A DNA stretch of 64,000 bases from Desulfobaccales bacterium. Its GTDB lineage: Bacteria > Desulfobacterota > Desulfobaccia > Desulfobaccales > 0-14-0-80-60-11. Numbering within the stretch: the first letter of the stretch is position 1; the number at the start of each line of letters is the position of its first letter. The translations under genes were made by a program, and so were the position numbers. The notes below the pieces were generated by a model. That model saw nothing but the letters and a program-made list of their open reading frames with translations, was not told the origin of the DNA and ran no database searches. The stretch spans positions 1-64,000 of the forward strand of contig JBBFLF010000004.1 in NCBI GenBank assembly GCA_037481655.1, in the 5' to 3' direction. Shown here piece by piece: positions 1 through 64,000 of this stretch.

Positions 1-636
1 CCTCCCGAACCCGCCCCGGCCCGGCCTGCCGCCGCCCCTGCCACGCCCTACGACCTGGAGCGGGACCCCCAGGTGCAACACCTCCTTTCCCGCTGCCCGG
101 CCCTGCGGGAGGTGGTGGCCCGCCTCAGCCGCACCGGCACCGTCTCCCGGGACGAAACCCAGGTCCTCATCCACACCCTGGGCCACCTGGACCACGGCCC
201 CCAGGCGGTGAACGAGCTCTTCCAGCGCTGCACCAACGCCGACCCCGCCCTCTTCCTCAAATCCCGCCTCAAGGGCCACCCCATGAGCTGCCCCAAAATC
301 CGCCACCGCCTGCCCGAACTCACCCAGGCCGTGGACTGCTCCTGCACCTTCGACCTCACCTCCAACCTCTACCCCACCCCCCTGCTGCACCTCCAGTCCC
401 TGGGCCACCCCACCCCCCTGGGCCTCACCCTGGACTCCACCCGCTTCCAGACCCTCCTTTCCGACTACCTCAAACTCCGCCAGCAACTCCGGGAAATGGA
501 ACAGCTCCGCCAACGCTACGAGGAACAACTGGCCCAGGTCTTTAAGGACGCCGGCGTCTCCGAACTCAAAACCCCCGTGGGCACCCTGCGCCTCAAAACC
601 GATAACGGCCGTCTTATTTTTGTCCTGGAGTTCTGA
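1..636 (+). CDS. CRISPR-associated primase-polymerase-like protein, C-terminal part (5' truncated by window)
   Basis: The frame is open from base 1 to a TGA at 634-636, so only the last 211 residues are seen. After a Pro/Ala-rich linker (residues 1-16) comes a helical region with five cysteines, at residues 32, 77, 97, 113 and 115; the last two form DCSC. This spacing, with the surrounding LREVV, HTLGHL, NADP and MSCPKIR segments, resembles the PriL-like Fe-S domain found at the C-terminus of CRISPR-associated primase-polymerases (CAPP). A coiled-coil tail follows (about 155-185). It lies 153 bp upstream of cas1 on the same strand, which fits an adaptation-linked role. The catalytic Prim-Pol domain would lie left of the window, so the family call is a recollection-based inference. 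Confidence 0.7.
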   Translation, partial: PPEPAPARPAAAPATPYDLERDPQVQHLLSRCPALREVVARLSRTGTVSRDETQVLIHTLGHLDHGPQAVNELFQRCTNADPALFLKSRLKGHPMSCPKIRHRLPELTQAVDCSCTFDLTSNLYPTPLLHLQSLGHPTPLGLTLDSTRFQTLLSDYLKLRQQLREMEQLRQRYEEQLAQVFKDAGVSELKTPVGTLRLKTDNGRLIFVLEF

Positions 637-637
637 T

Positions 638-768
638 GAGGGGAGGGCCGGGGGAGCGGTGGCTCCCCCGCCCTCCCCTCACACTCCCCTCCCCACCCCC
701 TTTATGGGGTTGGGGGAGAGGGCCCGGGAGAGGGGGCAGGGGTCCACGACCCCTGGCCCCCTCTCCCG
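638..768 (+). repeat. Three-hairpin G/C-rich intergenic element, copy A
   Basis: Three consecutive inverted repeats fill the gap between the primase-like gene and cas1: 638-680, 684-720 and 725-768. The last has arms of GGGAGAGGGGGCAGGGG type around a CCAC loop. The central and right parts recur in the same order near 20690 (inverted), 35450, 38339 and 48349 (inverted). It may act as a terminator or as a REP/MITE-like mobile repeat. Confidence 0.75.
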
Positions 769-777
769 GATCTCTTC

Positions 778-783
778 TATAAT
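778..783 (+). promoter_or_regulatory. Possible -10 element directly upstream of cas1
   Basis: A perfect TATAAT sits only 6 bases before the cas1 ATG (790). If used, transcription would start at or next to the start codon and give a leaderless message. No convincing -35 is seen, because the preceding bases belong to hairpin 3 of element A. Confidence 0.35.
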
Positions 784-789
784 GACCCC

Positions 790-1836
790 ATGGCCATCCT
801 GTATGTCACGGATCAGGGGGCGGTGCTCACCAAGCGGGGCAACCGTCTGGTGGTGGAGAAGCAGGGCAAAGTCATTCACTGGCTCCATGCCTTCCGGGTG
901 GAGCAGGTGATTCTTTTGGGCAATGTCAGTCTCTCTCCGACGGCCGTGGCCTTTCTTTTGGCCCAGGGCATTGATACGGTTTTCCTGTCGTATTACGGCA
1001 AGTATCGGGGTCGGCTGGTGGCGCATTTGGGGAAGAACATTGAGCTGCGCCGCCGGCAGTTCGCCCGGCTTGCCGACCCCGCCTTTGCCCTGTCTCTGGC
1101 CCGGGCCTGTGTGGCCGCCAAGATCGACAACTGCCGGGTGCTGTTGCGTCGCCAGAACCGGGAGCTCCAGAGCGACGCCGTCACCCAGGTCTTGCATCAG
1201 CTCCGGGTCCTGGGCCGCAAGGCCGCGGCCGCCGACAGCCTGGAGACCCTCCTGGGCCTGGAGGGCAGCGCCGCCGCCGCCTATTTTGGCGCCTTCCCCC
1301 ATCTCCTGAAAAACCCCGATCTCCCCTTTGAGGGCCGCAGCCGACGCCCGCCCCGGGACCCGGTGAACGTCCTCCTCTCTTTGGGCTACACCTTCCTGGC
1401 CAACACCGTGCACACCCAGGTGATGACCGCCGGCCTGGACCCGTATCTGGGCGCCCTGCACCAGCCCGAGTACGGCCGCCCCTCCCTGGTCCTGGACCTC
1501 ATGGAGGAGTTCCGCCCCGTGCTGGTGGATTCCCTGGTCATTTCCCTGGTGAACCGCCGCATCATCCGCCCCGGCGACTTCTTCCGCCCCGAGGAGCAGG
1601 AGCCCGCCGCCTTCGACTTCGCCGCCCCGCCCGTGAAGGAGGGCTACCCCATCCTCCTGGCCCACACCGGCATGAAGAAGCTCATCCTCCACTTCGAGCG
1701 CCGCCTGGCCAGCCGCATCCTCTACCTCCCCCAGGCCCGGCGCCTCAGTTTCCGGGACGTCATCCTGGCCCAGGTGCGGGCCTTCATCCGGGCCCTGGAG
1801 GAGGACGTCCCCTACCAGCCCTTTCTCGTGCGCTGA
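790..1836 (+). CDS. cas1: CRISPR-associated endonuclease Cas1
   Basis: 348 residues, usual for Cas1, the metal-dependent integrase subunit of the spacer-acquisition complex. The N-terminal beta domain (about 1-90) is followed by the helical catalytic domain. The expected metal ligands are visible: Glu158 in [12 protein letters not shown], His224 in [13 protein letters not shown] and the acidic pair in DLMEEFRP (239-240). No RT or other domain is fused to it. The ATG at 790 has no clear Shine-Dalgarno, consistent with the possible leaderless start. cas2 begins 7 bp after its stop, so the two are co-transcribed. Confidence 0.96.
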
Positions 1837-1843
1837 GGTGATC

Positions 1844-2119
1844 ATGTTTGTCGTGGTGAGCTACGACGTCGTGGATGACCGCCGCCGCCTCAAGGTGGCC
1901 AAAGCCCTCACCGACTACGGCCGCCGGGTCCAGAAGAGCGTCTTTGAGTGCGACCTGGACGAGCGCCGCTACCTCAGGCTCAAGGAGACCCTGGACCGCC
2001 TCATTGACCACGAGGAGGACAGCGTGCGTTACTACCAGCTCTGCCCCCGCTGCCGCCGGGCCGTGGAGGTGAGCGGCTGGGGCAGCCTCACGGAAGAGGA
2101 GGAGGTGGTCATCGTTTGA
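1844..2119 (+). CDS. cas2: CRISPR-associated endoribonuclease-like protein Cas2
   Basis: 91 residues with the ferredoxin-like Cas2 pattern: a first strand [13 protein letters not shown] carrying the conserved Asp, then [13 protein letters not shown]. It dimerises between two Cas1 dimers in the integrase complex. A CxxC (LCPRC) sits near the C-terminus. The ATG at 1844 is preferred over GTG at 1838 because GAGG lies 5 bases upstream of the ATG. The CRISPR leader begins immediately after the stop. Confidence 0.95.
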
Positions 2120-2403
2120 GATGCCAAAAAACCCTTGACACTCACACGCCTGCCATATTACAAGGGAGAAAAGCCCCGGTGGCTATTCACAATGTCACAT
2201 ATGCGGGGATCTCCGGGCCCAAAGCTAAGTGGTTGAAATCCTTAGGTGGGGGGTCAATCATCCCCGCATCGGCAACTATATGGAATCATTGGCAAAATTT
2301 CATTTTGGCGAAAATGCCTCCCGGGGTTGGGGGGGTGGGGGGGGTGGGATCCCCGTTTTTGCCCCCGGAAAGCCGCGTGGCCTGCGGGCCCCAGGGGGCA
2401 GGG
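2120..2403 (+). promoter_or_regulatory. CRISPR leader
   Basis: This 284-bp non-coding stretch separates cas2 from the first repeat. It includes TTGACA at 2135-2140 with TATTAC at 2156-2161 (15-bp spacing) as a possible promoter, and a G-run at 2329-2347. Leader polarity is supported by the far end of the array, where the last repeat is degenerate. Confidence concerns its identity as the leader, not the promoter detail. Confidence 0.75.
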
Positions 2404-5400
2404 GTAGGAATCCTTGACCCGATTAGAGGGGATTGCGACCCTACCCGCACCAGGGGTTTTGATTGATTTCCTCGTAGGAATCCTTGACCCGATTAGAGGG
2501 GATTGCGACTTGGTTTTGAATTTGACGGCGAAATACATGGCAACCTGTAGGAATCCTTGACCCGATTAGAGGGGATTGCGACTTGATAGCTTCCTGCTCT
2601 TTGAGGTCCGACATAAGTGTGTAGGAATCCTTGACCCGATTAGAGGGGATTGCGACTCAACTCTGGTTTGCTAAACTTCTGGCGTAAAAGGTACGTAGGA
2701 ATCCTTGACCCGATTAGAGGGGATTGCGACCTAAACCCGGGAGTACCGGGCCACGGCGCTTTAGCAGTTTCTCCGTAGGAATCCTTGACCCGATTAGAGG
2801 GGATTGCGACCAGTAAGGCGTTTCCCTTTGCCTCAACCTTATAACGTTCGTAGGAATCCTTGACCCGATTAGAGGGGATTGCGACCTACCAGGGTTGATG
2901 TCCATCCACAGCCACACCTGAAAGTAGGAATCCTTGACCCGATTAGAGGGGATTGCGACCTAAGCTCCTGGTAGAGGTACCTAATGGCATCCTCTTCCGT
3001 AGGAATCCTTGACCCGATTAGAGGGGATTGCGACCGGGATGCGGCTCTAGTGGAAGCTGCATAATGTCATCGGGTAGGAATCCTTGACCCGATTAGAGGG
3101 GATTGCGACCGACTAACTGCCCGGATGGGTTAGTTAGCCCATCCGTGTAGGAATCCTTGACCCGATTAGAGGGGATTGCGACTTCAATCCCACACCGTTT
3201 GCAGTGCCACTTACTCATTTCGTAGGAATCCTTGACCCGATTAGAGGGGATTGCGACTCGGAGGACGAGTAGAAAAATTTTATGAACCCTTCCTTTTCGT
3301 AGGAATCCTTGACCCGATTAGAGGGGATTGCGACACAGGTGATGTGCTAGTTCGTGCAGGGTGGATATTATTGTAGGAATCCTTGACCCGATTAGAGGGG
3401 ATTGCGACCCAGCGTATCCTCATGGCTTGACCTCCGGCGGCAGGTAAGTAGGAATCCTTGACCCGATTAGAGGGGATTGCGACTCTCCACGAACGCGAAC
3501 AAGCGGCCGAGAATATCGGCCGTAGGAATCCTTGACCCGATTAGAGGGGATTGCGACAAAGTTCCCTTCCCCTCACAGGCATAGCAAGTTTCGTAGGAAT
3601 CCTTGACCCGATTAGAGGGGATTGCGACTAATCCAGAGTTCATCAGCCTTTTTCATCGCCCTTCTCCGTAGGAATCCTTGACCCGATTAGAGGGGATTGC
3701 GACATGGCCAGGTGTGCCGCAAGACACGTACTTTTTCCGAGTAGGAATCCTTGACCCGATTAGAGGGGATTGCGACGAAAATGACCATCACCCCAGCCCC
3801 TAAAACAGGGCTAGGGTAGGAATCCTTGACCCGATTAGAGGGGATTGCGACGTGAATGCCTCCAGGGACTGGGTAGAAGTTGGAGAGAGTAGGAATCCTT
3901 GACCCGATTAGAGGGGATTGCGACCTTATCCGTCATCTTATCGAAAGGTGCCGTCAACTTTAGTAGGAATCCTTGACCCGATTAGAGGGGATTGCGACCG
4001 TGGATTATGCATCCACACCCAAACACCACCATCACCCGTAGGAATCCTTGACCCGATTAGAGGGGATTGCGACCTGATGATCATCCGCACCAGCCATGGT
4101 AGGTCTTCATGTAGGAATCCTTGACCCGATTAGAGGGGATTGCGACACGAAACATACTCCTCAAACCACAAACCACCAGGGATACGTAGGAATCCTTGAC
4201 CCGATTAGAGGGGATTGCGACCAGGACGAAGGCGTCCAGGGCCTTGAAGGCTTCCTGCTCGTAGGAATCCTTGACCCGATTAGAGGGGATTGCGACTTCA
4301 TCCCACAATTCCAACATCTTGTGCAATCTTTCTTCGTAGGAATCCTTGACCCGATTAGAGGGGATTGCGACCACACAGGGCAACAGCCATCATCAAGATC
4401 GGGGTAATGGGTAGGAATCCTTGACCCGATTAGAGGGGATTGCGACCAGTTAGCGCAGAGCCAGCGGACCAGCACGCCGTAATCGGTAGGAATCCTTGAC
4501 CCGATTAGAGGGGATTGCGACCAATAGACCTGCACCAGACAATCAGGGTCGCACAGACCGTAGGAATCCTTGACCCGATTAGAGGGGATTGCGACTCCAA
4601 CCGCTCCACCTTAACCCGACGGAGTTCAAACCGTAGGAATCCTTGACCCGATTAGAGGGGATTGCGACCTACCAGGACGCGACACTGGCCATCCTTGTGC
4701 CGCACGTAGGAATCCTTGGCCCGATTAGAGGGGATTGCGACTAATCAATCGGCCGTTTTTGTCTTGACGGCATACCGTCAGTAGGAATCCTTGACCCGAT
4801 TAGAGGGGATTGCGACCTGAAGGTGTGGACGCCAACTTGCTTCACCCATTCAAGTAGGAATCCTTGACCCGATTAGAGGGGATTGCGACGGCGGCACAAA
4901 GGAAATATCCCGCCCAGAAAGACACGTAGGAATCCTTGACCCGATTAGAGGGGATTGCGACCAAACTTACGCATGGTACCTTTGGGCATAACAGCCTCCT
5001 TTGTAGGAATCCTTGACCCGATTAGAGGGGATTGCGACAACTTTTCCGCAATCTTTTCCACGATTTCCGACTTCCCTGGTAGGAATCCTTGACCCGATTA
5101 GAGGGGATTGCGACTTTTTCAAGATTGCGTTGTAACGATTCCCGAAGCCGGCTGTAGGAATCCTTGACCCGATTAGAGGGGATTGCGACCAATGGGGAAG
5201 CGTCGATCCCCACCCTGGTGAAGAGGCGTAGGAATCCTTGACCCGATTAGAGGGGATTGCGACTTTTTCAAGATTGCGTTGTAACGATTCCCGAAGCCGG
5301 CTGTAGGAATCCTTGACCCGATGAGAGGGGATTGCGACATAACGGCCTGGGCTTGTAGCTGTAATTATGCACTACCAGTAGGAATCCTTGACCCGATTAG

Positions 5401-6144
5401 AGGGGATTGCGACTCTTGGCGGCCCGATACCAGGCGCCCTGCACCTGATTGTAGGAATCCTTGACCCGATTAGAGGGGATTGCGACCCCATAGGGGCCGG
5501 TGTAGTAAGATGACATATTGGGTAGGAATCCTTGACCCGATTAGAGGGGATTGCGACCCGCCGGCACCCACTCAATAACCTCTTTTTTGATGATTGTAGG
5601 AATCCTTGACCCGATTAGAGGGGATTGCGACCCAAAGGGGCAGCCCTTCATCTACGCGGCTGGCCAAGTAGGAATCCTTGACCCGATTAGAGGGGATTGC
5701 GACGTTGCCCCACGCAGCATCCTGATGTTGCGGGAGAGTAGGAATCCTTGACCCGATTAGAGGGGATTGCGACTGTTGCGGGAGAACCCAGCAGCACGGC
5801 CGAGGGTTTCCGTAGGAATCCTTGACCCGATTAGAGGGGATTGCGACGAGGTACAGGCGGAGGGCCGCACAACCCTCCACCAGGTAGGAATCCTTGACCC
5901 GATTAGAGGGGATTGCGACCTTCTTGAGTTAGGTCTGGGGTGGGTGGCTTTTTTTTCTTGTAGGAATCCTTGACCCGATTAGAGGGGATTGCGACATAAA
6001 AAACCGGAGGGTCTTCGCTGGTGTCAATTACTCCGTAGGAATCCTTGACCCGATTAGAGGGGATTGCGACACTTCAACGACTTCATTCTTTTGAAAGGAA
6101 GAGGTATCGTAGGAATACTTGACCCGATGAGAGGGGACCGCCAC
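2404..6144 (+). CRISPR. CRISPR array, 51 repeats and 50 spacers
   Basis: A 36-bp repeat beginning GTAGGAATCC and ending GGATTGCGAC occurs 51 times with 34-44 bp spacers, mostly 37-39. AATCC (6-10) and GGATT (27-31) can form a short stem. Variant repeats are at 4706-4741 (A14 to G), 5303-5338 (T21 to G) and the strongly diverged terminal copy 6109-6144. Leader-side cas genes and a decayed distal repeat imply left-to-right transcription with an AUUGCGAC 5' handle, similar to AUUGAAAC handles of type I/III arrays. One spacer occurs twice (5115-5153 and 5264-5302). The spacers at 5704-5737 and 5774-5811 overlap by 12 nt. No spacer-free decay is seen, so the array looks active. Confidence 0.99.
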
Positions 6145-6215
6145 CGCAACCCAAACCCCGGCCTCCCGCCGGCTCCCAGACATACCCCCTCCCCTCTCCG
6201 CCAGCCCCGCCGCCA

Positions 6216-6244
6216 ATAAAAAAGGGAAGGCAGTCTGCCTTCCC
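6216..6244 (-). terminator. Rho-independent terminator of the proline-rich protein gene
   Basis: On the minus strand a 9-bp stem (GGGAAGGCA / TGCCTTCCC, 3-nt loop) is followed by a T-run, about 80 bp after the stop at 6327. The unlabelled 6145-6215 stretch beyond the array holds nothing recognisable. Confidence 0.85.
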
Positions 6245-6326
6245 TTCAGTGACCCCAGCCCCCTCTGTCGCTTGGGAGTTTCTCCTTAGGGCGCCGGGGC
6301 CGGAATGGCCCCCGAAAACCGGGCTT

Positions 6327-8636
6327 TTACGGCGTCGGCCAGTCCCCTCCGACCCGGCCCTCCCTGAGATCCCGCCGGTAGGCCTCCAGCTTCTCATCCC
6401 ACTCCGGCGTGTTCAGGGCGTTGTACTCCTCCTGGGAGAGCCGCCCGCTGTTCAAGAGACGTTCCCGGTAAATGATGTCGATCTGCCGCTGCCGGGCCTC
6501 CTTTTCCCGGCGCAGCTGCTCGAGGCGCTGCTGTTTGGTCAGGGCCGCGCCGGCCCCCTGGAGATTGGGGTCCACCGGCTCGTTCATCACCCGGTTGAGG
6601 CGGTCTTCATATTCCTGCTCGATCTGCCTCTTCCGCTGCTCCTGCCATCTGGCCTTCTCCGCCTTGGATTTCTCCGTGGCCGGATTGTAGACCGTGGGGG
6701 TGAGCAAGGGGGATTGGTCCCTCACGTCAGGGTATTGGAAAAGCTGGTCCATTTGCTTGGGGTTCCATTTGGAGGAGTGATGGGTGTTCAGGATATGGGA
6801 GGCGGCGGCGGGGTCTTCCCGGCTCAGCTCCAAAAGCCGCCGGTTCTCCTCCTGAAAGGACTGATGGACATTCTTCAGCAGTTCCTTGTCCTTGGCTCTT
6901 TCAGCGGGTTCATTGTTCAGATATTCCCTGATATTTGCACTGTTGGACAACAACAGGGCATGCGTGAGGAACAACCTTTCCAGGTCTCTTTCCCGTCTCC
7001 TGACCTCCTCCCGGTCGCCCCGGGCCTCCGCCTCCCCGATGGCCTCAGAAAGCCTCTGGATCTTTCTCTCGGTGATATTTATGCCTTCCTGGAGGTGCGT
7101 GAGTCGCCGCTCGGACTCCGCCCGGTGGCGGTCATGCCATTTGTCGATGGCCGTCTCCAGCTCCTTGATTTTCTGGTCGAACTGCTTCTCCAGGTTCTGG
7201 AGCCCTGTGACCACCTGGTTCCGCTTCTTCTCCATGGCCCGGTCCCGGGTGGGGGCGGAGGCCCCGGAGGGCTTCCCCGGGGAGGAGACCCCGGCCCCGG
7301 CCCGCTGTCCGGAGCTCACTCCGGCGCCGCCCGGGGGACCGCTGGGGCTTCCCGCCTCCGGCAGCACGGCGGGGGGACGGACATTGGTATAAGGGTCGGA
7401 AGGGGTGCCGCTCCCCCAGATGCGGTCTCCGAAGGGCTTGCCGGGGTCCTGATAGTCCCGGTAAGGGTCGGAGGCGGTGCCGGTCCCCCAGTAGGGCTTC
7501 TCCCCTATCTTCTTCCCCCCCTGATCATAGACATTGAGCTTCCCGGTGGGCGGCGGCAGACGGCCGGGGCCGGGCGCGGTGGCCACCCCGCTTTTGGGAG
7601 GGGCCACCGGAGGCGGCGCGGTGGCCACTCCGCTTTTAGGCGGGGCCACGGGCGGCGGCGGGCTCTTGGGAGGGGGGGTGACCTGCCTGACGGAGGAGCC
7701 GGGCGCCGGGCCGGAGGGCGGGGCGGGGGAAGTGGGCGCCTTTTTGGTGGTGGCCGGGGCGCTGCCGCCGCTTTTGCGCTCATAGTTCTCGAGGAAGCTG
7801 ATCTCCCGCCTCAGCTTCTCGATCTGGGCGTCCCGGTCCTTGACAAAGCGGCCGTTGCCCGTGGTGTAGTATTCCAGGGCCTCCTTGGCGGCTTTCAGGC
7901 GGCTGTAGGTCTCGGAGGGGGAGGCCGGGGGTTTGGGCCCCCCGGAGGGCGTCGTTGCGGTGGCGGCTCCGCTGGAGCTGCCCGAGGGTGCCGCCCCCTT
8001 GGCGCTGCTGCCGGGGGCAGGGGTGGACTTGGGGGCGGCCGGGCCCGGGGCTGCCGGAGGTGAGGCCTGCTGATAATAGACGGGCGGGGAGCTCGGGCGG
8101 CCCGGGCTACCGGGAGGGGAGACGGGCCGTTTGGCTCCCGGAGGGGCACCCTGGGGTCCGGCCGTGGTTACCGCGGTCCTGCCGGGCGGCGCGCTGAGGG
8201 TAGGCGGAGCCGTTTGGCGGCCGGTCCGGCCCGGACTCCCGCCACCCGGCGGGCCGGGCGGCAGCGGGCCCTGGGATTTAACCTGGGGAGTTCCCGGCTG
8301 CCCCGGTCTGGGGGGAGGCGCGGTCTGCCTGACCGCCGGCGGGGAGCCGGGCCGCTGCACCTGCGGAGGGGGTTTCGGCCGGTCCTGCGGCGGGCGGGGA
8401 GTCCCCTGCCGGGTCTGGGAGCCCGGCAGGCCGGAAGGCGGCTGAGCATCTTTCCGGGTTTTGGCTTTGGGTTCAGCCTGAGGGACCGACGGAGGCGGTT
8501 GGGTCTGAAGTTGACCGGAAGGCGGCCGCCCCGGTAGCCCCTGCGGGGACGAAACCTGGGCCCCGGCTGGGCCGATGAGAAGCAGGGTTCCCAGGACTGC
8601 TGCCACCCTTCGAAGGAACAAGCCGATTCCGCCCAC
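6327..8636 (-). CDS. Exported proline-rich protein with C-terminal coiled coil
   Basis: 769 residues; I do not recognise a named family. The N-terminus (RRVAAVLGTLLLIGPAGA) is a Sec signal peptide cleaved near residue 26. Residues 27-467 are Pro/Gly/Ser/Ala-rich low complexity with a tandem PPPVAPPKSGVATA unit and two W-G-x-G-T-x-SDPY motifs. Residues 468-769 are charged and helical (EKQFDQKIKELETAIDKW, RREKEARQRQIDIIYRERL), typical of long coiled coils. The start is GTG at 8636 with GGAG four bases upstream, a short spacing, so the start is not firm. A strong terminator follows at 6216-6244. A cell-wall-spanning or surface structural role is possible but unproven. Confidence 0.75.
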   Translation of the reverse strand: MGGIGLFLRRVAAVLGTLLLIGPAGAQVSSPQGLPGRPPSGQLQTQPPPSVPQAEPKAKTRKDAQPPSGLPGSQTRQGTPRPPQDRPKPPPQVQRPGSPPAVRQTAPPPRPGQPGTPQVKSQGPLPPGPPGGGSPGRTGRQTAPPTLSAPPGRTAVTTAGPQGAPPGAKRPVSPPGSPGRPSSPPVYYQQASPPAAPGPAAPKSTPAPGSSAKGAAPSGSSSGAATATTPSGGPKPPASPSETYSRLKAAKEALEYYTTGNGRFVKDRDAQIEKLRREISFLENYERKSGGSAPATTKKAPTSPAPPSGPAPGSSVRQVTPPPKSPPPPVAPPKSGVATAPPPVAPPKSGVATAPGPGRLPPPTGKLNVYDQGGKKIGEKPYWGTGTASDPYRDYQDPGKPFGDRIWGSGTPSDPYTNVRPPAVLPEAGSPSGPPGGAGVSSGQRAGAGVSSPGKPSGASAPTRDRAMEKKRNQVVTGLQNLEKQFDQKIKELETAIDKWHDRHRAESERRLTHLQEGINITERKIQRLSEAIGEAEARGDREEVRRRERDLERLFLTHALLLSNSANIREYLNNEPAERAKDKELLKNVHQSFQEENRRLLELSREDPAAASHILNTHHSSKWNPKQMDQLFQYPDVRDQSPLLTPTVYNPATEKSKAEKARWQEQRKRQIEQEYEDRLNRVMNEPVDPNLQGAGAALTKQQRLEQLRREKEARQRQIDIIYRERLLNSGRLSQEEYNALNTPEWDEKLEAYRRDLREGRVGGDWPTP

Positions 8637-9163
8637 CTTTCTCCGCTCCTTTCCGGCTTCGCCCGGACCTCCGTTCCGGGGACTGCCCGCCCGTCTTTTT
8701 CCCCTTCGGCCACTCCACGAGGAATATTAAGCCGGGGATTATTTGCCCTTCTTTAAGCCGACTCCGGCAGCACCTTCCCTTAGCCTGCATCCTGTCCTTC
8801 CTTGGGCTCCCATCATCGCATAGAACCCGGCCCGTGCCAACTTTATTTTGTTTAAGAGGGAAAAAGGGGTGAAAGAACTATGGTGGCCAGTGCCCGCCAG
8901 GCCCCTTGGGACGCTGAGCGCGGGTCACCGGCCCGCGTCGCCGGCAGCGACCCGGGTCCCTCCCACCTCCACATTTTTCCGGGGACATTGCGCTTCTTGT
9001 TTGAGGCATTATTTATGACATCAGAAGCGGCTCTCACTTCCCACCTCGGCGCCGCAAAGCGGTGCGTCAAGGCGCGCCGAGCCTGTCCCTCTCTTTAACC
9101 CCCAGCCTTGCCGACGGCATTTACCCCGGTCACCTTATCCAACCCCGTTAGAGGAGGACGCCC
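8637..9163. other. Divergent intergenic region
   Basis: 527 bp between divergent genes. I see no credible gene. A weak -35/-10 pair (TTGCGC, 16-bp gap, TATTTA, around 8988-9015) could serve the hydrolase gene. The short open frames here have no good start or family resemblance. Confidence 0.4.
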
Positions 9164-10363
9164 ATGAAAATTCTCTTTATGCGGGTCCTGGTGGCGCTGG
9201 TTTTGGTGGGGGCGGGAACGCTCGGGCCCGCCCTGGCGGAATGTTGGGAGGGCACCCTGCCCTCAGGGGCACCGTATCGCATCTGCCTGCCCGAAAATTA
9301 CAACGGCCGGTTAGTGGTTTTTGCCCCCGGCTATATCAGCCCGACCAAGAAGCCGGCCATCCCCGATGACCAGCTGATCCTTGCGGATGGTTACAGCCTT
9401 CCGGATTTGGTGACCGGATTCGGTTTCGCCTTTGCGGTGACCGGTTATCGGGACACCGGCCTGGTGGTCCAGGAAGGCATGGAGGACCTGAAAGAATTGG
9501 TGAAGCAGTTCGTTGACGAGGTGGGGCGGCCCGACTATGTCTATCTGGCGGGGGTCTCCCAAGGCGGGCTCATCGCCGCCTTGCTGGCGGAGGAAAAGCC
9601 CCAGTATTTTAATGGCGCTCTGTCCTGCTGCGCCGCCATCGGGGATTTTCGCCGGCAGATCAATTACTGGGGCGATGTGCGGGTGATCTTTGACTACTTT
9701 TTCCCCAAGGTCCTGCCGGGAAGTCCGGTGAGTATACCGCTGAAATTGATCAACAATTGGTATTCCTTTTATGAAAATAAGGTCAAAATAGCTTTGATCT
9801 TCCATCCCCATGCCACCGATCAGCTTTTGGCCGTCACCCGGGTGCCCCCCGGCCCCACCCCCCAGACCCGCCTCCAGGCGGTGATGGACAATCTGTGGTA
9901 CAACGTCTTTGCCACCAATGACGCCATCGACAAGCTGGGGGGGCAGCCTTATGACAACCGCCTGCGCCTGTATACCGGTTCTGATAATGACCTTATGCTC
10001 AATCAGAGGGTGGCCCGCTTTCAGGCCGATGCCGCCGCCCTGGCGGAAATGCAGAAGTACCAGACCTCGGGCAGGCTGCGCATCCCGCTGGTGACCCTGC
10101 ACAACACCCAGGACCACGTGGTGCCCTATTGGCATGAATGGCTTTACCGGTTCAAAGTCATCGCCCAGGGATCCGCAGGGCGGTATGTGCACTTGCCGGT
10201 ACCCCGCTGGGGCCACTGCCATTTCAACACCTCAGATGTGTTAGTGGCTTTCTATTATCTCATCTGCATGGTGGATGATGCCGGTGGCCGGACAGCGCTT
10301 CCGACTCCGGAGGCTTTGGGGATGGACTTTGCTTCTGAGCCGCAGAAGAGCCAGTCCCGGTAA
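9164..10363 (+). CDS. Exported alpha/beta-hydrolase (esterase-like)
   Basis: 399 residues with a clear signal peptide (LVALVLVGAGTLGPALA, cleavage near 25). The alpha/beta-hydrolase triad can be assigned: nucleophile Ser132 in AGVSQGG, Asp317 in HNTQDHVVP and His351 in RWGHCHF. RLVVFAPGY near residue 49 is the expected oxyanion strand. Such proteins hydrolyse esters in the periplasm; the substrate cannot be told from sequence. AGAGGAGG lies 7 bases before the ATG. The gene converges on the DUF362 gene, with 28 bp between the stops. Confidence 0.85.
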   Translation: MKILFMRVLVALVLVGAGTLGPALAECWEGTLPSGAPYRICLPENYNGRLVVFAPGYISPTKKPAIPDDQLILADGYSLPDLVTGFGFAFAVTGYRDTGLVVQEGMEDLKELVKQFVDEVGRPDYVYLAGVSQGGLIAALLAEEKPQYFNGALSCCAAIGDFRRQINYWGDVRVIFDYFFPKVLPGSPVSIPLKLINNWYSFYENKVKIALIFHPHATDQLLAVTRVPPGPTPQTRLQAVMDNLWYNVFATNDAIDKLGGQPYDNRLRLYTGSDNDLMLNQRVARFQADAAALAEMQKYQTSGRLRIPLVTLHNTQDHVVPYWHEWLYRFKVIAQGSAGRYVHLPVPRWGHCHFNTSDVLVAFYYLICMVDDAGGRTALPTPEALGMDFASEPQKSQSR

Positions 10364-10391
10364 TTCTCTTTATTTTTCCCACCTTGCCGCC

Positions 10392-13142
10392 TCACCGGCT
10401 GCCCAGCCAGGTGAAAAACCGGCTGAGCAGCCGGTTGGCGTAAGTGCGCTCGCCGCCGGCCTGCAAAAAGAGGGCGTGCTGCAAAGGCCTAAGAGCCCGC
10501 CGGGCCGCCTGCATGAAGGCGGACTTGGACTTGTGGGTGAAGTGGCTCTCATCCATATAGGCCCCGGCCATATACAGGAGATTCCCGAAGTAGTCGTTGG
10601 CGTCCAGCCCGAAGTGGGTGAGGATGGTCATCACCGCCGGCACGTTGAGCCAGGGGCGGTAGAGGCTGGCATCGCCGATCAGGTGAATCTCCGGCTTGCC
10701 GAAGGCTTTCACCGCCAGCTCCATGTATTGGCTGATCTTGGGATTGAGGCCCATCTTGCTGGCCCCCACCCAGTCCACCGCCACCAGATCCGCGCCGGCG
10801 ATGATGGTCTCGGTGCGGTTGGGCTCCGGGTCGGCAAAGACCCCGAAGGGCCCGTCGGCGCTGAGATGGGCGTCAATAATGCCGAAGTGCACCGGAAAGG
10901 CCTTCAGATACTCCATGGTGGTGTGGTAGATGTCCCGGCCGGTGTGGTATTCCGAGAACTTGTCCGCCAGGGGGAGGGCGCCGTAGATGTTTTTCAGGGT
11001 CAGCGAATAATAGGCGTAGGCGTGGGTCTTGTTTTTGGCAAAGGAGAGGCGGAAGTCCGCATCCCGCCAGGTCACGGGCACCGGGTGGACGCCCAGATGG
11101 GGCCCCAGACAGCGTTCCTCCCGCTCATCCAGGGTGAGGTCCACTAGCCGGTAGCCGGCGCTTCCGTCCGCGGCGTAGCCCAAATACTCCGCCATCTCCC
11201 GCACACTGCGCTTGTCGAAATACTCGCCGTAGGTGCTTTGGGCTTCGGCCACGGTGAGGTTCGCAAAACCCCGCTCCCGGAGCCGCCTAACCAGGTGGTG
11301 CACCAGCTCCGGATCGGTGAAGGTGCTGCGGTCGCTGTTGTTGTAAGCGAACATGAAGTTGGGCTTGATGACGATGGCAAACTCCGCCTGGGATTTGCCC
11401 GCGGCCTGGCAGGCCGCCTCCAGCGTCTCCCAGAAGCGGCCGGCGGTGAGCGCCGTGTCCAGGGCCTTGAATTTGTCCGGGTCCCGGATGGCGGCCGCCG
11501 TTACCTGCCGGTGGGAGTTTTCCGCCTCCAGGCGTAGGAGGTTCATGTCTTCCTCCAGGGCCAGGCAGAGGTCCCCCGCCGGGTCCGCCACCCGGATGAT
11601 GCGCCGCTGGAAGACCGCGGTGGGGAAATGGTCGTTATTTACCTCCAGAAGCGGCTCCCCCAGCTTGCGGAAGAGGCGCCCGCCCCGTTCCCCCTCCTCT
11701 CGGGGCCCCAAGGGGGCGACCTTCAGGGTCCCCCCCTCCAGGAGAAACTCCCGGGAGGCCACCCGGTCCACCACCGCGCCCAAAAAGGCATCGAACTGGT
11801 CCTTGGTGAGGCGCTGGCGCTCGTTTCTGAGAGAATTGGCGTGGATCTGCACCCGGGCGGCCCGGGCCTGGGGGCGCACGGCACAGATATAGCCATACAG
11901 CAGGGTGGGTTCCTTGAGGTTGCGGAAGGTGGTGCGCTCCGCCTCCCCGAAGCTCGCCTCTGGGATTATCTCGCCTGTGAGCTCCTCCCCCGCCCGCCGC
12001 AAGGACAGCCGGCCTTGGGTCACTGTTACCGTGTGCGGCGTAATGAACACCCCCAGCAGGGCCTCCCCCGGCAGGATGCTCCGGAGCAGCCACTTGATGC
12101 TGGAAGCCATCCGGGCCAAGACGTCGTGGGAGATAGCAAAGGGGAGCGGCGTGACCGCAAAGGGGGTGGCGGTGAAGGTGAGCTGAAAGTCGGCCTGCCA
12201 GGTCACCAGCGAGGGCTCACCTTGCAACATTGCGGAGCGGCTCACCGCAAAGCCCCGGGTGAGCTCGTGGAGCGGCCCCTGATAACGATAGCTGCCGGCG
12301 GCCACGTTGAGCTTCAGGCCGGGAAGGACGCGATCGGTCAGGGCGAAACGCCGCCAGCCGCCCCGGCCGTCCTCTACCACCAGAAGCACATCCCAGAAGA
12401 TCTCCCCGTCCCCCCAGGGAAAGTCCCGGTCGTGGATGCCGGAGACCAGGAAGAACTCCCGGGGCTGGCCCCCCAGCTCCAGCTTGCCGGCGAGCACCAG
12501 ATTTTCATATTCCGTGTCATATAAGGGATTGATATCCCTGAGGTATTCCTGACGGAGCTTTCCCCAGGCGAAATTGAGGAAGGCCAGGCGGGCCTGGATC
12601 TTTTTGTGCAGCTCCCACCAGCCGGCGCCGGTGACCTTCATGGAGGCCATGAGGGCCGGGGCGTCCTTGAGGTCGAAGAAGAGGAGCCCGGAGCCGTACA
12701 GGGGGGCCCGGTCATCGGGTCCGGCATAGATGCGGGTGAAGAGGGTGGTCATGTCCTCCACCAGGTCGAAGCCGGGGTCGTCCTTGAGGTTCTTGTGCCC
12801 GAAGAGAAAATAGGAGCGGCCGTCTGCGGCGGTGAAACGGAAGGAGTAGGTCATGCGCCGGATGCCCTCGGCGCTCACGGAAAACAGGTTGAAAACCCCG
12901 TCCTCCATGGGGAAGGTTCCCCCCAGGGGCCCAAAGGTGACGGTGCCGGTGAGCCGGGCCTCATGCTCCGCCAAATGGATGAACTTTTCCAGGTCGTCAA
13001 TGATGATGCGGGCGTCAAATTTCAGCGGGGTATGCTCCCTTTCCCCGGCGATTCTCCCCTCCAGGAAATCCTCTTTCCCCACGCCCAGCCAGCCGGACAT
13101 GGTCTCCTGAAACTCCAGCCCCAATCCCTGCAAACCGCCCAT
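10392..13142 (-). CDS. DUF362 domain protein with large unassigned N-terminal region
   Basis: 916 residues from an ATG at 13142 with AGGAGG six bases upstream; an upstream extension to 13484 lacks this. The C-terminal 380 or so residues match the DUF362 pattern: AIVIKPNFMFAYNN, then DPELVHHLVRRLRERGF and later GADLVAVDWVGASKMG. The N-terminal 500 residues form at least two beta-rich blocks (KFDARIIIDDLEKF, SYFLFGHKNLKDDPG) that I recall only loosely as occurring beside GMC-type oxidoreductases. No signal peptide or iron-sulfur cysteine motif is visible. DUF362 proteins are functionally obscure, so no reaction is assigned. Confidence 0.8.
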   Translation of the reverse strand: MGGLQGLGLEFQETMSGWLGVGKEDFLEGRIAGEREHTPLKFDARIIIDDLEKFIHLAEHEARLTGTVTFGPLGGTFPMEDGVFNLFSVSAEGIRRMTYSFRFTAADGRSYFLFGHKNLKDDPGFDLVEDMTTLFTRIYAGPDDRAPLYGSGLLFFDLKDAPALMASMKVTGAGWWELHKKIQARLAFLNFAWGKLRQEYLRDINPLYDTEYENLVLAGKLELGGQPREFFLVSGIHDRDFPWGDGEIFWDVLLVVEDGRGGWRRFALTDRVLPGLKLNVAAGSYRYQGPLHELTRGFAVSRSAMLQGEPSLVTWQADFQLTFTATPFAVTPLPFAISHDVLARMASSIKWLLRSILPGEALLGVFITPHTVTVTQGRLSLRRAGEELTGEIIPEASFGEAERTTFRNLKEPTLLYGYICAVRPQARAARVQIHANSLRNERQRLTKDQFDAFLGAVVDRVASREFLLEGGTLKVAPLGPREEGERGGRLFRKLGEPLLEVNNDHFPTAVFQRRIIRVADPAGDLCLALEEDMNLLRLEAENSHRQVTAAAIRDPDKFKALDTALTAGRFWETLEAACQAAGKSQAEFAIVIKPNFMFAYNNSDRSTFTDPELVHHLVRRLRERGFANLTVAEAQSTYGEYFDKRSVREMAEYLGYAADGSAGYRLVDLTLDEREERCLGPHLGVHPVPVTWRDADFRLSFAKNKTHAYAYYSLTLKNIYGALPLADKFSEYHTGRDIYHTTMEYLKAFPVHFGIIDAHLSADGPFGVFADPEPNRTETIIAGADLVAVDWVGASKMGLNPKISQYMELAVKAFGKPEIHLIGDASLYRPWLNVPAVMTILTHFGLDANDYFGNLLYMAGAYMDESHFTHKSKSAFMQAARRALRPLQHALFLQAGGERTYANRLLSRFFTWLGSR

Positions 13143-13447
13143 GGTGCCCTCCTGGGGAATCCCCGGCACGATACGGGTGAAAGGCAGCGCGCCCTTGAGG
13201 CGCCACAGAGGATGAGATGGGCGACGTCCAGAGTCGCCTCGGCGTTCAGCCCCAGGTCCGGAACCACGCGACGGTGATTCCATCCTGACAGAGCATATAA
13301 TCCTAACTATAACCCAAAATAATGACACTGTATTCTTCCTTATGAGGACGGTAAGGCTCCAAGGCGGCATTAGCAGGCCGACCCTGGGAAGTAAGGAGGC
13401 AGGAATTCCGAGGCGGGTGGAGGATAAATGAGGAGGGAATAAAGGAT

Positions 13448-13475
13448 GGGGGAGGGAGTAGCCTGCTCCCTCCCC
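13448..13475 (-). terminator. Possible terminator after the pentahaem cytochrome gene
   Basis: GGGGAGGGAG and CTCCCTCCCC form a 10-bp stem 20 bp downstream of the cytochrome stop at 13496, followed on the minus strand only by CATCCTTTATT, so the U-run is poor. Confidence 0.5.
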
Positions 13476-13495
13476 GGTGCTCAAACGATCAGTTT

Positions 13496-16459
13496 TTAAG
13501 GCACGATGACCTGGACCGTGGCCCAGGGCGAGAGATTATTGCCGAAGGTGGCCGCCACCCGGTATAGGTAGGTGCGGCCTTTTTTCGCGGTGGTGTCGGT
13601 GAAGCTGAAGCCGGTCTGGTTGGGGTTGGTGACCGGCAAGGTTCCCACCTGAATGAAGGCGCCGGGAGTGGGCGAGACCTCCTGCCGTTGGATGATGAAG
13701 CCATCCTTGGCGGTCCCGTTGATGTCATCCCAGCCCAAAGTCACCTTGGTGGCCTTGATGCTCAGCAGCTTCAGGTTGACTGGCGGCTGCAGGACCACCT
13801 GCTGGGTGGTGGCGGCGGTCGGTTCGGAGTCGCCGCTGATCCCGCCGGCGTTGTAGGCCTGGACCTTGTACTTGTAGGTCTTGTCAGGGTTGAGCACGTC
13901 GTGCAGGAAGCTGGTGCCTGTCACCACCGCCAGCTTATCCCACTCCGCCGTGGCCGCGGGGTCGTCGTTGGCGCCGGGGTTTTCCCCGTAGGCCACCCAA
14001 AGGATATAGCCTTCCGCACCTGTCACTGCCGGCCAGGAGACCTGGATGGAGGAGGCGTCCTTGGGAGTGGCGGTGGGAGTTCCGGGGGGATTGGGGGCCG
14101 TCGCGCCCGTCTGGGCCGCGGCCACCAGGAAAGGCTCGCCCTTGCCGGTCAACAGCCAGGAGGCGTAGGCGATGCCCCCCCAGTTGTCGTTCAGGGGCAC
14201 CGACTTTTTGCCCTTTTTGTTGTAGGGGTCAGAGATGGTGGAGAGCTTGATGACGTTGCTCAGATAGTTGGGCACCAACGGATAGTTGAGCTCAAAGACG
14301 CTGGGCGGGCCCTCGGGCCGGGGGGAAGTGAAGGTCATGCCGCCCATGTCCCGGAGGTAGGTCATGAACTCCCGGGTGTGGGTCTGCCAGCGCACCTCGG
14401 CCCGGGCGGTGGTGGGGGCAGAGGCGGCGGTGAAGTAGTAGGTCACTTCGTCCCAGTTCTGACCCGCAGGGAAGCGGGAGGCGGTGGCTTCCTCGCTGGG
14501 GATCACCGTGCCGCCGGCACCCAGGGTGTAGCTGACGAATTTCGCGCCGTTGGCTTTATATTGATCGAAATCATAGCCCGCCGGCGGGATGCGGTTGTCG
14601 AAGACCACCTTTTCGTTCAGCAGGTTCACCGACATGTTGTAAGTGCCGTTCTTGTCCAGGTCGCTGCCGGTGCGCTTCTCATAGATCATCACCTTATTGG
14701 TGGCGGTCTTCCAGGTTACCGGCGCTGCCGCCGTGCCGATGCTGGGACCCTGGGCCCGGATGGCCGGGTTGCTTTCCGCCACCACCTTGCCCGAATCGGC
14801 ATACAGCAGGGCCTCCGCGGCATCATAGTAGCCGGATTGATACACCGTGGTGCCGCCGGCGTTCTTCACGTCCAGGGCGATCCAGAAGCGGCGGCCGTCG
14901 GGGTAGCCCGAGGGGATGCGGTGGCCGGTGTTGTTGGTCACCTTGACCTTGACGCTATAAACATTGCCGCCCACCGGCGTCGGCCCCTCGGTGATCTCCA
15001 CGCTCACCGCCTCCTTGAGGGAGATCTCGGTGTTGCGCTTGGTGCGGGCCCACATGGTGGAGCGGTCCGAGAGCATGCCCGGGAAGATGGTGGGGTCGTT
15101 GCCCGTGGGCGCGCCGATGACCTCCAGGTCCACCTCGGGGTAGAGCACCCTCATCATGTCGGGCAGGTCCCGGTTGGCCCCGGCGAACTTGTGGAACGCG
15201 GTGCCGTACTTGCCGCTCACCGGGTCCAGATACTGGTTGCGGTCCTTGGCGTAGGGATACCAGCCCACTAAAGCCGGGTCGGGGTTGTAGGCCTCAGGGA
15301 TGCCGTCCGCATACTCATGCTTCTTGCTGGGCATGTGGCAGTCCTGGCAGCGGTTGCCCGGGGTGCCGGCCTCATAGGCCTTGCCGAAGTTGCTGAACTT
15401 CCACTCGGTGTAGGTGCGCTGCTCGGGCATGCCCCGCATGCGGTAGGTGCCCCCGGCCGTGGGGATGGTAACGTCCAGGGGGATGGTGAGGTCGTGGCAG
15501 GAGCCGCAGAACTCGGGCTTGCGCACGAAGGTGAGGCCCCCGTTCACCCCGGTCATGCCGCCGAAGGTGGGATGCTCCACCGAGATGGCCGCGTCCGGCG
15601 TGGGCGCGATGAGCTCCTGAAACTCGATGGAGTAGGCGCCGTCGGGGTTGATTTTGGGAGACCCATCCGGGAGGACGCCGTAGGTCTGGCCGGTGTAAGT
15701 GCCGGAAAGAGGGGTATCGCTGAACAGGATGTTGGCGCTGCCGGACCACTTGGCGCCGTAGGTCATGTTGTCCACAAACTGCAAGGTGGTGTCGCCATAG
15801 GGCATGCCGGCCGTGGGGCCTTCCGCGGCGTCAAAGGGAGCGCCGCTGTGGGGCCAGTCGTTGATGCCGCCCAGCAGCTTCCACACCGGGTCGGTGGCCG
15901 AGAGGTCGTTCCGCTTGTAGGTGACCCCGCCCATGGCCCGGTGGCACATCTCGCAGGAGATGCCCTCGGTGTCGGTGGACAACAGGATGCTCTGGATGAT
16001 GTTGCCCGCCTGGGGGTCGCCGTTCAGCACCGGGTCAAAGCGGCCGGAGAGCCAGCCGTTGGGGCTGTGGCAGCGCCAGCACATGTTGCCGGCGCCGTCG
16101 GTTCCGGCCAGTTGCTTCACCGCCTCGTTGACGATGAGCTGGTTGGCCCGGAAGACCGGGTCCCGGGCGGCGGAGGCCATGGACGAACCGGCCCAGTTGC
16201 CGCCGTGGGCCACATTCTGGTCAACGGTGCCGCCGTGGCAGGCCATGCAGGTGACCACGAATTCAAAGACGTTGTACGGGGCCGGGAAGGTGATGTTGCC
16301 CAGCTCCTGCTGCTGGGTCCCGGGGTTGGGCATGGAGGTGCCGGCCGGGCTGGGCCGGCCCGGGATGTCGGCGGCGGCCGGGAGGGCCAGGAGCGCTCCC
16401 AGGGCCAGGGCCAAACCTAGCAGGGCCAAACGGCGTCTGCATGGGGGTGGAAACTTCAT
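13496..16459 (-). CDS. Exported pentahaem cytochrome c with two fibronectin type III domains
   Basis: 987 residues with a signal peptide (LALLGLALALGALLALPAAA). Five CXXCH haem c sites occur in the first 400 residues: CMACH (71), CWRCH (127), CEMCH (169), CGSCH and CQDCH. No sixth site was found. A beta-rich middle follows (NNTGHRIPSGYPDGRRFW), then two FN3-like domains near the C-terminus (NPPGTPTATPKDASSIQVSW and PPVNLKLLSIKATKVTLGW). It is probably a periplasmic or surface electron carrier or a multihaem reductase; the FN3 modules suggest binding or extracellular display. AGGAG lies 7 bases before the ATG. The start overlaps the stop of the upstream gene as ATGA, so translation is coupled. 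Confidence 0.93.
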   Translation of the reverse strand: MKFPPPCRRRLALLGLALALGALLALPAAADIPGRPSPAGTSMPNPGTQQQELGNITFPAPYNVFEFVVTCMACHGGTVDQNVAHGGNWAGSSMASAARDPVFRANQLIVNEAVKQLAGTDGAGNMCWRCHSPNGWLSGRFDPVLNGDPQAGNIIQSILLSTDTEGISCEMCHRAMGGVTYKRNDLSATDPVWKLLGGINDWPHSGAPFDAAEGPTAGMPYGDTTLQFVDNMTYGAKWSGSANILFSDTPLSGTYTGQTYGVLPDGSPKINPDGAYSIEFQELIAPTPDAAISVEHPTFGGMTGVNGGLTFVRKPEFCGSCHDLTIPLDVTIPTAGGTYRMRGMPEQRTYTEWKFSNFGKAYEAGTPGNRCQDCHMPSKKHEYADGIPEAYNPDPALVGWYPYAKDRNQYLDPVSGKYGTAFHKFAGANRDLPDMMRVLYPEVDLEVIGAPTGNDPTIFPGMLSDRSTMWARTKRNTEISLKEAVSVEITEGPTPVGGNVYSVKVKVTNNTGHRIPSGYPDGRRFWIALDVKNAGGTTVYQSGYYDAAEALLYADSGKVVAESNPAIRAQGPSIGTAAAPVTWKTATNKVMIYEKRTGSDLDKNGTYNMSVNLLNEKVVFDNRIPPAGYDFDQYKANGAKFVSYTLGAGGTVIPSEEATASRFPAGQNWDEVTYYFTAASAPTTARAEVRWQTHTREFMTYLRDMGGMTFTSPRPEGPPSVFELNYPLVPNYLSNVIKLSTISDPYNKKGKKSVPLNDNWGGIAYASWLLTGKGEPFLVAAAQTGATAPNPPGTPTATPKDASSIQVSWPAVTGAEGYILWVAYGENPGANDDPAATAEWDKLAVVTGTSFLHDVLNPDKTYKYKVQAYNAGGISGDSEPTAATTQQVVLQPPVNLKLLSIKATKVTLGWDDINGTAKDGFIIQRQEVSPTPGAFIQVGTLPVTNPNQTGFSFTDTTAKKGRTYLYRVAATFGNNLSPWATVQVIVP

Positions 16460-17118
16460 GGCATTTCTCCTTTCGTGGGTCGTCGAAATGTTGGGGCCTG
16501 CAAATCAATGGTGAGCTTGCCGGTGAAGAGTTCGTCCCCCTGAAACGTTCCACCTCCTCTCTGCCGCCCGAAGCCGGGACGGAAGGTGACCATCTCCACC
16601 TGGGCCTTGACCGGTCCGGGGTGGGTGGCAGGGTTGAAGCCGAGCTTGGCCCTGAGCGTCCCCCGCAGCACGGAGGGGTGGTAGCGGGTCTTGCTGGCCT
16701 CGGGCGGGGCCTCCGCATCGGTGAGGGTCCAGTTGCCGGTGACCTGCCAGGTGCCGGCCTCCTGGCCAGGCCGGTCCTGGAAGGGGGAAAAGGCATTCAG
16801 GGTAACCCTGAACCTGCCCTTTTTGATGGGGGCTCCTTCATCTCCCTGGGCCTGAGCCTCCACTGTGTAGCCGGTGGTCATGGTGCCCTGCTCCGTGGTG
16901 GTGGTCTCGCCCGGCTCCACTATCTGGGAGTTGGTGAGCCGCCAGGAGAATTTGCGGGGAGACCCCTCCCGGCCGGTCTCCTGGGCCTCCAGGCCGCCTT
17001 GGGCGGCCACCAGCACGCCCACAGCCAGCATGCTCAGCAAGCATCTCACGGCCCGCCTGCCGCGCGGGCCTTCCTGGCCCGAGGACCTGTGGTTGCCTTC
17101 TTTTAAACACCCATACAT
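16456..17118 (-). CDS. Exported protein coupled to the pentahaem cytochrome
   Basis: 220 residues, not recognised. A Sec signal follows a basic N-terminus (RRAVRCLLSMLAVGVLVAA, cleavage near AQGGLEA). The mature part is mostly beta (SWRLTNSQIVEPG, TWQVTGNWTLTDAEA, AQVEMVTFRPGFG) and has no haem motif. It ends in TGA overlapping the cytochrome ATG, so the two probably function together, for example as a periplasmic partner or assembly factor. The ATG at 17118 has GAGG 8 bases upstream. Confidence 0.7.
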   Translation of the reverse strand: MYGCLKEGNHRSSGQEGPRGRRAVRCLLSMLAVGVLVAAQGGLEAQETGREGSPRKFSWRLTNSQIVEPGETTTTEQGTMTTGYTVEAQAQGDEGAPIKKGRFRVTLNAFSPFQDRPGQEAGTWQVTGNWTLTDAEAPPEASKTRYHPSVLRGTLRAKLGFNPATHPGPVKAQVEMVTFRPGFGRQRGGGTFQGDELFTGKLTIDLQAPTFRRPTKGEMP

Positions 17119-17318
17119 CGTAAGAACCTCTGCTTGTGCCCCTCTTCAGCCCCTTTTGCTGCGGCTGAATTAGGCCGCGGTGCGTCGATCACTTCCAAAC
17201 CCGTTTGGCTGAGAATGTCCAGAAAGACTGGCGTATCAAAAACGGGCCGTAGCGACTGGGATGTTTTCGAGGGAGAAAATCTTCGGGAAAAGCGCCGTGA
17301 AAGGAGAGGAGCGGGAGA

Positions 17319-17645
17319 TTACCAGGGAATACCGCCGGAACTGGACAACTGCGAGAAGGGGTTTTCTTTCGGTAGGGTGGAAATCACGAGAAGTGACGGC
17401 AATGCCACCTTTCTATCTGGGAGAGCCCGGATATCTTCATGGCTGGCGAAAAGGGTTGATCTGTGCGACGGGGAGTCGTCTTTTTCAGGGAGCTCCTTGA
17501 TGTGTTGATAAAAGGGTGAGGGGAGAAATGGCGCTGAGCTGTTCAGAGTGAGGTCGCCGGGATAACTTGCCTGGCCTAAAAGGGTACAATCGGCCAGGTC
17601 AAAGGCCAGCATCAATAGAGCAAGAAAGACAATCGCCCGTTTCAT
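17319..17645 (-). CDS. Small exported hypothetical protein
   Basis: 108 residues; not recognised. The start MKRAIVFLALLMLAFDLADC looks like a signal peptide, possibly lipoprotein-type, and the rest is polar. The ribosome-binding site is weak (CCAGG directly before the ATG). The surroundings have a lower GC content than neighbours. It is annotated mainly because of the signal sequence; it could be spurious. The stretch 17119-17318 upstream of the cytochrome pair shows nothing clear. Confidence 0.4.
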   Translation of the reverse strand: MKRAIVFLALLMLAFDLADCTLLGQASYPGDLTLNSSAPFLPSPFYQHIKELPEKDDSPSHRSTLFASHEDIRALPDRKVALPSLLVISTLPKENPFSQLSSSGGIPW

Positions 17646-18184
17646 CCTGGGTCCCGGCGCATCTTACCAAAAGAGGGATCCCCGAGCTCTCTTGGGGCTT
17701 TTAGCCACGTCAATCCCGGGAAGCAACTCTCCTGGAGCAATTCCGGGACTGGGTCTCATCCGGGGAAGCCTGCGGTTGACCAATTTTTAATCATATCCCT
17801 GATGATATTCCAATAGTCAAAAGTGCTCATTTTTTTGACCACCGGACGCTGACCGGGACGTTTTCAGAATTGCGACTAAAGCACGACCTGTTCTGAGCCC
17901 TTCCCATTTCAGGTGCGGATATCCCAGCTTTCAAGGAGGCCAGGTTCTGCCTCAGCACTTCAGCTCCACGCCGTAAAGAGTTCGGGAACCGGCGTATCTT
18001 CGGGGAGATGCAGGTTTAAGGGGCCCACCAGGCAGGTCGGGAGGACTTCGAATACCCGGACATCCTGCCAGAGGCAGGTTGCTCTCACCCCTGACTCTTT
18101 TGGCGGCTTGGGGGAGGATTGCGCCTTTGGACTGGGGCAGTCCCCCGCCCGGGCGCCTGTTGCGGGAGGCACCGATTTAACCTG
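17646..18184. other. Long intergenic region with several inverted repeats
   Basis: 540 bp without a credible gene. It contains GGCGCCTGTTGCGGGAGGC-type stem-loop sequence (about 18147-18172) and GGGGCAGTCCCC at 18135-18146. It could hold a structured RNA, but I could not match it to 6S, SRP, tmRNA or RNase P signatures. Confidence 0.3.
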
Positions 18185-18221
18185 AAAAAGAAAGGGCTGA
18201 CAGCCTTTCGCCTGCCAGCCC
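18185..18221 (-). terminator. Terminator of tRNA-Pro
   Basis: On the minus strand GGGCTGGCAG and CTGTCAGCCC pair (one G-U) around an 8-nt loop, followed by TTTCTTTTT, 22 bp beyond the tRNA 3' end. Confidence 0.88.
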
Positions 18222-18242
18222 TGGGTAGGTCTGAGTGATGTA

Positions 18243-18319
18243 TGGTCGGGACGAGAGGATTTGAACCTCCGACCCCCTGAACCCCATTCAGGTGCGCTTC
18301 CAGGCTGCGCCACGTCCCG
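18243..18319 (-). tRNA. tRNA-Pro (anticodon GGG)
   Basis: Folds as a full cloverleaf: acceptor CGGGACG with CGTCCCG, anticodon stem CCTGA/TCAGG with loop ATGGGGT giving anticodon GGG, T-arm with GGTTCAAATCC, discriminator A, and encoded CCA (18245-18243). No integrase gene adjoins it. Confidence 0.97.
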
Positions 18320-18328
18320 ACAGAGGGA

Positions 18329-18357
18329 AATGTACCAACCCCGGCCGCGCTTGTCAA
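18329..18357 (-). promoter_or_regulatory. Sigma-70-type promoter of tRNA-Pro
   Basis: On the minus strand a perfect TTGACA (18357-18352) is followed after 17 bp by TACATT (18334-18329), about 10 bp before the tRNA 5' end. Confidence 0.85.
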
Positions 18358-18612
18358 CGCCTTGGGTGGAAGAAATCGGCCTGGGCCGGCGCCGCTCTCT
18401 CCCCGAACTTCATTTGGCGGGCAGGTTTTCCTTCCCTCGGGTCTCCATCCGGGCCGTTAAATACTATTCCGGGGCAGTCCCCCCTGCCGCCTTGCGTGTC
18501 TCCGGTCGGATAAAATCCGGTTGTGAGAATCCCCGAAATCTGATATGAGAATAAAGTTTCTCCCCGGCGTGCGCCCGGGGTGGGACAGGACAGCCGCACG
18601 AAGGAGATCCCG

Positions 18613-20682
18613 ATGTCCGGAAAAACCGCACACATCCGCAATGTCGCGCTGGTGGGCCACAGCGGTTGCGGCAAAACCTCCCTGGCCGAAGCCCTGCTCT
18701 ATACCGCCGGCGCCACCACCCGCCTGGGCAAGGTGGACGACGGCTCCTCCGTCCTGGACTTCGAGCCGGAGGAGATCAAACGCAAGATCACCATCTCCTC
18801 GGCCTTTCACCACTACACCTGGAAGAAGCACACCGTCTTTGTGGCCGACACCCCCGGGGACGACAACTTCCTGGCCGACACCCGGGCGGTCCTGCATGTG
18901 GCCGATGCCTGCGTGGTGGTCATCGACGCGGTGGACGGCGTCAAGGTGGGCACCGAAAAGGTCTGGGCCACCGCCGATGCCTACCGCCTGCCCCGCCTCA
19001 TCTACATCAACAAGCTGGACCGGGAACGGGCCGATTACGCCCCGGTGCTCACGGCGGTGAAAAACATCCTGGAGGCCACCCCCGTCATGGTGCAGGTCCC
19101 CATCGGCCGGGAAGCCGCCTTCAAGGGCGTGGTGGACCTCATCCAGATGAAGGCCTTCACCGGCACCGGCAAGATGGAGGCCGGCCCCATCCCCGAGGAG
19201 CTCAAGGACGAGGTGGAGAGCCTCCGGGGCGACCTGATGAACTACGCCGCGGAAAGCGACGACGAGCTCATCGAGAAATTTCTGGACGCGGGCGAACTCA
19301 CTCCGGAGGAAATCCTCCGGGGTCTCAAGATCGGGACTCTCATGGGCAAGATCGTGCCGGTGCTCTTCGGGGCCTCGGTGGCCAACGTGGGCCCGGCTTT
19401 GCTGTTGGACGCCATCAACCATTTCCTCCCCGCCCCCGAAGACCGGGGCGAGGTGAAAGGCAAAACCCCCGCCGGCGAAGAGGTGGCTCTGGCCCCCGAC
19501 CCCGACGGCCCCCTGGCGGCCCAGGTCTTCAAGACCGTGGCCGACCCCTATGCCGGGCGGCTCTCCATCTTCCGGGTCTATTCCGGCAAGATGGTCTCCG
19601 ACTCCACCGTGTTTAACGTCAACAAGGGGGTGGCGGAGCGCTACGGCCAGCTCTTCCTGCTGGAGGGCAAGGGGCAGAAACCCGTCCCGGAGCTGGGGCC
19701 CGGCGCCTTCGGCGCGGTGGCCAAACTCAAGGAGACGGTCACCGGCGACACCCTGGCCACCGAGGCCAAGCCGGTGCTCCTCCCGGTCCTGGAGCCGCCC
19801 CGGGCCATGATCACCCTGGCGGTGGAGCCCAAAGTCAAGGGCGAGGAGGACAAGGTCTTCACCGCCATCCAGAAGCTCACGGAAGAGGACCCCTCATTGC
19901 GCCTCACCCGCAACCCGGAGACCAAGGAGATTCTCCTTTCGGGCATGGGCGCGGTGCACATTGAGGCCACCGCCGAGAAGATGAAGCGCAAGTTCGGCGT
20001 GGAGGTCAACCTCACCCTGCCCAAGGTGCCCTACCGGGAGACCATCAAGGGCAAGACCAAGGTGCAGGGCAAATACAAACGCCAGTCCGGCGGCCGGGGC
20101 CAATACGGCGACACCTGGCTGGAGATCGAGCCCCTGCCCCGGGGCGGCGGTTTTGAGTTCGTGGACGCCATCGTGGGCGGCGTCATCCCCAAGCAATACA
20201 TCCCCTCGGTGGAAAAGGGCATCGTGGAGGCCATGCAGGAGGGGGTGCTGGCCGGCTTCCCGGTGGTGGACGTCAAGGTCACCCTTTATGACGGCTCCTT
20301 CCATGAAGTGGACTCCTCGGACATGGCCTTCAAGATCGCCGGCTCCATGGGCTTCAAAAAGGGCGTCCAGCAGGCCAACCCGGTGCTTTTGGAACCCATC
20401 ATGAAGATGACCGTCACCGTGCCCGAGGAAAATATGGGCGACATCATCGGCGATCTCAACGGCCGGCGGGGCCGGGTCCTGGGGGTGGAGGCCCAGGGGA
20501 AGAACCAGGTCATCACCGCCCACGTGCCCATGGCCGAAGTGCTCATGTACGCCCCGGACCTCATCAGCAAGACCGGCGGCCGGGGCACCTTCGAGATGGA
20601 GCTCTCCCACTACGAGGAGGTGCCGCCGCACCTGGCGGAAAAGATCATCGCCGAGGCCCGGGCGGCCAAGGAAAAGGAGTAG
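18613..20682 (+). CDS. fusA2: Elongation factor G-like GTPase (EF-G2 type)
   Basis: 689 residues with the EF-G domain order: G domain with P-loop GHSGCGKT (15-22), DTPGDDNF (G3) and NKLD (G4), then domains II-V. The catalytic His of normal EF-G (DTPGH) is Asp here, as paralogous EF-G-like factors also depart from the consensus, so this is likely not the main translocase. The ATG at 18613 follows AAGGAG; an earlier ATG at 18580 lacks it. No ribosomal-protein or EF-Tu genes are adjacent, also arguing for the paralogue. A strong terminator follows at 20758-20785. Confidence 0.9.
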   Translation: MSGKTAHIRNVALVGHSGCGKTSLAEALLYTAGATTRLGKVDDGSSVLDFEPEEIKRKITISSAFHHYTWKKHTVFVADTPGDDNFLADTRAVLHVADACVVVIDAVDGVKVGTEKVWATADAYRLPRLIYINKLDRERADYAPVLTAVKNILEATPVMVQVPIGREAAFKGVVDLIQMKAFTGTGKMEAGPIPEELKDEVESLRGDLMNYAAESDDELIEKFLDAGELTPEEILRGLKIGTLMGKIVPVLFGASVANVGPALLLDAINHFLPAPEDRGEVKGKTPAGEEVALAPDPDGPLAAQVFKTVADPYAGRLSIFRVYSGKMVSDSTVFNVNKGVAERYGQLFLLEGKGQKPVPELGPGAFGAVAKLKETVTGDTLATEAKPVLLPVLEPPRAMITLAVEPKVKGEEDKVFTAIQKLTEEDPSLRLTRNPETKEILLSGMGAVHIEATAEKMKRKFGVEVNLTLPKVPYRETIKGKTKVQGKYKRQSGGRGQYGDTWLEIEPLPRGGGFEFVDAIVGGVIPKQYIPSVEKGIVEAMQEGVLAGFPVVDVKVTLYDGSFHEVDSSDMAFKIAGSMGFKKGVQQANPVLLEPIMKMTVTVPEENMGDIIGDLNGRRGRVLGVEAQGKNQVITAHVPMAEVLMYAPDLISKTGGRGTFEMELSHYEEVPPHLAEKIIAEARAAKEKE

Positions 20683-20689
20683 AAATTCA

Positions 20690-20756
20690 GGGAGACGGGG
20701 CCCGGGGTCGTGGACCCCTGCCCCCTCCCCTGAACCCCTCCCCCAACCCCATAAAG
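20690..20756 (-). repeat. Three-hairpin element family, copy B (inverted, partial)
   Basis: Read on the minus strand it repeats the middle and end of copy A: TTTATGGGGTTGGGGGAG, then a GGGGGCAGGGGTCCACGACC core. It begins 8 bp after the fusA2 stop and abuts the terminator. Confidence 0.75.
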
Positions 20757-20757
20757 G

Positions 20758-20785
20758 CAGGCGGGCTTTGGCCCGCCTTTTTCTG
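20758..20785 (+). terminator. Terminator of the EF-G-like gene
   Basis: GGCGGGC-TTTG-GCCCGCC followed by TTTTTCTGCTTTT: a canonical rho-independent terminator. Confidence 0.93.
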
Positions 20786-20843
20786 CTTTTGGCAAGTCGG
20801 TGAGAAACTCCAGACAAGTGGCCCCAGGGCCTTAAGGTATGCT

Positions 20844-21341
20844 ATGCTTAGGGCGATGGAAGCCAAAAAACATCCGTACCCAGCCGCAGCCTGCGTCGTG
20901 GCCGTCTCGGTGAGTGCCCAAAAGGGCGTGGTGAAGGAAAACGTGCCCGAGATCACCTTGGTGGTGGAGCACGGGGTAGCGGGCGACGCCCACGCCGAGG
21001 GGGGCAAGCGCCAGGTGAGCCTGCTGGCCCAGGAGAGCATTGACAAGATGCGGGCCAAAGGCGCGGCGGTAAAGCCCGGGGATTTTGCCGAGAACATCAC
21101 TACCCGGGGCTTGCCTTTGGATTCGCTGCCGGTGGGCACCCGCCTGCGGCTGGGGGCCGAGGCCCAGGTGGTCATCAGCCAGATCGGCAAGGCCTGCCAC
21201 CACGGCTGCGCCATTAGGGAGCTGGTGGGGGACTGCATCATGCCCCGGGAGGGCGTCTTTGCCCGGGTCCTCCGGGGCGGAGTGGTGCGGCCCGGGGACC
21301 CGATAATCGTGGAAGAGATACCGCCTCCATCTGAGGCCTGA
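20844..21341 (+). CDS. MOSC domain protein
   Basis: 165 residues resembling a free-standing MOSC (molybdenum cofactor sulfurase C-terminal) domain: AVSVSAQKGVVKENV, GVAGDAHAEGG, VSLLAQESID, KPGDFAENITTRGL, and a Cys-His cluster GKACHHGCAI. MOSC proteins bind or carry sulfur for molybdenum or tungsten cofactors. MogA is two genes downstream on the same strand, which supports a molybdopterin role. AAGG lies 6 bases before the chosen ATG; ATG 20856 is an alternative. Confidence 0.88.
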   Translation: MLRAMEAKKHPYPAAACVVAVSVSAQKGVVKENVPEITLVVEHGVAGDAHAEGGKRQVSLLAQESIDKMRAKGAAVKPGDFAENITTRGLPLDSLPVGTRLRLGAEAQVVISQIGKACHHGCAIRELVGDCIMPREGVFARVLRGGVVRPGDPIIVEEIPPPSEA

Positions 21342-21357
21342 CCGGAGGTGACCACCG

Positions 21358-21837
21358 ATGCGGGGGAAAAGGGCGGCACAAGTGGCGGGGATTTTTGGGG
21401 CAGGGATGCTCTTGTGGGCGGGCGGTTTGATTCCGGAGGTAAAAACGGGGTCGCCGCCGGCCGTCGCCTGGGCGGCGGAGCGGCCGGGAGGCCCAGCCTA
21501 CACGCCTACTCCAGGAAGCCCCGAGCGCCGGGCCATCATGGACGCTCTGCGTGGCCTGATGGAAGAACGCACCGGATTGAAACTAATCTTCGTGGTCCGG
21601 CATTTGAAAGTGAAGGGCAATTGGGCCTGGCTGGAGGTGGAGCCCCAATCCCCCGATGGCCACAAACGATATGAACCTGTGTGTGCCTTGCTCAAGAGGG
21701 ACTTAGGCTACTGGGAGGTGGCGGAGCTCCCCTCCACCGAGGAGGACAGCCCCCTCTGGCAGCCGGGTTTCGGCCGGTCACTGCAGGCCCGCTACCCGGG
21801 GGTACCGTTGGAGATCTTCCCGCCCGCTCGGCGTTAG
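21358..21837 (+). CDS. Exported hypothetical protein
   Basis: 159 residues with a signal peptide (VAGIFGAGMLLWAGG to AVAWAAE). The mature domain has SPERRAIMDALRGLMEE, LKLIFVVRHLKVKGNWAWLEVEPQ and CALLKRDLGYWEVAEL, an alternation seen in small exported proteins of unknown function. It lies between the MOSC and mogA genes, 16 bp after the former, with GGAGGTG 7 bases before the ATG. A molybdenum-enzyme link is suggested only by position. Confidence 0.7.
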   Translation: MRGKRAAQVAGIFGAGMLLWAGGLIPEVKTGSPPAVAWAAERPGGPAYTPTPGSPERRAIMDALRGLMEERTGLKLIFVVRHLKVKGNWAWLEVEPQSPDGHKRYEPVCALLKRDLGYWEVAELPSTEEDSPLWQPGFGRSLQARYPGVPLEIFPPARR

Positions 21838-21952
21838 CCGGAACGAGGCATCCGGAGCAATAAGGGCAGAACGCCGGGCTGCCTATGGAGCGAAGGGTGT
21901 GAACGGGGGAGGAGGAGGGCGCTGCTCCCCTTAACGGTTAGGTGCGGGAAAA

Positions 21953-22447
21953 ATGACTTTTCAGGTGGGCATTCTTACAGTGAGTGACAAAGGCCACGCC
22001 GGCGAACGCCAGGACACCGCCGGCCCGGAGCTGGCGCGCCTGTTGGACCCGGCCTGCTTTCAGGTGCGCCGCTACGAGGTGGTGCCCGATGAGTGGGAGG
22101 ACATCGCCCGGGTGCTGGTGGCCTGGAGCGATGAGGAGGGGCTGGATCTCATCCTCACCTGCGGCGGCACGGGCCTGCATCCCCGGGACCTGACCCCCGA
22201 AGTGACCCAGGCGGTTGCCCATCGCCTGGTGCCGGGGCTCCCCGAGGCCATGCGGGCCGCGGGCTTAAGCCAGACCCCCCACGCCATGCTCTCCCGGGGG
22301 GTGGCGGTAATCCGGGGCACCACCCTCATCGTCAATCTCCCCGGCAGCCCCAAAGGCGCCACCGAAAGCCTGGCTGCCATCCTGCCGGCCCTGCCTCACG
22401 CCCTGGAGAAACTCCGGGGCAGCCCCGCCGAGTGCGCCACTCCTTAA
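21953..22447 (+). CDS. mogA: Molybdopterin adenylyltransferase (MogA/MoaB family)
   Basis: 164 residues, normal for the family that adenylylates molybdopterin before metal insertion. Diagnostic motifs are GILTVSDKG at the N-terminus, TCGGTGLHPRDLTPE (substrate-binding) and RGTTLIVNLPGSPKG. It probably works with the MOSC protein 600 bp upstream. MoaB and MogA cannot be separated reliably here. The preceding 115 bp contain no gene. Confidence 0.92.
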   Translation: MTFQVGILTVSDKGHAGERQDTAGPELARLLDPACFQVRRYEVVPDEWEDIARVLVAWSDEEGLDLILTCGGTGLHPRDLTPEVTQAVAHRLVPGLPEAMRAAGLSQTPHAMLSRGVAVIRGTTLIVNLPGSPKGATESLAAILPALPHALEKLRGSPAECATP

Positions 22448-22518
22448 AGAGTCTCTAAGCTGGTGGAGAGGAAAACTTGCCTCCCAACGGGAAAGTGAAA
22501 CTCTCCCCAGCCCTTAAA

Positions 22519-22560
22519 ATTAAAAAAGAAAAGGGGGCCAGGAATATAACTCCTGCCCCC
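22519..22560 (-). terminator. Terminator of the 23069-22686 gene run
   Basis: On the minus strand GGGGGCAGGAG and the complementary CTCCTGGCCCCC-type arm form a hairpin (22533-22560) followed by TTTTCTTTTTT. Confidence 0.88.
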
Positions 22561-22685
22561 TCTCCTCGACCTCACAAAGGGATTTCGTGGGGAGGTTTAA
22601 AGGTGAGACGGGGGACCGCAGCCTCTTGATCTCCCCTTCAGAATCACCGGATTCTGGCGTTCCGGGTTTATCCCGGACCCCTCCC

Positions 22686-23069
22686 CTACTCCCCCCGGGC
22701 GGCGGTGTCCAGGTCTGTGGGCTTTTCCTCCCGCTCCGGCGGCAGGCCCTTAGATTCCCGGATCTTGGCCCGGATGGCGGCGATGGCGGCCAGCTGCCGG
22801 TCCTTGGCGGCCTTCAGGTCCCGGGCGCGCAGCACCGCATCCCTTACCGGCTCGGTGAGCATGGGATTGATCTCCCCGGCTTCCAGGGCCAGGTGGACTT
22901 CTTTGCCCAGCCGCCGCCAGGCCCGGTTCAGACGCCGCTGTTGCCATAAAATGCCCAGCCAGCGCACCAGGATCAGCCCCCGGCGCCCGGTGTTGACCAA
23001 AAAGCGCCCCAGTAGGGCCACGACTCCGGAGCTGATTTCTTTGGCTTTGGCAGAATATTCGGCGGTCAT
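22686..23069 (-). CDS. Small hypothetical protein
   Basis: 127 residues, not recognised. It is helical and basic with a weakly hydrophobic first third (GVVALLGRFLVNTGRRGLILVRWLGIL) that may bind the membrane, then charged helices (VRDAVLRARDLKAAKDRQLAA). AAGGAG precedes the ATG, which overlaps the stop of the Mut7-C gene (ATGA). It is the last gene before a strong terminator. Confidence 0.65.
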   Translation of the reverse strand: MTAEYSAKAKEISSGVVALLGRFLVNTGRRGLILVRWLGILWQQRRLNRAWRRLGKEVHLALEAGEINPMLTEPVRDAVLRARDLKAAKDRQLAAIAAIRAKIRESKGLPPEREEKPTDLDTAARGE

Positions 23070-23563
23070 GTGGATCTCCTTGTCGTTGAGGATGCCGCCT
23101 GGGGATGGCCGGTCCCTGCCAGCACCTCAGCCAGGCTGCGGCTGATGCCGGCCACGTGGCTTCCCGGCCAATAGACCCGTCCGCAGGCGGGGCAGTGGTA
23201 AAACTCCGCCTGGGTGGCCCAGATGTGTTCCGGCACCCGGGTCAGAGCCTCCTCCCGGGGGAGCTCCTTGAGCCGGGCATTGCAGCGGACGCAGCGGCTC
23301 AGGGGCCGGAAGTGCCGCCGGCTGAGCTGAAGGCGGCGGATGACTTCATCCAGCTGCGCCGCCGGCTCCCGGGCTGCCAGGATGAGCAGGTCCTGCCGGT
23401 CCGCCCTCTCCAAGGTGCGGTTGGCGGTGAGGAGCACCGTGTCCGGGGCCGGAGCCGGGAGCGTCTCTTTCCGGAGGACCTGGAGCCGGGCGTCCAGCCC
23501 CAGAAACCGCAGGCGCTTGGCCAAGCCTCCCAAAGCGGCATCCACGAGGAACTTCAGCCCCAC
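23066..23563 (-). CDS. Mut7-C RNase-domain protein
   Basis: About 165 residues. The N-terminus LKFLVDAALGGLAKRLRFLGLDA is the Mut7-C signature (PIN-like fold), with TANRTLERADRQDLLIL and a C-terminal zinc ribbon formed by CVRC and CPAC. Members are thought to be RNases. GTG at 23563 is chosen because the motif begins immediately after it; TTG at 23575 is possible. It overlaps the next gene by 4 bp. Confidence 0.88.
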   Translation of the reverse strand: MGLKFLVDAALGGLAKRLRFLGLDARLQVLRKETLPAPAPDTVLLTANRTLERADRQDLLILAAREPAAQLDEVIRRLQLSRRHFRPLSRCVRCNARLKELPREEALTRVPEHIWATQAEFYHCPACGRVYWPGSHVAGISRSLAEVLAGTGHPQAASSTTRRST

Positions 23564-23592
23564 GTGCCACCCCAATTATGCCCTGGCAGAGG

Positions 23593-24363
23593 TCAGGGGC
23601 TTAAGGGCTCCACCCTGATCCCCGGCGGCGGGCTGAGGCGAAAGGCCTCCGGCGCCAGGGGCGGGTTGACGCTCAGATCGCCAAAGGTCACCCGGAGCTC
23701 CGAAGTGGGGCTGGGCGTCTTCACCGTGACCTGCCGGGGCCAGCTTCCGGGGCCGCTGAAATCGGCAAATTCCGCTTCAAAGCCGGTCTGTTCCCCTTCC
23801 CCCCGCCACTGGAGCTTCCGGGGCCGGCCCTGGGCCAACCACAGGCGCTCCCGGGGCTGGCCATCGGCGCCGTTCCAGACCAACAGCCAATTGCCGGGCT
23901 CCCCTTGCTCCTGCCAGCTCTGGGGCTCCCCGTCGCTTAAGGGCACCCCGGCGGTCAAAAGCCGCACGCACTGGGCCAGGGTCACCCCCGGCGGGATGAA
24001 GCCCGCCAGGTTCCGGGGCGTGGCCGGCCCCCTGAGCAGCCTCCACTCCCGGGGGAAGAGCACCGCCACCTCCTCGCCGTCGCTCACAAAGGTCATCAGG
24101 CTGCGGCCGAAGAGATCCGTGACCTCCACCCTCAGGGAGGAGGGGAGCCCCGCCAGAAGCCGGGCGCTGCCGGAATAGCTGCGGCCCGGGGCGATGAGGG
24201 TGAGGCGGGCCCGGGCTTGAAAGCCCTGGATGCCGGCCTGACGGGCCCGCCAGGCGGCCAGGGCCTCCTGAGGCGCCACAGCCACCGGCGGCGGAGGCGG
24301 CGGCAAGGTGCGGCAGCCCGCCAGGACCGCCAGCAGCAAGGCCAGGGAGATGAGGGGTCTCAT
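23593..24363 (-). CDS. LolB-like / DUF4292-like lipoprotein
   Basis: 256 residues with a lipobox ending at Cys17 (LLLAVLAGC) and a proline stretch after it. The body has the curved-sheet pattern of LolB and LppX-like lipid carriers: GFQARARLTLIAPGRSYSGS, SSLRVEVTDLFGRSLMTF and a C-terminal VTFGDLSVNPPLAPEAF. LolB inserts lipoproteins into the outer membrane. Its ATG overlaps the stop of the TPR lipoprotein (ATGA), so the two are translationally coupled and probably work together at the outer membrane. Confidence 0.75.
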   Translation of the reverse strand: MRPLISLALLLAVLAGCRTLPPPPPPVAVAPQEALAAWRARQAGIQGFQARARLTLIAPGRSYSGSARLLAGLPSSLRVEVTDLFGRSLMTFVSDGEEVAVLFPREWRLLRGPATPRNLAGFIPPGVTLAQCVRLLTAGVPLSDGEPQSWQEQGEPGNWLLVWNGADGQPRERLWLAQGRPRKLQWRGEGEQTGFEAEFADFSGPGSWPRQVTVKTPSPTSELRVTFGDLSVNPPLAPEAFRLSPPPGIRVEPLSP

Positions 24364-26138
24364 AGGTTCTGGGCCGGGAGCTTCTCTTCCAGCTCCTGGA
24401 TCTTGCGGCGCAGACTAGGGAGATCCGGGTTCTCCAGCTCCAGGGCCCGGCGGTAAAGGCGCAGGGCCTCACCCAGGCGGTTCACCTTGCGGTAGGCGTC
24501 TCCCAGGTGCTCCGCCACCGTGGCGTCGGTGGGCAGCTTCTCAAAGGCCCGCTCCAGCTCCGCCACCGCCTTGTCGTAGAGGCCTTTCTTGTAATAGACC
24601 CAGCCCAGGCTGTCGATGATGTGGCCGCTGTCCGGCTTCAGGCGCAGGGCCGCCTTGATGAGCCGCTCGGCCTCATCCAGGTTGATGCCCATCTCGGCAT
24701 AGGTGTAGCCCAGGAAATTCAGGGCGTCGGGGTTGTCCGGGTCCAGCTCCAGGACCTTTTTGACCCGCTCGATGCTCTCCTGGCGGCGCTTGAGCTTTTC
24801 CAGAATATAGGCCAGCCTGAGATGCAGTTCCACGGAGCGGGGCAGCCGCTCCAGGCCCTCCTGGAGCACCGCCTCCGCCCGGTGAAACATGGCCTCCTCC
24901 TCATGGTAGAGGGCCAGGGCCAGATAGACGTCCTCCCGGTCCGGAGCGGCGGCTTTGACCTCCTCCAGGATGCGGCGGGCCTGGGCCACGTCCCGGCGCT
25001 GATAGCGCAGGTACGCCAACCGGAGCCGCGCCGGCACAAAATGCTCGGACCCCGGCCGGATGGCCTCATACTCCTGGATGGCCCCGGCCACGTCCCCCTT
25101 CTCCTCCAGGGCCAGGCCGATGAGATAGCGCACCCGGTCGCCGTAACGGGGCCGGGTGAGAAGGGGCCGGAGCTCCTTTAAGGCTTCCTCATGATATTTC
25201 TGTTCCAGATAAATGATCCCTACCTGGAGGAGGGCCTCCGGGTCGTTCTTCTCCAGGCGGCGGTATTTGGCCAGAGCCTTGGTGGCTTCGCTATACTGCC
25301 CCGCCATCAGGTGCAGGCGGCCGATGTTGGCCCACACCCGGGAGTTCTGCGGCTGGATCTTGAGGATGCGGCGGTAATAGCCCAGGGCCCGGGCATACTG
25401 CTTTTCCCGCTCCGCCACCGCCGCCAAATCCAGCAGGGCCGGGACGAATTCCGGGTCGTAGTCCAAGACGCGCTGAAGCTGCCGTTTGGCCTCCTCCACC
25501 TGATCCATCTCCAGATAGAAGCGGCCCAGGTAGTAGTAGGCCGGGATGAGATCCGGCTGCAGCTTCAGGAGCTCCTTCACCATGCGGATGGCCTTGGGGA
25601 AGCGGCGTTGCTGGGCGTAGAGGGCCGCCAGGAAGATGCGGGCCTCCCGGTTGTCCGGGTTGAGCACCAGGATGCGCTCATATTCCAGCACCGCTTCCTG
25701 GAGCTGATTGAGGCTGACGTGCAGGCCGGCCAGGAGGAAGTGGGCCTCCTGGCTTCTGGGGTCCAGCTTCAGGGCCTTTTCCACATGCGCCAGGGCATCC
25801 TTGAGGTCCCCCTGGCGCTGGTAAAGGGTGGCCACCTCGATGCGCAGAAGCACCGAGTCGGGATCGAAGCGCAGGGCCTCCTCATACTCCCGGATGGCCC
25901 CGGGGAGATTTTCCTCCAGGAGATACCGCTGGGCCCGGAAGTAATGGAAATACGCCTGCCCGCGGTCCGGGGCGGCCTCAGGCGCGGCGGGTCCTCCGGG
26001 GGACATCAGGGCGCTCAAGGTCTGGCACCCCGCCACGGCCAGGAGCACGACGCAGGCCAAGGCCGGGAGAAACCAGCCTCCTCTCCCGGGCCGGGCGGAG
26101 CACGCTGATCCGGCAGCTCCTGGAGCCTCCACCCGCAT
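24360..26138 (-). CDS. TPR-repeat lipoprotein
   Basis: 592 residues from ATG 26138, with GGAG 7 bases upstream. A lipoprotein signal (VVLLAVAGC) is followed by at least twelve tetratricopeptide repeats, for example AIREYEEALRFDPDS, ALAHVEKALKLDPRS and SIERVKKVLELDPDN. Such scaffolds assemble envelope complexes, including PEP-CTERM/exosortase and exopolysaccharide systems. Here the partner is the coupled LolB-like lipoprotein. It starts 15 bp after rpoH. Confidence 0.88.
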   Translation of the reverse strand: MRVEAPGAAGSACSARPGRGGWFLPALACVVLLAVAGCQTLSALMSPGGPAAPEAAPDRGQAYFHYFRAQRYLLEENLPGAIREYEEALRFDPDSVLLRIEVATLYQRQGDLKDALAHVEKALKLDPRSQEAHFLLAGLHVSLNQLQEAVLEYERILVLNPDNREARIFLAALYAQQRRFPKAIRMVKELLKLQPDLIPAYYYLGRFYLEMDQVEEAKRQLQRVLDYDPEFVPALLDLAAVAEREKQYARALGYYRRILKIQPQNSRVWANIGRLHLMAGQYSEATKALAKYRRLEKNDPEALLQVGIIYLEQKYHEEALKELRPLLTRPRYGDRVRYLIGLALEEKGDVAGAIQEYEAIRPGSEHFVPARLRLAYLRYQRRDVAQARRILEEVKAAAPDREDVYLALALYHEEEAMFHRAEAVLQEGLERLPRSVELHLRLAYILEKLKRRQESIERVKKVLELDPDNPDALNFLGYTYAEMGINLDEAERLIKAALRLKPDSGHIIDSLGWVYYKKGLYDKAVAELERAFEKLPTDATVAEHLGDAYRKVNRLGEALRLYRRALELENPDLPSLRRKIQELEEKLPAQNL

Positions 26139-26152
26139 TGACGTCTCCAGCT

Positions 26153-27145
26153 TCAATCCACGGCGCTGGCGTGCAGCTCTTCCCAATCCGGTATCTCGCT
26201 TTTCAGGTAGTGACGCAGCTTTTTGATGAGCCGGTCCTCGATCTGGCGCACCCGCTCCCGGGAGATGCCGTGGCGGGCCCCGATCTCCTGCAAGGTGAGG
26301 GGCTTTTCCGCCAGCAGCCTGAGATCGAGGATGTCCCGCTCCTTGTCGTTCAGTTCGCGCCGGAACTCCTCCAGTTTCTGGCGAAAGAGGGCCTTCATCT
26401 CGCTCTCCGCCAGCACCTCCTCCACCTGGGGCTCGGTGGAGGTGAGGAAATTCTTGTGGAATTCCTCGGAGCCTTCCTTCAGGGGCGCGTCCAGGGAGAG
26501 CTCCCAGCCGCCCAGGCGCTGCTCCATTTCAATGACCTCCTCCTCCTTCACCTGGAGGACATCGGAGAGCAGCTTGGGGCCCGGCTCGAAACCCAGGGCG
26601 CGCAGCTTTTCCTTCTCTTTTTTCAGATTGTAGAACAACTTGCGCTGGGACTGGGTGGTGCCGATCTTCACCAGCTTCCAGTTGTCCATGATGAACTTGA
26701 GGATGTAGGCCTTGATCCAGAAGGAGGCGTAGTAAGACAGCTTGATGCCCCGGTAGGGGTCAAACTTTTTGATGGCCTGCATGAGGCCGATATTGCCTTC
26801 CTGGATGAGGTCCAGGAGATTGCGCATCCAGTACTTCTGAAATTCCAGGGCGATCTTGATGACCAGGCGCAGATTGCTGGTGATGAGACGGTAGGCGATC
26901 TCCGGATCCCCGGTCTCCTTGTAGCGGATGGTGAGCTCCTTTTCCTCTTCGGGGGTGAGGAGCTTGAAGCGGTTGGCCTCCCGGATGTAGCGCTGCAGGG
27001 GGTCGAGCTCCGCCGGAACCGGGAGGGCCGCCTCCTCTTCCTCCTCCAGGAGAGGCTCCTCCACTTCGGGCTCCAGGACCTCTTCGGCCGCCAGCTCCTC
27101 CAGGGGCTCCTCTAGTTCAATCTCCGGCTCGTAATGGTGGCTCAT
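26153..27145 (-). CDS. rpoH: RNA polymerase sigma factor RpoH-like (sigma-32 family)
   Basis: 330 residues. After an unusually acidic N-terminal stretch (about 1-45) come sigma regions 2 (NLRLVIKIALEFQKYW, DLIQEGNIGLMQAIKKFD) and 4 (TLQEIGARHGISRERVRQIE). QSQRKLFYNLKK matches the RpoH box (QRKLFFNLR) that distinguishes sigma-32 from other sigma-70 members. ATG 27145 has AAAGGTG just upstream. It heads a likely operon with the TPR and LolB-like lipoproteins and lies 25 bp after hisF. Confidence 0.9.
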   Translation of the reverse strand: MSHHYEPEIELEEPLEELAAEEVLEPEVEEPLLEEEEEAALPVPAELDPLQRYIREANRFKLLTPEEEKELTIRYKETGDPEIAYRLITSNLRLVIKIALEFQKYWMRNLLDLIQEGNIGLMQAIKKFDPYRGIKLSYYASFWIKAYILKFIMDNWKLVKIGTTQSQRKLFYNLKKEKEKLRALGFEPGPKLLSDVLQVKEEEVIEMEQRLGGWELSLDAPLKEGSEEFHKNFLTSTEPQVEEVLAESEMKALFRQKLEEFRRELNDKERDILDLRLLAEKPLTLQEIGARHGISRERVRQIEDRLIKKLRHYLKSEIPDWEELHASAVD

Positions 27146-27170
27146 AGCGCACCTTTGCCTTGGGGCCGTC

Positions 27171-27950
27171 TCACCAGGTGAGGCGCACCGGAATGCCCTG
27201 CTGGGCCAAGTACTCCTTAATGCCCGGGATGGTGTAAGTGCCGTAGTGCACCATGGAGGCGATGAGGGCGGCATCGGCCCGGCCGGCGGTGAGCACCTCC
27301 GCCAGGTGCTCGGGCTTGCCGGCGCCGCCGGAGGCGATCACCGGGATGGACACCGCCTCGGAGATCATCCGGGTCACCGTCAGCTCATAGCCGTCTTGGG
27401 TGCCGTCGGCGTCGATGGAGTTGAGGCAGATCTCCCCGGCCCCCAGCCGCTCCGCCTCCTTGGCCCACCACAGGGCGTCGAGGCCCATGGGCGTGCGGCC
27501 GCCGTGGATGACCACCTCGTAGCCGCTGGGGATTGTGGGGGAAGGCGGCACCCGTTTCACGTCCATGCCCAGGACGATGCATTGGCTCCCGAAGGCCTCA
27601 GCCCCCTGGGCAATGAGCCGGGGGTTTTGCACCGCCGCGGTGTTGACGCTCACCTTTTCGGCCCCCGCCAACAGCACCTCCCGCATGTCCTCCAAGGTCC
27701 TGATGCCGCCGCCCACAGAGAAGGGGATGAAGATCACCTTTGCCACCCGGCGCACCACGTCAATCATGATGCCCCGGCGGTCGCTGGAGGCGGTGATGTC
27801 ATAGAACACCAGCTCGTCCGCCCCGGTGTCGTAATAATACCGGGCCATCTCCACCGGGTCGCCGATGTCCACGTTGTCTTGAAACTTGATCCCTTTGGTG
27901 GTCCGGCCGTCCCGGACATCCAGGCAGGGGATGATGCGCTTACTGAGCAA
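27171..27950 (-). CDS. hisF: Imidazole glycerol phosphate synthase subunit HisF
   Basis: 259 residues, normal size. The TIM barrel starts [20 protein letters not shown] with the catalytic Asp in CLDV; the second catalytic Asp is in [13 protein letters not shown]. It closes the imidazole ring using ammonia delivered by HisH. The best start is TTG at 27950, overlapping the end of hisH by 11 bp; this is a rare start codon but matches family N-termini. No other his genes are nearby. Confidence 0.95.
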
Positions 27951-28560
27951 GGGTGCCGTCCCAGGCCAGGAAGTTGGCCAGGATGTGAAGCCCGAAGCGG
28001 CCACTCTTTTCCGGGTGGAACTGGGTGGCCACCAGGTTCTCCCACGCCACGGCGCTCACGAAGGGGCCACCGTGCTCCGTGATCCCGGCCACCATCTCCG
28101 GCCGGGCCGGTTCGGGGAAATAGCTGTGGACAAAATAGTACTCGGCCGTGGGCGGGAGATCAGCAAAGACCGGATGGGGCCGCACAAAGTCCACCCGGTT
28201 CCAGCCCATGTGCGGAATCTTGATGCCCGGCTGGCGGGGCAAGGCTTTGGCACGGCCAGAGAGAAGCCCGAGGCAGGGCGTGTCGTTCTCCTCGCTGAAC
28301 TCCAAGATGATCTGAGCCCCCAGGCAGATGCCCAAAAGCGGCACCCCCCGGGACATCACCTGGCGCAGGGCCTCATCCAGCCCCCGCTGCCGCAATACCG
28401 CCATGGCCTTGCCGGCGGCGCCCACCCCGGGGAAGACCACCCGGGAGGCTCGGGCCACCTCCTCCGGCTCCTCCGTCACCCGGCTTTGGGCCCCCAGGGC
28501 AGTCAACGCCCTCACCACGCTGGCCAGATTGCCGGCCTGGTAATCCACGACTACGACCAT
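27940..28560 (-). CDS. hisH: Imidazole glycerol phosphate synthase subunit HisH
   Basis: 206 residues; class I glutamine amidotransferase that supplies ammonia to HisF. The nucleophile elbow is GICLGAQ (GICLGMQ is more usual) and the His-Glu pair is in [22 protein letters not shown] is the family N-terminus. It overlaps hisF, so the heterodimer is co-translated. Upstream is a 330-bp divergent region shared with the outer-membrane barrel gene. Confidence 0.95.
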
Positions 28561-28807
28561 AAGGCCGATTATGGGTATGAAAATTCTGGATTGAATGACA
28601 AATTCAATTTGACAGATTTAGTTTATCAGAGGGCAGCGCCAGGCGTCAATGAGATTCCCCCGAAAACGCCGGTGGGCGCTCCTGGCCCCGGTTCCTGGGC
28701 CTATTCCCTTGCTGGCCTCATTTCCGACCCGAGCCAGCCTCCCGGAGGCATCAGGGATCCGACCGGATTATCCTGTATTTTCCCCAGGTTGTCCTCAGGG
28801 TTTTCCC

Positions 28808-28837
28808 TTGACATCGTCTGAGGCCGGTATCTATAAT
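28808..28837 (+). promoter_or_regulatory. Strong sigma-70-type promoter of the barrel gene
   Basis: Perfect TTGACA (28808-28813) and perfect TATAAT (28832-28837) with 18-bp spacing, about 57 bp before the ATG at 28894. The rest of 28561-28807 shows nothing firm. Confidence 0.88.
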
Positions 28838-28893
28838 GCAGCCACCGAACCGCAGGCCCACCCGCCTGCGCCATTCTGTAAGGGGGGATCATC

Positions 28894-29733
28894 ATGCAGG
28901 GGACGATGTGGGGACGCACCGCGGCATTGCTGCTGGCCTTGGCCCTGGTGGCCGCGGCTCCGAAACCGGCCCGGGCCACCGCCGCCGCCACCGGCGCCAC
29001 CGTGGCCCAGGTGGTGGGCTTCGGCGCCTTGGCCGCCACCTTTGCCTACTTCGCCTGGCTCAACCGGCCTGCCGCCCAGGGCACGGTGGATTGGGGCGTC
29101 AAGGGCCCCGGGGGCTTTTTCGTCGGCGCCTTCGTCGGCGGCGGCTTTGTGCAGTCCGCCCGCTGGCAGCTGGCCCAAGCCGGGGTCACTACCTCCCGGG
29201 TGAACTTTGAGCCGAGCCCCCTAGGGGGCCTCAAGGCCGGCTATTTCCTGCACAGCTTCCCTTATTTCGGAGCGGAAATTGAGTTCATGTTCGATAAGCA
29301 CAACACCGGCACCACCCAGGTGAGCCTGAGCCGGCCGGTGCGCAGCTCCGCCACCGCCCTCTTGCCGGTATATCACATCAATGTGAGCACCCTGGCCTTT
29401 CATTTCCTCCTCCGCTACGGCTTCCTGCCGGACAAGGAGGTGCCCTTTGGCCGCCTGCAACCCTATGTGGGCCTGGGACCCGGCTTTGTCATCCTCTGGT
29501 CCACCTATGACTCGGCCAAGAATTTCTCCCTGGAGGCCTCTGCCGGGGTGCGCTACATGGTGCGCAAAAATGTTTCCCTCTTTGCCGAGTACAAGTTCAG
29601 CCAGCAGTGGGAGGTGGAACTGGATTCCATGCGGTACAGCATCCCCGGCGTCCCCGGCCAGATCACCGACAAGGCCACCTTTGATTTCACGGCGCACCGC
29701 TTTGCCGTGGGCGTCGCCTTCCATTTCCTGTAA
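28894..29733 (+). CDS. Outer-membrane beta-barrel protein
   Basis: 279 residues with a signal peptide (AALLLALALVAAAPKPARA). The mature protein shows alternating amphipathic strands (FHFLLRYGFLP, LQPYVGLGPGFVIL, LFAEYKFSQQWEVEL) and ends with Phe after a terminal strand (HRFAVGVAFHFL), the usual barrel C-terminus for outer-membrane insertion. It resembles the 8-stranded OmpA/OmpW-like group. GGGGGG lies 7-8 bases before ATG. A near-consensus promoter suggests high expression. Confidence 0.85.
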   Translation: MQGTMWGRTAALLLALALVAAAPKPARATAAATGATVAQVVGFGALAATFAYFAWLNRPAAQGTVDWGVKGPGGFFVGAFVGGGFVQSARWQLAQAGVTTSRVNFEPSPLGGLKAGYFLHSFPYFGAEIEFMFDKHNTGTTQVSLSRPVRSSATALLPVYHINVSTLAFHFLLRYGFLPDKEVPFGRLQPYVGLGPGFVILWSTYDSAKNFSLEASAGVRYMVRKNVSLFAEYKFSQQWEVELDSMRYSIPGVPGQITDKATFDFTAHRFAVGVAFHFL

Positions 29734-29852
29734 AATCATCTGACAGAGCCGAAAGAGCCGCTGCCTGTCCCGAACCGCACCTTCCTTCGTGGGATGGTAG
29801 GGGGAGGCGGGCGGCGGTCTTTGCCTGCGGGCCCGGAAAATTGCCTGAGCCT

Positions 29853-31448
29853 ATGAAACTGGTCACTGCCGCCGAGATGCGGGAGCTGGATCGCCGCACC
29901 ATCGAAGAGGTGGGGGTCCCCTCCCTGGTGCTCATGGAGAATGCCGGCCGGAGCACCTACCTGGTGCTGCGCCGGGAATTTCCGGACCTGGACGGCCCGG
30001 TGGCGGTCTTGGCCGGCCGGGGCAACAACGGTGGCGACGGCTGCGTGGTGGCCCGCTATCTCGCCAACGCCGGGATCCCGGTCTTTGTCCTCCTGTTTGC
30101 CCGCCGGGAACAGGTCTCCGGCGATGCCCGGGTCAACCTGGACATCCTCTCTCGCCTGGGGGTGGAGGTGGTGGAGGTGCCGGAGGACGCAGCGTTCCAA
30201 GTGCACCTGCCCCGCCTCCGGGAAGCCGGGCTGATTGTGGATGCCCTGCTGGGCACCGGCCTCAATGCGCCGGTCCGGGGGCTTTTGGCCGAGGTCATCG
30301 AGGAGGTGAACCGCCTGCCGGTGCCGGTGTTGGCGGTGGATATCCCCTCGGGGCTGTGCGCCGACACCGGCCAGGTACTGGGGGTGGCGGTCCAGGCCGC
30401 AGTCGCTGTCACCTACGGCCTCCCCAAGCTGGGGCAGATCCTGCCGCCGGGCCGGGAACTCTGCGGCCGCCTCTTTCGGGTGGACATCAGTATTCCCCCG
30501 GAGCTCACCCGGCCCCTACCCGTGGAGCTGGCCGAGGCGGCGGAGCTGGCCGGGCTCATCCCCCCCCGGCCCTTTGCGGCCCACAAGGGCACCTTCGGCC
30601 ACGCGGTGGTGCTGGCGGGGAGCGTGGGCAAGACCGGCGCCGCGGCGATGGCCGGGGAGGCGGCCCTGAGGGCCGGGGCCGGACTGGTGACCGTGGCGGT
30701 GCCGGAGAGCCTCAACGACATCCTGGAAGTAAAGCTCACCGAGGTGATGAGCCTGCCCCTGGCGGAGGTGCCGGGGGCCCGGGCCGTCAGCCGCCGGGCC
30801 TTGGAACCCCTGCAGGAGTTTCTCCGGGACAAGACCGCCCTGGCCCTGGGTCCGGGTCTGGGCACCCACCCGGAGACCCGGGAGCTGGTGCAGGAGTTGG
30901 TGCGCACCCTGGCGCTCCCCATGGTCATCGACGCCGACGGGGTCAACTGTCTGGCCGGCGCCGGAGAATGCCTGCGCCAAGCCCCGGCTCCCCGGATCCT
31001 CACCCCCCACCCCGGAGAGCTGGCCCGGTTTCTGGGCACCACCACGGCGGACATTCAGGCCCGACGCCTGGAGGTGGCCCGGGAGACGGCCAGGGTCTAT
31101 AACTGCCTGGTGGTCCTCAAGGGCGCCCAGACGGTCACCGCCGCCCCCGACGGCCGCCTCAGCCTCAACCCCACGGGCAACCCCGGGCTGGCCAGCGGCG
31201 GCACCGGCGATGTCCTCACCGGCCTCATCGGGGGCTTCCTCGCCCAGCGTTTAGATCCCTGGGACGCCGCCCGCCTGGGGGTGTACTTGCATGGCCTGGC
31301 GGCGGATTATCTGGCCGCCGACCTGGGGCCCCGGGGGTTCATTGCCGGCGATCTTTTGGAGGTGCTCCCCCAGGCCCTGGCCGATCTGGCCGCGGGCCGC
31401 ATCCCGACGCCTGATGGTGACCCATGCATACAGCCCGTGATATCATGA
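29853..31448 (+). CDS. nnr: Bifunctional NAD(P)H-hydrate epimerase / ADP-dependent dehydratase
   Basis: 531 residues, the usual fused length. It repairs hydrated NAD(P)H. The N-terminal YjeF domain has GRGNNGGDG and AVDIPSGL; the C-terminal ribokinase-like domain has KGTFGHAVVLAGSVGKTGAA, and NPGLASGGTGDVLTG with the conserved GTGD. ATG 29853 is preferred over TTG 29841. Its end overlaps the CBS gene by 25 bp, and tsaE follows, an arrangement common in bacteria for this repair gene. Confidence 0.95.
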   Translation: MKLVTAAEMRELDRRTIEEVGVPSLVLMENAGRSTYLVLRREFPDLDGPVAVLAGRGNNGGDGCVVARYLANAGIPVFVLLFARREQVSGDARVNLDILSRLGVEVVEVPEDAAFQVHLPRLREAGLIVDALLGTGLNAPVRGLLAEVIEEVNRLPVPVLAVDIPSGLCADTGQVLGVAVQAAVAVTYGLPKLGQILPPGRELCGRLFRVDISIPPELTRPLPVELAEAAELAGLIPPRPFAAHKGTFGHAVVLAGSVGKTGAAAMAGEAALRAGAGLVTVAVPESLNDILEVKLTEVMSLPLAEVPGARAVSRRALEPLQEFLRDKTALALGPGLGTHPETRELVQELVRTLALPMVIDADGVNCLAGAGECLRQAPAPRILTPHPGELARFLGTTTADIQARRLEVARETARVYNCLVVLKGAQTVTAAPDGRLSLNPTGNPGLASGGTGDVLTGLIGGFLAQRLDPWDAARLGVYLHGLAADYLAADLGPRGFIAGDLLEVLPQALADLAAGRIPTPDGDPCIQPVIS

Positions 31449-31882
31449 CCCGGGAGGTGGTGACGGCCGGCCCCGAGGACTCGGTGGAGGATCTGGCCCG
31501 CCTCCTGGCCGAGAAGCGCATCAGTGGGGTGCCGGTGGTAGATGAGGAGGGCCGGGTCCTGGGGGTGGTGACCCAATCCGACCTCCTCAAGCGCACCCGG
31601 GAGCCCACCTTGCCCCTGGCCCTGAACATCCTGGACCTGCATCTTTTCCTGGAGACCCCGGGGCGCTTCCGCCAGCGCCTGGAAAAGCTGTTGGGGACCA
31701 CGGTGCGCCAGGTGATGTCCAGCCCCGCGGTCACCGTGTCGCCGGACACGCCCGTCTCCGAGCTGGCCCGCCTCATGGAAGAAAAGCGGATTCACACCCT
31801 GCCGGTGGTGGAAGACGGGAAACTGGTGGGCATCGTGGGCAAGCTGGACCTCATCCGGGTGCTGGCCCGGCCGCCGGCGTGA
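31424..31882 (+). CDS. Two-CBS-domain protein
   Basis: 152 residues made of two CBS motifs: ARDIMTREVVTAGPEDSVEDLA with GVPVVDEEGRVLGVVTQSDL, and VRQVMSSPAVTVSPDTPVSELA with TLPVVEDGKLVGIVGKLDL. CBS pairs bind adenine nucleotides and act as energy sensors, here probably free-standing. It overlaps nnr by 25 bp and tsaE by 4 bp. Confidence 0.93.
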   Translation: MHTARDIMTREVVTAGPEDSVEDLARLLAEKRISGVPVVDEEGRVLGVVTQSDLLKRTREPTLPLALNILDLHLFLETPGRFRQRLEKLLGTTVRQVMSSPAVTVSPDTPVSELARLMEEKRIHTLPVVEDGKLVGIVGKLDLIRVLARPPA

Positions 31883-32358
31883 GAGAGTATATCGTCAAGA
31901 GCGAGAGCCCCGAGGCCACCCGGGAGCTGGCGGCCCGCCTGGGCCGCCTCCTTGAGCCCGGCGATGTGGTGGCCCTGGTGGGGGAGTTGGGCGCCGGCAA
32001 GACGGAATTCGTCCGGGGACTGGCCGTGGGCCTGGATGTCCCTCCGGACATCCCCGTCTCCTCCCCCAGCTTTGTGTTGGCCCACGAATACCCTGGGCGA
32101 TTGCCCCTGGTACACCTGGACCTTTACCGCCTGGAGCACCTGCCGCCGGAGCTGCTGCCGGACCTGGAGGAGTATCTTTTCGGGGAGCGGGTGGCGGCGG
32201 TGGAATGGGCCGAACGGTTGGGGGAGCTTCTGCCGGAGAATTACCTGGAGGTGCGCCTCACAGTGACCGGCAAGAGCACCCGGGAGATCACCCTCATCGG
32301 CCACGGTCCCCGGGGGGAGGAATTGGCGGCCGCCCTGGCGGCCTCGCCGGAGTCCTGA
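31879..32358 (+). CDS. tsaE: tRNA threonylcarbamoyladenosine biosynthesis ATPase TsaE
   Basis: 159 residues. The Walker A is GELGAGKT (35-42), followed by the family motifs SSPSFVLAHEY and LVHLDLYRLE, with VAAVEWAERLG. TsaE powers TsaB-TsaD in t6A formation at A37 of ANN-decoding tRNAs. The start is GTG overlapping the CBS stop (GTGA). TsaB, D and C are not in the window. Confidence 0.95.
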   Translation: MREYIVKSESPEATRELAARLGRLLEPGDVVALVGELGAGKTEFVRGLAVGLDVPPDIPVSSPSFVLAHEYPGRLPLVHLDLYRLEHLPPELLPDLEEYLFGERVAAVEWAERLGELLPENYLEVRLTVTGKSTREITLIGHGPRGEELAAALAASPES

Positions 32359-32507
32359 CCCGGCCTTGACCGGGGCAACATGGCGAAGTAAACCTAGCCG
32401 GAGCGTCCCCTTCAGCCCGCCATGTCGGCAAGCAAGATGGGGGGCGGCAGGTTTGGCCTGAGGCAGTAAAGGCGATACCGCCCCTGTTTTTGGTGGAGGA
32501 AGTCCAT

Positions 32508-33200
32508 ATGCCCAAACCCGTCTCCCGGCGCCGGGGGCTTTTGACGCCGGAACCGGAAGTGCGCACCCTCCTGCAGCGTCTGCAGGACCGGATCCAACCT
32601 TATCTGACCTACATTTTTATCGGCGTGGGCCTAGTGGTCGTCCTGGCCGCCGGCTGGTGGCTCACCACCCACCTGCGGGAGCGCCGGGCCCAGGCCGCCG
32701 CGGTGGCCCTGGCCCCCTTGCGTCCGCAACTCTCAGACCCGGCCAAGGCCGCCGAGGTTCTGCCGGCCTTGGAGAAGATCGTCAAGGACCATGCCGGCAC
32801 CCCGGCCGCCCTGGAGGCCGAGATGTTCCGGGCCCACCTCCTTTATCAGACCGGGAAATTCGAGGAGGCCCTGGCCGCCTACAAACGTCTGGCCGGCGAT
32901 TCCCGGGTGCAGCGCCAGCCGGGCTTGCGGGTCATGGTGGCGGAAAGCATCAGTTACTGCGAAGAGGCCCTGGGCCGGCCGAAAGAGGCCGCTCTGGCCT
33001 TAAAGCCCCTCCTGGACGAGGTGAGCGGCCCGCTCCAGGGGGAGCTCCTGCGCCGCTACGCCGGGCTGGCGGAGAAGGCCGGCCAGCCCGAAGAGGCCCG
33101 CCGGGCCTGGGAAAAGCTCCTGGAGCGGCCGCCGGTACCGGCCCTGGTGCCCTACCTGAAAGAGAAGCTGGCGAGCTCTTCCCCGCCGGCCTCCCCGTGA
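32508..33200 (+). CDS. Membrane-anchored TPR protein (YfgM-like)
   Basis: 230 residues from ATG 32508 after GGAGGAAG. A basic N-terminal segment precedes one membrane helix (YLTYIFIGVGLVVVLAAGWW), then periplasmic helical repeats (AEMFRAHLLYQTGKFEEALA, LLRRYAGLAEKAGQPEEARR). The topology matches YfgM-type proteins, which act as ancillary chaperones near SecYEG. The 130 bp between tsaE and this gene contain no gene. Confidence 0.78.
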   Translation: MPKPVSRRRGLLTPEPEVRTLLQRLQDRIQPYLTYIFIGVGLVVVLAAGWWLTTHLRERRAQAAAVALAPLRPQLSDPAKAAEVLPALEKIVKDHAGTPAALEAEMFRAHLLYQTGKFEEALAAYKRLAGDSRVQRQPGLRVMVAESISYCEEALGRPKEAALALKPLLDEVSGPLQGELLRRYAGLAEKAGQPEEARRAWEKLLERPPVPALVPYLKEKLASSSPPASP

Positions 33201-33211
33201 GTCAGACGAGT

Positions 33212-33260
33212 CTTTTGGGGGAAGGGGCCGGATAACCTGGCCCTCTCCCCCCTTCCCCCC
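33212..33260. terminator. Possible bidirectional hairpin between convergent genes
   Basis: GGGGGAAGGGGCCGG faces CCTGGCCC and then CCCCTTCCCCCC around an ATAA loop, between the convergent ends at 33200 and 33333. It has no U-run, so its terminator activity is uncertain; it resembles the G/C-rich element family. Confidence 0.45.
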
Positions 33261-33332
33261 ATCACCCGGCAACGCCTCAGCGCTTCAAGGATCTTGGCCC
33301 TCTCCCCGGCCTGTCTTTGATCCGACTTATCC

Positions 33333-33776
33333 TCATTTAGTGCGGCCCGGGGCCAGCTTTTCCTTGACCAGGTTGAGGTTGAGGCGCACCAGGGGCTCCA
33401 GATCCTGATCGCCGTAGGCCGGGCCCCCGGGGCGGAAGGCCAGGCAGATGCCCTCCACCGCGCAGACCTTGTTCACCTTCAGGCGATAGCCCGCCGCATT
33501 GGGCAAGGCCCGCTCCAGGCTGGCCCGGGCGCCCTTGAGATCCCCCTCCTTGATCTGGATAAAGGCCAGGTTGTTGAGGGCCAGGGGATGGTCGGGATGC
33601 TTGGCAAGGATTTCCAGGTAAATCTTTTTGGCCTCGGGGAGCTTGCCCGCCTCCAGGAGGTCATAACTCCGCACCAAGGCGTCCATCAGCTCCGGCTCCT
33701 CCTTCGCCACAGAGACAGTTGCCCCCAGCATCAGACTCCCGATCAAAATGAGCGTCAGTATCATGCGCGTCGTCAT
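33333..33776 (-). CDS. Exported TPR protein, paralogue 1 of a tandem pair
   Basis: 147 residues from ATG 33776, with AAAGG 7 bases upstream. Signal peptide (MILTLILIGSLMLGATVSVA), two TPR-like units (SYDLLEAGKLPEAKKIYLEI, LALNNLAFIQIKEGDLKGAR), then a shared ending VNKVCAVEGICLAF. The two cysteines could form a disulfide in the periplasm. It is paralogous to the gene at 33981-34472, which has VNRVCQVGGICVAF at the same place. I do not know a named family for this ending. Confidence 0.75.
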   Translation of the reverse strand: MTTRMILTLILIGSLMLGATVSVAKEEPELMDALVRSYDLLEAGKLPEAKKIYLEILAKHPDHPLALNNLAFIQIKEGDLKGARASLERALPNAAGYRLKVNKVCAVEGICLAFRPGGPAYGDQDLEPLVRLNLNLVKEKLAPGRTK

Positions 33777-33925
33777 AGTCAATCCTTTCTGCGGGGAATT
33801 GCCTGCGGTTGTCTGCCCCCTGACCCGCTTTGCTTTTCGACTCGTTAACATAGGACAGGGGGCTTAATCCAGGGCTGCATCCAGACTTGCCATCATGGCT
33901 GGCCGACCTCGGCCCATGACCGCCA

Positions 33926-33950
33926 CAAAAAAGGCCCCCGAGGGGGGCCA
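33926..33950 (-). terminator. Terminator of the upstream TPR paralogue
   Basis: On the minus strand GGCCCCCC-TCG-GGGGGCC is followed by TTTTTTG, 30 bp after the stop at 33981. Confidence 0.92.
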
Positions 33951-33980
33951 AAGCGCAGGAGGGCGGCGTCAAAAGGTCTG

Positions 33981-34472
33981 TTACTGTCTCGGCCCCCTGC
34001 CTGCCAGGGGCTCAGCCGACATGTACTGCTTGACCATTTCCAGGTTCATAAGAACTAAAGGCGCCAGTTCCTGATTGCCGGTGCCGGCGCTGACGGGCTT
34101 GAAGGCCACGCAGATGCCTCCCACCTGACAGACCCGGTTCACCTGGACCATGTAGCCCTTGGCCCGGGGCAGCGCCTGATTGAGGTAGGTATCCGCCTTG
34201 TCAAACTTCTTGGCCTTCACCATGATGGCGGCCAGGTTGTTCAGGGCCAGGGGGTTGCCGGGATCTTTCTGCAGGACTTTTTCCAACATCTTCTGGGCTT
34301 CGGCGAACTTGCCCTTTTCCATCAGCTCAAAGCTGTCGACCAGGGCTTTATTGATATCCATTTCCCCTGCGGGTGCAGCAGCCTGTTTGGCCTTGGCGGC
34401 CAACCCGGTTCCCGCACCGCACAGCACCAACGCCATAACCAGACAAATGACCGTCACAACAGTTTTTTTCAT
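33981..34472 (-). CDS. Exported TPR protein, paralogue 2 of a tandem pair
   Basis: 163 residues; signal peptide (VVTVICLVMALVLCGAGTGLA), then TPR-like helices (SFELMEKGKFAEAQKMLEKV, LALNNLAAIMVKAKKFDKAD) and the same VNRVCQVGGICVAF ending as its neighbour. AGAGGA precedes the ATG. Each paralogue has its own Shine-Dalgarno, and a strong terminator separates them, so they are probably independent units from a local duplication. Confidence 0.78.
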   Translation of the reverse strand: MKKTVVTVICLVMALVLCGAGTGLAAKAKQAAAPAGEMDINKALVDSFELMEKGKFAEAQKMLEKVLQKDPGNPLALNNLAAIMVKAKKFDKADTYLNQALPRAKGYMVQVNRVCQVGGICVAFKPVSAGTGNQELAPLVLMNLEMVKQYMSAEPLAGRGPRQ

Positions 34473-34588
34473 GCAGTCCTCTCAGGTGGAAGGTGAGATG
34501 CCGAAAATGCCGCCCCCGTGCCTCTAACATAGGGCTTCTTTACGTAATGTCAATGGCAGGAAGTAATTATTGCAGAGGCTTAATGCCC

Positions 34589-35425
34589 TCACTCCCGCAG
34601 GCGCGGATCAATGGCCTCCCGCACCCCTTCCCCCAGGAGATTATAGCTGAGCACCGTAATCAGGATGGCCAAGCCCGGAAAGACCGACAGCCACCAGGCA
34701 ATTTCCAGGGAGTCCTTGCCGGCGGTGAGCATGTTGCCCCAACTGGGGGTAGGGGGCTGCACCCCCAGCCCCAGGAAACTCAGGGCGCTCTCCGTCAGGA
34801 TGGCGCCGGCCACCCCCAGGGTGGCGGAGACCATTACCGGCGCCAGGGCGTTGGGCAAAAGATGCCGCCAGATGAGGCGAAAATCCGAGGCCCCCAAAGC
34901 GCGGGCCGCCTGGACAAACTCCCGCTCCCGAAGCGACAGGAACTCCGCCCGCACCAGCCGGGCCACCCCCATCCAGCTGGTGAGGCCGATGACCACCATG
35001 ATGTTCCAGATGCTGGGCTCCAGGACCGCAATCACCGCCAAAATCAAGAAGAAACTGGGGAAGCAGAGCATCAGGTCCACCAGGCGCATGAGGAGAAAAT
35101 CCACCCAGCCGCCGTAAAAACCCGCCACCGACCCGAGGAGGAGGCCGATGAGGGTGGCCAGCCCCACGGAGACAAACCCCACCTTCAGGGACACCTGGGA
35201 GCCGTAGATGATGCGGGAAAGCACATCCCGCCCCAGGTTGTCCGTGCCCAGCCAGTGGTCCCGGCTGGGGGGCATGAGCACCGCCTCCAAATCGATATAA
35301 CCCGGGTCATACGGCGCCAACCACGGGGCAGCCAGCGACACCACGAACATCCCCGCCACCAGGACCAGCCCGGTCATGGCCAGGCGATTGCGCCGAAAAC
35401 GCTGCCAAAATTCCCGTCCGTGCAT
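34589..35425 (-). CDS. Oligopeptide/dipeptide-type ABC transporter permease (OppC/DppC family)
   Basis: 278 residues with about six membrane helices. The family features are HWLGTDNLGRDVLSRIIYG at the N-terminus and the EAA loop EREFVQAARALGASDFRLIWRHLLPN that contacts the ATPases. Together with the OppB-like gene upstream it forms the membrane pore of a solute importer. No substrate-binding protein or ATPase genes are beside it, so the rest is elsewhere. A three-hairpin element lies between the two permease genes. Confidence 0.93.
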   Translation of the reverse strand: MHGREFWQRFRRNRLAMTGLVLVAGMFVVSLAAPWLAPYDPGYIDLEAVLMPPSRDHWLGTDNLGRDVLSRIIYGSQVSLKVGFVSVGLATLIGLLLGSVAGFYGGWVDFLLMRLVDLMLCFPSFFLILAVIAVLEPSIWNIMVVIGLTSWMGVARLVRAEFLSLREREFVQAARALGASDFRLIWRHLLPNALAPVMVSATLGVAGAILTESALSFLGLGVQPPTPSWGNMLTAGKDSLEIAWWLSVFPGLAILITVLSYNLLGEGVREAIDPRLRE

Positions 35426-35449
35426 ATCTTCAGCTGCCCTCCGGCTATT

Positions 35450-35580
35450 GGGGGAGGGGGCTAAGGGCCGCAGGCCCTTACCTCCTCCCCCAACCCCCTA
35501 CCCCCAATCCCATATGGGGGGTTGGGAGGGGAGTATGAGGGGAGGGAGGGGGGGTCCACTGACCCCCCGGCCCTCCCCTC
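35450..35580 (+). repeat. Three-hairpin element family, copy D, inside the permease pair
   Basis: Hairpins at 35450-35491 (around GGGCCGCAGGCCC), 35492-35530 and 35538-35580, the last with GGGGTCCACTGACCCC as its centre. The last arm overlaps the first base (35580) of the oppB-like stop codon. It occupies essentially the whole gap between the two permease genes. Confidence 0.78.
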
Positions 35581-36554
35581 TACCCGGCGCGGATGCGAGG
35601 GTCGGCCAGGGCGTAGCCCAGGTCGGCCAGGAGGTTCCCCAGCAGGGTCAGGACCGCGCCGATGACCAGCTCCCCCATGACCAGGGGGTAATCCCGGGCC
35701 ATGACCGCGCCGTAGAAGAGCTGCCCCATGCCCGGGATGGCGAAAATGGACTCGGCGATGACGCTGCCGCCGATGAGGCCGGGCACTGACAGTCCCAGGA
35801 TGGTAATCACCGGCAAAAGGGCGTTCCTCAAGGCGTGCTTGAAGATCACCGTGCGCTCCGGCAGCCCCTTGGCCCGGGCGGTGGTGATGTAATCCTGGCG
35901 GATGACCTCCAGCATATTGCCGCGCATGTAGCGGGACATGCCCGCCAGCCCTCCGAAGGCGGAGACCAGAACCGGCAGGACCAGATGGGCGGCCAGATCG
36001 CCGATTTTCTGCCACCAGGGGAGTTGGCGGAAATGCAGGGAGGTGAGCCCCGAGATGGGGAGCCAGTCCAGATAGACCCCAAAAAACATGATGAGGAGCA
36101 GGGCCAGCCAGAAACCCGGCATGGCAAAGCCGAAAAAGACCAGGAGGGTGGTGGCCCGGTCGAAGAGGGAGTGCGGCCGGGTGGCGGAGAGGACCCCGAT
36201 GGGAATGGCCACCATGAGGATGAGGCTCAAGGCCAGGAGATTGATGCCCACGGTGATGCCGATGCGTTCCCGGATCTTGTCCCATACCGGCCGGCGGTCC
36301 GGCGCGAAGGAGCGGCCGAAGTCCAGCACCGCCACCCTCTTGAGCCAGCGCCAGTACTGCACCATCAGCGGCTGATCCAGGCCGTAGAGCTCCCGCAGGC
36401 GCTTTTGGGCTTCCAGGCTGGCCTTGGGGTTGAGGGTGGTCTGAATCTCGGTGGGGGTCCCCGGCGCTAATTGGATAACGACAAAAGACACCAAGGTGAT
36501 CCCCAGAAGCATGGGGATCATCAGGAGCAGGCGCTTGGCGAGAAAGGGCCACAT
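35580..36554 (-). CDS. Oligopeptide/dipeptide-type ABC transporter permease (OppB/DppB family)
   Basis: 324 residues: N-terminal helix [23 protein letters not shown], the typical [15 protein letters not shown] region and the EAA loop [25 protein letters not shown]. It heads the pair that makes the import channel. Upstream, the divergent small membrane-protein gene begins 45 bp away. Confidence 0.94.
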
Positions 36555-36599
36555 GCCGGAAAAATTGCGTTTTTGTCCTGGCCGGGTTACGGTTGCGTC

Positions 36600-37013
36600 A
36601 TGCGTGCACGCGGTGGCTTGTGGGCGTCGGCAATGGCGGCTTGGCTGGTGATGGTGGCCGCGGCCATGGCCAACGGCGCCCTACGGGAGTTATGGCTCAC
36701 CCCCTGGCTGGGGGACCCCTTCGCCCGGGCACTCAGCTCCGTCACCCTGGCCCTGCTGATTTACCTGATTATCGAGCTTTTCCTCGCCTGGCGTCCCGGC
36801 CCGTATAACGATGGAGGACTATGGCGCCTCGGGGCCTTCTGGACCTTCCTGGGCCTGGCTTTTGAGTTCGGCCTGGGTCTGGGGCTTGAGGGCCGGACGC
36901 TGGCCGAGATGCTGGAGGATTACAATCTCCTGGCCGGCCGGCTGCTCCCCTTGGTCTGGCTCACCACCCTGTGCGGCCCCTGGCTGGCGGCCCGGCGCCG
37001 TCGCCAAAGATAG
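36600..37013 (+). CDS. Small integral membrane protein
   Basis: 137 residues, not assigned. Four hydrophobic helices ([77 protein letters not shown]). The NGALRE segment is shared by a family of small membrane proteins of unknown function, as I recall. ATG 36600 lacks a clear Shine-Dalgarno. It is transcribed divergently from the permease pair and ends 80 bp from the MacB-like gene. Confidence 0.72.
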
Positions 37014-37092
37014 TAAATCTCCCGCCCCCTCAAGACTGTGGCCCTCACAGTAGCCCAATTTTTCCCGCCTGGCAAGGTTAGCGGCTGGACTC

Positions 37093-38319
37093 TCATTCAT
37101 ACCGCAGCGTGTCGATGGGGCTGAGTTTGGCCGCCTGATGGGCCGGGAAATAGCCGAAAAATATCCCCACCACGGCGGACAGACCCAGGGCGGCCAGGCC
37201 CACCAGGGGCGAAGTGGCGATGGGCCACTCCATGAAATAGCCCACCAGATGGGCCACCCCGATCCCCGCCAGAATGCCGATGAGGCCGCCGGTGAGGCTT
37301 AAGACCACCGCCTCGGTGAGAAACTGCAGGAGGATGTCCCGGCCGCGGGCCCCCACCGCCAGCCGGAGGCCGATCTCCCGGGTGCGCTCCTTGACGGACA
37401 CCAGCATGATGTTCATGATGCCGATGCCGCCCACCACCAGGGAGACGGAGGCGATGGCCCACAAAAGGAGGCTGACGGTGCGCACCGTGGCCTCCCGGGC
37501 CGCCATGAGCTCGGCGAAGTTGGCCACCGAGTAGTCCTTCTCCATGAAGCGCCGGGCCCGATGGCGCTGGGCCAGCAGCCGGTCCACCTCTTCCTCCGCG
37601 GTCTTCAGGGTGTCCGGGCCGGTGGCGGACACCAGGATGAAGCGCACCACCCCGGGCAGGGCAGTGCCGAAGAGCCGGCGCTGGGCGGTCTCCAGGGGCA
37701 CCAGGATGACGTCGTCCTGATCCCGCCCGCTGGCACTGCGGCCTTTGGGGGCCATGACCCCAATGACCACGAAGGGCTGGTTGCGGATGCGGATGGTCTG
37801 GTGCACCGGGTCGGCGGCGCCGAAGAGCTGGTAGCGCACCGTGGCTCCCAGGACCGCCACCTTGGCGGCCCGGGCCCCCTCCTGGTGAGTGAAGAAGCGG
37901 CCCGCCTCCATGTCCACTTGGCGCACCTCCTGGTATTCCGGGGTGGTGCCGTTGACGATGGTGGACCAGTTGCGGGCGCCGGCCACCACCTGGGCCACCT
38001 CGCCCCATACCGGCGCCACCGCCTTCACCGAGGGAATTTCCCGGGCAATGGCCTGGGCATCCCCCACGGTGAGAGTGGGCGCGGTGCCCAGCCCCATGCG
38101 CAGGCCGCCAGCGGTGGTGGCCCCGGGGAGCACCATGAGGAGATTGGCCCCCACGCTGGCGATCTCCCGGGCCACCTGCTGGCGGGCACCGGTCCCCAAG
38201 GCCACCACCACCACCACCGCCCCCACCCCAATGATGATGCCCAAAGTGGTGAGGAAGCTGCGGAGCTTGTGCACCCGCAGCGAAAACAGGGCCGTCTTGA
38301 CACAGGTGGCGAATTTCAT
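37093..38319 (-). CDS. MacB/FtsX-type ABC transporter permease
   Basis: 408 residues. The N-terminal helix (RSFLTTLGIIIGVGAVVVVVA) is followed by a periplasmic MacB_PCD domain, then three C-terminal helices with the FtsX motif GGIGIMNIMLVSVKERTREI and GLRLAVGARGRDIL. The family exports peptides or lipoproteins or performs mechanotransmission with a cognate ATPase. The ATPase is not adjacent: upstream is element C and then dtd on the other strand. This isolates the permease in this window. Confidence 0.92.
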   Translation of the reverse strand: MKFATCVKTALFSLRVHKLRSFLTTLGIIIGVGAVVVVVALGTGARQQVAREIASVGANLLMVLPGATTAGGLRMGLGTAPTLTVGDAQAIAREIPSVKAVAPVWGEVAQVVAGARNWSTIVNGTTPEYQEVRQVDMEAGRFFTHQEGARAAKVAVLGATVRYQLFGAADPVHQTIRIRNQPFVVIGVMAPKGRSASGRDQDDVILVPLETAQRRLFGTALPGVVRFILVSATGPDTLKTAEEEVDRLLAQRHRARRFMEKDYSVANFAELMAAREATVRTVSLLLWAIASVSLVVGGIGIMNIMLVSVKERTREIGLRLAVGARGRDILLQFLTEAVVLSLTGGLIGILAGIGVAHLVGYFMEWPIATSPLVGLAALGLSAVVGIFFGYFPAHQAAKLSPIDTLRYE

Positions 38320-38338
38320 ATACGGTGAGATGGTGGTA

Positions 38339-38473
38339 TGAGGGAGGGGGCCAGGGATCGGCGATCCCTGCCCCCTCCCTCATGCTCCCTCCCCCAACCC
38401 TTGATTATAAGGGGTAGGGGGTGAGGGTTTGGGAGAGGGGGCAGGGGGCCACTGCCCCCTGGCCCCCTCTCCC
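38339..38473 (+). repeat. Three-hairpin element family, copy C
   Basis: Hairpins at 38339-38382 (AGGGATCG/CGATCCCT centre), 38384-38428 and 38430-38473 (GGGAGAGGGGGCAGGGG with CCACTGCCCC). It lies between the divergent MacB-like and dtd genes. TATTAT (38482-38487) follows directly, as TATAAT follows copy A. Confidence 0.8.
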
Positions 38474-38510
38474 AACAATCATATTATACTCTGCCAAAGA
38501 CAGGGGCGCT

Positions 38511-38960
38511 ATGCGGGCGGTGGTGCAGCGGGTGAAGGAGGCCTGGGTGCGGGTGAACGGCGAGGAGGTGGCCCGCATCGGGCCGGGGATGCTGGTGTTG
38601 GCGGGGGTGGCGGCGGACGACACCGAGGCGGACGCCGCGGCCCTGGCGCAAAAGCTGGCCCATCTCCGCCTCTTCCCCGAGGGGGAGCGCCTCATGCACC
38701 TATCGCTTGTGGATCTGGGCTATGAGGCCCTGGTGGTGAGCCAGTTCACCATTTTGGGGGACTGCCGCAAGGGTCGGCGGCCCTCCTTTGACCTGGCGGC
38801 GCCGCCGGAGCAGGCGGAGCGGCTGTATGAAGAGTTGGTGAGCCAGTTGCGGCAGTTGGGAATTCCCACGGCCACCGGCCGCTTCCGGCAGATGATGGAG
38901 GTGGGCCTGATCAACGACGGCCCGGTGACCCTGCTGTTGGACACCAAGAAGGTGTTCTAA
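38511..38960 (+). CDS. dtd: D-aminoacyl-tRNA deacylase
   Basis: 149 residues, normal. It removes D-amino acids from tRNA. Motifs present: MRAVVQRVKEAWV at the N-terminus, VVSQFTILGDCRKGRRPSF (the SQFTLYAD-KGRRPSF active-site region) and LINDGPVTLLLD (the NDGPVT motif). Start ATG 38511. A possible -10 TATTAT lies at 38482-38487 beside element C. Confidence 0.95.
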   Translation: MRAVVQRVKEAWVRVNGEEVARIGPGMLVLAGVAADDTEADAAALAQKLAHLRLFPEGERLMHLSLVDLGYEALVVSQFTILGDCRKGRRPSFDLAAPPEQAERLYEELVSQLRQLGIPTATGRFRQMMEVGLINDGPVTLLLDTKKVF

Positions 38961-38988
38961 TGTCGACAGTAACCCACAAAAATTTTGA

Positions 38989-39029
38989 GAAAAAAACAGG
39001 GGCCACAAGCAATGAGCTCATGGCCCCTG
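38989..39029 (-). terminator. Terminator of the lipoprotein pair
   Basis: On the minus strand CAGGGGCCA and TGGCCCCTG enclose a self-complementary GAGCTC loop and are followed by TTTTTTTCT, 18 bp after the stop at 39048. Confidence 0.88.
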
Positions 39030-39047
39030 GAGTTCATCTCCCGCAGA

Positions 39048-39608
39048 TCAGGCGCTTCTCTTCTTGACCCTCTTTTTCAGCTTCTTGGAGGGAACGGGAG
39101 CTTTATAATCCTCAATCACCGCCATGAAGTCGTATTTTTTACACATGTAATCAAAAGCTTTGGGGTCCACTTTTATGTTATGGCACATAAAAGGTTCCCC
39201 ATCTTTATATGAGATGAGCTTGAAGGGGCTCTGCCAGACTTTGTACTCGACCCAACCCTTGGCCGGTACTGTAATGGTTCCCATGCTGTTGGAGGCAGGA
39301 ACCGCCAGATCATAGTTTGTGTTATTTTTGATAACACCCGTATAAAGTTTGGATTTTTTGGTTTTGGGTTTTTCCGGGAACGGCAGATCCTTTAATTCAG
39401 GGAGAGCTGATTCATCTGAGCGTTTAATGATGTCAATGGCTTCGATAAAAGCCGAGGATTTCCGCTCATCCTTCTTACCCCGGCTTTGATCGTAATACGC
39501 ATACTTCTTCAGCTTCCCCTCTTCATAAACAATTTCCTCCCGGTGCTCAAAATGAGCACACCCCCAGAAAATCACCAAGCCCATGGTAAAGCAGAGTAGT
39601 CGCCTCAT
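39048..39608 (-). CDS. Putative lipoprotein
   Basis: 186 residues, not recognised. Lipoprotein signal ending at GLVIFWGC (Cys17); the body is lysine-rich (GKLKKYAYYDQSRGKKDE) with a beta segment GVIKNNTNYDLAVPASNSMG. The coding sequence is visibly lower in GC than the surroundings. It follows the second lipoprotein gene by 11 bp and ends at a strong terminator. Confidence 0.72.
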   Translation of the reverse strand: MRRLLCFTMGLVIFWGCAHFEHREEIVYEEGKLKKYAYYDQSRGKKDERKSSAFIEAIDIIKRSDESALPELKDLPFPEKPKTKKSKLYTGVIKNNTNYDLAVPASNSMGTITVPAKGWVEYKVWQSPFKLISYKDGEPFMCHNIKVDPKAFDYMCKKYDFMAVIEDYKAPVPSKKLKKRVKKRSA

Positions 39609-39619
39609 CGCCCCGGCTC

Positions 39620-40090
39620 CTATCTGATGGGCTGCCGGCCGAAAGTCGGGGCAGGAGCCTCACGGGAGGGACTGTCATCAAAGACGTATTCCAGAATGTC
39701 CCCGGTTTCGTCGTATTTGATCCTCTTGAGCTTCTTGCTGTAATTGATCATGGCGATGGAGCGCGCAAAGGGCACCGGATCTCCCTGGGTCGGCGGCGGC
39801 GAGATTCTGATGCCCAGCATGCCGCCGGCACCAGAACCGCTGCTGTTGGAAGAATTTCTCTGCGCTAAATCGAAGATAGACCCGGTCAACACCGCCGCGG
39901 AAGACGCCGCCTCGCTGGCCCCGGCCCCGGCGGCCCAGATGGTCACGGTGTTAAAACACCCATGGCGAACATCCCGAAATTCCCCCGTGGCATTGCCATG
40001 CGCGTCCGTGCCCACCACCGTGGAGTGTTCAATGGTCGCGCACCCGCCTGCCAGCGCCAGAGCCAAGATAATCACTGTCACTTTCCGCAT
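39620..40090 (-). CDS. Putative lipoprotein
   Basis: 156 residues, not recognised. Lipobox LALAGGC (Cys17). A hydrophobic small-residue stretch (VTIWAAGAGASEAASSAAVL) and GSGAGGMLGI follow. AAGGGGGG precedes the ATG. It is first in a two-gene unit with the lipoprotein at 39048. It is unrelated in sequence to the neighbour as far as I can see. Confidence 0.72.
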   Translation of the reverse strand: MRKVTVIILALALAGGCATIEHSTVVGTDAHGNATGEFRDVRHGCFNTVTIWAAGAGASEAASSAAVLTGSIFDLAQRNSSNSSGSGAGGMLGIRISPPPTQGDPVPFARSIAMINYSKKLKRIKYDETGDILEYVFDDSPSREAPAPTFGRQPIR

Positions 40091-40226
40091 TATTGTCCCC
40101 CCTTGTCTTTTGCGGAACCGCTTTCCCCTTCCTGCTCACACCCTACCTGTCTAATTGCGGATATTCCCATCTAAATACACGCCAAGGAATCTTGTCAAGG
40201 ATTTTTTAGCCTTCGTCACCAAATCC

Positions 40227-41297
40227 TCACGGGATTTCCTCCCCGGTGAGGGCGGCCACCTCGCGGAGCAGAACCGTGAGCAACTCCGCCTCCGGCACCT
40301 GGCGCACCAGCTCGCCTTTCTTGAACAGGGCCCCCACGCCCTTCCCCCCCGCAATGCCCACATCCGCCTCCCGGGCCTCCCCGGGGCCGTTGACCACGCA
40401 GCCCATGATGGCCACCTTCAACGGCGTGGCCACGTTCAGCAGGCGCCGCTCCGCCTCCTCTGCCAGCCCGAAGAGGTCGATCTGGCAGCGGCCGCAGGTG
40501 GGGCAGGAGATGAGCTCCACCCCCCGTTCCCGGAGGTGCAGCGCCCGGAGGATCTCAAACCCCACCCGCACCTCCTCCACCGGATCCCGGGTAAGGGAGA
40601 CGCGCAGGGTATCGCCGATCCCCTCAGCCAACAATAACCCGATCCCCAAGGCTGACTTTACTGTGCCGGCGATGAGGCCCCCCGCCTCCGTCACCCCCAG
40701 GTGCAACGGATAATCCACCCGGACCGCCAGCTCCCGGTAGGCCGCCACCGTAATCAGCACATCGGAGGATTTGAGGGAAATCTTGAAGTCAAAAAAGCCC
40801 CAATCCTCAAATTGCTCAATCCAGCGCAGCGCGCTCTCCACCAGGGCGGCGGCGGTGGGGCCGCCGTGGCGGGCCAGGAGGTCGGCCTCCAGCGAGCCGG
40901 CATTCACCCCCAGCCGGAGCGGCACCCCCCGCTCCTGACAGGCCCGCACCACTACCCGGGTCTTCTCTGCCCCGCCCAGGTTCCCCGGGTTGATGCGGAT
41001 GCAGTCGGCCCCGGCTTCCAGGGCCGCCAGAGCCAGCCGGTAGTTGAAGTGGATGTCGGCGATGAGGGGCACCGGGCTTTTTTCCTTCACTGCCGCAAAG
41101 GCGGCCGCGGCCTCCCGGTCGGGCACCGCCAGGCGCACCAGGTCGCAACCCGCCTGGGCCAGGCGCTCCACCTGAGCCAGGGTGGCCGCCACATCATGGG
41201 GATCGGTATTGGTCATGGACTGCACCGAAATGGGAGCGCCGCCCCCCACCTGCACCGACCCCACCCGGATGGCCCGACTGGGGCGCCGGGAAATCAT
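40227..41297 (-). CDS. ispG: 4-hydroxy-3-methylbut-2-enyl diphosphate synthase (flavodoxin/ferredoxin)
   Basis: 356 residues from ATG 41297, with AGGAGG 6 bases upstream. It converts MEcPP to HMBPP in the non-mevalonate isoprenoid pathway. Motifs: PISVQSMTNTDPHDV, PLIADIHFNYRLAL, IRINPGNLG, and the cluster ligands in SCPTCGRCQ and GCVVNGPGE for the [4Fe-4S] centre. It is the short bacterial form without the plant insert. Confidence 0.96.
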   Translation of the reverse strand: MISRRPSRAIRVGSVQVGGGAPISVQSMTNTDPHDVAATLAQVERLAQAGCDLVRLAVPDREAAAAFAAVKEKSPVPLIADIHFNYRLALAALEAGADCIRINPGNLGGAEKTRVVVRACQERGVPLRLGVNAGSLEADLLARHGGPTAAALVESALRWIEQFEDWGFFDFKISLKSSDVLITVAAYRELAVRVDYPLHLGVTEAGGLIAGTVKSALGIGLLLAEGIGDTLRVSLTRDPVEEVRVGFEILRALHLRERGVELISCPTCGRCQIDLFGLAEEAERRLLNVATPLKVAIMGCVVNGPGEAREADVGIAGGKGVGALFKKGELVRQVPEAELLTVLLREVAALTGEEIP

Positions 41298-41561
41298 ACT
41301 CGACCTCCTGTCCAAAGACTGTGGCATGAGAGGGGGGACACAGTTCCCTCTCTCTTTCAGCCCCTCACCCCTGTCATTCTATCCCCACCCCTCCAGGTAG
41401 CGCAAGGCTGCGGGCCGGGGCGGCCTGGGGCCCCGACCCCCTGCAATCCCGGACAGCACCGAGGTGTGGCTACGCGGCAGTTTTTGCCGTGACTTAGGGA
41501 AGGGGCAGACTTGAGATAGGATAACATACTTTAATCATTATATATATTTTAAATTACCCCC
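41298..41561. other. Intergenic region between ispG and the flagellar cluster
   Basis: 264 bp with no gene. A strongly AT-rich tract (41521-41555) lies directly upstream of the sigma-54 promoter and is a plausible IHF or activator-binding zone. Confidence 0.5.
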
Positions 41562-41578
41562 TTGGCACGCCCTTTGCT
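41562..41578 (+). promoter_or_regulatory. Sigma-54 promoter of the hook genes
   Basis: TTGGCACGCCCTTTGCT matches the -24/-12 consensus, with GG at 41564-41565 and GC at 41576-41577 spaced correctly. It lies about 40 bp before fliK, as for class II flagellar hook genes that use RpoN with a FlrC-type activator. Confidence 0.88.
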
Positions 41579-41616
41579 CTCCTGGCAGCCGACCACAAGG
41601 GCCAGGAGCCGTGCCA

Positions 41617-43416
41617 ATGATGCCCGGAAGTGCTGCCGCTGTCCTTGCCGCCCTCCCCTCCCCCCGGGGGGCCCGGGCCACCACCCGCTCGGCCCCCGAT
41701 CTCTTCCAGGCCAGCTTTCAGGGACGGCTGATGCAGCACCTGCAAAAAGAGGGGGGAGCCGAAAATGCTAAGGGGAGAGGGAGCACGGGCAGCACACCGG
41801 ACGTCAAGGAGTTCCCGGCGCGTGTGCCGGTTGGCCGCCAGGCGGGAGGGGGGCGCCCCCTGCGGCTCCGGCCTGAGGCTCTTGCCCGCCAGAGGGGCGG
41901 GGAGGCGGTCATCCCGCCGGAGCTGCTCCCCGAGCTGTCCCGGCACCTCACCACCGCCGGAGTGTCGGCGCCCCAGGTGCGGCAGTTCCTGTCCCGCCCT
42001 GAGGTGCAGGAGCAGGGGCTGAGCCTGGCCGAGTTGCGGGAATTTCTCCGGGGGCTGGCGGGAATGCAGGGGGAGAGGGCCGTTCCGGGCACCCCGGAGG
42101 GCGTCGGTGATCCGAAGGAGGCTGTCCTCTCAGAACTCCTGGAGCTGATGGCTGCGGCCCCCGGTGGCGGGCTGAAGGTCCCCCCCGAACGGCGGCCGGA
42201 GGCCCAGTTACTCCTGGAGGCCGCGGGGCTGACTGCGGAACAGGCCGCGAAGCTCCTGTGGCACCCCGAAGTGGCGGAGACCGGCCTCACCCCGGAGCAG
42301 GTGCGCTCCCAGTGGCTCAAGGCCCGCAATCCTGGGCTGGCAGAGGCGGCCGCCCCCGGACCCGGTGCCTCCGAGACCTGGCGGCAATGGTGGGAGCGGT
42401 TGCGCCTGCCGGCGGAGGCCTGGCCGGAGCTCAAGACGGCCCTTAAGCATCTGGGGATCCCCCCGGAGCAGCTGGCCCGCCTGGAGGAAGGCGCCCCCGA
42501 GGGCCTCCCCCTGGCTGAGATCTGGCGGCTGCTCAAGGACCACCAGGGGCAGCGGGCCCCCCTTGAGACCCCGGAAGAGCTGGCCCGGGAGCTGGCAGAC
42601 CGGCTGGACCCCTCCCCCCAGGCGGCGGCTCAGACCTGGGCGGGGCTCTTGCGCCAGGCGGGGTTGCCCGAAGAGATGGTCGCCACCCTCTGGGGCGGCG
42701 TCAGTCCGGGCTCCACCGAGGAGCTCAAGGCCCGCCTTCTGAAACTGGCCCCGGAGCCGGCGCCGCCCCCGGCCCAGGAGGCCCCCAAGCCTTTGTATCT
42801 GCCGGCCCGACTACGGCTGGGGAGCCTGCCGCGGCAGTTCGAAGGGGAAGAACGGCCCGCCCAGCAGGGGTCCGGATCCCCTGGCTTCCCCGAGCCCCAG
42901 GCGCCCCCCGCCCTTCCGGCCGGCCAGGAGGGCGCGTACGCCCTGGTGGCCCAGGAATACCAGTCCGGGGCCGCCCCGTTCCTCGGCTCTGCAGGTCCCT
43001 CGGCACTGACGACTCCTTCTTTACGCCAGGCCGTCTGGTCCCAGATCGAAAACGCCGTCCTGCAGCACCTGCAGCCAGGGCGCACCCAGGTCAGCCTCAC
43101 CCTCAACCCCCCGGAGCTGGGACGGGTGGAGCTGACTCTGACCCTGCAAGGCGAGCGCCTCCTGGTGCAGGCCCTGGTCACCCGGCCGGAGGTGGCACAG
43201 TTGGCCCAGACCCAGGTGGAACATCTGGTCCAGGCCCTCACCCGGCAGGGGCTTATCCTCAGCCAGTTTCAGGTGCAGCTGCCGCCAGCCTCCCAGCCGC
43301 TGGTGGCCGCCGCCGCTGCCGGCGACCGCGCCGGCTTCCGGCGACCGGAAGAAGGCCCCACAGGCCGCGAAACTTCCCGCCCGCGTCAGACGCAGGGGGT
43401 GGATTTCTTCGCCTGA
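41617..43416 (+). CDS. fliK: Flagellar hook-length control protein FliK
   Basis: 599 residues from ATG 41617, with AGGAG 9 bases upstream. The C-terminal Flg_hook domain is clear: VSLTLNPPELGRVELTLTLQG, then LVQALVTRPEVAQLAQ and LTRQGLILSQFQV. FliK measures the hook and switches export specificity. The long N-terminal half contains repeated helical units, for example HLTTAGVSAPQVRQFLSRPEV and AGLTAEQAAKLLWHPEV. First gene behind the sigma-54 promoter; flgD and flgE follow. Confidence 0.9.
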   Translation: MMPGSAAAVLAALPSPRGARATTRSAPDLFQASFQGRLMQHLQKEGGAENAKGRGSTGSTPDVKEFPARVPVGRQAGGGRPLRLRPEALARQRGGEAVIPPELLPELSRHLTTAGVSAPQVRQFLSRPEVQEQGLSLAELREFLRGLAGMQGERAVPGTPEGVGDPKEAVLSELLELMAAAPGGGLKVPPERRPEAQLLLEAAGLTAEQAAKLLWHPEVAETGLTPEQVRSQWLKARNPGLAEAAAPGPGASETWRQWWERLRLPAEAWPELKTALKHLGIPPEQLARLEEGAPEGLPLAEIWRLLKDHQGQRAPLETPEELARELADRLDPSPQAAAQTWAGLLRQAGLPEEMVATLWGGVSPGSTEELKARLLKLAPEPAPPPAQEAPKPLYLPARLRLGSLPRQFEGEERPAQQGSGSPGFPEPQAPPALPAGQEGAYALVAQEYQSGAAPFLGSAGPSALTTPSLRQAVWSQIENAVLQHLQPGRTQVSLTLNPPELGRVELTLTLQGERLLVQALVTRPEVAQLAQTQVEHLVQALTRQGLILSQFQVQLPPASQPLVAAAAAGDRAGFRRPEEGPTGRETSRPRQTQGVDFFA

Positions 43417-43560
43417 GGAGCAGGTCTGAGCATAAAGCGGGCCAAGGGAGGTTGTGGGAGAGAGGGGCCCGTAACGGGTAAAAGGGCCCGCCACTGATGA
43501 ACTTTAGAGCCCGGAAAATGTCGGGATGGCCCCGGCTCTATCCGGGGAAGGGAGAGAGTC

Positions 43561-44241
43561 ATGGCCGCCAGCACCACTGCCGCACCAGCCGCCGCCACTG
43601 GCGCAGCCAGCCAGTTCACCCTGCCCGTCAAGACCATGGGCAAGGAGGATTTCCTCAAACTCCTGGTCACCCAGCTGCGTTACCAGGACCCCATGTCACC
43701 GGAGGATCCCAAGGATTTTGTGGCCCAGCTGGCGCAATTCAGCTCCCTGGAGCAGCAGCTCAACGCCAACACCAACCTGGTGGCGGTGGGCAAGGTGGTG
43801 CAGCACCTGGCCGACTCCCTGGGCATGTCCCGGGGGGTGGCGCTTTTGGGGAAGACTGTGCGGGGGGTGGGCAACGCCCTCACCATCTCCGGCGGCCGGG
43901 GGGTGAGCGCCACCTACCAGCTCCCCCAGGATGCCAAACAGGTCACCGTCACCATCTTCGACGCCTCCGGCAAGACCATCCGCACCCTGGAGCTGGGAAG
44001 CCAGGCCGCCGGTCTGCGCCAGTTCACCTGGGACGGCAAGGACGCCCAGGGCAAGACCGTGGCCGACGGCAGCTACTCCTACCAGGTGCGGGCCGTGGAC
44101 AGCAAGGGAGTGGGCCTAGAAGTGACCAATTACTTCACCGGCACGGTGCAGGAGGTCTATCAGGACGCCGGCGGCGTCTGGGTCAAGGTGGACGGCCGGC
44201 CCGTGCTGGTGGACAACATCATCTCCGTGGGCGCCAACTGA
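43561..44241 (+). CDS. flgD: Flagellar hook assembly scaffolding protein FlgD
   Basis: 226 residues, normal. The N-terminal motif MGKEDFLKLLVTQLRYQDPM with AQLAQFSSLEQQL is diagnostic. The C-terminal half is a FlgD Ig-like/tudor pair (VTVTIFDASGKTIRTLELG, DGSYSYQVRAVDSKG). FlgD caps the growing hook so FlgE can assemble. GGGAGAGAG precedes ATG 43561. The 144 bp after fliK contain only a short GGGCCCG inverted repeat. Confidence 0.95.
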   Translation: MAASTTAAPAAATGAASQFTLPVKTMGKEDFLKLLVTQLRYQDPMSPEDPKDFVAQLAQFSSLEQQLNANTNLVAVGKVVQHLADSLGMSRGVALLGKTVRGVGNALTISGGRGVSATYQLPQDAKQVTVTIFDASGKTIRTLELGSQAAGLRQFTWDGKDAQGKTVADGSYSYQVRAVDSKGVGLEVTNYFTGTVQEVYQDAGGVWVKVDGRPVLVDNIISVGAN

Positions 44242-44314
44242 ACCGTGGGAGGGGGCTTACACCAAAGGGCGGCGTAAGGACGCCGCCTGGAACTGATGCA
44301 GGGAGGAGGGGTCC

Positions 44315-45541
44315 ATGTCACTGTCCACCGCCATGTACAGCGGCCTCAGCGGCCTCAACAGCTACGGCGAGGCCATGACTGTGGTGGGCGACAACATCGC
44401 CAACCTGAACACCATCGGCTTTAAGTACAGCAGCATCCATTTTGAGGACCTCATGGCCCAGCTGGTGTCCACCGGCTCGGGGCCGGGCCAGGTGGGGCGG
44501 GGCTCCCGCATCTCCGACATTTCCACCGTCTGGGCCCAGGGCTCTTTGGAGACCAGCGCCGATGACGTGGACGTGGCCATCACCGGCACCGGCTTTCTCA
44601 TCGTGAGGGACCCCCTGGGCGGCAGCCTCTTTTATACCCGGGACGGCAATTTCTCCCTGGACAAGGACGGCTATCTCATCAACGCCCACGGCTACCGGGT
44701 GCAGGGCAAGCTCATCGATCCGGTGAGCAAGACCCCGACGGGAGTGGACACGGACATCACCATCAGCCAGAATTACGCCGCGCCCCGGGCCTCCTCGGCG
44801 GTGGAGATGGTCCTCAATCTGGATGCCAATGCGGAGATCGGCGCTTTTTATTCCACTTCCTTGAGCCTTTATGACCGGCTGGGCAACATGCGCACCCTCA
44901 CCACCACCTTCACCAAGGCGGCAGACAACACCTGGACCTTGAGCGGCACCCTGGACGGGGTGGATATCACCGCCCTCATCACCGATCAGGGCGGCGGCGG
45001 GCCTTCGGACATGGTCTTTGACCAGAACGGCACCATGGTCTCCGGCGGTCTCTACGCCCTGGACTTGAGCGCCTACAACATCGGCAGCGTCAATCTGGAC
45101 CTGCGGGATACCAGCGGCGGCAGCACCACCCAGTACGCCGCCAGCTCGGTGACCAACTACGCCTCCCAGGACGGTTACGGCCCCGGTTTCCTGCAGCGCA
45201 TCTCCATCAATAACGAAGGCATTATCACCGGGCACTACTCCAACGGCCAGATCATCCCCCACTACCAGCTCACCCTGGCCCGCTTCAACGCCCCGGGCAA
45301 ATTGCGCCGGGAAGGCAGCAACCTCTACACCGAGACCCAGGACTCCGGCGTGCCCCTCACCGGCGCGCCCGGCAACAATGGCCTGGGGCGCATCAACTCC
45401 AACTCCCTGGAACAGTCCAACGTGGACCTGGGGAACGAATTTGTGCGCATGATCCTGTACCAGCGGGCCTTCCAGGCCAACTCCCGCATCATCACCACCA
45501 CCGACAGCATGATGGAGGAGGTCCTGGCCCTGAAACGTTAA
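44315..45541 (+). CDS. flgE: Flagellar hook protein FlgE
   Basis: 408 residues. The N-terminal rod/hook motif MSLSTAMYSGLSGLNSYGEA with GDNIANLNTIGFK, and the C-terminal ending LGNEFVRMILYQRAFQANSR, are the conserved coiled-coil ends. The middle (FlgE D2 type) is VEMVLNLDANAEIGAF to LTLARFNAPGKL. It polymerises into the hook. GGAGG lies 8 bases upstream of the ATG. A terminator follows at 45635. Confidence 0.96.
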   Translation: MSLSTAMYSGLSGLNSYGEAMTVVGDNIANLNTIGFKYSSIHFEDLMAQLVSTGSGPGQVGRGSRISDISTVWAQGSLETSADDVDVAITGTGFLIVRDPLGGSLFYTRDGNFSLDKDGYLINAHGYRVQGKLIDPVSKTPTGVDTDITISQNYAAPRASSAVEMVLNLDANAEIGAFYSTSLSLYDRLGNMRTLTTTFTKAADNTWTLSGTLDGVDITALITDQGGGGPSDMVFDQNGTMVSGGLYALDLSAYNIGSVNLDLRDTSGGSTTQYAASSVTNYASQDGYGPGFLQRISINNEGIITGHYSNGQIIPHYQLTLARFNAPGKLRREGSNLYTETQDSGVPLTGAPGNNGLGRINSNSLEQSNVDLGNEFVRMILYQRAFQANSRIITTTDSMMEEVLALKR

Positions 45542-45634
45542 GGATAATCAGCGGTTGGGGAGAAAAGAGAAAAAGTGCCTTTGTGAATTTATTCCATCCC
45601 CACCGCCGTCAGGGGCGGAGGGGAGGAAAAAGAG

Positions 45635-45666
45635 AGAGGGGACCACCGGGTGAGTCCCCTCTTTTA
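45635..45666 (+). terminator. Terminator of the hook gene cluster
   Basis: AGAGGGGAC and GTCCCCTCT form a 9-bp stem with a 10-nt loop, followed by TTTTACTTTTT, 94 bp after flgE. The stretch 45667-45876 before glgA's end holds only G/C-rich inverted-repeat sequence resembling a decayed member of the hairpin family. Confidence 0.88.
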
Positions 45667-45876
45667 CTTTTTGGGATGTCCCAAGGCTCAGAAACTTATT
45701 CCCCGCCTGATGAGCTGAGGCAGGCGATTTTCGGGCTCACCTTGGCCCCGGAGAAGGCCCGGGCGGGTTTCCGAGAAACAGGGTGCGACCTCCGCCTCGC
45801 TTCCCCCATCATCGGGGGAGAGGAGCTGCGGGAGAGGGCGGAGTGCCTGGGCCCCGGCCCTCCCCTCCCAGACCTT

Positions 45877-47322
45877 TCACCTGGTCAGCAGCCGCTCGTA
45901 CAGGGTGAGGTATTCCTTGGCCGAGGCGTTCCAGGACCAGTCCTGGGTCATGCCGTTGAGCATGATCTTCTGCCACAGCTCCCGGTCTTTGTAAGCCGCC
46001 ACCGCCTCGTTGATGGCCCGGATGAAGGCCTCGGCGGAGTATTCCCGGAAGAGGAAGCCGGTGCCGGTGCCGGTCTTCACATCCACCGGCGCCACCGTGT
46101 CCGCCAGCCCCCCGGTGGCCCGGACCACCGGCACGGTGCCGTACTTGAGGGAGTAGAGCTGATTGAGGCCGCAGGGCTCATAGCGGGAGGGCATGAGGAA
46201 GATGTCGGCCCCGGCTTCGATGAGGTGGGCCAGGGCGTTGTCAAAGGCGATCTTCACCCCCAGCTTGCCGGGGTATTTGGGGGCCACTTCCGCCAGCCAG
46301 CGGTGGTATTTCTCGTCGCCGGTGCCCAAAATCACCACCGGCAGGTCCCGGGCCATGAGCTCCGGCAGCACCTGGGCCACCAGGTCAAAGCCCTTCTGGT
46401 CCGCCAGCCGGGAGATGATGCCCATGAGCGGCTGGTTGGCGAGCCGAAGGTCCAGGTTGTAGGCCGCCATCAGGGCCATCTTGTTTTTGACCTTGCCGCT
46501 TAAATCCTCGGGGCTGTAGTGATGGGGGATGAGGGGGTCGGTGGCGGGGTTCCAGTCCCGGTAATCCACCCCGTTGACGATGCCGAAGAGCGCCTCCGCC
46601 CGGCTGGCCAGCACCCCCTCCAGGCCGTAGCCGAACTCCGGGGTCTGGATCTCCTTGCTGTAGCCCCGGCTGACGGTGCTGATGGCGTCGGCAAAGACGA
46701 TGCCGCCTTTGAGCAGATTGATCTGGTCGTAAAACTCCAGGCCGTCGATACAGAACAGCGACCAGTCCAGCCCCAGGAGGGGGAATTTCTCCTTGGGGAA
46801 GAGCCCTTGATAGGCCAGGTTATGGATGGTGAGGAGCGTCTTGGCGCCGGCCAGGGGCGTGGCCCCCCAACGGTGCCGTAAATAAACCGGCACCAGGGCC
46901 GCCTGCCAGTCATGGCAGTGGATGACCTCCGGCTTGAATCCCATGGCCTGGCAGACCGCCGGCACGGTGGAGCAGAAAAAGGCGAAGCGCTCCAGATTGT
47001 CGAAATAGTCCCCCTTGGGGGTGCCGTAGAGCTGGCTGCGCTCGAAGAACTCATCCCGCTCCACAAAGCAAAAAGGGTGATCGCCTTCAGCCGGCGTCAG
47101 CAGGTTGAAGGCCAACGGCTGCCAGCCCAGGTATCCCTGCAGGTCCTCCGCCGCCACCTTCAGGGGGATTTTGCCCTGCTTCACCTGGCCGTAAGCGGGC
47201 ATGAGCACCCGCACCTCCAGCCCCAGCTCCATCAGGGCCCGGGGCAGGGCGCCGATGACATCCGCCAGTCCCCCGGTTTTGGCGAAAGGCACCGCCTCGG
47301 AAGCCACAAACAAGACCCGCAT
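45877..47322 (-). CDS. glgA: Glycogen synthase (ADP-glucose)
   Basis: 481 residues from ATG 47322, with AAAGGAG 6 bases upstream. GT5 family: N-terminal KTGGLADV (ADP-glucose binding), HCHDWQAALVP, and the C-terminal SRYEPCGLNQLYSLKYGTVPV with the catalytic Glu. It extends alpha-1,4-glucan chains. No branching or pyrophosphorylase genes are adjacent. An in-frame upstream extension is ignored because it is GC-rich spacer with no Shine-Dalgarno. Confidence 0.95.
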   Translation of the reverse strand: MRVLFVASEAVPFAKTGGLADVIGALPRALMELGLEVRVLMPAYGQVKQGKIPLKVAAEDLQGYLGWQPLAFNLLTPAEGDHPFCFVERDEFFERSQLYGTPKGDYFDNLERFAFFCSTVPAVCQAMGFKPEVIHCHDWQAALVPVYLRHRWGATPLAGAKTLLTIHNLAYQGLFPKEKFPLLGLDWSLFCIDGLEFYDQINLLKGGIVFADAISTVSRGYSKEIQTPEFGYGLEGVLASRAEALFGIVNGVDYRDWNPATDPLIPHHYSPEDLSGKVKNKMALMAAYNLDLRLANQPLMGIISRLADQKGFDLVAQVLPELMARDLPVVILGTGDEKYHRWLAEVAPKYPGKLGVKIAFDNALAHLIEAGADIFLMPSRYEPCGLNQLYSLKYGTVPVVRATGGLADTVAPVDVKTGTGTGFLFREYSAEAFIRAINEAVAAYKDRELWQKIMLNGMTQDWSWNASAKEYLTLYERLLTR

Positions 47323-47466
47323 GGTCGCTCCTTTCACAGAAACTGCCGGGGAAAGAGAAGAAGGCCCGTGGTCTCCCCCTCCCCCTGATCGGCGCCGGCG
47401 CGGAAAAACCTGAGGGCGGAAGTCAACCCGCCTCCCCCAGTATGCCGGCAAGTCACTTCAAGTCAC

Positions 47467-48279
47467 TTAATATTTATAGACCAGCTCAATCTCGCCGGCC
47501 ACCAGCCCTTTTTCCGTCTCGCTCAAGGTGAATTCGAGAATGTAATCCCGGCTGGGGAGGTGCTCCGGCGGCACCCCCCGGGGCAGGTCCTTTTCCAGGA
47601 AGAACACCGACGTGTAAGGAGACTCCTCCAGGCGGGTGTCGGTGACCCAGAACTTGCCCAGGGAATGCATGAAGCGCAGAAAACCGTAGTGCCGGTCCTG
47701 GAAGAACTTGGTGCACACTCCCCTGACCCGGCTGCCGGGCTCCCCCCAGGACGGCGCCCCGGCCTCGGCCTGGGCCGTGGGCAACAGATTGGGAATGAGA
47801 TACCCGGGAATGAACAGATCCACCTCCCGCCTGAGGCGGGCCGAAACATTGTTGAAGGCCACCAGCTCCACCCGACAGCCCTTGGCCTGGACGATGTTCA
47901 CCACGCTGCAGAAATCCCCGTCCCCGGTGAAGAGGTAGATGAGGTCCAGGCGGTCGGACTGGGAGATGATGTCCAGGGCCATATCCATGTCCAGATTGGC
48001 CTTGCCGTAGGTGCGGCCGGATTCATCCGTGAACCAGCGGATGGGCTTCTCCACCACCTTGAAGCCCAGGTCCCGCAACGTCAGGATGAAGTTCAGGGTG
48101 CTCTTGTAGGTGGGATCGGAGGCGGCCCGCTCCTCGTCCAGGGCCACGTAGGCATTGAGGCGCAGGACCTCGTTGCCGTCCTGGTCCGCCAGCCGGCGCA
48201 CCACTTCGTAGCGCATGCCGTAGCCGCCGCTGCGCATGATGTTCATGGAGTCCACATAGACTCCCACTTTTCTGGCCAT
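47467..48279 (-). CDS. NYN-domain (PIN-like) nuclease with C-terminal OB/cold-shock-like domain
   Basis: 270 residues. The NYN/DUF88 (LabA-like) domain shows three acidic clusters: VYVDSMN (Asp10), GKANLDMDMALDII and LFTGDGDFCSVV, expected to bind metal for RNA cleavage. After about residue 185 a separate region, GVCTKFFQDRHYGFLRFM then TSVFFLEKDL and DYILEFTLSETEKG, resembles a cold-shock or OB fold. The start is ATG 48279. It lies 144 bp from glgA; no functional link is evident. Confidence 0.83.
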   Translation of the reverse strand: MARKVGVYVDSMNIMRSGGYGMRYEVVRRLADQDGNEVLRLNAYVALDEERAASDPTYKSTLNFILTLRDLGFKVVEKPIRWFTDESGRTYGKANLDMDMALDIISQSDRLDLIYLFTGDGDFCSVVNIVQAKGCRVELVAFNNVSARLRREVDLFIPGYLIPNLLPTAQAEAGAPSWGEPGSRVRGVCTKFFQDRHYGFLRFMHSLGKFWVTDTRLEESPYTSVFFLEKDLPRGVPPEHLPSRDYILEFTLSETEKGLVAGEIELVYKY

Positions 48280-48348
48280 AGTCCCTGTCACCACCCCACC
48301 CCGGCGTTCCAAAAGCATCCCAGGGGGAGGCACTCATCCGAGGTAAAA

Positions 48349-48449
48349 GGAGGCCAGGGGTCGCAATCCCTCTCCCCTCTCCCAAACCCTCTCCTCATAG
48401 AACCTTAGAGGGGGTGGGGAAAGGGAGCCGGGCTTCCCCGGTCCTCCCC
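48349..48449 (-). repeat. Three-hairpin element family, copy E (inverted, diverged)
   Basis: On the minus strand, GAGGAGAGGGTTTGGGAGAG and a later GCGACCCCTGGCC match the middle and end of copy A with several mismatches. It lies between the aminopropyltransferase and NYN genes. Confidence 0.6.
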
Positions 48450-48469
48450 GCAAAAAATTGGGCCGCCTC

Positions 48470-49435
48470 TCAGTAAAAAATCCGCTCTCCCGGGCGGCGG
48501 GGCCCAAAGGGCTGCTCATCGGTGAGGAGCCGGCCCTGCTCTTCCAGGCGATTCTGGAGATAAAGCGGCAGCCGGCCCACCGCCACGGAGTATTCCGGGC
48601 TGAACCACTGCAGGCCCGTGACCCCCCGCGCCTTCAGCCGGGCCGCCACCTCTGCCTCCGTGGGCCAGGTGAAGGTCTCCCCCCCGGCCACATGGAAGCC
48701 GTAGAGGTCCATGAAGCTGGAGACAAAGGCCACATAGGGCATCACCCGGGGAAAGACCGCCTTCAGGGTATGATAAATATCGGGCATGAGCTGTCCCGCC
48801 ACCCCGGCGGAGCCCGACTGTACTGACATCAACCCCAGGGGCGTGAGTTTCCGGCGGATGAGGTCGTACATTTCCCGGGTGAAGAGCGTGAGGGCCGGGC
48901 CGGCCTCCAGGGGCTCGGGCAGATCCACGATGATGACGTCAAAGGCGCCATCCGGCTGCTGTGCCAGCCAGCCCCGGGCGTCGGCCACCACCAAGCGGGT
49001 GCGGGGGTCATCGAAGGCACCCTGGTGGAAGCTGGGGAGCCACTTTCTGCACACCTCCACCAGCTCGGCGTCGATGTCCACCATCACCGCTTCGCTGACG
49101 CATTGATGGCGGAGGACCTCCCTGAGGGTGGCCCCCTCCCCGCCCCCCATGATCATCACCCGGCGGGGCTCAGGATGGGCCACCATCACCGGCTGCACCA
49201 GGGCCTCATGGTAGATGAATTCATCCCGGGAGGCGGACTGCACCCGGTCATCCAGCACCAGCACCTGGCCGAAGATGGAGCTGGTGAAGATCTCATACTC
49301 CTGAAAGGCGGTGCGGCCCCGGACGAGGACCTCCTGGCGCTCGTAGGCGATGAGGTCCGCGGGGCTGCCCCGGTCCAGAAACCAATCCCCCGCCGGCCAC
49401 TGGGTCTGGCGGGGGGAGGACTGCTCCTGGGTCAT
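48470..49435 (-). CDS. Aminopropyltransferase (spermidine/thermospermine synthase family)
   Basis: 321 residues. SAM-type fold: VMIMGGGEGATLREVLRHQ (motif I), VMVDIDAELVEVCRKWLPSF, VVADARGWL and IIVDLPEPLEAGP. GGGEG-LREVLRH, CRKWL and the DLPEP region look closer to the ACL5-type thermospermine synthases of plants, archaea and some bacteria than to SpeE, which usually has DGG/D-D-P patterns. It transfers aminopropyl from decarboxylated SAM to a polyamine. No speD neighbour is present. The exact product is not determined. Confidence 0.88.
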   Translation of the reverse strand: MTQEQSSPRQTQWPAGDWFLDRGSPADLIAYERQEVLVRGRTAFQEYEIFTSSIFGQVLVLDDRVQSASRDEFIYHEALVQPVMVAHPEPRRVMIMGGGEGATLREVLRHQCVSEAVMVDIDAELVEVCRKWLPSFHQGAFDDPRTRLVVADARGWLAQQPDGAFDVIIVDLPEPLEAGPALTLFTREMYDLIRRKLTPLGLMSVQSGSAGVAGQLMPDIYHTLKAVFPRVMPYVAFVSSFMDLYGFHVAGGETFTWPTEAEVAARLKARGVTGLQWFSPEYSVAVGRLPLYLQNRLEEQGRLLTDEQPFGPRRPGERIFY

Positions 49436-50054
49436 CGTTCACCACCCTCACAAGATATTCGGTCGTGAAAAGCTTATTAAAAGCCCGCTCTGGTTACCGT
49501 CCCAGCTTTATGGGGGAACTTTGTCAGGCGTTCGGCAGAGATGCCCGGGACTTTCTAACGCCCTACCCTCCTCCCCTCCCTTCCCGCCCCAGCGCGGTGG
49601 GCTTTCCTCCTACGCCGGAGGCCAGGGAGTCCAAAGGGAGGGCGGGAAGCCTATGGTCCCCGGCCCTCCCCCAAGTTGCCCCAATATATAATAAATTGCT
49701 CACATTGACAAGGCCGACAGGCAATGGCAAGCGGCCGTGGGGGATGGATTTTTAGGGGATGGATTTTGTCTCACGGCAGAAAGACGATCAGGCGTGGGCC
49801 AAGAGGGTAACCGGCGGAAAAGGGGGGTCTGGCCCAAGAAGGCTGGACAGACAGGGTTTCCGGCTGGACTCCTTCGCGTGAGGGGATATAAGTCCTGAAA
49901 GATACGGGGAAAGGGGCGTTGTCAGGACTGGGTAAGGCTCTGCTGTCCCTCTTTCTGTAAACCGCGCCCTCCTTGCCCCTTGCTTTCCCCCTGCCCCGCC
50001 CGCCCTTGGCCGCCCGCCCTTGGCCACCCGCCATCCCGGGCCTCCGCCCTGCTT
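49436..50054. other. Intergenic region with low-complexity sequence
   Basis: 619 bp without a credible gene. 49555-49680 contains C/T-rich and inverted G/A-rich runs resembling a decayed hairpin element. 49995-50035 holds two copies of a CGCCCTTGGCC unit. Short open frames here have no family resemblance. Confidence 0.45.
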
Positions 50055-53000
50055 TCAGGCGTGCACCGCCTGCTCCGGCGGGGCCGCCATCTCCCGGACG
50101 GCCTCCATCTCCGCCAGGAGCAGGTGGTGCCGGGGGTCCAGGGGGTTAAAGAGCACCGCCTTGCGGTAGCACTCCAGGGCCTTCTCCAGCTCCCCCTGCT
50201 CCAGCCAGGCCCGGGCCTCCGCCTTGAAGGGGTTGGGATTCAGGTCATGGAGCACCGCCTGCCGCCGGCCCCGCTCATCCCGCACCCACTCCAGCCTCAG
50301 GCCGTCCTCCTGGTAGTAGGCCTCATCATCGGCGACCAGCCGGCCCTGCCATTTGCTGAGAAGGTACAGGCAATTGTCCCGCTCCCGGTCAAAGCGCCCG
50401 GGGGTCTTGCTCTCCAGGTGATAGACCACTGCATGGGGCTGGTAGACGAGGCGCCGGCCCGCCTCCTTCAGGCGCAGGCATAGATCCACGTCTTCAAAGC
50501 CGTTCATGAAGTGTTCATCAAAGCCGCCCACCTCAAAAAAGGCGGTGCGCCGCACCAGCAGGCAAGCGGCGGTGAGCACCTGGAACTCCCGCACCTTGTT
50601 CACCGCCGGATGATCCCGGTGGAGATGGCGGTAGAGGTGATAGACCATGCCCTGCCGGTTGAAGACCACGCCGGCGTGTTGCACCGAGTCGTCGGGATAG
50701 AGGAGCTTGGCCCCCACCGCCCCGATCCGCTCATCCTGCCGCCCGGTCTCAAGCAAGGCCTCCAGCCACCCCGGGGTGACAATCGTGTCATTGTTAAGAA
50801 ACAGGAGAAATTCGCCCCGGGCGGCCTGGGCCCCCTGATTGCAGGCCCGGGCAAAGCCCAGATTGGCGTCATTGCGGATCAGCCGCAGCCGGCCGGCCTG
50901 GGCCAATTGTTCCAGAAACACGCCGCTTTGGTCCGTGGAGGCGTTGTCCACCACGATGAGCTCATAGAGCCCGGCCGGAGTGTGCTCCCAGAGGGAGTCC
51001 AGGCAGTTCTGGGTGAGCTCCAGGTTGTTGTACACCGGGATGATGATGGACACCGGGGGAGTCTCGGGCACCGTAACGGTAGAGTCCCCGGCCGGCGGGG
51101 GGCTGGCCGGCGCTTCTGCCGGCGGGGCCGGTCCGGGCGCCGCCATATCACCCGCCGCCTCCGCCACAGGCTGGGAGGAACTTCCCGACCGCCCCAGTAC
51201 CTCGGCCAGAAATTGCCGCTGCCTCTCCTGCAGCTCCGGCCTGTCCGCCACGTAGGGGGCGTAGCGCGCATAGATAAGCCGGAGCGTGCGGACAAAGTCC
51301 TCCGGGGTCTGGCTGGTCATGGTGCTGCCGTCGGTGCGCCAGGAATACTCCGCCGTCACCTGGGGAAGGTGGAGAAAATCCTCTCGGAGGGCCAGGCGGA
51401 TCCACAGGTCCCAGTCCTCATGACTGGTGAGGGTCTCGTCAAAGAAGCCCACCTCCTCCAGGCAGGCCCGTTCATGCAGGACGCAGAGCACCGGGAAGCA
51501 GTTTTTCACCAGAAGCTCATCCCGGTCAAAATCATGGGACAGGGTGACTTCGCGGCGGAGGGTGACATAGCGGCCCCGGTCCCGCACCTGGGTGGCCTGA
51601 CAGGCATCGGTGTAGGCCACCCGGAAGGGGCTGGTCTCCAGGGCGGTGACCAGGGTCTCCACATGCTCCGGGTAGAAGAGGTCATCGTCGTCCAGGTAGG
51701 CGATGTATTTCCCTCTGGCCAGCCTGAGGCCGGTGTTGCGGGCCGCGGCCAGCCCCCGGTTGCGGTCATGGCGCACGTAGGTGATGGTGCCGGTGCGGTT
51801 GAGCCAGCGGATGACCCCCTCCACCTCCACGCCGCCGTCGTTCACCACGATGATCTCCAGGTGCGGATAGGTTTGGTTCAGGATGCTCCGCACCGCCTCC
51901 ACCAGCATCTCCGGGCGGTTGTAGGTGGGCACGATGACGGACACCAGGGGCGGCGCAGGGGCGGGCTCTGCGGGAACGGCGGGCGGGGCCTCCGGTGGCT
52001 GTGGAGACGCTTGACGGCGGGCTGCCGCCTCCTTTTTGGCCATTTGCGCGAAATGTTCCTGTTCCGCCCTTCGGGCCTGGGAGATGCTCCCTTCCGTCCG
52101 GCGCCAGCAGTAGAGGGGCTCCGGGAGATTGGCGACCTTGTAGCGCTCCGCCAGCCTGAGCCACAGGTCGTAGTCCTGGGCGTAGGTGTAGCGCTCATTG
52201 TAGCCCCCCACCTCCAGGAGGGCCTGGCGGCGCAGCATGACACTGCCGTGGCCGAACCAGTTCTGCTTTAGGAGCCCGGCCTTAAGCTCCTCATCGGCGG
52301 TGAGCACCGGCACCAGTCCCACGATGTGGCCCTGGTCATCCAGCTGGTAGTAGGGGCTCCCCACCAGGGCATAATCGGGGTGCTCCTCCAGAAACTGCCG
52401 CTGGCGGGCCAGCCGCTCCGGCAAGGAGAGGTCATCCGCGTCCATGCGGGCGATATAAGGCGCCCGGGCTTCGGCCATCCCCCGGTTGAGGGAGGCGGCA
52501 AGCCCCCGCCGGGTGGGGTTGCGGAGCACCCGGAGGCGGCAGTCGTGAAACTGCGTCAGGATGTCCGGGGTGGTATCGGTGGAGGCGTCATCAATGATGA
52601 TGAACTCAAATTGAGCATAAGTCTGATCGAGAATGCTCTGGATGGCCTCCTTGAGATAGGCGGCGCCGTTATGCACCGCCATCACCACGCTCACCCCGGG
52701 GTCTTCAGGCAGCCCGTCCGGCCCCCGGCGCAGGGGCACCTCGGCATCCCACCGGCCGCCATAGAAGTGGCGCACCCGCTCATTGTGCCCGGGGAGATAG
52801 ACCAGCCCCCGGTCATCGATGAACTCATACTCCCGGCTGTCCAGCACCTGGCGGTAGAGCCGGCTGGTGGGAATCCCCACAAAGACGTTGTACCAAGTGA
52901 CCGTGGGCTGAATCTCCTGGAGTAGCGCCTGGGTGAGTTCCAGGTCCCGGGGCTCCTCCCCGGGTGTGCCTACGATGACGCTGGCCGCAGTCCTGAGCCC

Positions 53001-53951
53001 CAGCTCCCGGCACCAGGCAAAGGCGGCGCGGATCTGTTCCACCGTGATGCCTTTGTTCAGGCGCTCCAGGACCGCCGGCGAGCCGCTTTCCACCCCGAAA
53101 TACAGGCCCGCCAGGCCCGCCCGCTGCATCAGGGCCAGAAGCTCCCGGTCCAGGGCATCCACCCGGGTTTCGCAGGCCCAGGTGATTTTCAGCCCCTTGT
53201 TCAGCAGCAACCGGCAGAAGGCCTCGGTGCGCTCCCGGTGGACGGTGAAGTTGTCCTCCCGGAAATAGATGCCCTGGGCCCCATAGGTCTGCACCAGATA
53301 CTCGATGTCGGCCACGATGCGCTCGGCGCTGAAACAGGTGTATTTGCGCCCCCAGATGGAACCCACCGAGCAGAAGGTGCAGCCATAAGGGCAGCCACGG
53401 CTGGTGTTCAGGGTGAAGACCGGCGCGCCGGGAAACCAGTCCCCCGTCCAGTTATAGGGCTGGTGAATGAAATAATCCCAGGCGGGCATGGGCAGCTCAT
53501 CCAGGTTCTCCAGACGGGGGGCCCGGATGAGGCGCCGGTTTTCCCGGCCTTCCACGAGGTCCAGGAGGACCCGCTCCCCTTCCCCCTGCACCACATTATC
53601 CACAAAGGCGGGGATGGTCTCCGGCGCCACCGCCGCATGGGGCCCGCCCACAATGATCTTCCCCCGCCAGCGTCCGGTCTGGCGCAGGTACTCCAGGCGC
53701 CACAGCATCCGCCGGGTGTCCCGGAAACAGATGGTGTTGGCATAAATGCCCACCACTTCGATGTCGTGCCGCCAGAGGTAGTCGGTCTCCAGGAAATGGC
53801 TGGGCCTCAGGTAATTGTCAATGAAAAAGACCCGGTGCCCGGCCTGGCGCAGCACCGAGATGAGAAAGCCCAGGCCCAGGGGCGGTCGTTTCTCACCGGT
53901 GGAGAAGGGGGTTTGGGACGGCGCCGCGGACGTGACCAACAGCACATTCAT
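50055..53951 (-). CDS. B12-binding radical SAM protein fused to three family-2 glycosyltransferases and a TPR tail
   Basis: 1298 residues in one uninterrupted frame from ATG 53951, with GGGAGG 6 bases upstream. Residues 1 to about 150 resemble a B12-binding domain (PPLGLGFLISVLRQAGHRV). Cys187, 191 and 194 in CPYGCTFC are the radical-SAM cluster ligands, followed by a HemN-like core (GIYFREDNFTVHRERTEAF). GT2 domains begin near 420 (VSVVMAVHNGAAYL, DADD), 669 (VSVIVPTYNRPEM, DDDD) and 966 (VSIIIPVYNNLELT, NND), separated by Pro/Ala linkers. A TPR-like unit ends the protein. It probably builds or modifies an envelope glycan or glycoprotein. It neighbours an acetyltransferase/methyltransferase fusion and a GT39 enzyme. 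Confidence 0.92.
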   Translation of the reverse strand: MNVLLVTSAAPSQTPFSTGEKRPPLGLGFLISVLRQAGHRVFFIDNYLRPSHFLETDYLWRHDIEVVGIYANTICFRDTRRMLWRLEYLRQTGRWRGKIIVGGPHAAVAPETIPAFVDNVVQGEGERVLLDLVEGRENRRLIRAPRLENLDELPMPAWDYFIHQPYNWTGDWFPGAPVFTLNTSRGCPYGCTFCSVGSIWGRKYTCFSAERIVADIEYLVQTYGAQGIYFREDNFTVHRERTEAFCRLLLNKGLKITWACETRVDALDRELLALMQRAGLAGLYFGVESGSPAVLERLNKGITVEQIRAAFAWCRELGLRTAASVIVGTPGEEPRDLELTQALLQEIQPTVTWYNVFVGIPTSRLYRQVLDSREYEFIDDRGLVYLPGHNERVRHFYGGRWDAEVPLRRGPDGLPEDPGVSVVMAVHNGAAYLKEAIQSILDQTYAQFEFIIIDDASTDTTPDILTQFHDCRLRVLRNPTRRGLAASLNRGMAEARAPYIARMDADDLSLPERLARQRQFLEEHPDYALVGSPYYQLDDQGHIVGLVPVLTADEELKAGLLKQNWFGHGSVMLRRQALLEVGGYNERYTYAQDYDLWLRLAERYKVANLPEPLYCWRRTEGSISQARRAEQEHFAQMAKKEAAARRQASPQPPEAPPAVPAEPAPAPPLVSVIVPTYNRPEMLVEAVRSILNQTYPHLEIIVVNDGGVEVEGVIRWLNRTGTITYVRHDRNRGLAAARNTGLRLARGKYIAYLDDDDLFYPEHVETLVTALETSPFRVAYTDACQATQVRDRGRYVTLRREVTLSHDFDRDELLVKNCFPVLCVLHERACLEEVGFFDETLTSHEDWDLWIRLALREDFLHLPQVTAEYSWRTDGSTMTSQTPEDFVRTLRLIYARYAPYVADRPELQERQRQFLAEVLGRSGSSSQPVAEAAGDMAAPGPAPPAEAPASPPPAGDSTVTVPETPPVSIIIPVYNNLELTQNCLDSLWEHTPAGLYELIVVDNASTDQSGVFLEQLAQAGRLRLIRNDANLGFARACNQGAQAARGEFLLFLNNDTIVTPGWLEALLETGRQDERIGAVGAKLLYPDDSVQHAGVVFNRQGMVYHLYRHLHRDHPAVNKVREFQVLTAACLLVRRTAFFEVGGFDEHFMNGFEDVDLCLRLKEAGRRLVYQPHAVVYHLESKTPGRFDRERDNCLYLLSKWQGRLVADDEAYYQEDGLRLEWVRDERGRRQAVLHDLNPNPFKAEARAWLEQGELEKALECYRKAVLFNPLDPRHHLLLAEMEAVREMAAPPEQAVHA

Positions 53952-54075
53952 GGGTATCCTCCCTGCACAAGAGCGCCCGTGAGGGTTCTTTGGAGGCGCA
54001 ATCAAATGTTATGCTCCTCAACACCCCCCTCCCCTCCCGGCAGAGCCTCGGAACCCCGCCCCCTCAGCCCTCTCT

Positions 54076-55092
54076 TCAGCCCTTGACCGCCAGAAAATAG
54101 TCGCCGGAGATCTCCACCTGGGCAAAAGGCTGAAGCAAAGCCCGCAGTTCCGCGGGGGTGTATTCGTAGATATGGGAATAGGTGGCGGGGGGCTGAGCCG
54201 GGCCATGGCGCAGAGGCGTGGAGCCGATGAGCCTCCCTTTGGGCTTCAGGACCCGGTAAATTTCTGCCACGGTTCTTTTGGCCTGCAGCCGGGTGAGGTG
54301 TTCCAGGAGCTCAAAACAGGTCACCACCTCAAAGGATTCCGGCGGAAAATCCAGGGCGGTGGCGCTCATGTGGCGGCAATCCAGTCCGTAACGCTCCCGG
54401 GCCTGGGCCACGGCGGCCTCGCAGTAGTCCACGCCAATGATGGTGCCGCATCTTTCCCTAAAGATATTGGTGAGATAGCCCTCGCCGCAGCCCAAGTCCA
54501 GGACTGCATCGGTGGGAGTGAGGAAGCGAGTCCCGAAGGCCGCCCGCTGCTCGATGTGGGGCCAGTATGCCGGCGGGGTGAGGTCCACGGAGGCCCGCTC
54601 GGCAGTGCGGAAATCCCAGGTGTCCCGGGGGGCCCGGTCTTTGATGACCCGGGCCGGGTTGCCGGCGATGACCTTGGCCATGGGAAAGGACCTGGTGACC
54701 ACCGCCCCTGCGCCCACCACCGTGCCCTTGCCCAAGGTCACCCCGTCCAGGATGAGGGCCCCGGCCCCCAGCCAGTTGTCCCCCATGAGGGTGATGCCCT
54801 TGCCGGTGTTGGGCTGCAGCGTAATGGGCTTCTCAAAGGAGTCGAAGGCATGGTTCTGGGCAAAGAGGCCGCAGTGGGGGGCGATGATGCACCAGTCGCC
54901 GATCTCCACCCCGCCTTTGGCGTGGATGACGGTGTAGTGGTTGATGACCACATGGTTGCCGATGACAATCCAGCCGGTCTCCGGCCGTAGCACCACCCCC
55001 GCTTTGATGTGCACATGATCGCCGATGACCACATTTTCCGGCTCTTCAATGATGGCCTGGGGTGAAATGACCGAGTGGCGGCCGATGTGCAT
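54076..55092 (-). CDS. Hexapeptide-repeat acyltransferase fused to SAM methyltransferase
   Basis: 338 residues from ATG 55092, after a GGGGGGAGGGG tract. Residues 1 to about 150 are a left-handed beta-helix O-acetyltransferase with [LIV]GxxxxI repeats (VVIGDHVHIKAGVVL, VVGAGAVVTRSFP, VIAGNPARVI). Residues about 185-338 are a class I methyltransferase with motif I VLDLGCGEG (197-205) and FEVVTCFELLEHL. It may decorate a sugar made by the adjacent glycosyltransferases, 125 bp away. ACP-free acetyl-CoA use is inferred from the xenobiotic/sugar acetyltransferase-like fold. Confidence 0.88.
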   Translation of the reverse strand: MHIGRHSVISPQAIIEEPENVVIGDHVHIKAGVVLRPETGWIVIGNHVVINHYTVIHAKGGVEIGDWCIIAPHCGLFAQNHAFDSFEKPITLQPNTGKGITLMGDNWLGAGALILDGVTLGKGTVVGAGAVVTRSFPMAKVIAGNPARVIKDRAPRDTWDFRTAERASVDLTPPAYWPHIEQRAAFGTRFLTPTDAVLDLGCGEGYLTNIFRERCGTIIGVDYCEAAVAQARERYGLDCRHMSATALDFPPESFEVVTCFELLEHLTRLQAKRTVAEIYRVLKPKGRLIGSTPLRHGPAQPPATYSHIYEYTPAELRALLQPFAQVEISGDYFLAVKG

Positions 55093-55262
55093 GGTATGTC
55101 CCCTCCCCCCACTATTCCGGCCCGGCGCTCCCTCCCCGTCGCCGCCCTTTGGGGGCGGATTTATGCAACAACCAGGCCACCGCGGTCGCCTTGACAATCT
55201 GAGCTTTTTCCCGGAAGCTATCCCGGAAGCGGCACCCATTTCCGGCAGAAATTTCCCGCGCC

Positions 55263-56885
55263 ATGACCTCTCCCTCCCGTACCCGGACAGGCTTTGCCTC
55301 CCTGGCACGCCTGGCCCTGCTGGTGGCCGCAGCGCTGGTGGTGTTCTGCTGGCGGCTGGGGGCCGCCGGCCTCATGGATCCGGATGAAGGCCGCTATGCC
55401 GAGATCGCCCGGGAGATGCTGGTCCTGGGGGACTGGCTCCTTCCCCACCTCAATTTCGTCCCCTATCTGGAAAAACCGCCCCTGGTGCCCTGGCTCATTG
55501 CCCTGAGTTTCCTGGCCTTCGGGGAAACGGAATGGGCGGCCCGCTTGCCGGTGGCCCTCTCGGCGGTGGGGGGGGTGATGTTGGCTTACGCCCTGGGCCG
55601 GCGCTGGTGGGGGGAAAGATCGGGGCTCTGGGCCGCCCTGGTCCTAACCACCGCCGGGGGGTATGTGGTTTTGGGGCGCCTCCTCACCCTGGACATGACC
55701 CTGGCCCTCTTTCTGAATGCCGCGGTGGCCCTGGGTTATCTGGCCTATGAGGAGGGCCGGCCCCGGCTCCTGATGCCGGCTTACCTGACCCTGGCCCTGG
55801 CGGTGCTCACCAAGGGCCCCGTGGCCCTGGTGCTGGCTGTGCTGATTCTCGGGGCAGTGAGCCTTTGGGAGCGCCGCCGGCCCTGGACCTTCTGGCTGTC
55901 TCCCGGGGGCCTCCTGCTTTTTGGGCTTCTGGTCCTTCCCTGGTTTATCTGGGTGAGCCTGAAAATCCCGGAGTTTCCCCGCTACTTTTTCTGGGAACAT
56001 CACGTGGGCCGCTTTGCCACCGCGCCTATCCACCCGGAACCTTTCTACTATTACCTGCCGGTGCTGTTGGCGGCCTTCCTCCCTTGGACGCCCCTTGTCC
56101 CCGGGGCGCTCCTGGCCTTCCGGGCCTGGGCCGAACCCCGGGGGCGTTTTCTGTTGCTCTGGGCCGGGGTTATTCTGGTTTTTTACAGCCTTTCCCGGGG
56201 CAAACTGGCGCCGTACATCCTCCCAGTCCTGCTGCCTCTGGCCCTGCTGACGGGTCACGGGCTGGCCCAGGGCCGGCAGGGCAAAGCCCTGAACGCCGGC
56301 ATTGCCGCCTGGCTGGGAATCGGAGTGGCGGCCGCGGGATTGTATCTCTGGATGCCGGCAGCCTGGGCCCGGGAGGTGGCCAAGACCGCCGGCCTGAAAG
56401 ACGCCTTGCTCTGGCCCGTCGGCGTGGCCATCCTCAGCAGCGCTCTGGCCCTTGGGCTTCGCCGCCTCTGGCCCCTGGGGCTGGGGGCGGTGGCCCTGGC
56501 CCTCCAGGCCGCCATTTTCCTGGGGTTGGTCAGCGGCTACCGGTCCCCCCAGGCGGCGGCGCTGGCCGCAACTGCGTGGCGCTCTCCCGAGGTTCCGGTG
56601 GTGGGGATGCGGTATTACTCCCAGGCCCTGTCCTTTTACCTGCGTCAGCCGTTGCATCTCTTTCAGGTGCGGGGGGAGCTGGGGTTCGGCCTTAGCCTCC
56701 GGCCGGCGGCCGGTTGGGAGTTGAGGACCTGGGATGAGCTGGCACACTTTGCCCGCAGCCGGCCGCAGGTCCTCTTTCTGGCCCGGCAAAGGGATGTGGC
56801 TGCCTTGAAGCAGCGGCTGCCCGGCGCTTGGCAGGAACTGGCCCGCTTCAAGGATTGTCTTTTGCTGGCTTATACCGGAAAATAG
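55263..56885 (+). CDS. GT39-type glycosyltransferase (ArnT/dolichyl-phosphate mannosyltransferase-like)
   Basis: 540 residues, about 11-12 membrane helices. The N-terminal catalytic motif is LMDPDEGRYAEIAREML, with Asp-Glu in the first periplasmic loop, then YLEKPPLVPW as in ArnT. Such enzymes move sugars from polyprenyl phosphate to lipid A, proteins or glycans at the periplasmic face. It is transcribed divergently from the acetyltransferase/methyltransferase fusion. The donor and acceptor cannot be told. Confidence 0.9.
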   Translation: MTSPSRTRTGFASLARLALLVAAALVVFCWRLGAAGLMDPDEGRYAEIAREMLVLGDWLLPHLNFVPYLEKPPLVPWLIALSFLAFGETEWAARLPVALSAVGGVMLAYALGRRWWGERSGLWAALVLTTAGGYVVLGRLLTLDMTLALFLNAAVALGYLAYEEGRPRLLMPAYLTLALAVLTKGPVALVLAVLILGAVSLWERRRPWTFWLSPGGLLLFGLLVLPWFIWVSLKIPEFPRYFFWEHHVGRFATAPIHPEPFYYYLPVLLAAFLPWTPLVPGALLAFRAWAEPRGRFLLLWAGVILVFYSLSRGKLAPYILPVLLPLALLTGHGLAQGRQGKALNAGIAAWLGIGVAAAGLYLWMPAAWAREVAKTAGLKDALLWPVGVAILSSALALGLRRLWPLGLGAVALALQAAIFLGLVSGYRSPQAAALAATAWRSPEVPVVGMRYYSQALSFYLRQPLHLFQVRGELGFGLSLRPAAGWELRTWDELAHFARSRPQVLFLARQRDVAALKQRLPGAWQELARFKDCLLLAYTGK

Positions 56886-56985
56886 AGGGGTTATGGGTGG
56901 GGGGCCTCTCCGGCCCTTCTGAGAGCTAATGAGCGGGGCGACGGCGTCCCGCGGTCCTGCCCCCTGCCGCCGAGCCCACGCAGCC

Positions 56986-58110
56986 ATGCCCCGCATCCTC
57001 TACCGCTACCTGCTGACCGAGGTTCTGCACCCCTTTGCGGTGAGCCTGCTGGCCTTCACCACCATCGTCTTTTCCGGCCGGCTGATGCGCCTGGTGCAGA
57101 TGATCGTGGTCAAGGGCATCGGGCTCATGGACATTCTCCGGGCCTGCCTCTACCTTTTGCCCTATCTCCTCATCTTCACCCTGCCCATGGCCGGCACGGT
57201 GGGAATCATGCTGGCCCTGATGCGCCTCACCGTGGATCACGAGATCATCGCTATCAAGGTCTCCGGCCTCAGCTATCGGCAGTTGCTCACCCCCCTGTGG
57301 GCCTTCTCCCTGGCGGTAGCTGCCCTTACCCTGGTGCTCACCGTCTACGGCGCCCCGTGGGCCCGGCGGCAGACCCAACTCCTCCTGAGCGATGTGGTGC
57401 GGCGCCGGGCGGATCTGGGGATCCAGGAGCAGGTCTTCAACACCGAATTCAAGGGGCTGGTGATCTATGTCAGCCGGGTGGTGGCCGTGGGCCAGCAGTT
57501 GGAGGGCATCTTTCTCTCTGATTCCCGGGACCGGGATAATCCCCAGACCATCTATGCCCGCCAGGGGCGACTCGTCTATGATCCGGCCCAGGGAAGTCTC
57601 CTCCTCCAACTCACCGACGGAATCATCATCCGCTGGGACCCCGCGGGCCACCGCCGTCACACGGTGGATTTTGCTTCCTATACCCTGCCTTTGCCCCTGG
57701 CGGGCGGCCAGCCCCCCGGCCGCTCCGAGGCGGAGATGTCCCTGAAGGACCTGCGCCGGGCCTTGGCCAAGCACCCTCCCGCAAGTGAACCTTACAACCG
57801 GGCGGCAGTAGAGCTGGGGCAGCGCTTTGCTTTGCCCGTGGGGGCCCTGATCCTCTGCCTCCTGGCGGTGCCTTTGGGCCTAAGCCCGGTGCAGCACGGC
57901 CGCACCTGGGGGCTGGTGGTGGGCCTCGGGGTCTTCCTCACTTACTACGTGGTGTTTACCGCCTCCTGGCGCCTGGCGGTGCAGGCCAAGCTCTCCCCCT
58001 TCCTGGCCCCCTGGAGCGCCAATATTCTCTTCGCCCTGGTGGCCCTCTACCTCTGGCACCGCACCGTGCAAGAAAAACCCCTCCTGCCCTGGACTCGCCG
58101 GCTGAGTTGA
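56986..58110 (+). CDS. lptF: LPS export ABC transporter permease LptF/LptG
   Basis: 374 residues from ATG 56986, matching family N-termini (MPRILYRYLLTEVLHPFAV). Six helices surround a large periplasmic jellyroll-like domain (LGIQEQVFNTEFKGLVIYVSRV, GIFLSDSRDRDNPQTIYA). LptB2FG extracts LPS from the inner membrane. The second permease gene usually next to lptF is absent; downstream is the hppA terminator region. LptF is preferred over LptG only by general similarity. Confidence 0.9.
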   Translation: MPRILYRYLLTEVLHPFAVSLLAFTTIVFSGRLMRLVQMIVVKGIGLMDILRACLYLLPYLLIFTLPMAGTVGIMLALMRLTVDHEIIAIKVSGLSYRQLLTPLWAFSLAVAALTLVLTVYGAPWARRQTQLLLSDVVRRRADLGIQEQVFNTEFKGLVIYVSRVVAVGQQLEGIFLSDSRDRDNPQTIYARQGRLVYDPAQGSLLLQLTDGIIIRWDPAGHRRHTVDFASYTLPLPLAGGQPPGRSEAEMSLKDLRRALAKHPPASEPYNRAAVELGQRFALPVGALILCLLAVPLGLSPVQHGRTWGLVVGLGVFLTYYVVFTASWRLAVQAKLSPFLAPWSANILFALVALYLWHRTVQEKPLLPWTRRLS

Positions 58111-58294
58111 CGCCCAGATTTCCCCCTTTATCCCTCCCGGTGGGAAGGCCATCGCAGGTCACCTTCGTTTGATGGGACCTCGCCAGGGGGATGAGCTTTT
58201 CCCGGCTTCCCCTTGGAGCTTTGCCGGGATAAAGCCCGCCCCCACAAGCCCGGAGACTGAGACCTCTGGCTGGTCAGAGGAAATGGTCTCGCCA

Positions 58295-58331
58295 CAAAAA
58301 AGGCCGGCCCCCCTGAGGGGAGAGCCGGCCG
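58295..58331 (-). terminator. Terminator of hppA
   Basis: On the minus strand GGCCGGCTCTCC and GGGGGGCCGGCC pair and are followed by TTTTTTGTGG, 23 bp after the stop at 58354. The 58111-58294 stretch is otherwise featureless. Confidence 0.92.
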
Positions 58332-58353
58332 CGGTTGTCAGGTGTTCAGATGA

Positions 58354-60411
58354 TTACTTGATCAGCAAGGGCACGATCAAGAGGGCCACGATGTTCACCA
58401 CCTTGATCATGGGGTTGATGGCCGGGCCGGCGGTGTCCTTGTAGGGGTCGCCCACGGTGTCGCCGGTGACCGCCGCCTTGTGGGCATCGGAGCCCTTGCC
58501 GCCGTAGAGGCCGTCCTCGATGGCCTTCTTGGCGTTGTCCCAGGCGCCGCCGCCGGAGGTCATGGCGATGGCCAGGAACAGGCCGGTGACGATGGAGCCG
58601 ATGAGCATGCCGCCCAGGGCCACCGGACCGAGACCGGGCATGAAGCCGACGATGATGGGGGAGAGCACCGGGATGAGGGCCGGCACCATCATCTGGCGCA
58701 GGGCCGCCTTAGTGACGATGTCCACGCAGGTGCCGTACTCGGGCTTGGCGGTGCCTTCCATGATGCCGGGGATCTCCCGGAACTGGCGCCGCACCTCATC
58801 CACCACGCCGCCCGCCGCCTTACCCACGGCCTCCATGCACAGGGCGCCGAAGTAGTAGGGCAAAAGACCGCCGATGAACAGGCCGGCCAGCACCCGGGGA
58901 TCGGAGAGGTCAAAGGTCATGGCGCCGGGGAAGGAGCGGGAGTACTCGGCGAAGAGCACCAGAGCCGCCAGACCCGCAGAGCCGATGGCGTAGCCCTTGG
59001 TCACCGCCTTGGTGGTGTTGCCCACCGCATCCAGAGGGTCGGTGATGTTGCGGATCTCATCCGGGAGCTCCGCCATCTCGGCGATACCGCCGGCGTTGTC
59101 GGTGATGGGCCCGTAGGAGTCAATGGCCACCACAATGCCGGTCATGGAGAGCATGGAGACGGCGGACAGAGCGATGGCGTAGAGCCCGGTGCCGGGGCTC
59201 TCAAAGCCGCCGCCCAGGTGGAAGGCCGCCAGGATGGCCAGGACGATGACGATCACCGGCGCGCCGGTGGCCTTCATGGAGATGGCCAGACCCTGGATGA
59301 CGTTGGTGCCGTGGCCGGTGGTGGAGGCCAAGGCAATGGACTTCACCGGGGCAAAGCTCTTGGAGGTGAAGTACTCGGTGATGGCCACGATGAGGCCGGT
59401 GAGGATGACACCGATGACGGCCAGCAGGAAGACATTAAAGGGCGGAATGACAAAGCCGGTGCCCTTCACCGCCTTGGCGGCCACCCCGGTCATGAACTTC
59501 TGGGCCAGGGGGTAGAAGGCGATGGTGGCCAGCACGGCCGAGGCGATGAGGCCCTTGTAGAGGGCGCCCATGATGTACTGGGATTTGCCCAGGCGCACAA
59601 AGAAGGTGCCGGCGATGGAGGCCAGGATGGAGACGCCGCCGATGACCAGCGGGAAGATGACCGCCGGAGAGGTGGGGCCATACACGGTGGCGGCCAGGAG
59701 CATGGCGGCCACGGCGGTGACCACGTAGGTCTCATAGAGGTCGGCGGCCATACCGGCGCAGTCACCCACGTTGTCGCCCACGTTGTCGGCGATGACCGCA
59801 GGGTTGCGGGGGTCGTCTTCGGGGATGCCCGCTTCCACCTTGCCCACCAGGTCAGCGCCCACGTCCGCCGCTTTGGTGTAGATGCCGCCGCCCAACCGGG
59901 CGAAGACGCTCACCAGGGAGCAGCCGAAGCCCAGACCCACCAGGGCGTGCATGGCTTCCTTGGGATCCACGGCCAACAGGAACTTGTAGTAGCCGGCGAC
60001 GCTCAGGAGCGCCAGACCCACCACCAGCAACCCGGTGACCGAGCCGCCCCGGAAGGCCACCTTGAGGGCGTGGGCCATGCTGGTGAAGGCCGCCTGGGCG
60101 GTGCGCACATTGGCCCGCACCGACACATACATGCCCACGTAACCGGCGGCGGCGGAGCCCATGGCGCCGATGACGAAGCCGATGGCGGTGTACTTGCCCA
60201 AGCCGAACAGCAGGATGAAGATCACCGCGCCCACCATGGCCACGGTTTTATACTGCCGGTTCAGGAAGGCGTTGGCACCCTCTTTGACCGCGTCCGAGAT
60301 CTCCTGCATGCGCGGGGACCCCGGGTCCTGCTTCAACACCCAGCTGGTGGTGAACAGCCCGTAGGCCACCCCAGCCAAACCACACAACAAGGCAAAATTG
60401 ATGATATCCAT
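58354..60411 (-). CDS. hppA: Membrane-bound proton-translocating pyrophosphatase (K+-independent type)
   Basis: 685 residues with about 16 helices. It couples pyrophosphate hydrolysis to H+ pumping. Active-site motifs: [29 protein letters not shown] and the C-terminal [36 protein letters not shown] has Lys where K+-dependent enzymes have Ala, marking the K+-independent class. AAGGAGGG lies 11 bases before ATG. A candidate promoter is at 60537-60565. Confidence 0.96.
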
Positions 60412-60536
60412 CCGCAGCTACCCTCCTTTGGAGATTGGTGTTGCCGATATCGTCAGGCCGTCAGGCCCGGCGCGCCCCTTTCCGCCCGCCTCAGGGCCCA
60501 CCGGTGGCCTTTTGACCCAGCCACCTCAGATGTCCA

Positions 60537-60565
60537 TTCTTACCTTAACCCGGTCCCGATGTAAA
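60537..60565 (-). promoter_or_regulatory. Candidate promoter of hppA
   Basis: On the minus strand TTTACA (60565-60560) and TAAGAA (60542-60537) are spaced 17 bp, about 126 bp before the hppA ATG. The -10 is a poor match. Confidence 0.35.
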
Positions 60566-60623
60566 GGAAAATTTTCACAAACAAAAACACATTCTTACGG
60601 CGCCCAGGCAGAGGTAGAGGACT

Positions 60624-61301
60624 TTATGGTAAAGAGTCCTTGGCAGGGGGCGGCGCCTCCGGCAAGCGGGGCACTTCGCCAGAGCCTTGGCCGTCTCCCG
60701 GAATGAGCCGGTCGGGAGAGAGACTTTCCCCCTCCGGCAGCACCAGCCCGTGGCGCTCTGCCAGGTATTGAAGATAGCGCAGCTCCAACTCCCGCTTCTG
60801 CAGCCGGTAGTTGAGATAGAGCCAGATGGTGATGAACACGCACAGGAGGCCCACCAGGGCCGCCAGGACGTAGGTGCCTCCCAACCCCAGGGCCTTGAAG
60901 AGCGCGGCCAGGCCCGCCAGGAGTGCCCCCCCCTGCCAGAGCAGCAGCACCACGGCCAGCAGACCCAGCACAGTGAGCACAAAGCGCCTGACCCGCCGGG
61001 AGCGGGAGTCTGCGACCCCTGCCGGGTTTTTGGCTTCCGGCGGGGCGGCCATGGTCTCAAAACCCCAGATGATGAGGCCGAAGACCAGGAGCAGGGCAAT
61101 GGGGGCGGCGAAGGCCACCAGGAGATACTCCCGCCACGGGAAGGGCACCTCCCGGACCGGGCCCCCGAACATCCCCTCATCGATCTGCCAGATGAGGGTA
61201 AAGAGAAAGATGATGACCTCCACCACGGCCACCACCACGAGAAAGCTGTTGAAGAGGTAGCGCCGTTCCAGAGGCGAATAGAAGTCAAAGTATTTTTTCA
61301 T
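60624..61301 (-). CDS. Polytopic membrane protein
   Basis: 225 residues from ATG 61301, not assigned. Four or so helices (LFNSFLVVVAVVEVIIFLF, YLLVAFAAPIALLLVFGLII, FVLTVLGLLAVVLLLWQGG, YVLAALVGLLCVFITIWLYL), then a charged C-terminal tail (RELELRYLQYLAERHGLVLP). A 5' extension to 61418 lacks a Shine-Dalgarno. It is 59 bp upstream-facing from hppA's promoter region and could be co-regulated, but no role is known. Confidence 0.72.
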   Translation of the reverse strand: MKKYFDFYSPLERRYLFNSFLVVVAVVEVIIFLFTLIWQIDEGMFGGPVREVPFPWREYLLVAFAAPIALLLVFGLIIWGFETMAAPPEAKNPAGVADSRSRRVRRFVLTVLGLLAVVLLLWQGGALLAGLAALFKALGLGGTYVLAALVGLLCVFITIWLYLNYRLQKRELELRYLQYLAERHGLVLPEGESLSPDRLIPGDGQGSGEVPRLPEAPPPAKDSLP

Positions 61302-61446
61302 CACGATCTGCCTGCGGTGGCTGGCTGAGGAGATTTCCGGGGAAAGGAAAAGAAGCGGCTGGGTGCGGCCAGCCTCCGCCGCCCCGCCGCGCCCGGCCCT
61401 AAGGGATGGCCCCGGCATCGACTGACCGGAGGCCGTCCTGTCGGGC

Positions 61447-61851
61447 TTACGGCCGCTCGCCCCCTTTCAGGGCCGCCTCAATCTCCTCGGCGGCGTAGAA
61501 GCGCTTGCCGGCGCTTAAGATGGCTACCGGCTGGAAACCCTCATCCTCCCGGCCGCCGCTCTCCCGGGTGAAGTGATAATAGCGCCACACCCGGCCGGTC
61601 TTCAGGTCGGCGAGAAAGACGTGCTTGCCGTCGGAGATCATCTGGAAGCGGCCTCCCAACGCCTGGGTGGCGCTCACCTTGGCGGCCTCGCCCCGGCCGG
61701 CCTCCACGGTGAGAGGTCGGGCGCTCACCGCCTGGGCCACCTGCCGGGCCACCTCCCCCTTCATGAGGGGGCCCCATAGCCAAAAGACGCTGGCCCCGGC
61801 CGCACCCACCAACAGCGCCAACACATAGCCCCAGCCCCGGTTTCTGGCCAT
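61447..61851 (-). CDS. Membrane-anchored hypothetical protein
   Basis: 134 residues from ATG 61851 (GAAAGGGGG upstream). One N-terminal helix (GYVLALLVGAAGASVFWLWG) and a periplasmic domain (FQMISDGKHVFLADLKTGRVWRYY, then FQPVAILSAGKRFYAAEEIE). Not recognised. It shares orientation with the polytopic protein and hppA. 61852-62097 contains no gene. Confidence 0.68.
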   Translation of the reverse strand: MARNRGWGYVLALLVGAAGASVFWLWGPLMKGEVARQVAQAVSARPLTVEAGRGEAAKVSATQALGGRFQMISDGKHVFLADLKTGRVWRYYHFTRESGGREDEGFQPVAILSAGKRFYAAEEIEAALKGGERP

Positions 61852-62097
61852 CAATGCCCCCTTTCTGCGGCAACCCCAGGCCCCTGCCTCTCACCCGGCC
61901 CTCGCCGCCGGTCGCGGCTAGTTTAACCGATTTTCCATGCCATGGGGGATACGGAAGCTGTCCTCCGATCCCCCTTTGCCCTTCCGGCCGGTGGCGCGAG
62001 AATAGGCGCCATGGAATTTAGGCGATCTGCGTGGCTCTCCCCGGCAGTTTTTCGGGCCGTCGGCCCCGCCGGATCCGGCCCGCGTCTGTGAGGCCCC

Positions 62098-62727
62098 ATG
62101 ACCCCCTATGCCGCCTTGGCCTTTGATCTGGGCAACGTCCTCATCCGGGTGGATCACGGCCTTTTCTGCCGCCGCCTGGCAGCAGCAGCCGGCCTGGAGC
62201 CCGATGAGGTTTATACCCGCATCTTTGAGCGCGGCCTGGAGCCGGCCTTTGACTGCGGCCTGCTCAGCCCCCAGGAGTTTTATCAGCAGGTGCTGGCCGT
62301 GGTCCCAGCCCCCCTCCCCTACCCCGCCTTCTGCCGGGCCTGGTGCGACATCTTCGCACCGCTGCCGGCGATGGAGGAGCTTCTGGCCCGCCTGAAAAAC
62401 CGCCTCCCCCTCTTTCTGGTCTCCAACACCAACGCCCTGCATTTCCCTTATATTTGGGAGCGCTTCCCCCTGATTCACGGCTTTCAGGGCTATATCCTCT
62501 CCTACCGGGTGGGCAGCCGCAAGCCGGAGCCCGGCTTCTACCAGGCCCTTCTCCGGGAGATTCCCTGCGCGCCCGAAGCCTGCCTTTTTATCGACGATAA
62601 GCTCCCCTTTGTGGAGGCGGCCCGCCACCACGGCCTGGCGGCCTGGCATTTCCAGGCACCGGCAGCCCTGGCTCGGCATCTGGAGGAGGTGGGGGTATTG
62701 CCCCCTTCGGAAAACTCACCCAGGTGA
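62098..62727 (+). CDS. HAD-superfamily hydrolase
   Basis: 209 residues. HAD motif I is AFDLGNVL (Asp nucleophile), motif II LVSNTN, motif III Lys in SRKPEP and motif IV FIDDK, as in YihX-type phosphatases (alpha-D-glucose-1-phosphate phosphatase-like). The substrate is unknown. Its last 12 bp overlap the end of ribF on the other strand. Confidence 0.9.
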   Translation: MTPYAALAFDLGNVLIRVDHGLFCRRLAAAAGLEPDEVYTRIFERGLEPAFDCGLLSPQEFYQQVLAVVPAPLPYPAFCRAWCDIFAPLPAMEELLARLKNRLPLFLVSNTNALHFPYIWERFPLIHGFQGYILSYRVGSRKPEPGFYQALLREIPCAPEACLFIDDKLPFVEAARHHGLAAWHFQAPAALARHLEEVGVLPPSENSPR

Positions 62728-63660
62728 GGCGGCCGCCTGCTGTTGGAGAAGTTCCCGAGCCTGGGCGATGTCCGCCCGGATCTGGGCCGCCAGGTCCCCC
62801 AGGGAGGGGAAGCGCCGCTCCTCCCGGAGCCGGGCCACAAAATCCACCTCCAGCCGCTCGCCGTAGAGGTCCCCGGCAAAATCCAGCAGGTGCACTTCCA
62901 GGGTCAGCTCCTGATTGTCAAAGGTGGGGCAGGTGCCGATATTGGCCACCGCCTGGTGGGCGCGGCCCTGCCAGTGGGTCAGGACCGCATAAATGCCCGA
63001 GGCGGGGAGGATATCGTTGTCCGGCTCCAGATTGGCGGTGGCGATCCCCAGGAGCTTGGCCCCCCGGCCCTTGCCCGGCACCACCCGGCCCTCCACCCGG
63101 TAAGGGCGCCCCAGGAGCTGGGCGGCCTCTTTGACCTTGCCCAGCCGCAGCATGGCCCGGATGAGCGAGCTGGAGACCACCGCGCCGTTCACCTCCACGG
63201 CCCAGACCACCTGCACGGTGAAGCCCAGGGTGCGGCCCATTTCTTTCAAGAGCTCGAGGTTGCCCTCCCGGTCCTTGCCGAAGCGGTAGTCGTAGCCCAC
63301 CACCACCTCCCGGGCGCTGAGGCGCTCCCAGAAATACTGGCGCACAAACTCCCGGGCCGACAGCTCGGCAAATTCCCGGGTAAAAGGGAGGACCACCACC
63401 CCGGCCATGCCGGCCTCCTCCAGGAGGCGGCATTTTTGGGCCGGCGTGGTGAGAAGCGGCAGCTCCAGCTCCGGGCGGAGCACCCGCAGCGGGTGGGGAT
63501 CAAAGGTCACGGCCACGGGCTGGCAGTCCAGCTCCCGGGCCCGCTTCACCACCCGGGAGAGGATGGCCCGGTGGCCCAGGTGCACGCCGTCGAAATTGCC
63601 GATGGTGAGCACGGTGCGGGAAAACGGCCCCTTGCCCGGGGGAAGATCATAAAGGACCAT
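62716..63660 (-). CDS. ribF: Bifunctional riboflavin kinase/FAD synthetase
   Basis: 314 residues, usual length. The N-terminal adenylyltransferase has TIGNFDGVHLGH and VTFDPHP, plus EVVVGYDYRFGKDREGN; the C-terminal kinase has PYRVEGRVVPGKGRGAKLLGIATANL (commonly FPTANL) and HLLDFAGDLYGE. It makes FMN and FAD. Transcribed divergently from tRNA-Leu. Confidence 0.96.
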   Translation of the reverse strand: MVLYDLPPGKGPFSRTVLTIGNFDGVHLGHRAILSRVVKRARELDCQPVAVTFDPHPLRVLRPELELPLLTTPAQKCRLLEEAGMAGVVVLPFTREFAELSAREFVRQYFWERLSAREVVVGYDYRFGKDREGNLELLKEMGRTLGFTVQVVWAVEVNGAVVSSSLIRAMLRLGKVKEAAQLLGRPYRVEGRVVPGKGRGAKLLGIATANLEPDNDILPASGIYAVLTHWQGRAHQAVANIGTCPTFDNQELTLEVHLLDFAGDLYGERLEVDFVARLREERRFPSLGDLAAQIRADIAQARELLQQQAAASPG

Positions 63661-63679
63661 GAAAGTGCGTCACCGCCTC

Positions 63680-63706
63680 TTGACGAATGTACTCCCGTAT
63701 TATAAT
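63680..63706 (+). promoter_or_regulatory. Candidate promoter of tRNA-Leu
   Basis: TTGACG (63680-63685) and perfect TATAAT (63701-63706), spacing 15 bp, ending about 50 bp before the tRNA. Confidence 0.6.
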
Positions 63707-63755
63707 GTGTATGTGTGGAATTTGCCAGGGCGGCAGCCGGCGGATTCCTCTCCCG

Positions 63756-63842
63756 GCCGAAGTGGCGGAACTGGTAGACGCGCTAGGTTCAGGGTCTAGT
63801 GGGCGCAGGCCTGTCCGGGTTCGAGTCCCGGCTTCGGCACCA
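63756..63842 (+). tRNA. tRNA-Leu (anticodon CAG)
   Basis: Class II tRNA with long variable arm: acceptor GCCGAAG pairing CTTCGGC, D-arm GGCGGAACTGGTAGACGC, anticodon loop TTCAGGG (anticodon CAG), T-arm GGGTTCGAGTCCC, discriminator A, encoded CCA at 63840-63842. Its 3' half is the likely integration target of the adjacent recombinase. Confidence 0.97.
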
Positions 63843-64000
63843 ACGGCATAAAAAGAGGCGCATTCTCACGGGGTTGCGCCTCTTGATTTTTGGCCGGTTG
63901 CGGATAGGTTGCGGCCGGTGGCGCATCCAGCAGGTTCACCTGGTCCCGGTTGCTGCCGGGGATCAGGTGGCCATAAATGTCCACCGTCATCTGGATGCTG
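63796..64000 (-). CDS. Tyrosine recombinase/integrase, C-terminal fragment (cut by window edge)
   Basis: The visible frame continues in from base 64000. The sequence SIQMTVDIYGHLIPGSNRD holds the catalytic Tyr of phage-type tyrosine recombinases in its usual context (T-x-D-x-Y-G-H). The frame then runs through the tRNA-Leu terminator hairpin and 47 bp into the antisense of the tRNA gene before its stop at 63796. This tail is therefore host-derived, as expected for an integrase whose gene ends at its attachment site. The rest of the mobile element lies to the right. Confidence 0.8.
   Translation of the reverse strand, partial: SIQMTVDIYGHLIPGSNRDQVNLLDAPPAATYPQPAKNQEAQPRENAPLFMPLVPKPGLEPGQACAH
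63850..63891. terminator. Bidirectional terminator after tRNA-Leu
   Basis: AAGAGGCGCA and TTGCGCCTCTT form a stem around TTCTCACGGGG, with a T-run on the right (63886-63891) and an A-run on the left (63850-63854) that makes it usable on both strands. Confidence 0.88.

Follow-up and report, generated by a model that had tools for sequence, protein, structure and literature searches.

The window analysed here, the first 64 kb of contig C4 in a 2.87-Mb genome of 50 contigs, begins within a primase-polymerase gene and continues on the same strand through cas1, cas2, a leader and a long CRISPR array. The features of the locus discussed below are as follows:

Contig C6, L044:13826-14998: 5' part of the CAPP (CRISPR-associated primase-polymerase) gene, the last open reading frame (ORF) of that contig
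1-636, plus strand: 3' part of the CAPP gene, truncated by the contig start
790-1836, plus strand: cas1 (Pfam PF01867, 315 bits)
1838-2119 (ORF as listed; ATG at 1844), plus strand: cas2 (Pfam PF09827, 91 bits)
2120-2403, plus strand: array leader, conserved up to the first repeat between this array and the second one (on contig C6)
2404-6144, plus strand: CRISPR array, 51 repeats GTAGGAATCCTTGACCCGATTAGAGGGGATTGCGAC (36 nt each) and 50 spacers (34-44 nt)
6109-6144, plus strand: degenerate distal repeat with 5 mismatches, marking the old end of the array

The gene that the initial annotation had called primase-polymerase-like is a CAPP: the PADLOC PrimPol profile matches it over profile positions 348-477 of 490 in the window part and 4-326 of 490 in the C6 part. 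Because both parts form one frame of 622-722 aa, followed directly by cas1 and cas2, in 11 relatives, contigs C6 and C4, which have no sequence overlap, most likely join within the CAPP gene. A PrimPol domain adjoining cas1-cas2 in a type III locus, the mark of a CAPP of the TPR class, is what we find here, and the N-terminal part, read by eye, has an FDLDL motif near residue 244 and TPR-like helical pairs. The C-terminal part (window positions 73-633) also carries a Mu_Gam/Sipho_Gp157-like domain (PF22709, 49 bits) named for TOTE conflict systems. No reverse transcriptase (RT) was found fused to or beside cas1, the frame of which is Cas_Cas1 only, with PrimPol and cas2 as the next genes, and a cas1 scan of the genome_contigs collection gave no match.

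Before the CAPP 5' part, contig C6 carries on the same strand, in order, a second array (same repeat, related leader), cas6, a CARF7-family gene, cas10, csm2, csm3, csm4, csm5 and a csx1-type CARF-HEPN gene; the second array thus lies just before cas6, and the window array lies after cas2. Cas10 matches PADLOC Cas10a (368 bits) and Pfam Csm1_B, with HD at residue 22 and GGDD at 683, and csm2 to csm5 lie within one operon (L044 8903-12550). This gene set identifies the locus as a complete type III-A (Csm) CRISPR-Cas system with its own CAPP-Cas1-Cas2 adaptation module and two arrays: it comprises cas10/csm1, a csm2-csm5 operon and an array linked to the effector operon through the probable C6/C4 junction. 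An RNA-targeting type III effector, one of the settings in which the initial annotation had said that crRNAs complementary to mRNA are expected, is therefore encoded at the locus, and the GGDD motif and CARF proteins predict, by analogy, RNA cleavage and cyclic oligoadenylate signalling. The CARF7-family protein (L044 5136-6248), encoded between cas6 and cas10, belongs to the RelE/DUF2103 group and, together with Csx1, gives the locus two candidate cyclic-oligoadenylate effectors. The same genome also has one I-C and one I-E system.

Read from the anatomy of the array, the crRNA strand is the plus strand, because the left leader is conserved (84% mean column identity between the leaders of the window and C6 arrays, with the first repeat counted in the alignment), the last repeat on the right has degenerated, and an 8-nt handle, ATTGCGAC, forms the 3' end of the repeat. 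The first two grounds are those on which a plus-strand transcript had originally been proposed, and the handle adds a third; ATTGAAAC is the typical end of type I and type III repeats, and ATTGCGAC is a variant of it (PMC8482600). Spacer 39 (5264-5302) has the same sequence as spacer 37 (5115-5153), although the spacer that separates the two differs, which leaves 49 unique spacers. The repeat after spacer 39 has a T-to-G change that is also present in the distal repeat.

The initial annotation had claimed that nearly all of these spacers are antisense to coding sequence, and the four minus-strand peptides that it quoted are encoded where it had placed them, on that strand. We trained a codon model on the ORFs of lambda, Mu, P2, P23-45 and CF74a, scored each spacer as coding on the minus versus the plus strand, and calibrated the result with held-out phage genes, which give mean scores of 0.72-1.24 when read fully antisense. 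The 49 unique window spacers have a mean score (minus strand less plus strand) of 1.05 ± 0.22, with 78% positive (sign-flip p = 1e-5), and a maximum-likelihood antisense fraction of 0.999 (95% interval 0.83-1.0); with six other training sets, the window and C6 array spacers together score 0.81-1.08. Composition-preserving shuffles average -0.07 ± 0.27, and none of 500 reaches the window value, so that the two checks proposed with the claim, comparison with shuffles and codon scoring of both strands, agree on a minus-strand excess. Openness of frames had rightly been called weak evidence: every one of the 49 unique spacers is open on the minus strand and every one is open on the plus strand too, although open minus frames number 100 versus 83.9 ± 4.9 in shuffles, compared with 94 versus 93.0 ± 4.8 for plus frames. 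Start-codon contexts, offered as a further ground, are few here (5 SD-ATG contexts on the minus strand versus 1 on the plus strand in this genome's arrays, not significant alone); a minus-strand excess does appear when type III arrays are pooled (58:20, versus 54:48 in I-C arrays). The strand bias is real: essentially all window spacers are antisense to coding sequence, with target strands assigned by statistics for all but spacer 13.

We then compared, within the same phylum, arrays beside CAPP genes, arrays beside cas10 without CAPP, and I-C arrays as controls. The CAPP group (35 arrays, 856 spacers) scores 0.88 ± 0.06, with a maximum-likelihood antisense fraction of 0.87 (0.82-0.91) on a scale where an all-antisense truth reads 0.83-0.98; once GC is matched, the scores of CAPP arrays amount to most or all of what fully antisense spacers should give. 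Where neither PrimPol nor RT is nearby, type III arrays (15 arrays, 431 spacers) score 0.78 ± 0.09, or 0.87 ± 0.09 without the outlier L146; the first 14 array-yielding genomes of this group have no RT or CAPP-like gene near the array, and the later-added array L209 stands outside that profile check, its genome having no listed match in the protein search. The I-C arrays (17 arrays, 1192 spacers) score 0.00 ± 0.05. Since the bias occurs with and without CAPP and is absent in I-C arrays, it goes with type III and not with CAPP. The purine fraction of the crRNA strand is 0.448 in CAPP arrays, 0.441 in non-CAPP type III arrays and 0.502 in I-C arrays. The outlier, L146 18-2305 (G320), is linked to cas10, lacks antisense bias and has repeats that end unusually, in ACTGAAAT; it may be part of a different system, or its direction may have been assigned wrongly.

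Spacers that overlap one another within one array give a view of strand that is independent of the codon model. Of 20 such pairs in CAPP arrays, 17 share a strand, as do all 3 in the other type III arrays, which gives a same-to-opposite ratio of 20:3 for type III (p = 5e-4) versus 7:5 for I-C. Likewise, high-scoring pairs of similar spacers from type III arrays mostly match as minus-minus peptides, and their differences fall mainly on third codon positions; one pair, KKYVSCGTPGH versus KKYVSCGEIGH, spans the two arrays of this genome. Spacers drawn from overlapping sites on the same strand are in some cases direct neighbours (45/46 here; 88/89 and 95/96 in L073; 6/7 in L195), and overlapping neighbours are apparently commoner than random order predicts, as would be the case if one fragment or hotspot had supplied successive captures. 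The individual window spacers that bear on targets are:

3335-3372, minus strand: spacer 13, encoding IISTLHELAHHL, with a likely diverged protospacer in a viral metalloprotease gene
3704-3740, minus strand: spacer 18, RKKYVSCGTPGH, homologous to C6 spacer 7 (KKYVSCGEIGH), with 2/2/4 differences by codon position
4297-4335, minus strand: spacer 26, EERLHKMLELWDE
5704-5811, minus strand: spacers 45 and 46, overlapping by 12 nt on the same strand; the combined target of 60 nt is open in a minus frame, ETLGRAAGFSRNIRMLRGA

The protospacer search that had been proposed as a check was run against phages, plasmids, relatives and IMG/VR, and produced a single likely protospacer, that of spacer 13, which is antisense as predicted, and none for the other spacers. 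The match lies in IMGVR_UViG_3300033145_002224 (35 of 38 nt by hand count; 34 of 36 by blastn), in a 157-residue metalloprotease-like ORF (phrog_87, E = 8e-4) of a 101-kb viral contig, and its mismatches are synonymous. On a rough estimate, chance is very unlikely to produce such codon-level identity, but a conserved motif had guided the choice of the search pattern. The 3.6 kb examined of this contig are 31% GC; the true target is therefore probably not this virus but a related one. In IMG/VR, eight scans using degenerate codon patterns gave a nucleotide-level match for spacer 13 only, and the KKYVSCG pattern had no match in the viral_contigs and genome_contigs collections. No convincing protospacer was found for the window spacers in the phage (50,697 records) and plasmid (72,556) collections, nor any protospacer among phages for the 90- and 96-spacer arrays of L072 and L073; searches of all spacers against the genomes of 99 relatives gave, outside the array itself, short chance-like matches only, and this genome contains no convincing self-target. 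For spacer 26, a KMFELWDE-like motif read in the same frame occurs in viral ORFs of 116-122 aa; with identity of 20-28 of 39 nt, these ORFs were rejected as protospacers and are motif relatives at most; a spacer 17 match (KKADELWI) was likewise rejected, being at the peptide level only (18 of 39 nt). The antisense orientation of crRNAs to transcripts that characterizes type III-A systems is thus seen here in the statistical strand tests and in one likely protospacer.

It is highly improbable that base composition or chance alone produces the codon signal, with no real strand bias behind it. Frame openness by itself does barely separate the strands, and the count of spacers with no open frame is unequal between strands even in I-C arrays (5 against 19), but the composition-preserving shuffles never reach 1.05, the I-C arrays score zero under identical code, and neither the strands of overlapping spacers nor the synonymous differences within pairs depend on the codon model. 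We would be no less surprised if the array ran the opposite way, making the crRNAs sense: the leader conserved between two arrays, the decayed distal repeat on the right and the handle-like sequence that closes the repeat agree on the plus strand, and sense guides would be unusable by type III effectors.

The reading that we favor, to which we assign a probability of about 0.82 as a whole, is that of a III-A locus with crRNAs complementary to phage mRNAs and a bias produced by the fixation of protective spacers. Read rightward from the leader, the crRNAs would pair with phage mRNAs; the Csm complex with Cas10 would bind these mRNAs and, if it behaves like the type III-A systems studied so far, make cyclic oligoadenylates that activate CARF7 and Csx1, the two CARF proteins of the locus. 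With an effector of type III-A, antisense crRNAs would therefore be required: a spacer in the opposite orientation would yield a guide unable to pair with the mRNA, and hence no protection. Capture itself may have little or no strand bias, with subsequent fixation of protective spacers giving the near-complete antisense bias. We infer both the Csm biochemistry and the role of selection, the latter being favored because capture in an RT-less Thermus type III system is unbiased, with the bias made by selection (PMC7515739), because published CAPPs prefer DNA templates, with poor synthesis and no efficient priming on RNA (PMC8211822), and because even RT-Cas1 systems have only a marginal orientation preference (PMC5576922). 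A preference of type III systems for targeting mRNA across genomes is also described by Vink et al. 2021 (PMC8482600).

If selection acted after unbiased capture, the newest spacers should be antisense less often than older ones, unless selection on each fixed spacer was immediate. In non-CAPP type III arrays the bias does rise with spacer age, from 0.47 at ranks 1-5 to 1.15 at ranks 16 and above (within-array permutation p = 0.02), whereas CAPP arrays, to which the window array belongs, are flat with age (0.89 at ranks 1-5, 0.94 at 6-15, 0.86 at 16 and above; p = 0.5), which counts against selection. This contrast, together with the position of the CAPP gene immediately before cas1-cas2 and the existence of the neighbouring spacers from overlapping same-strand sites noted above, speaks for a different cause, in which CAPP-Cas1-Cas2 would take spacers from transcripts or the transcribed region and insert them in functional orientation, so that bias precedes selection. 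We nevertheless consider this unlikely. An equally strong bias is seen without CAPP, the age-trend difference between the groups is not significant (interaction 0.19, 95% interval -0.11 to 0.53), the later-added CAPP arrays alone score 0.65 in the first five spacers versus 0.84 in the rest, and the cited behavior of CAPPs on RNA templates and of RT-Cas1 systems argues the same way. The initial annotation's suggestion of polymerase-assisted capture from transcripts is accordingly not supported, with scores of 0.78 ± 0.09 without PrimPol or RT against 0.88 ± 0.06 with PrimPol. We are equally doubtful of a division in which CAPP modules orient spacers at capture or insertion, with bias from the newest spacer on, and systems without CAPP or RT acquire theirs via selection over time. 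Because the age difference was noticed among several exploratory splits and is unclear in the later-added CAPP arrays, it is a lead only; we did not find such a profile, flat with CAPP and rising without, reported in the accessible sections of PMC8482600 or PMC7515739.

The strand bias of type III is extended here to CAPP-bearing systems, and a role of CAPP in spacer orientation becomes directly testable, according to whether or not the bias is present in fresh spacers. Codon statistics and overlapping spacers also allow spacer strand to be tested without a known target, which is useful for arrays without mapped protospacers.

The strand bias itself is already known for type III systems, where it is attributed to selection, and the pattern is mostly expected. 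It resembles the bias described by Vink et al. 2021 (PMC8482600) and Artamonova et al. 2020 (PMC7515739), in which crRNAs pair with mRNA, RT-less type III systems included; unlike those cases, it is seen here without mapped protospacers and in CAPP-bearing arrays, with an age profile that is flat in CAPP arrays and rising in the others. Like the Marinomonas RT-Cas1 type III system (PMC5576922), the locus has an adaptation module that could touch RNA, but there is no RT among the genes searched here, and new Marinomonas spacers are only marginally biased to the functional orientation. The locus is also like the CAPP-Cas1-Cas2 modules of type III-A and III-B systems (Zabrady et al. 2021, PMC8211822), with which it shares a PrimPol gene directly before cas1-cas2; judged by eye, the N-terminal part of the protein may have the TPR-like character and the DxD motif of those CAPPs too. 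Unlike them, it has the Mu_Gam/TOTE-type domain PF22709 in its C-terminal part. As a whole, the locus adds a new case of a type III-A system with CAPP.
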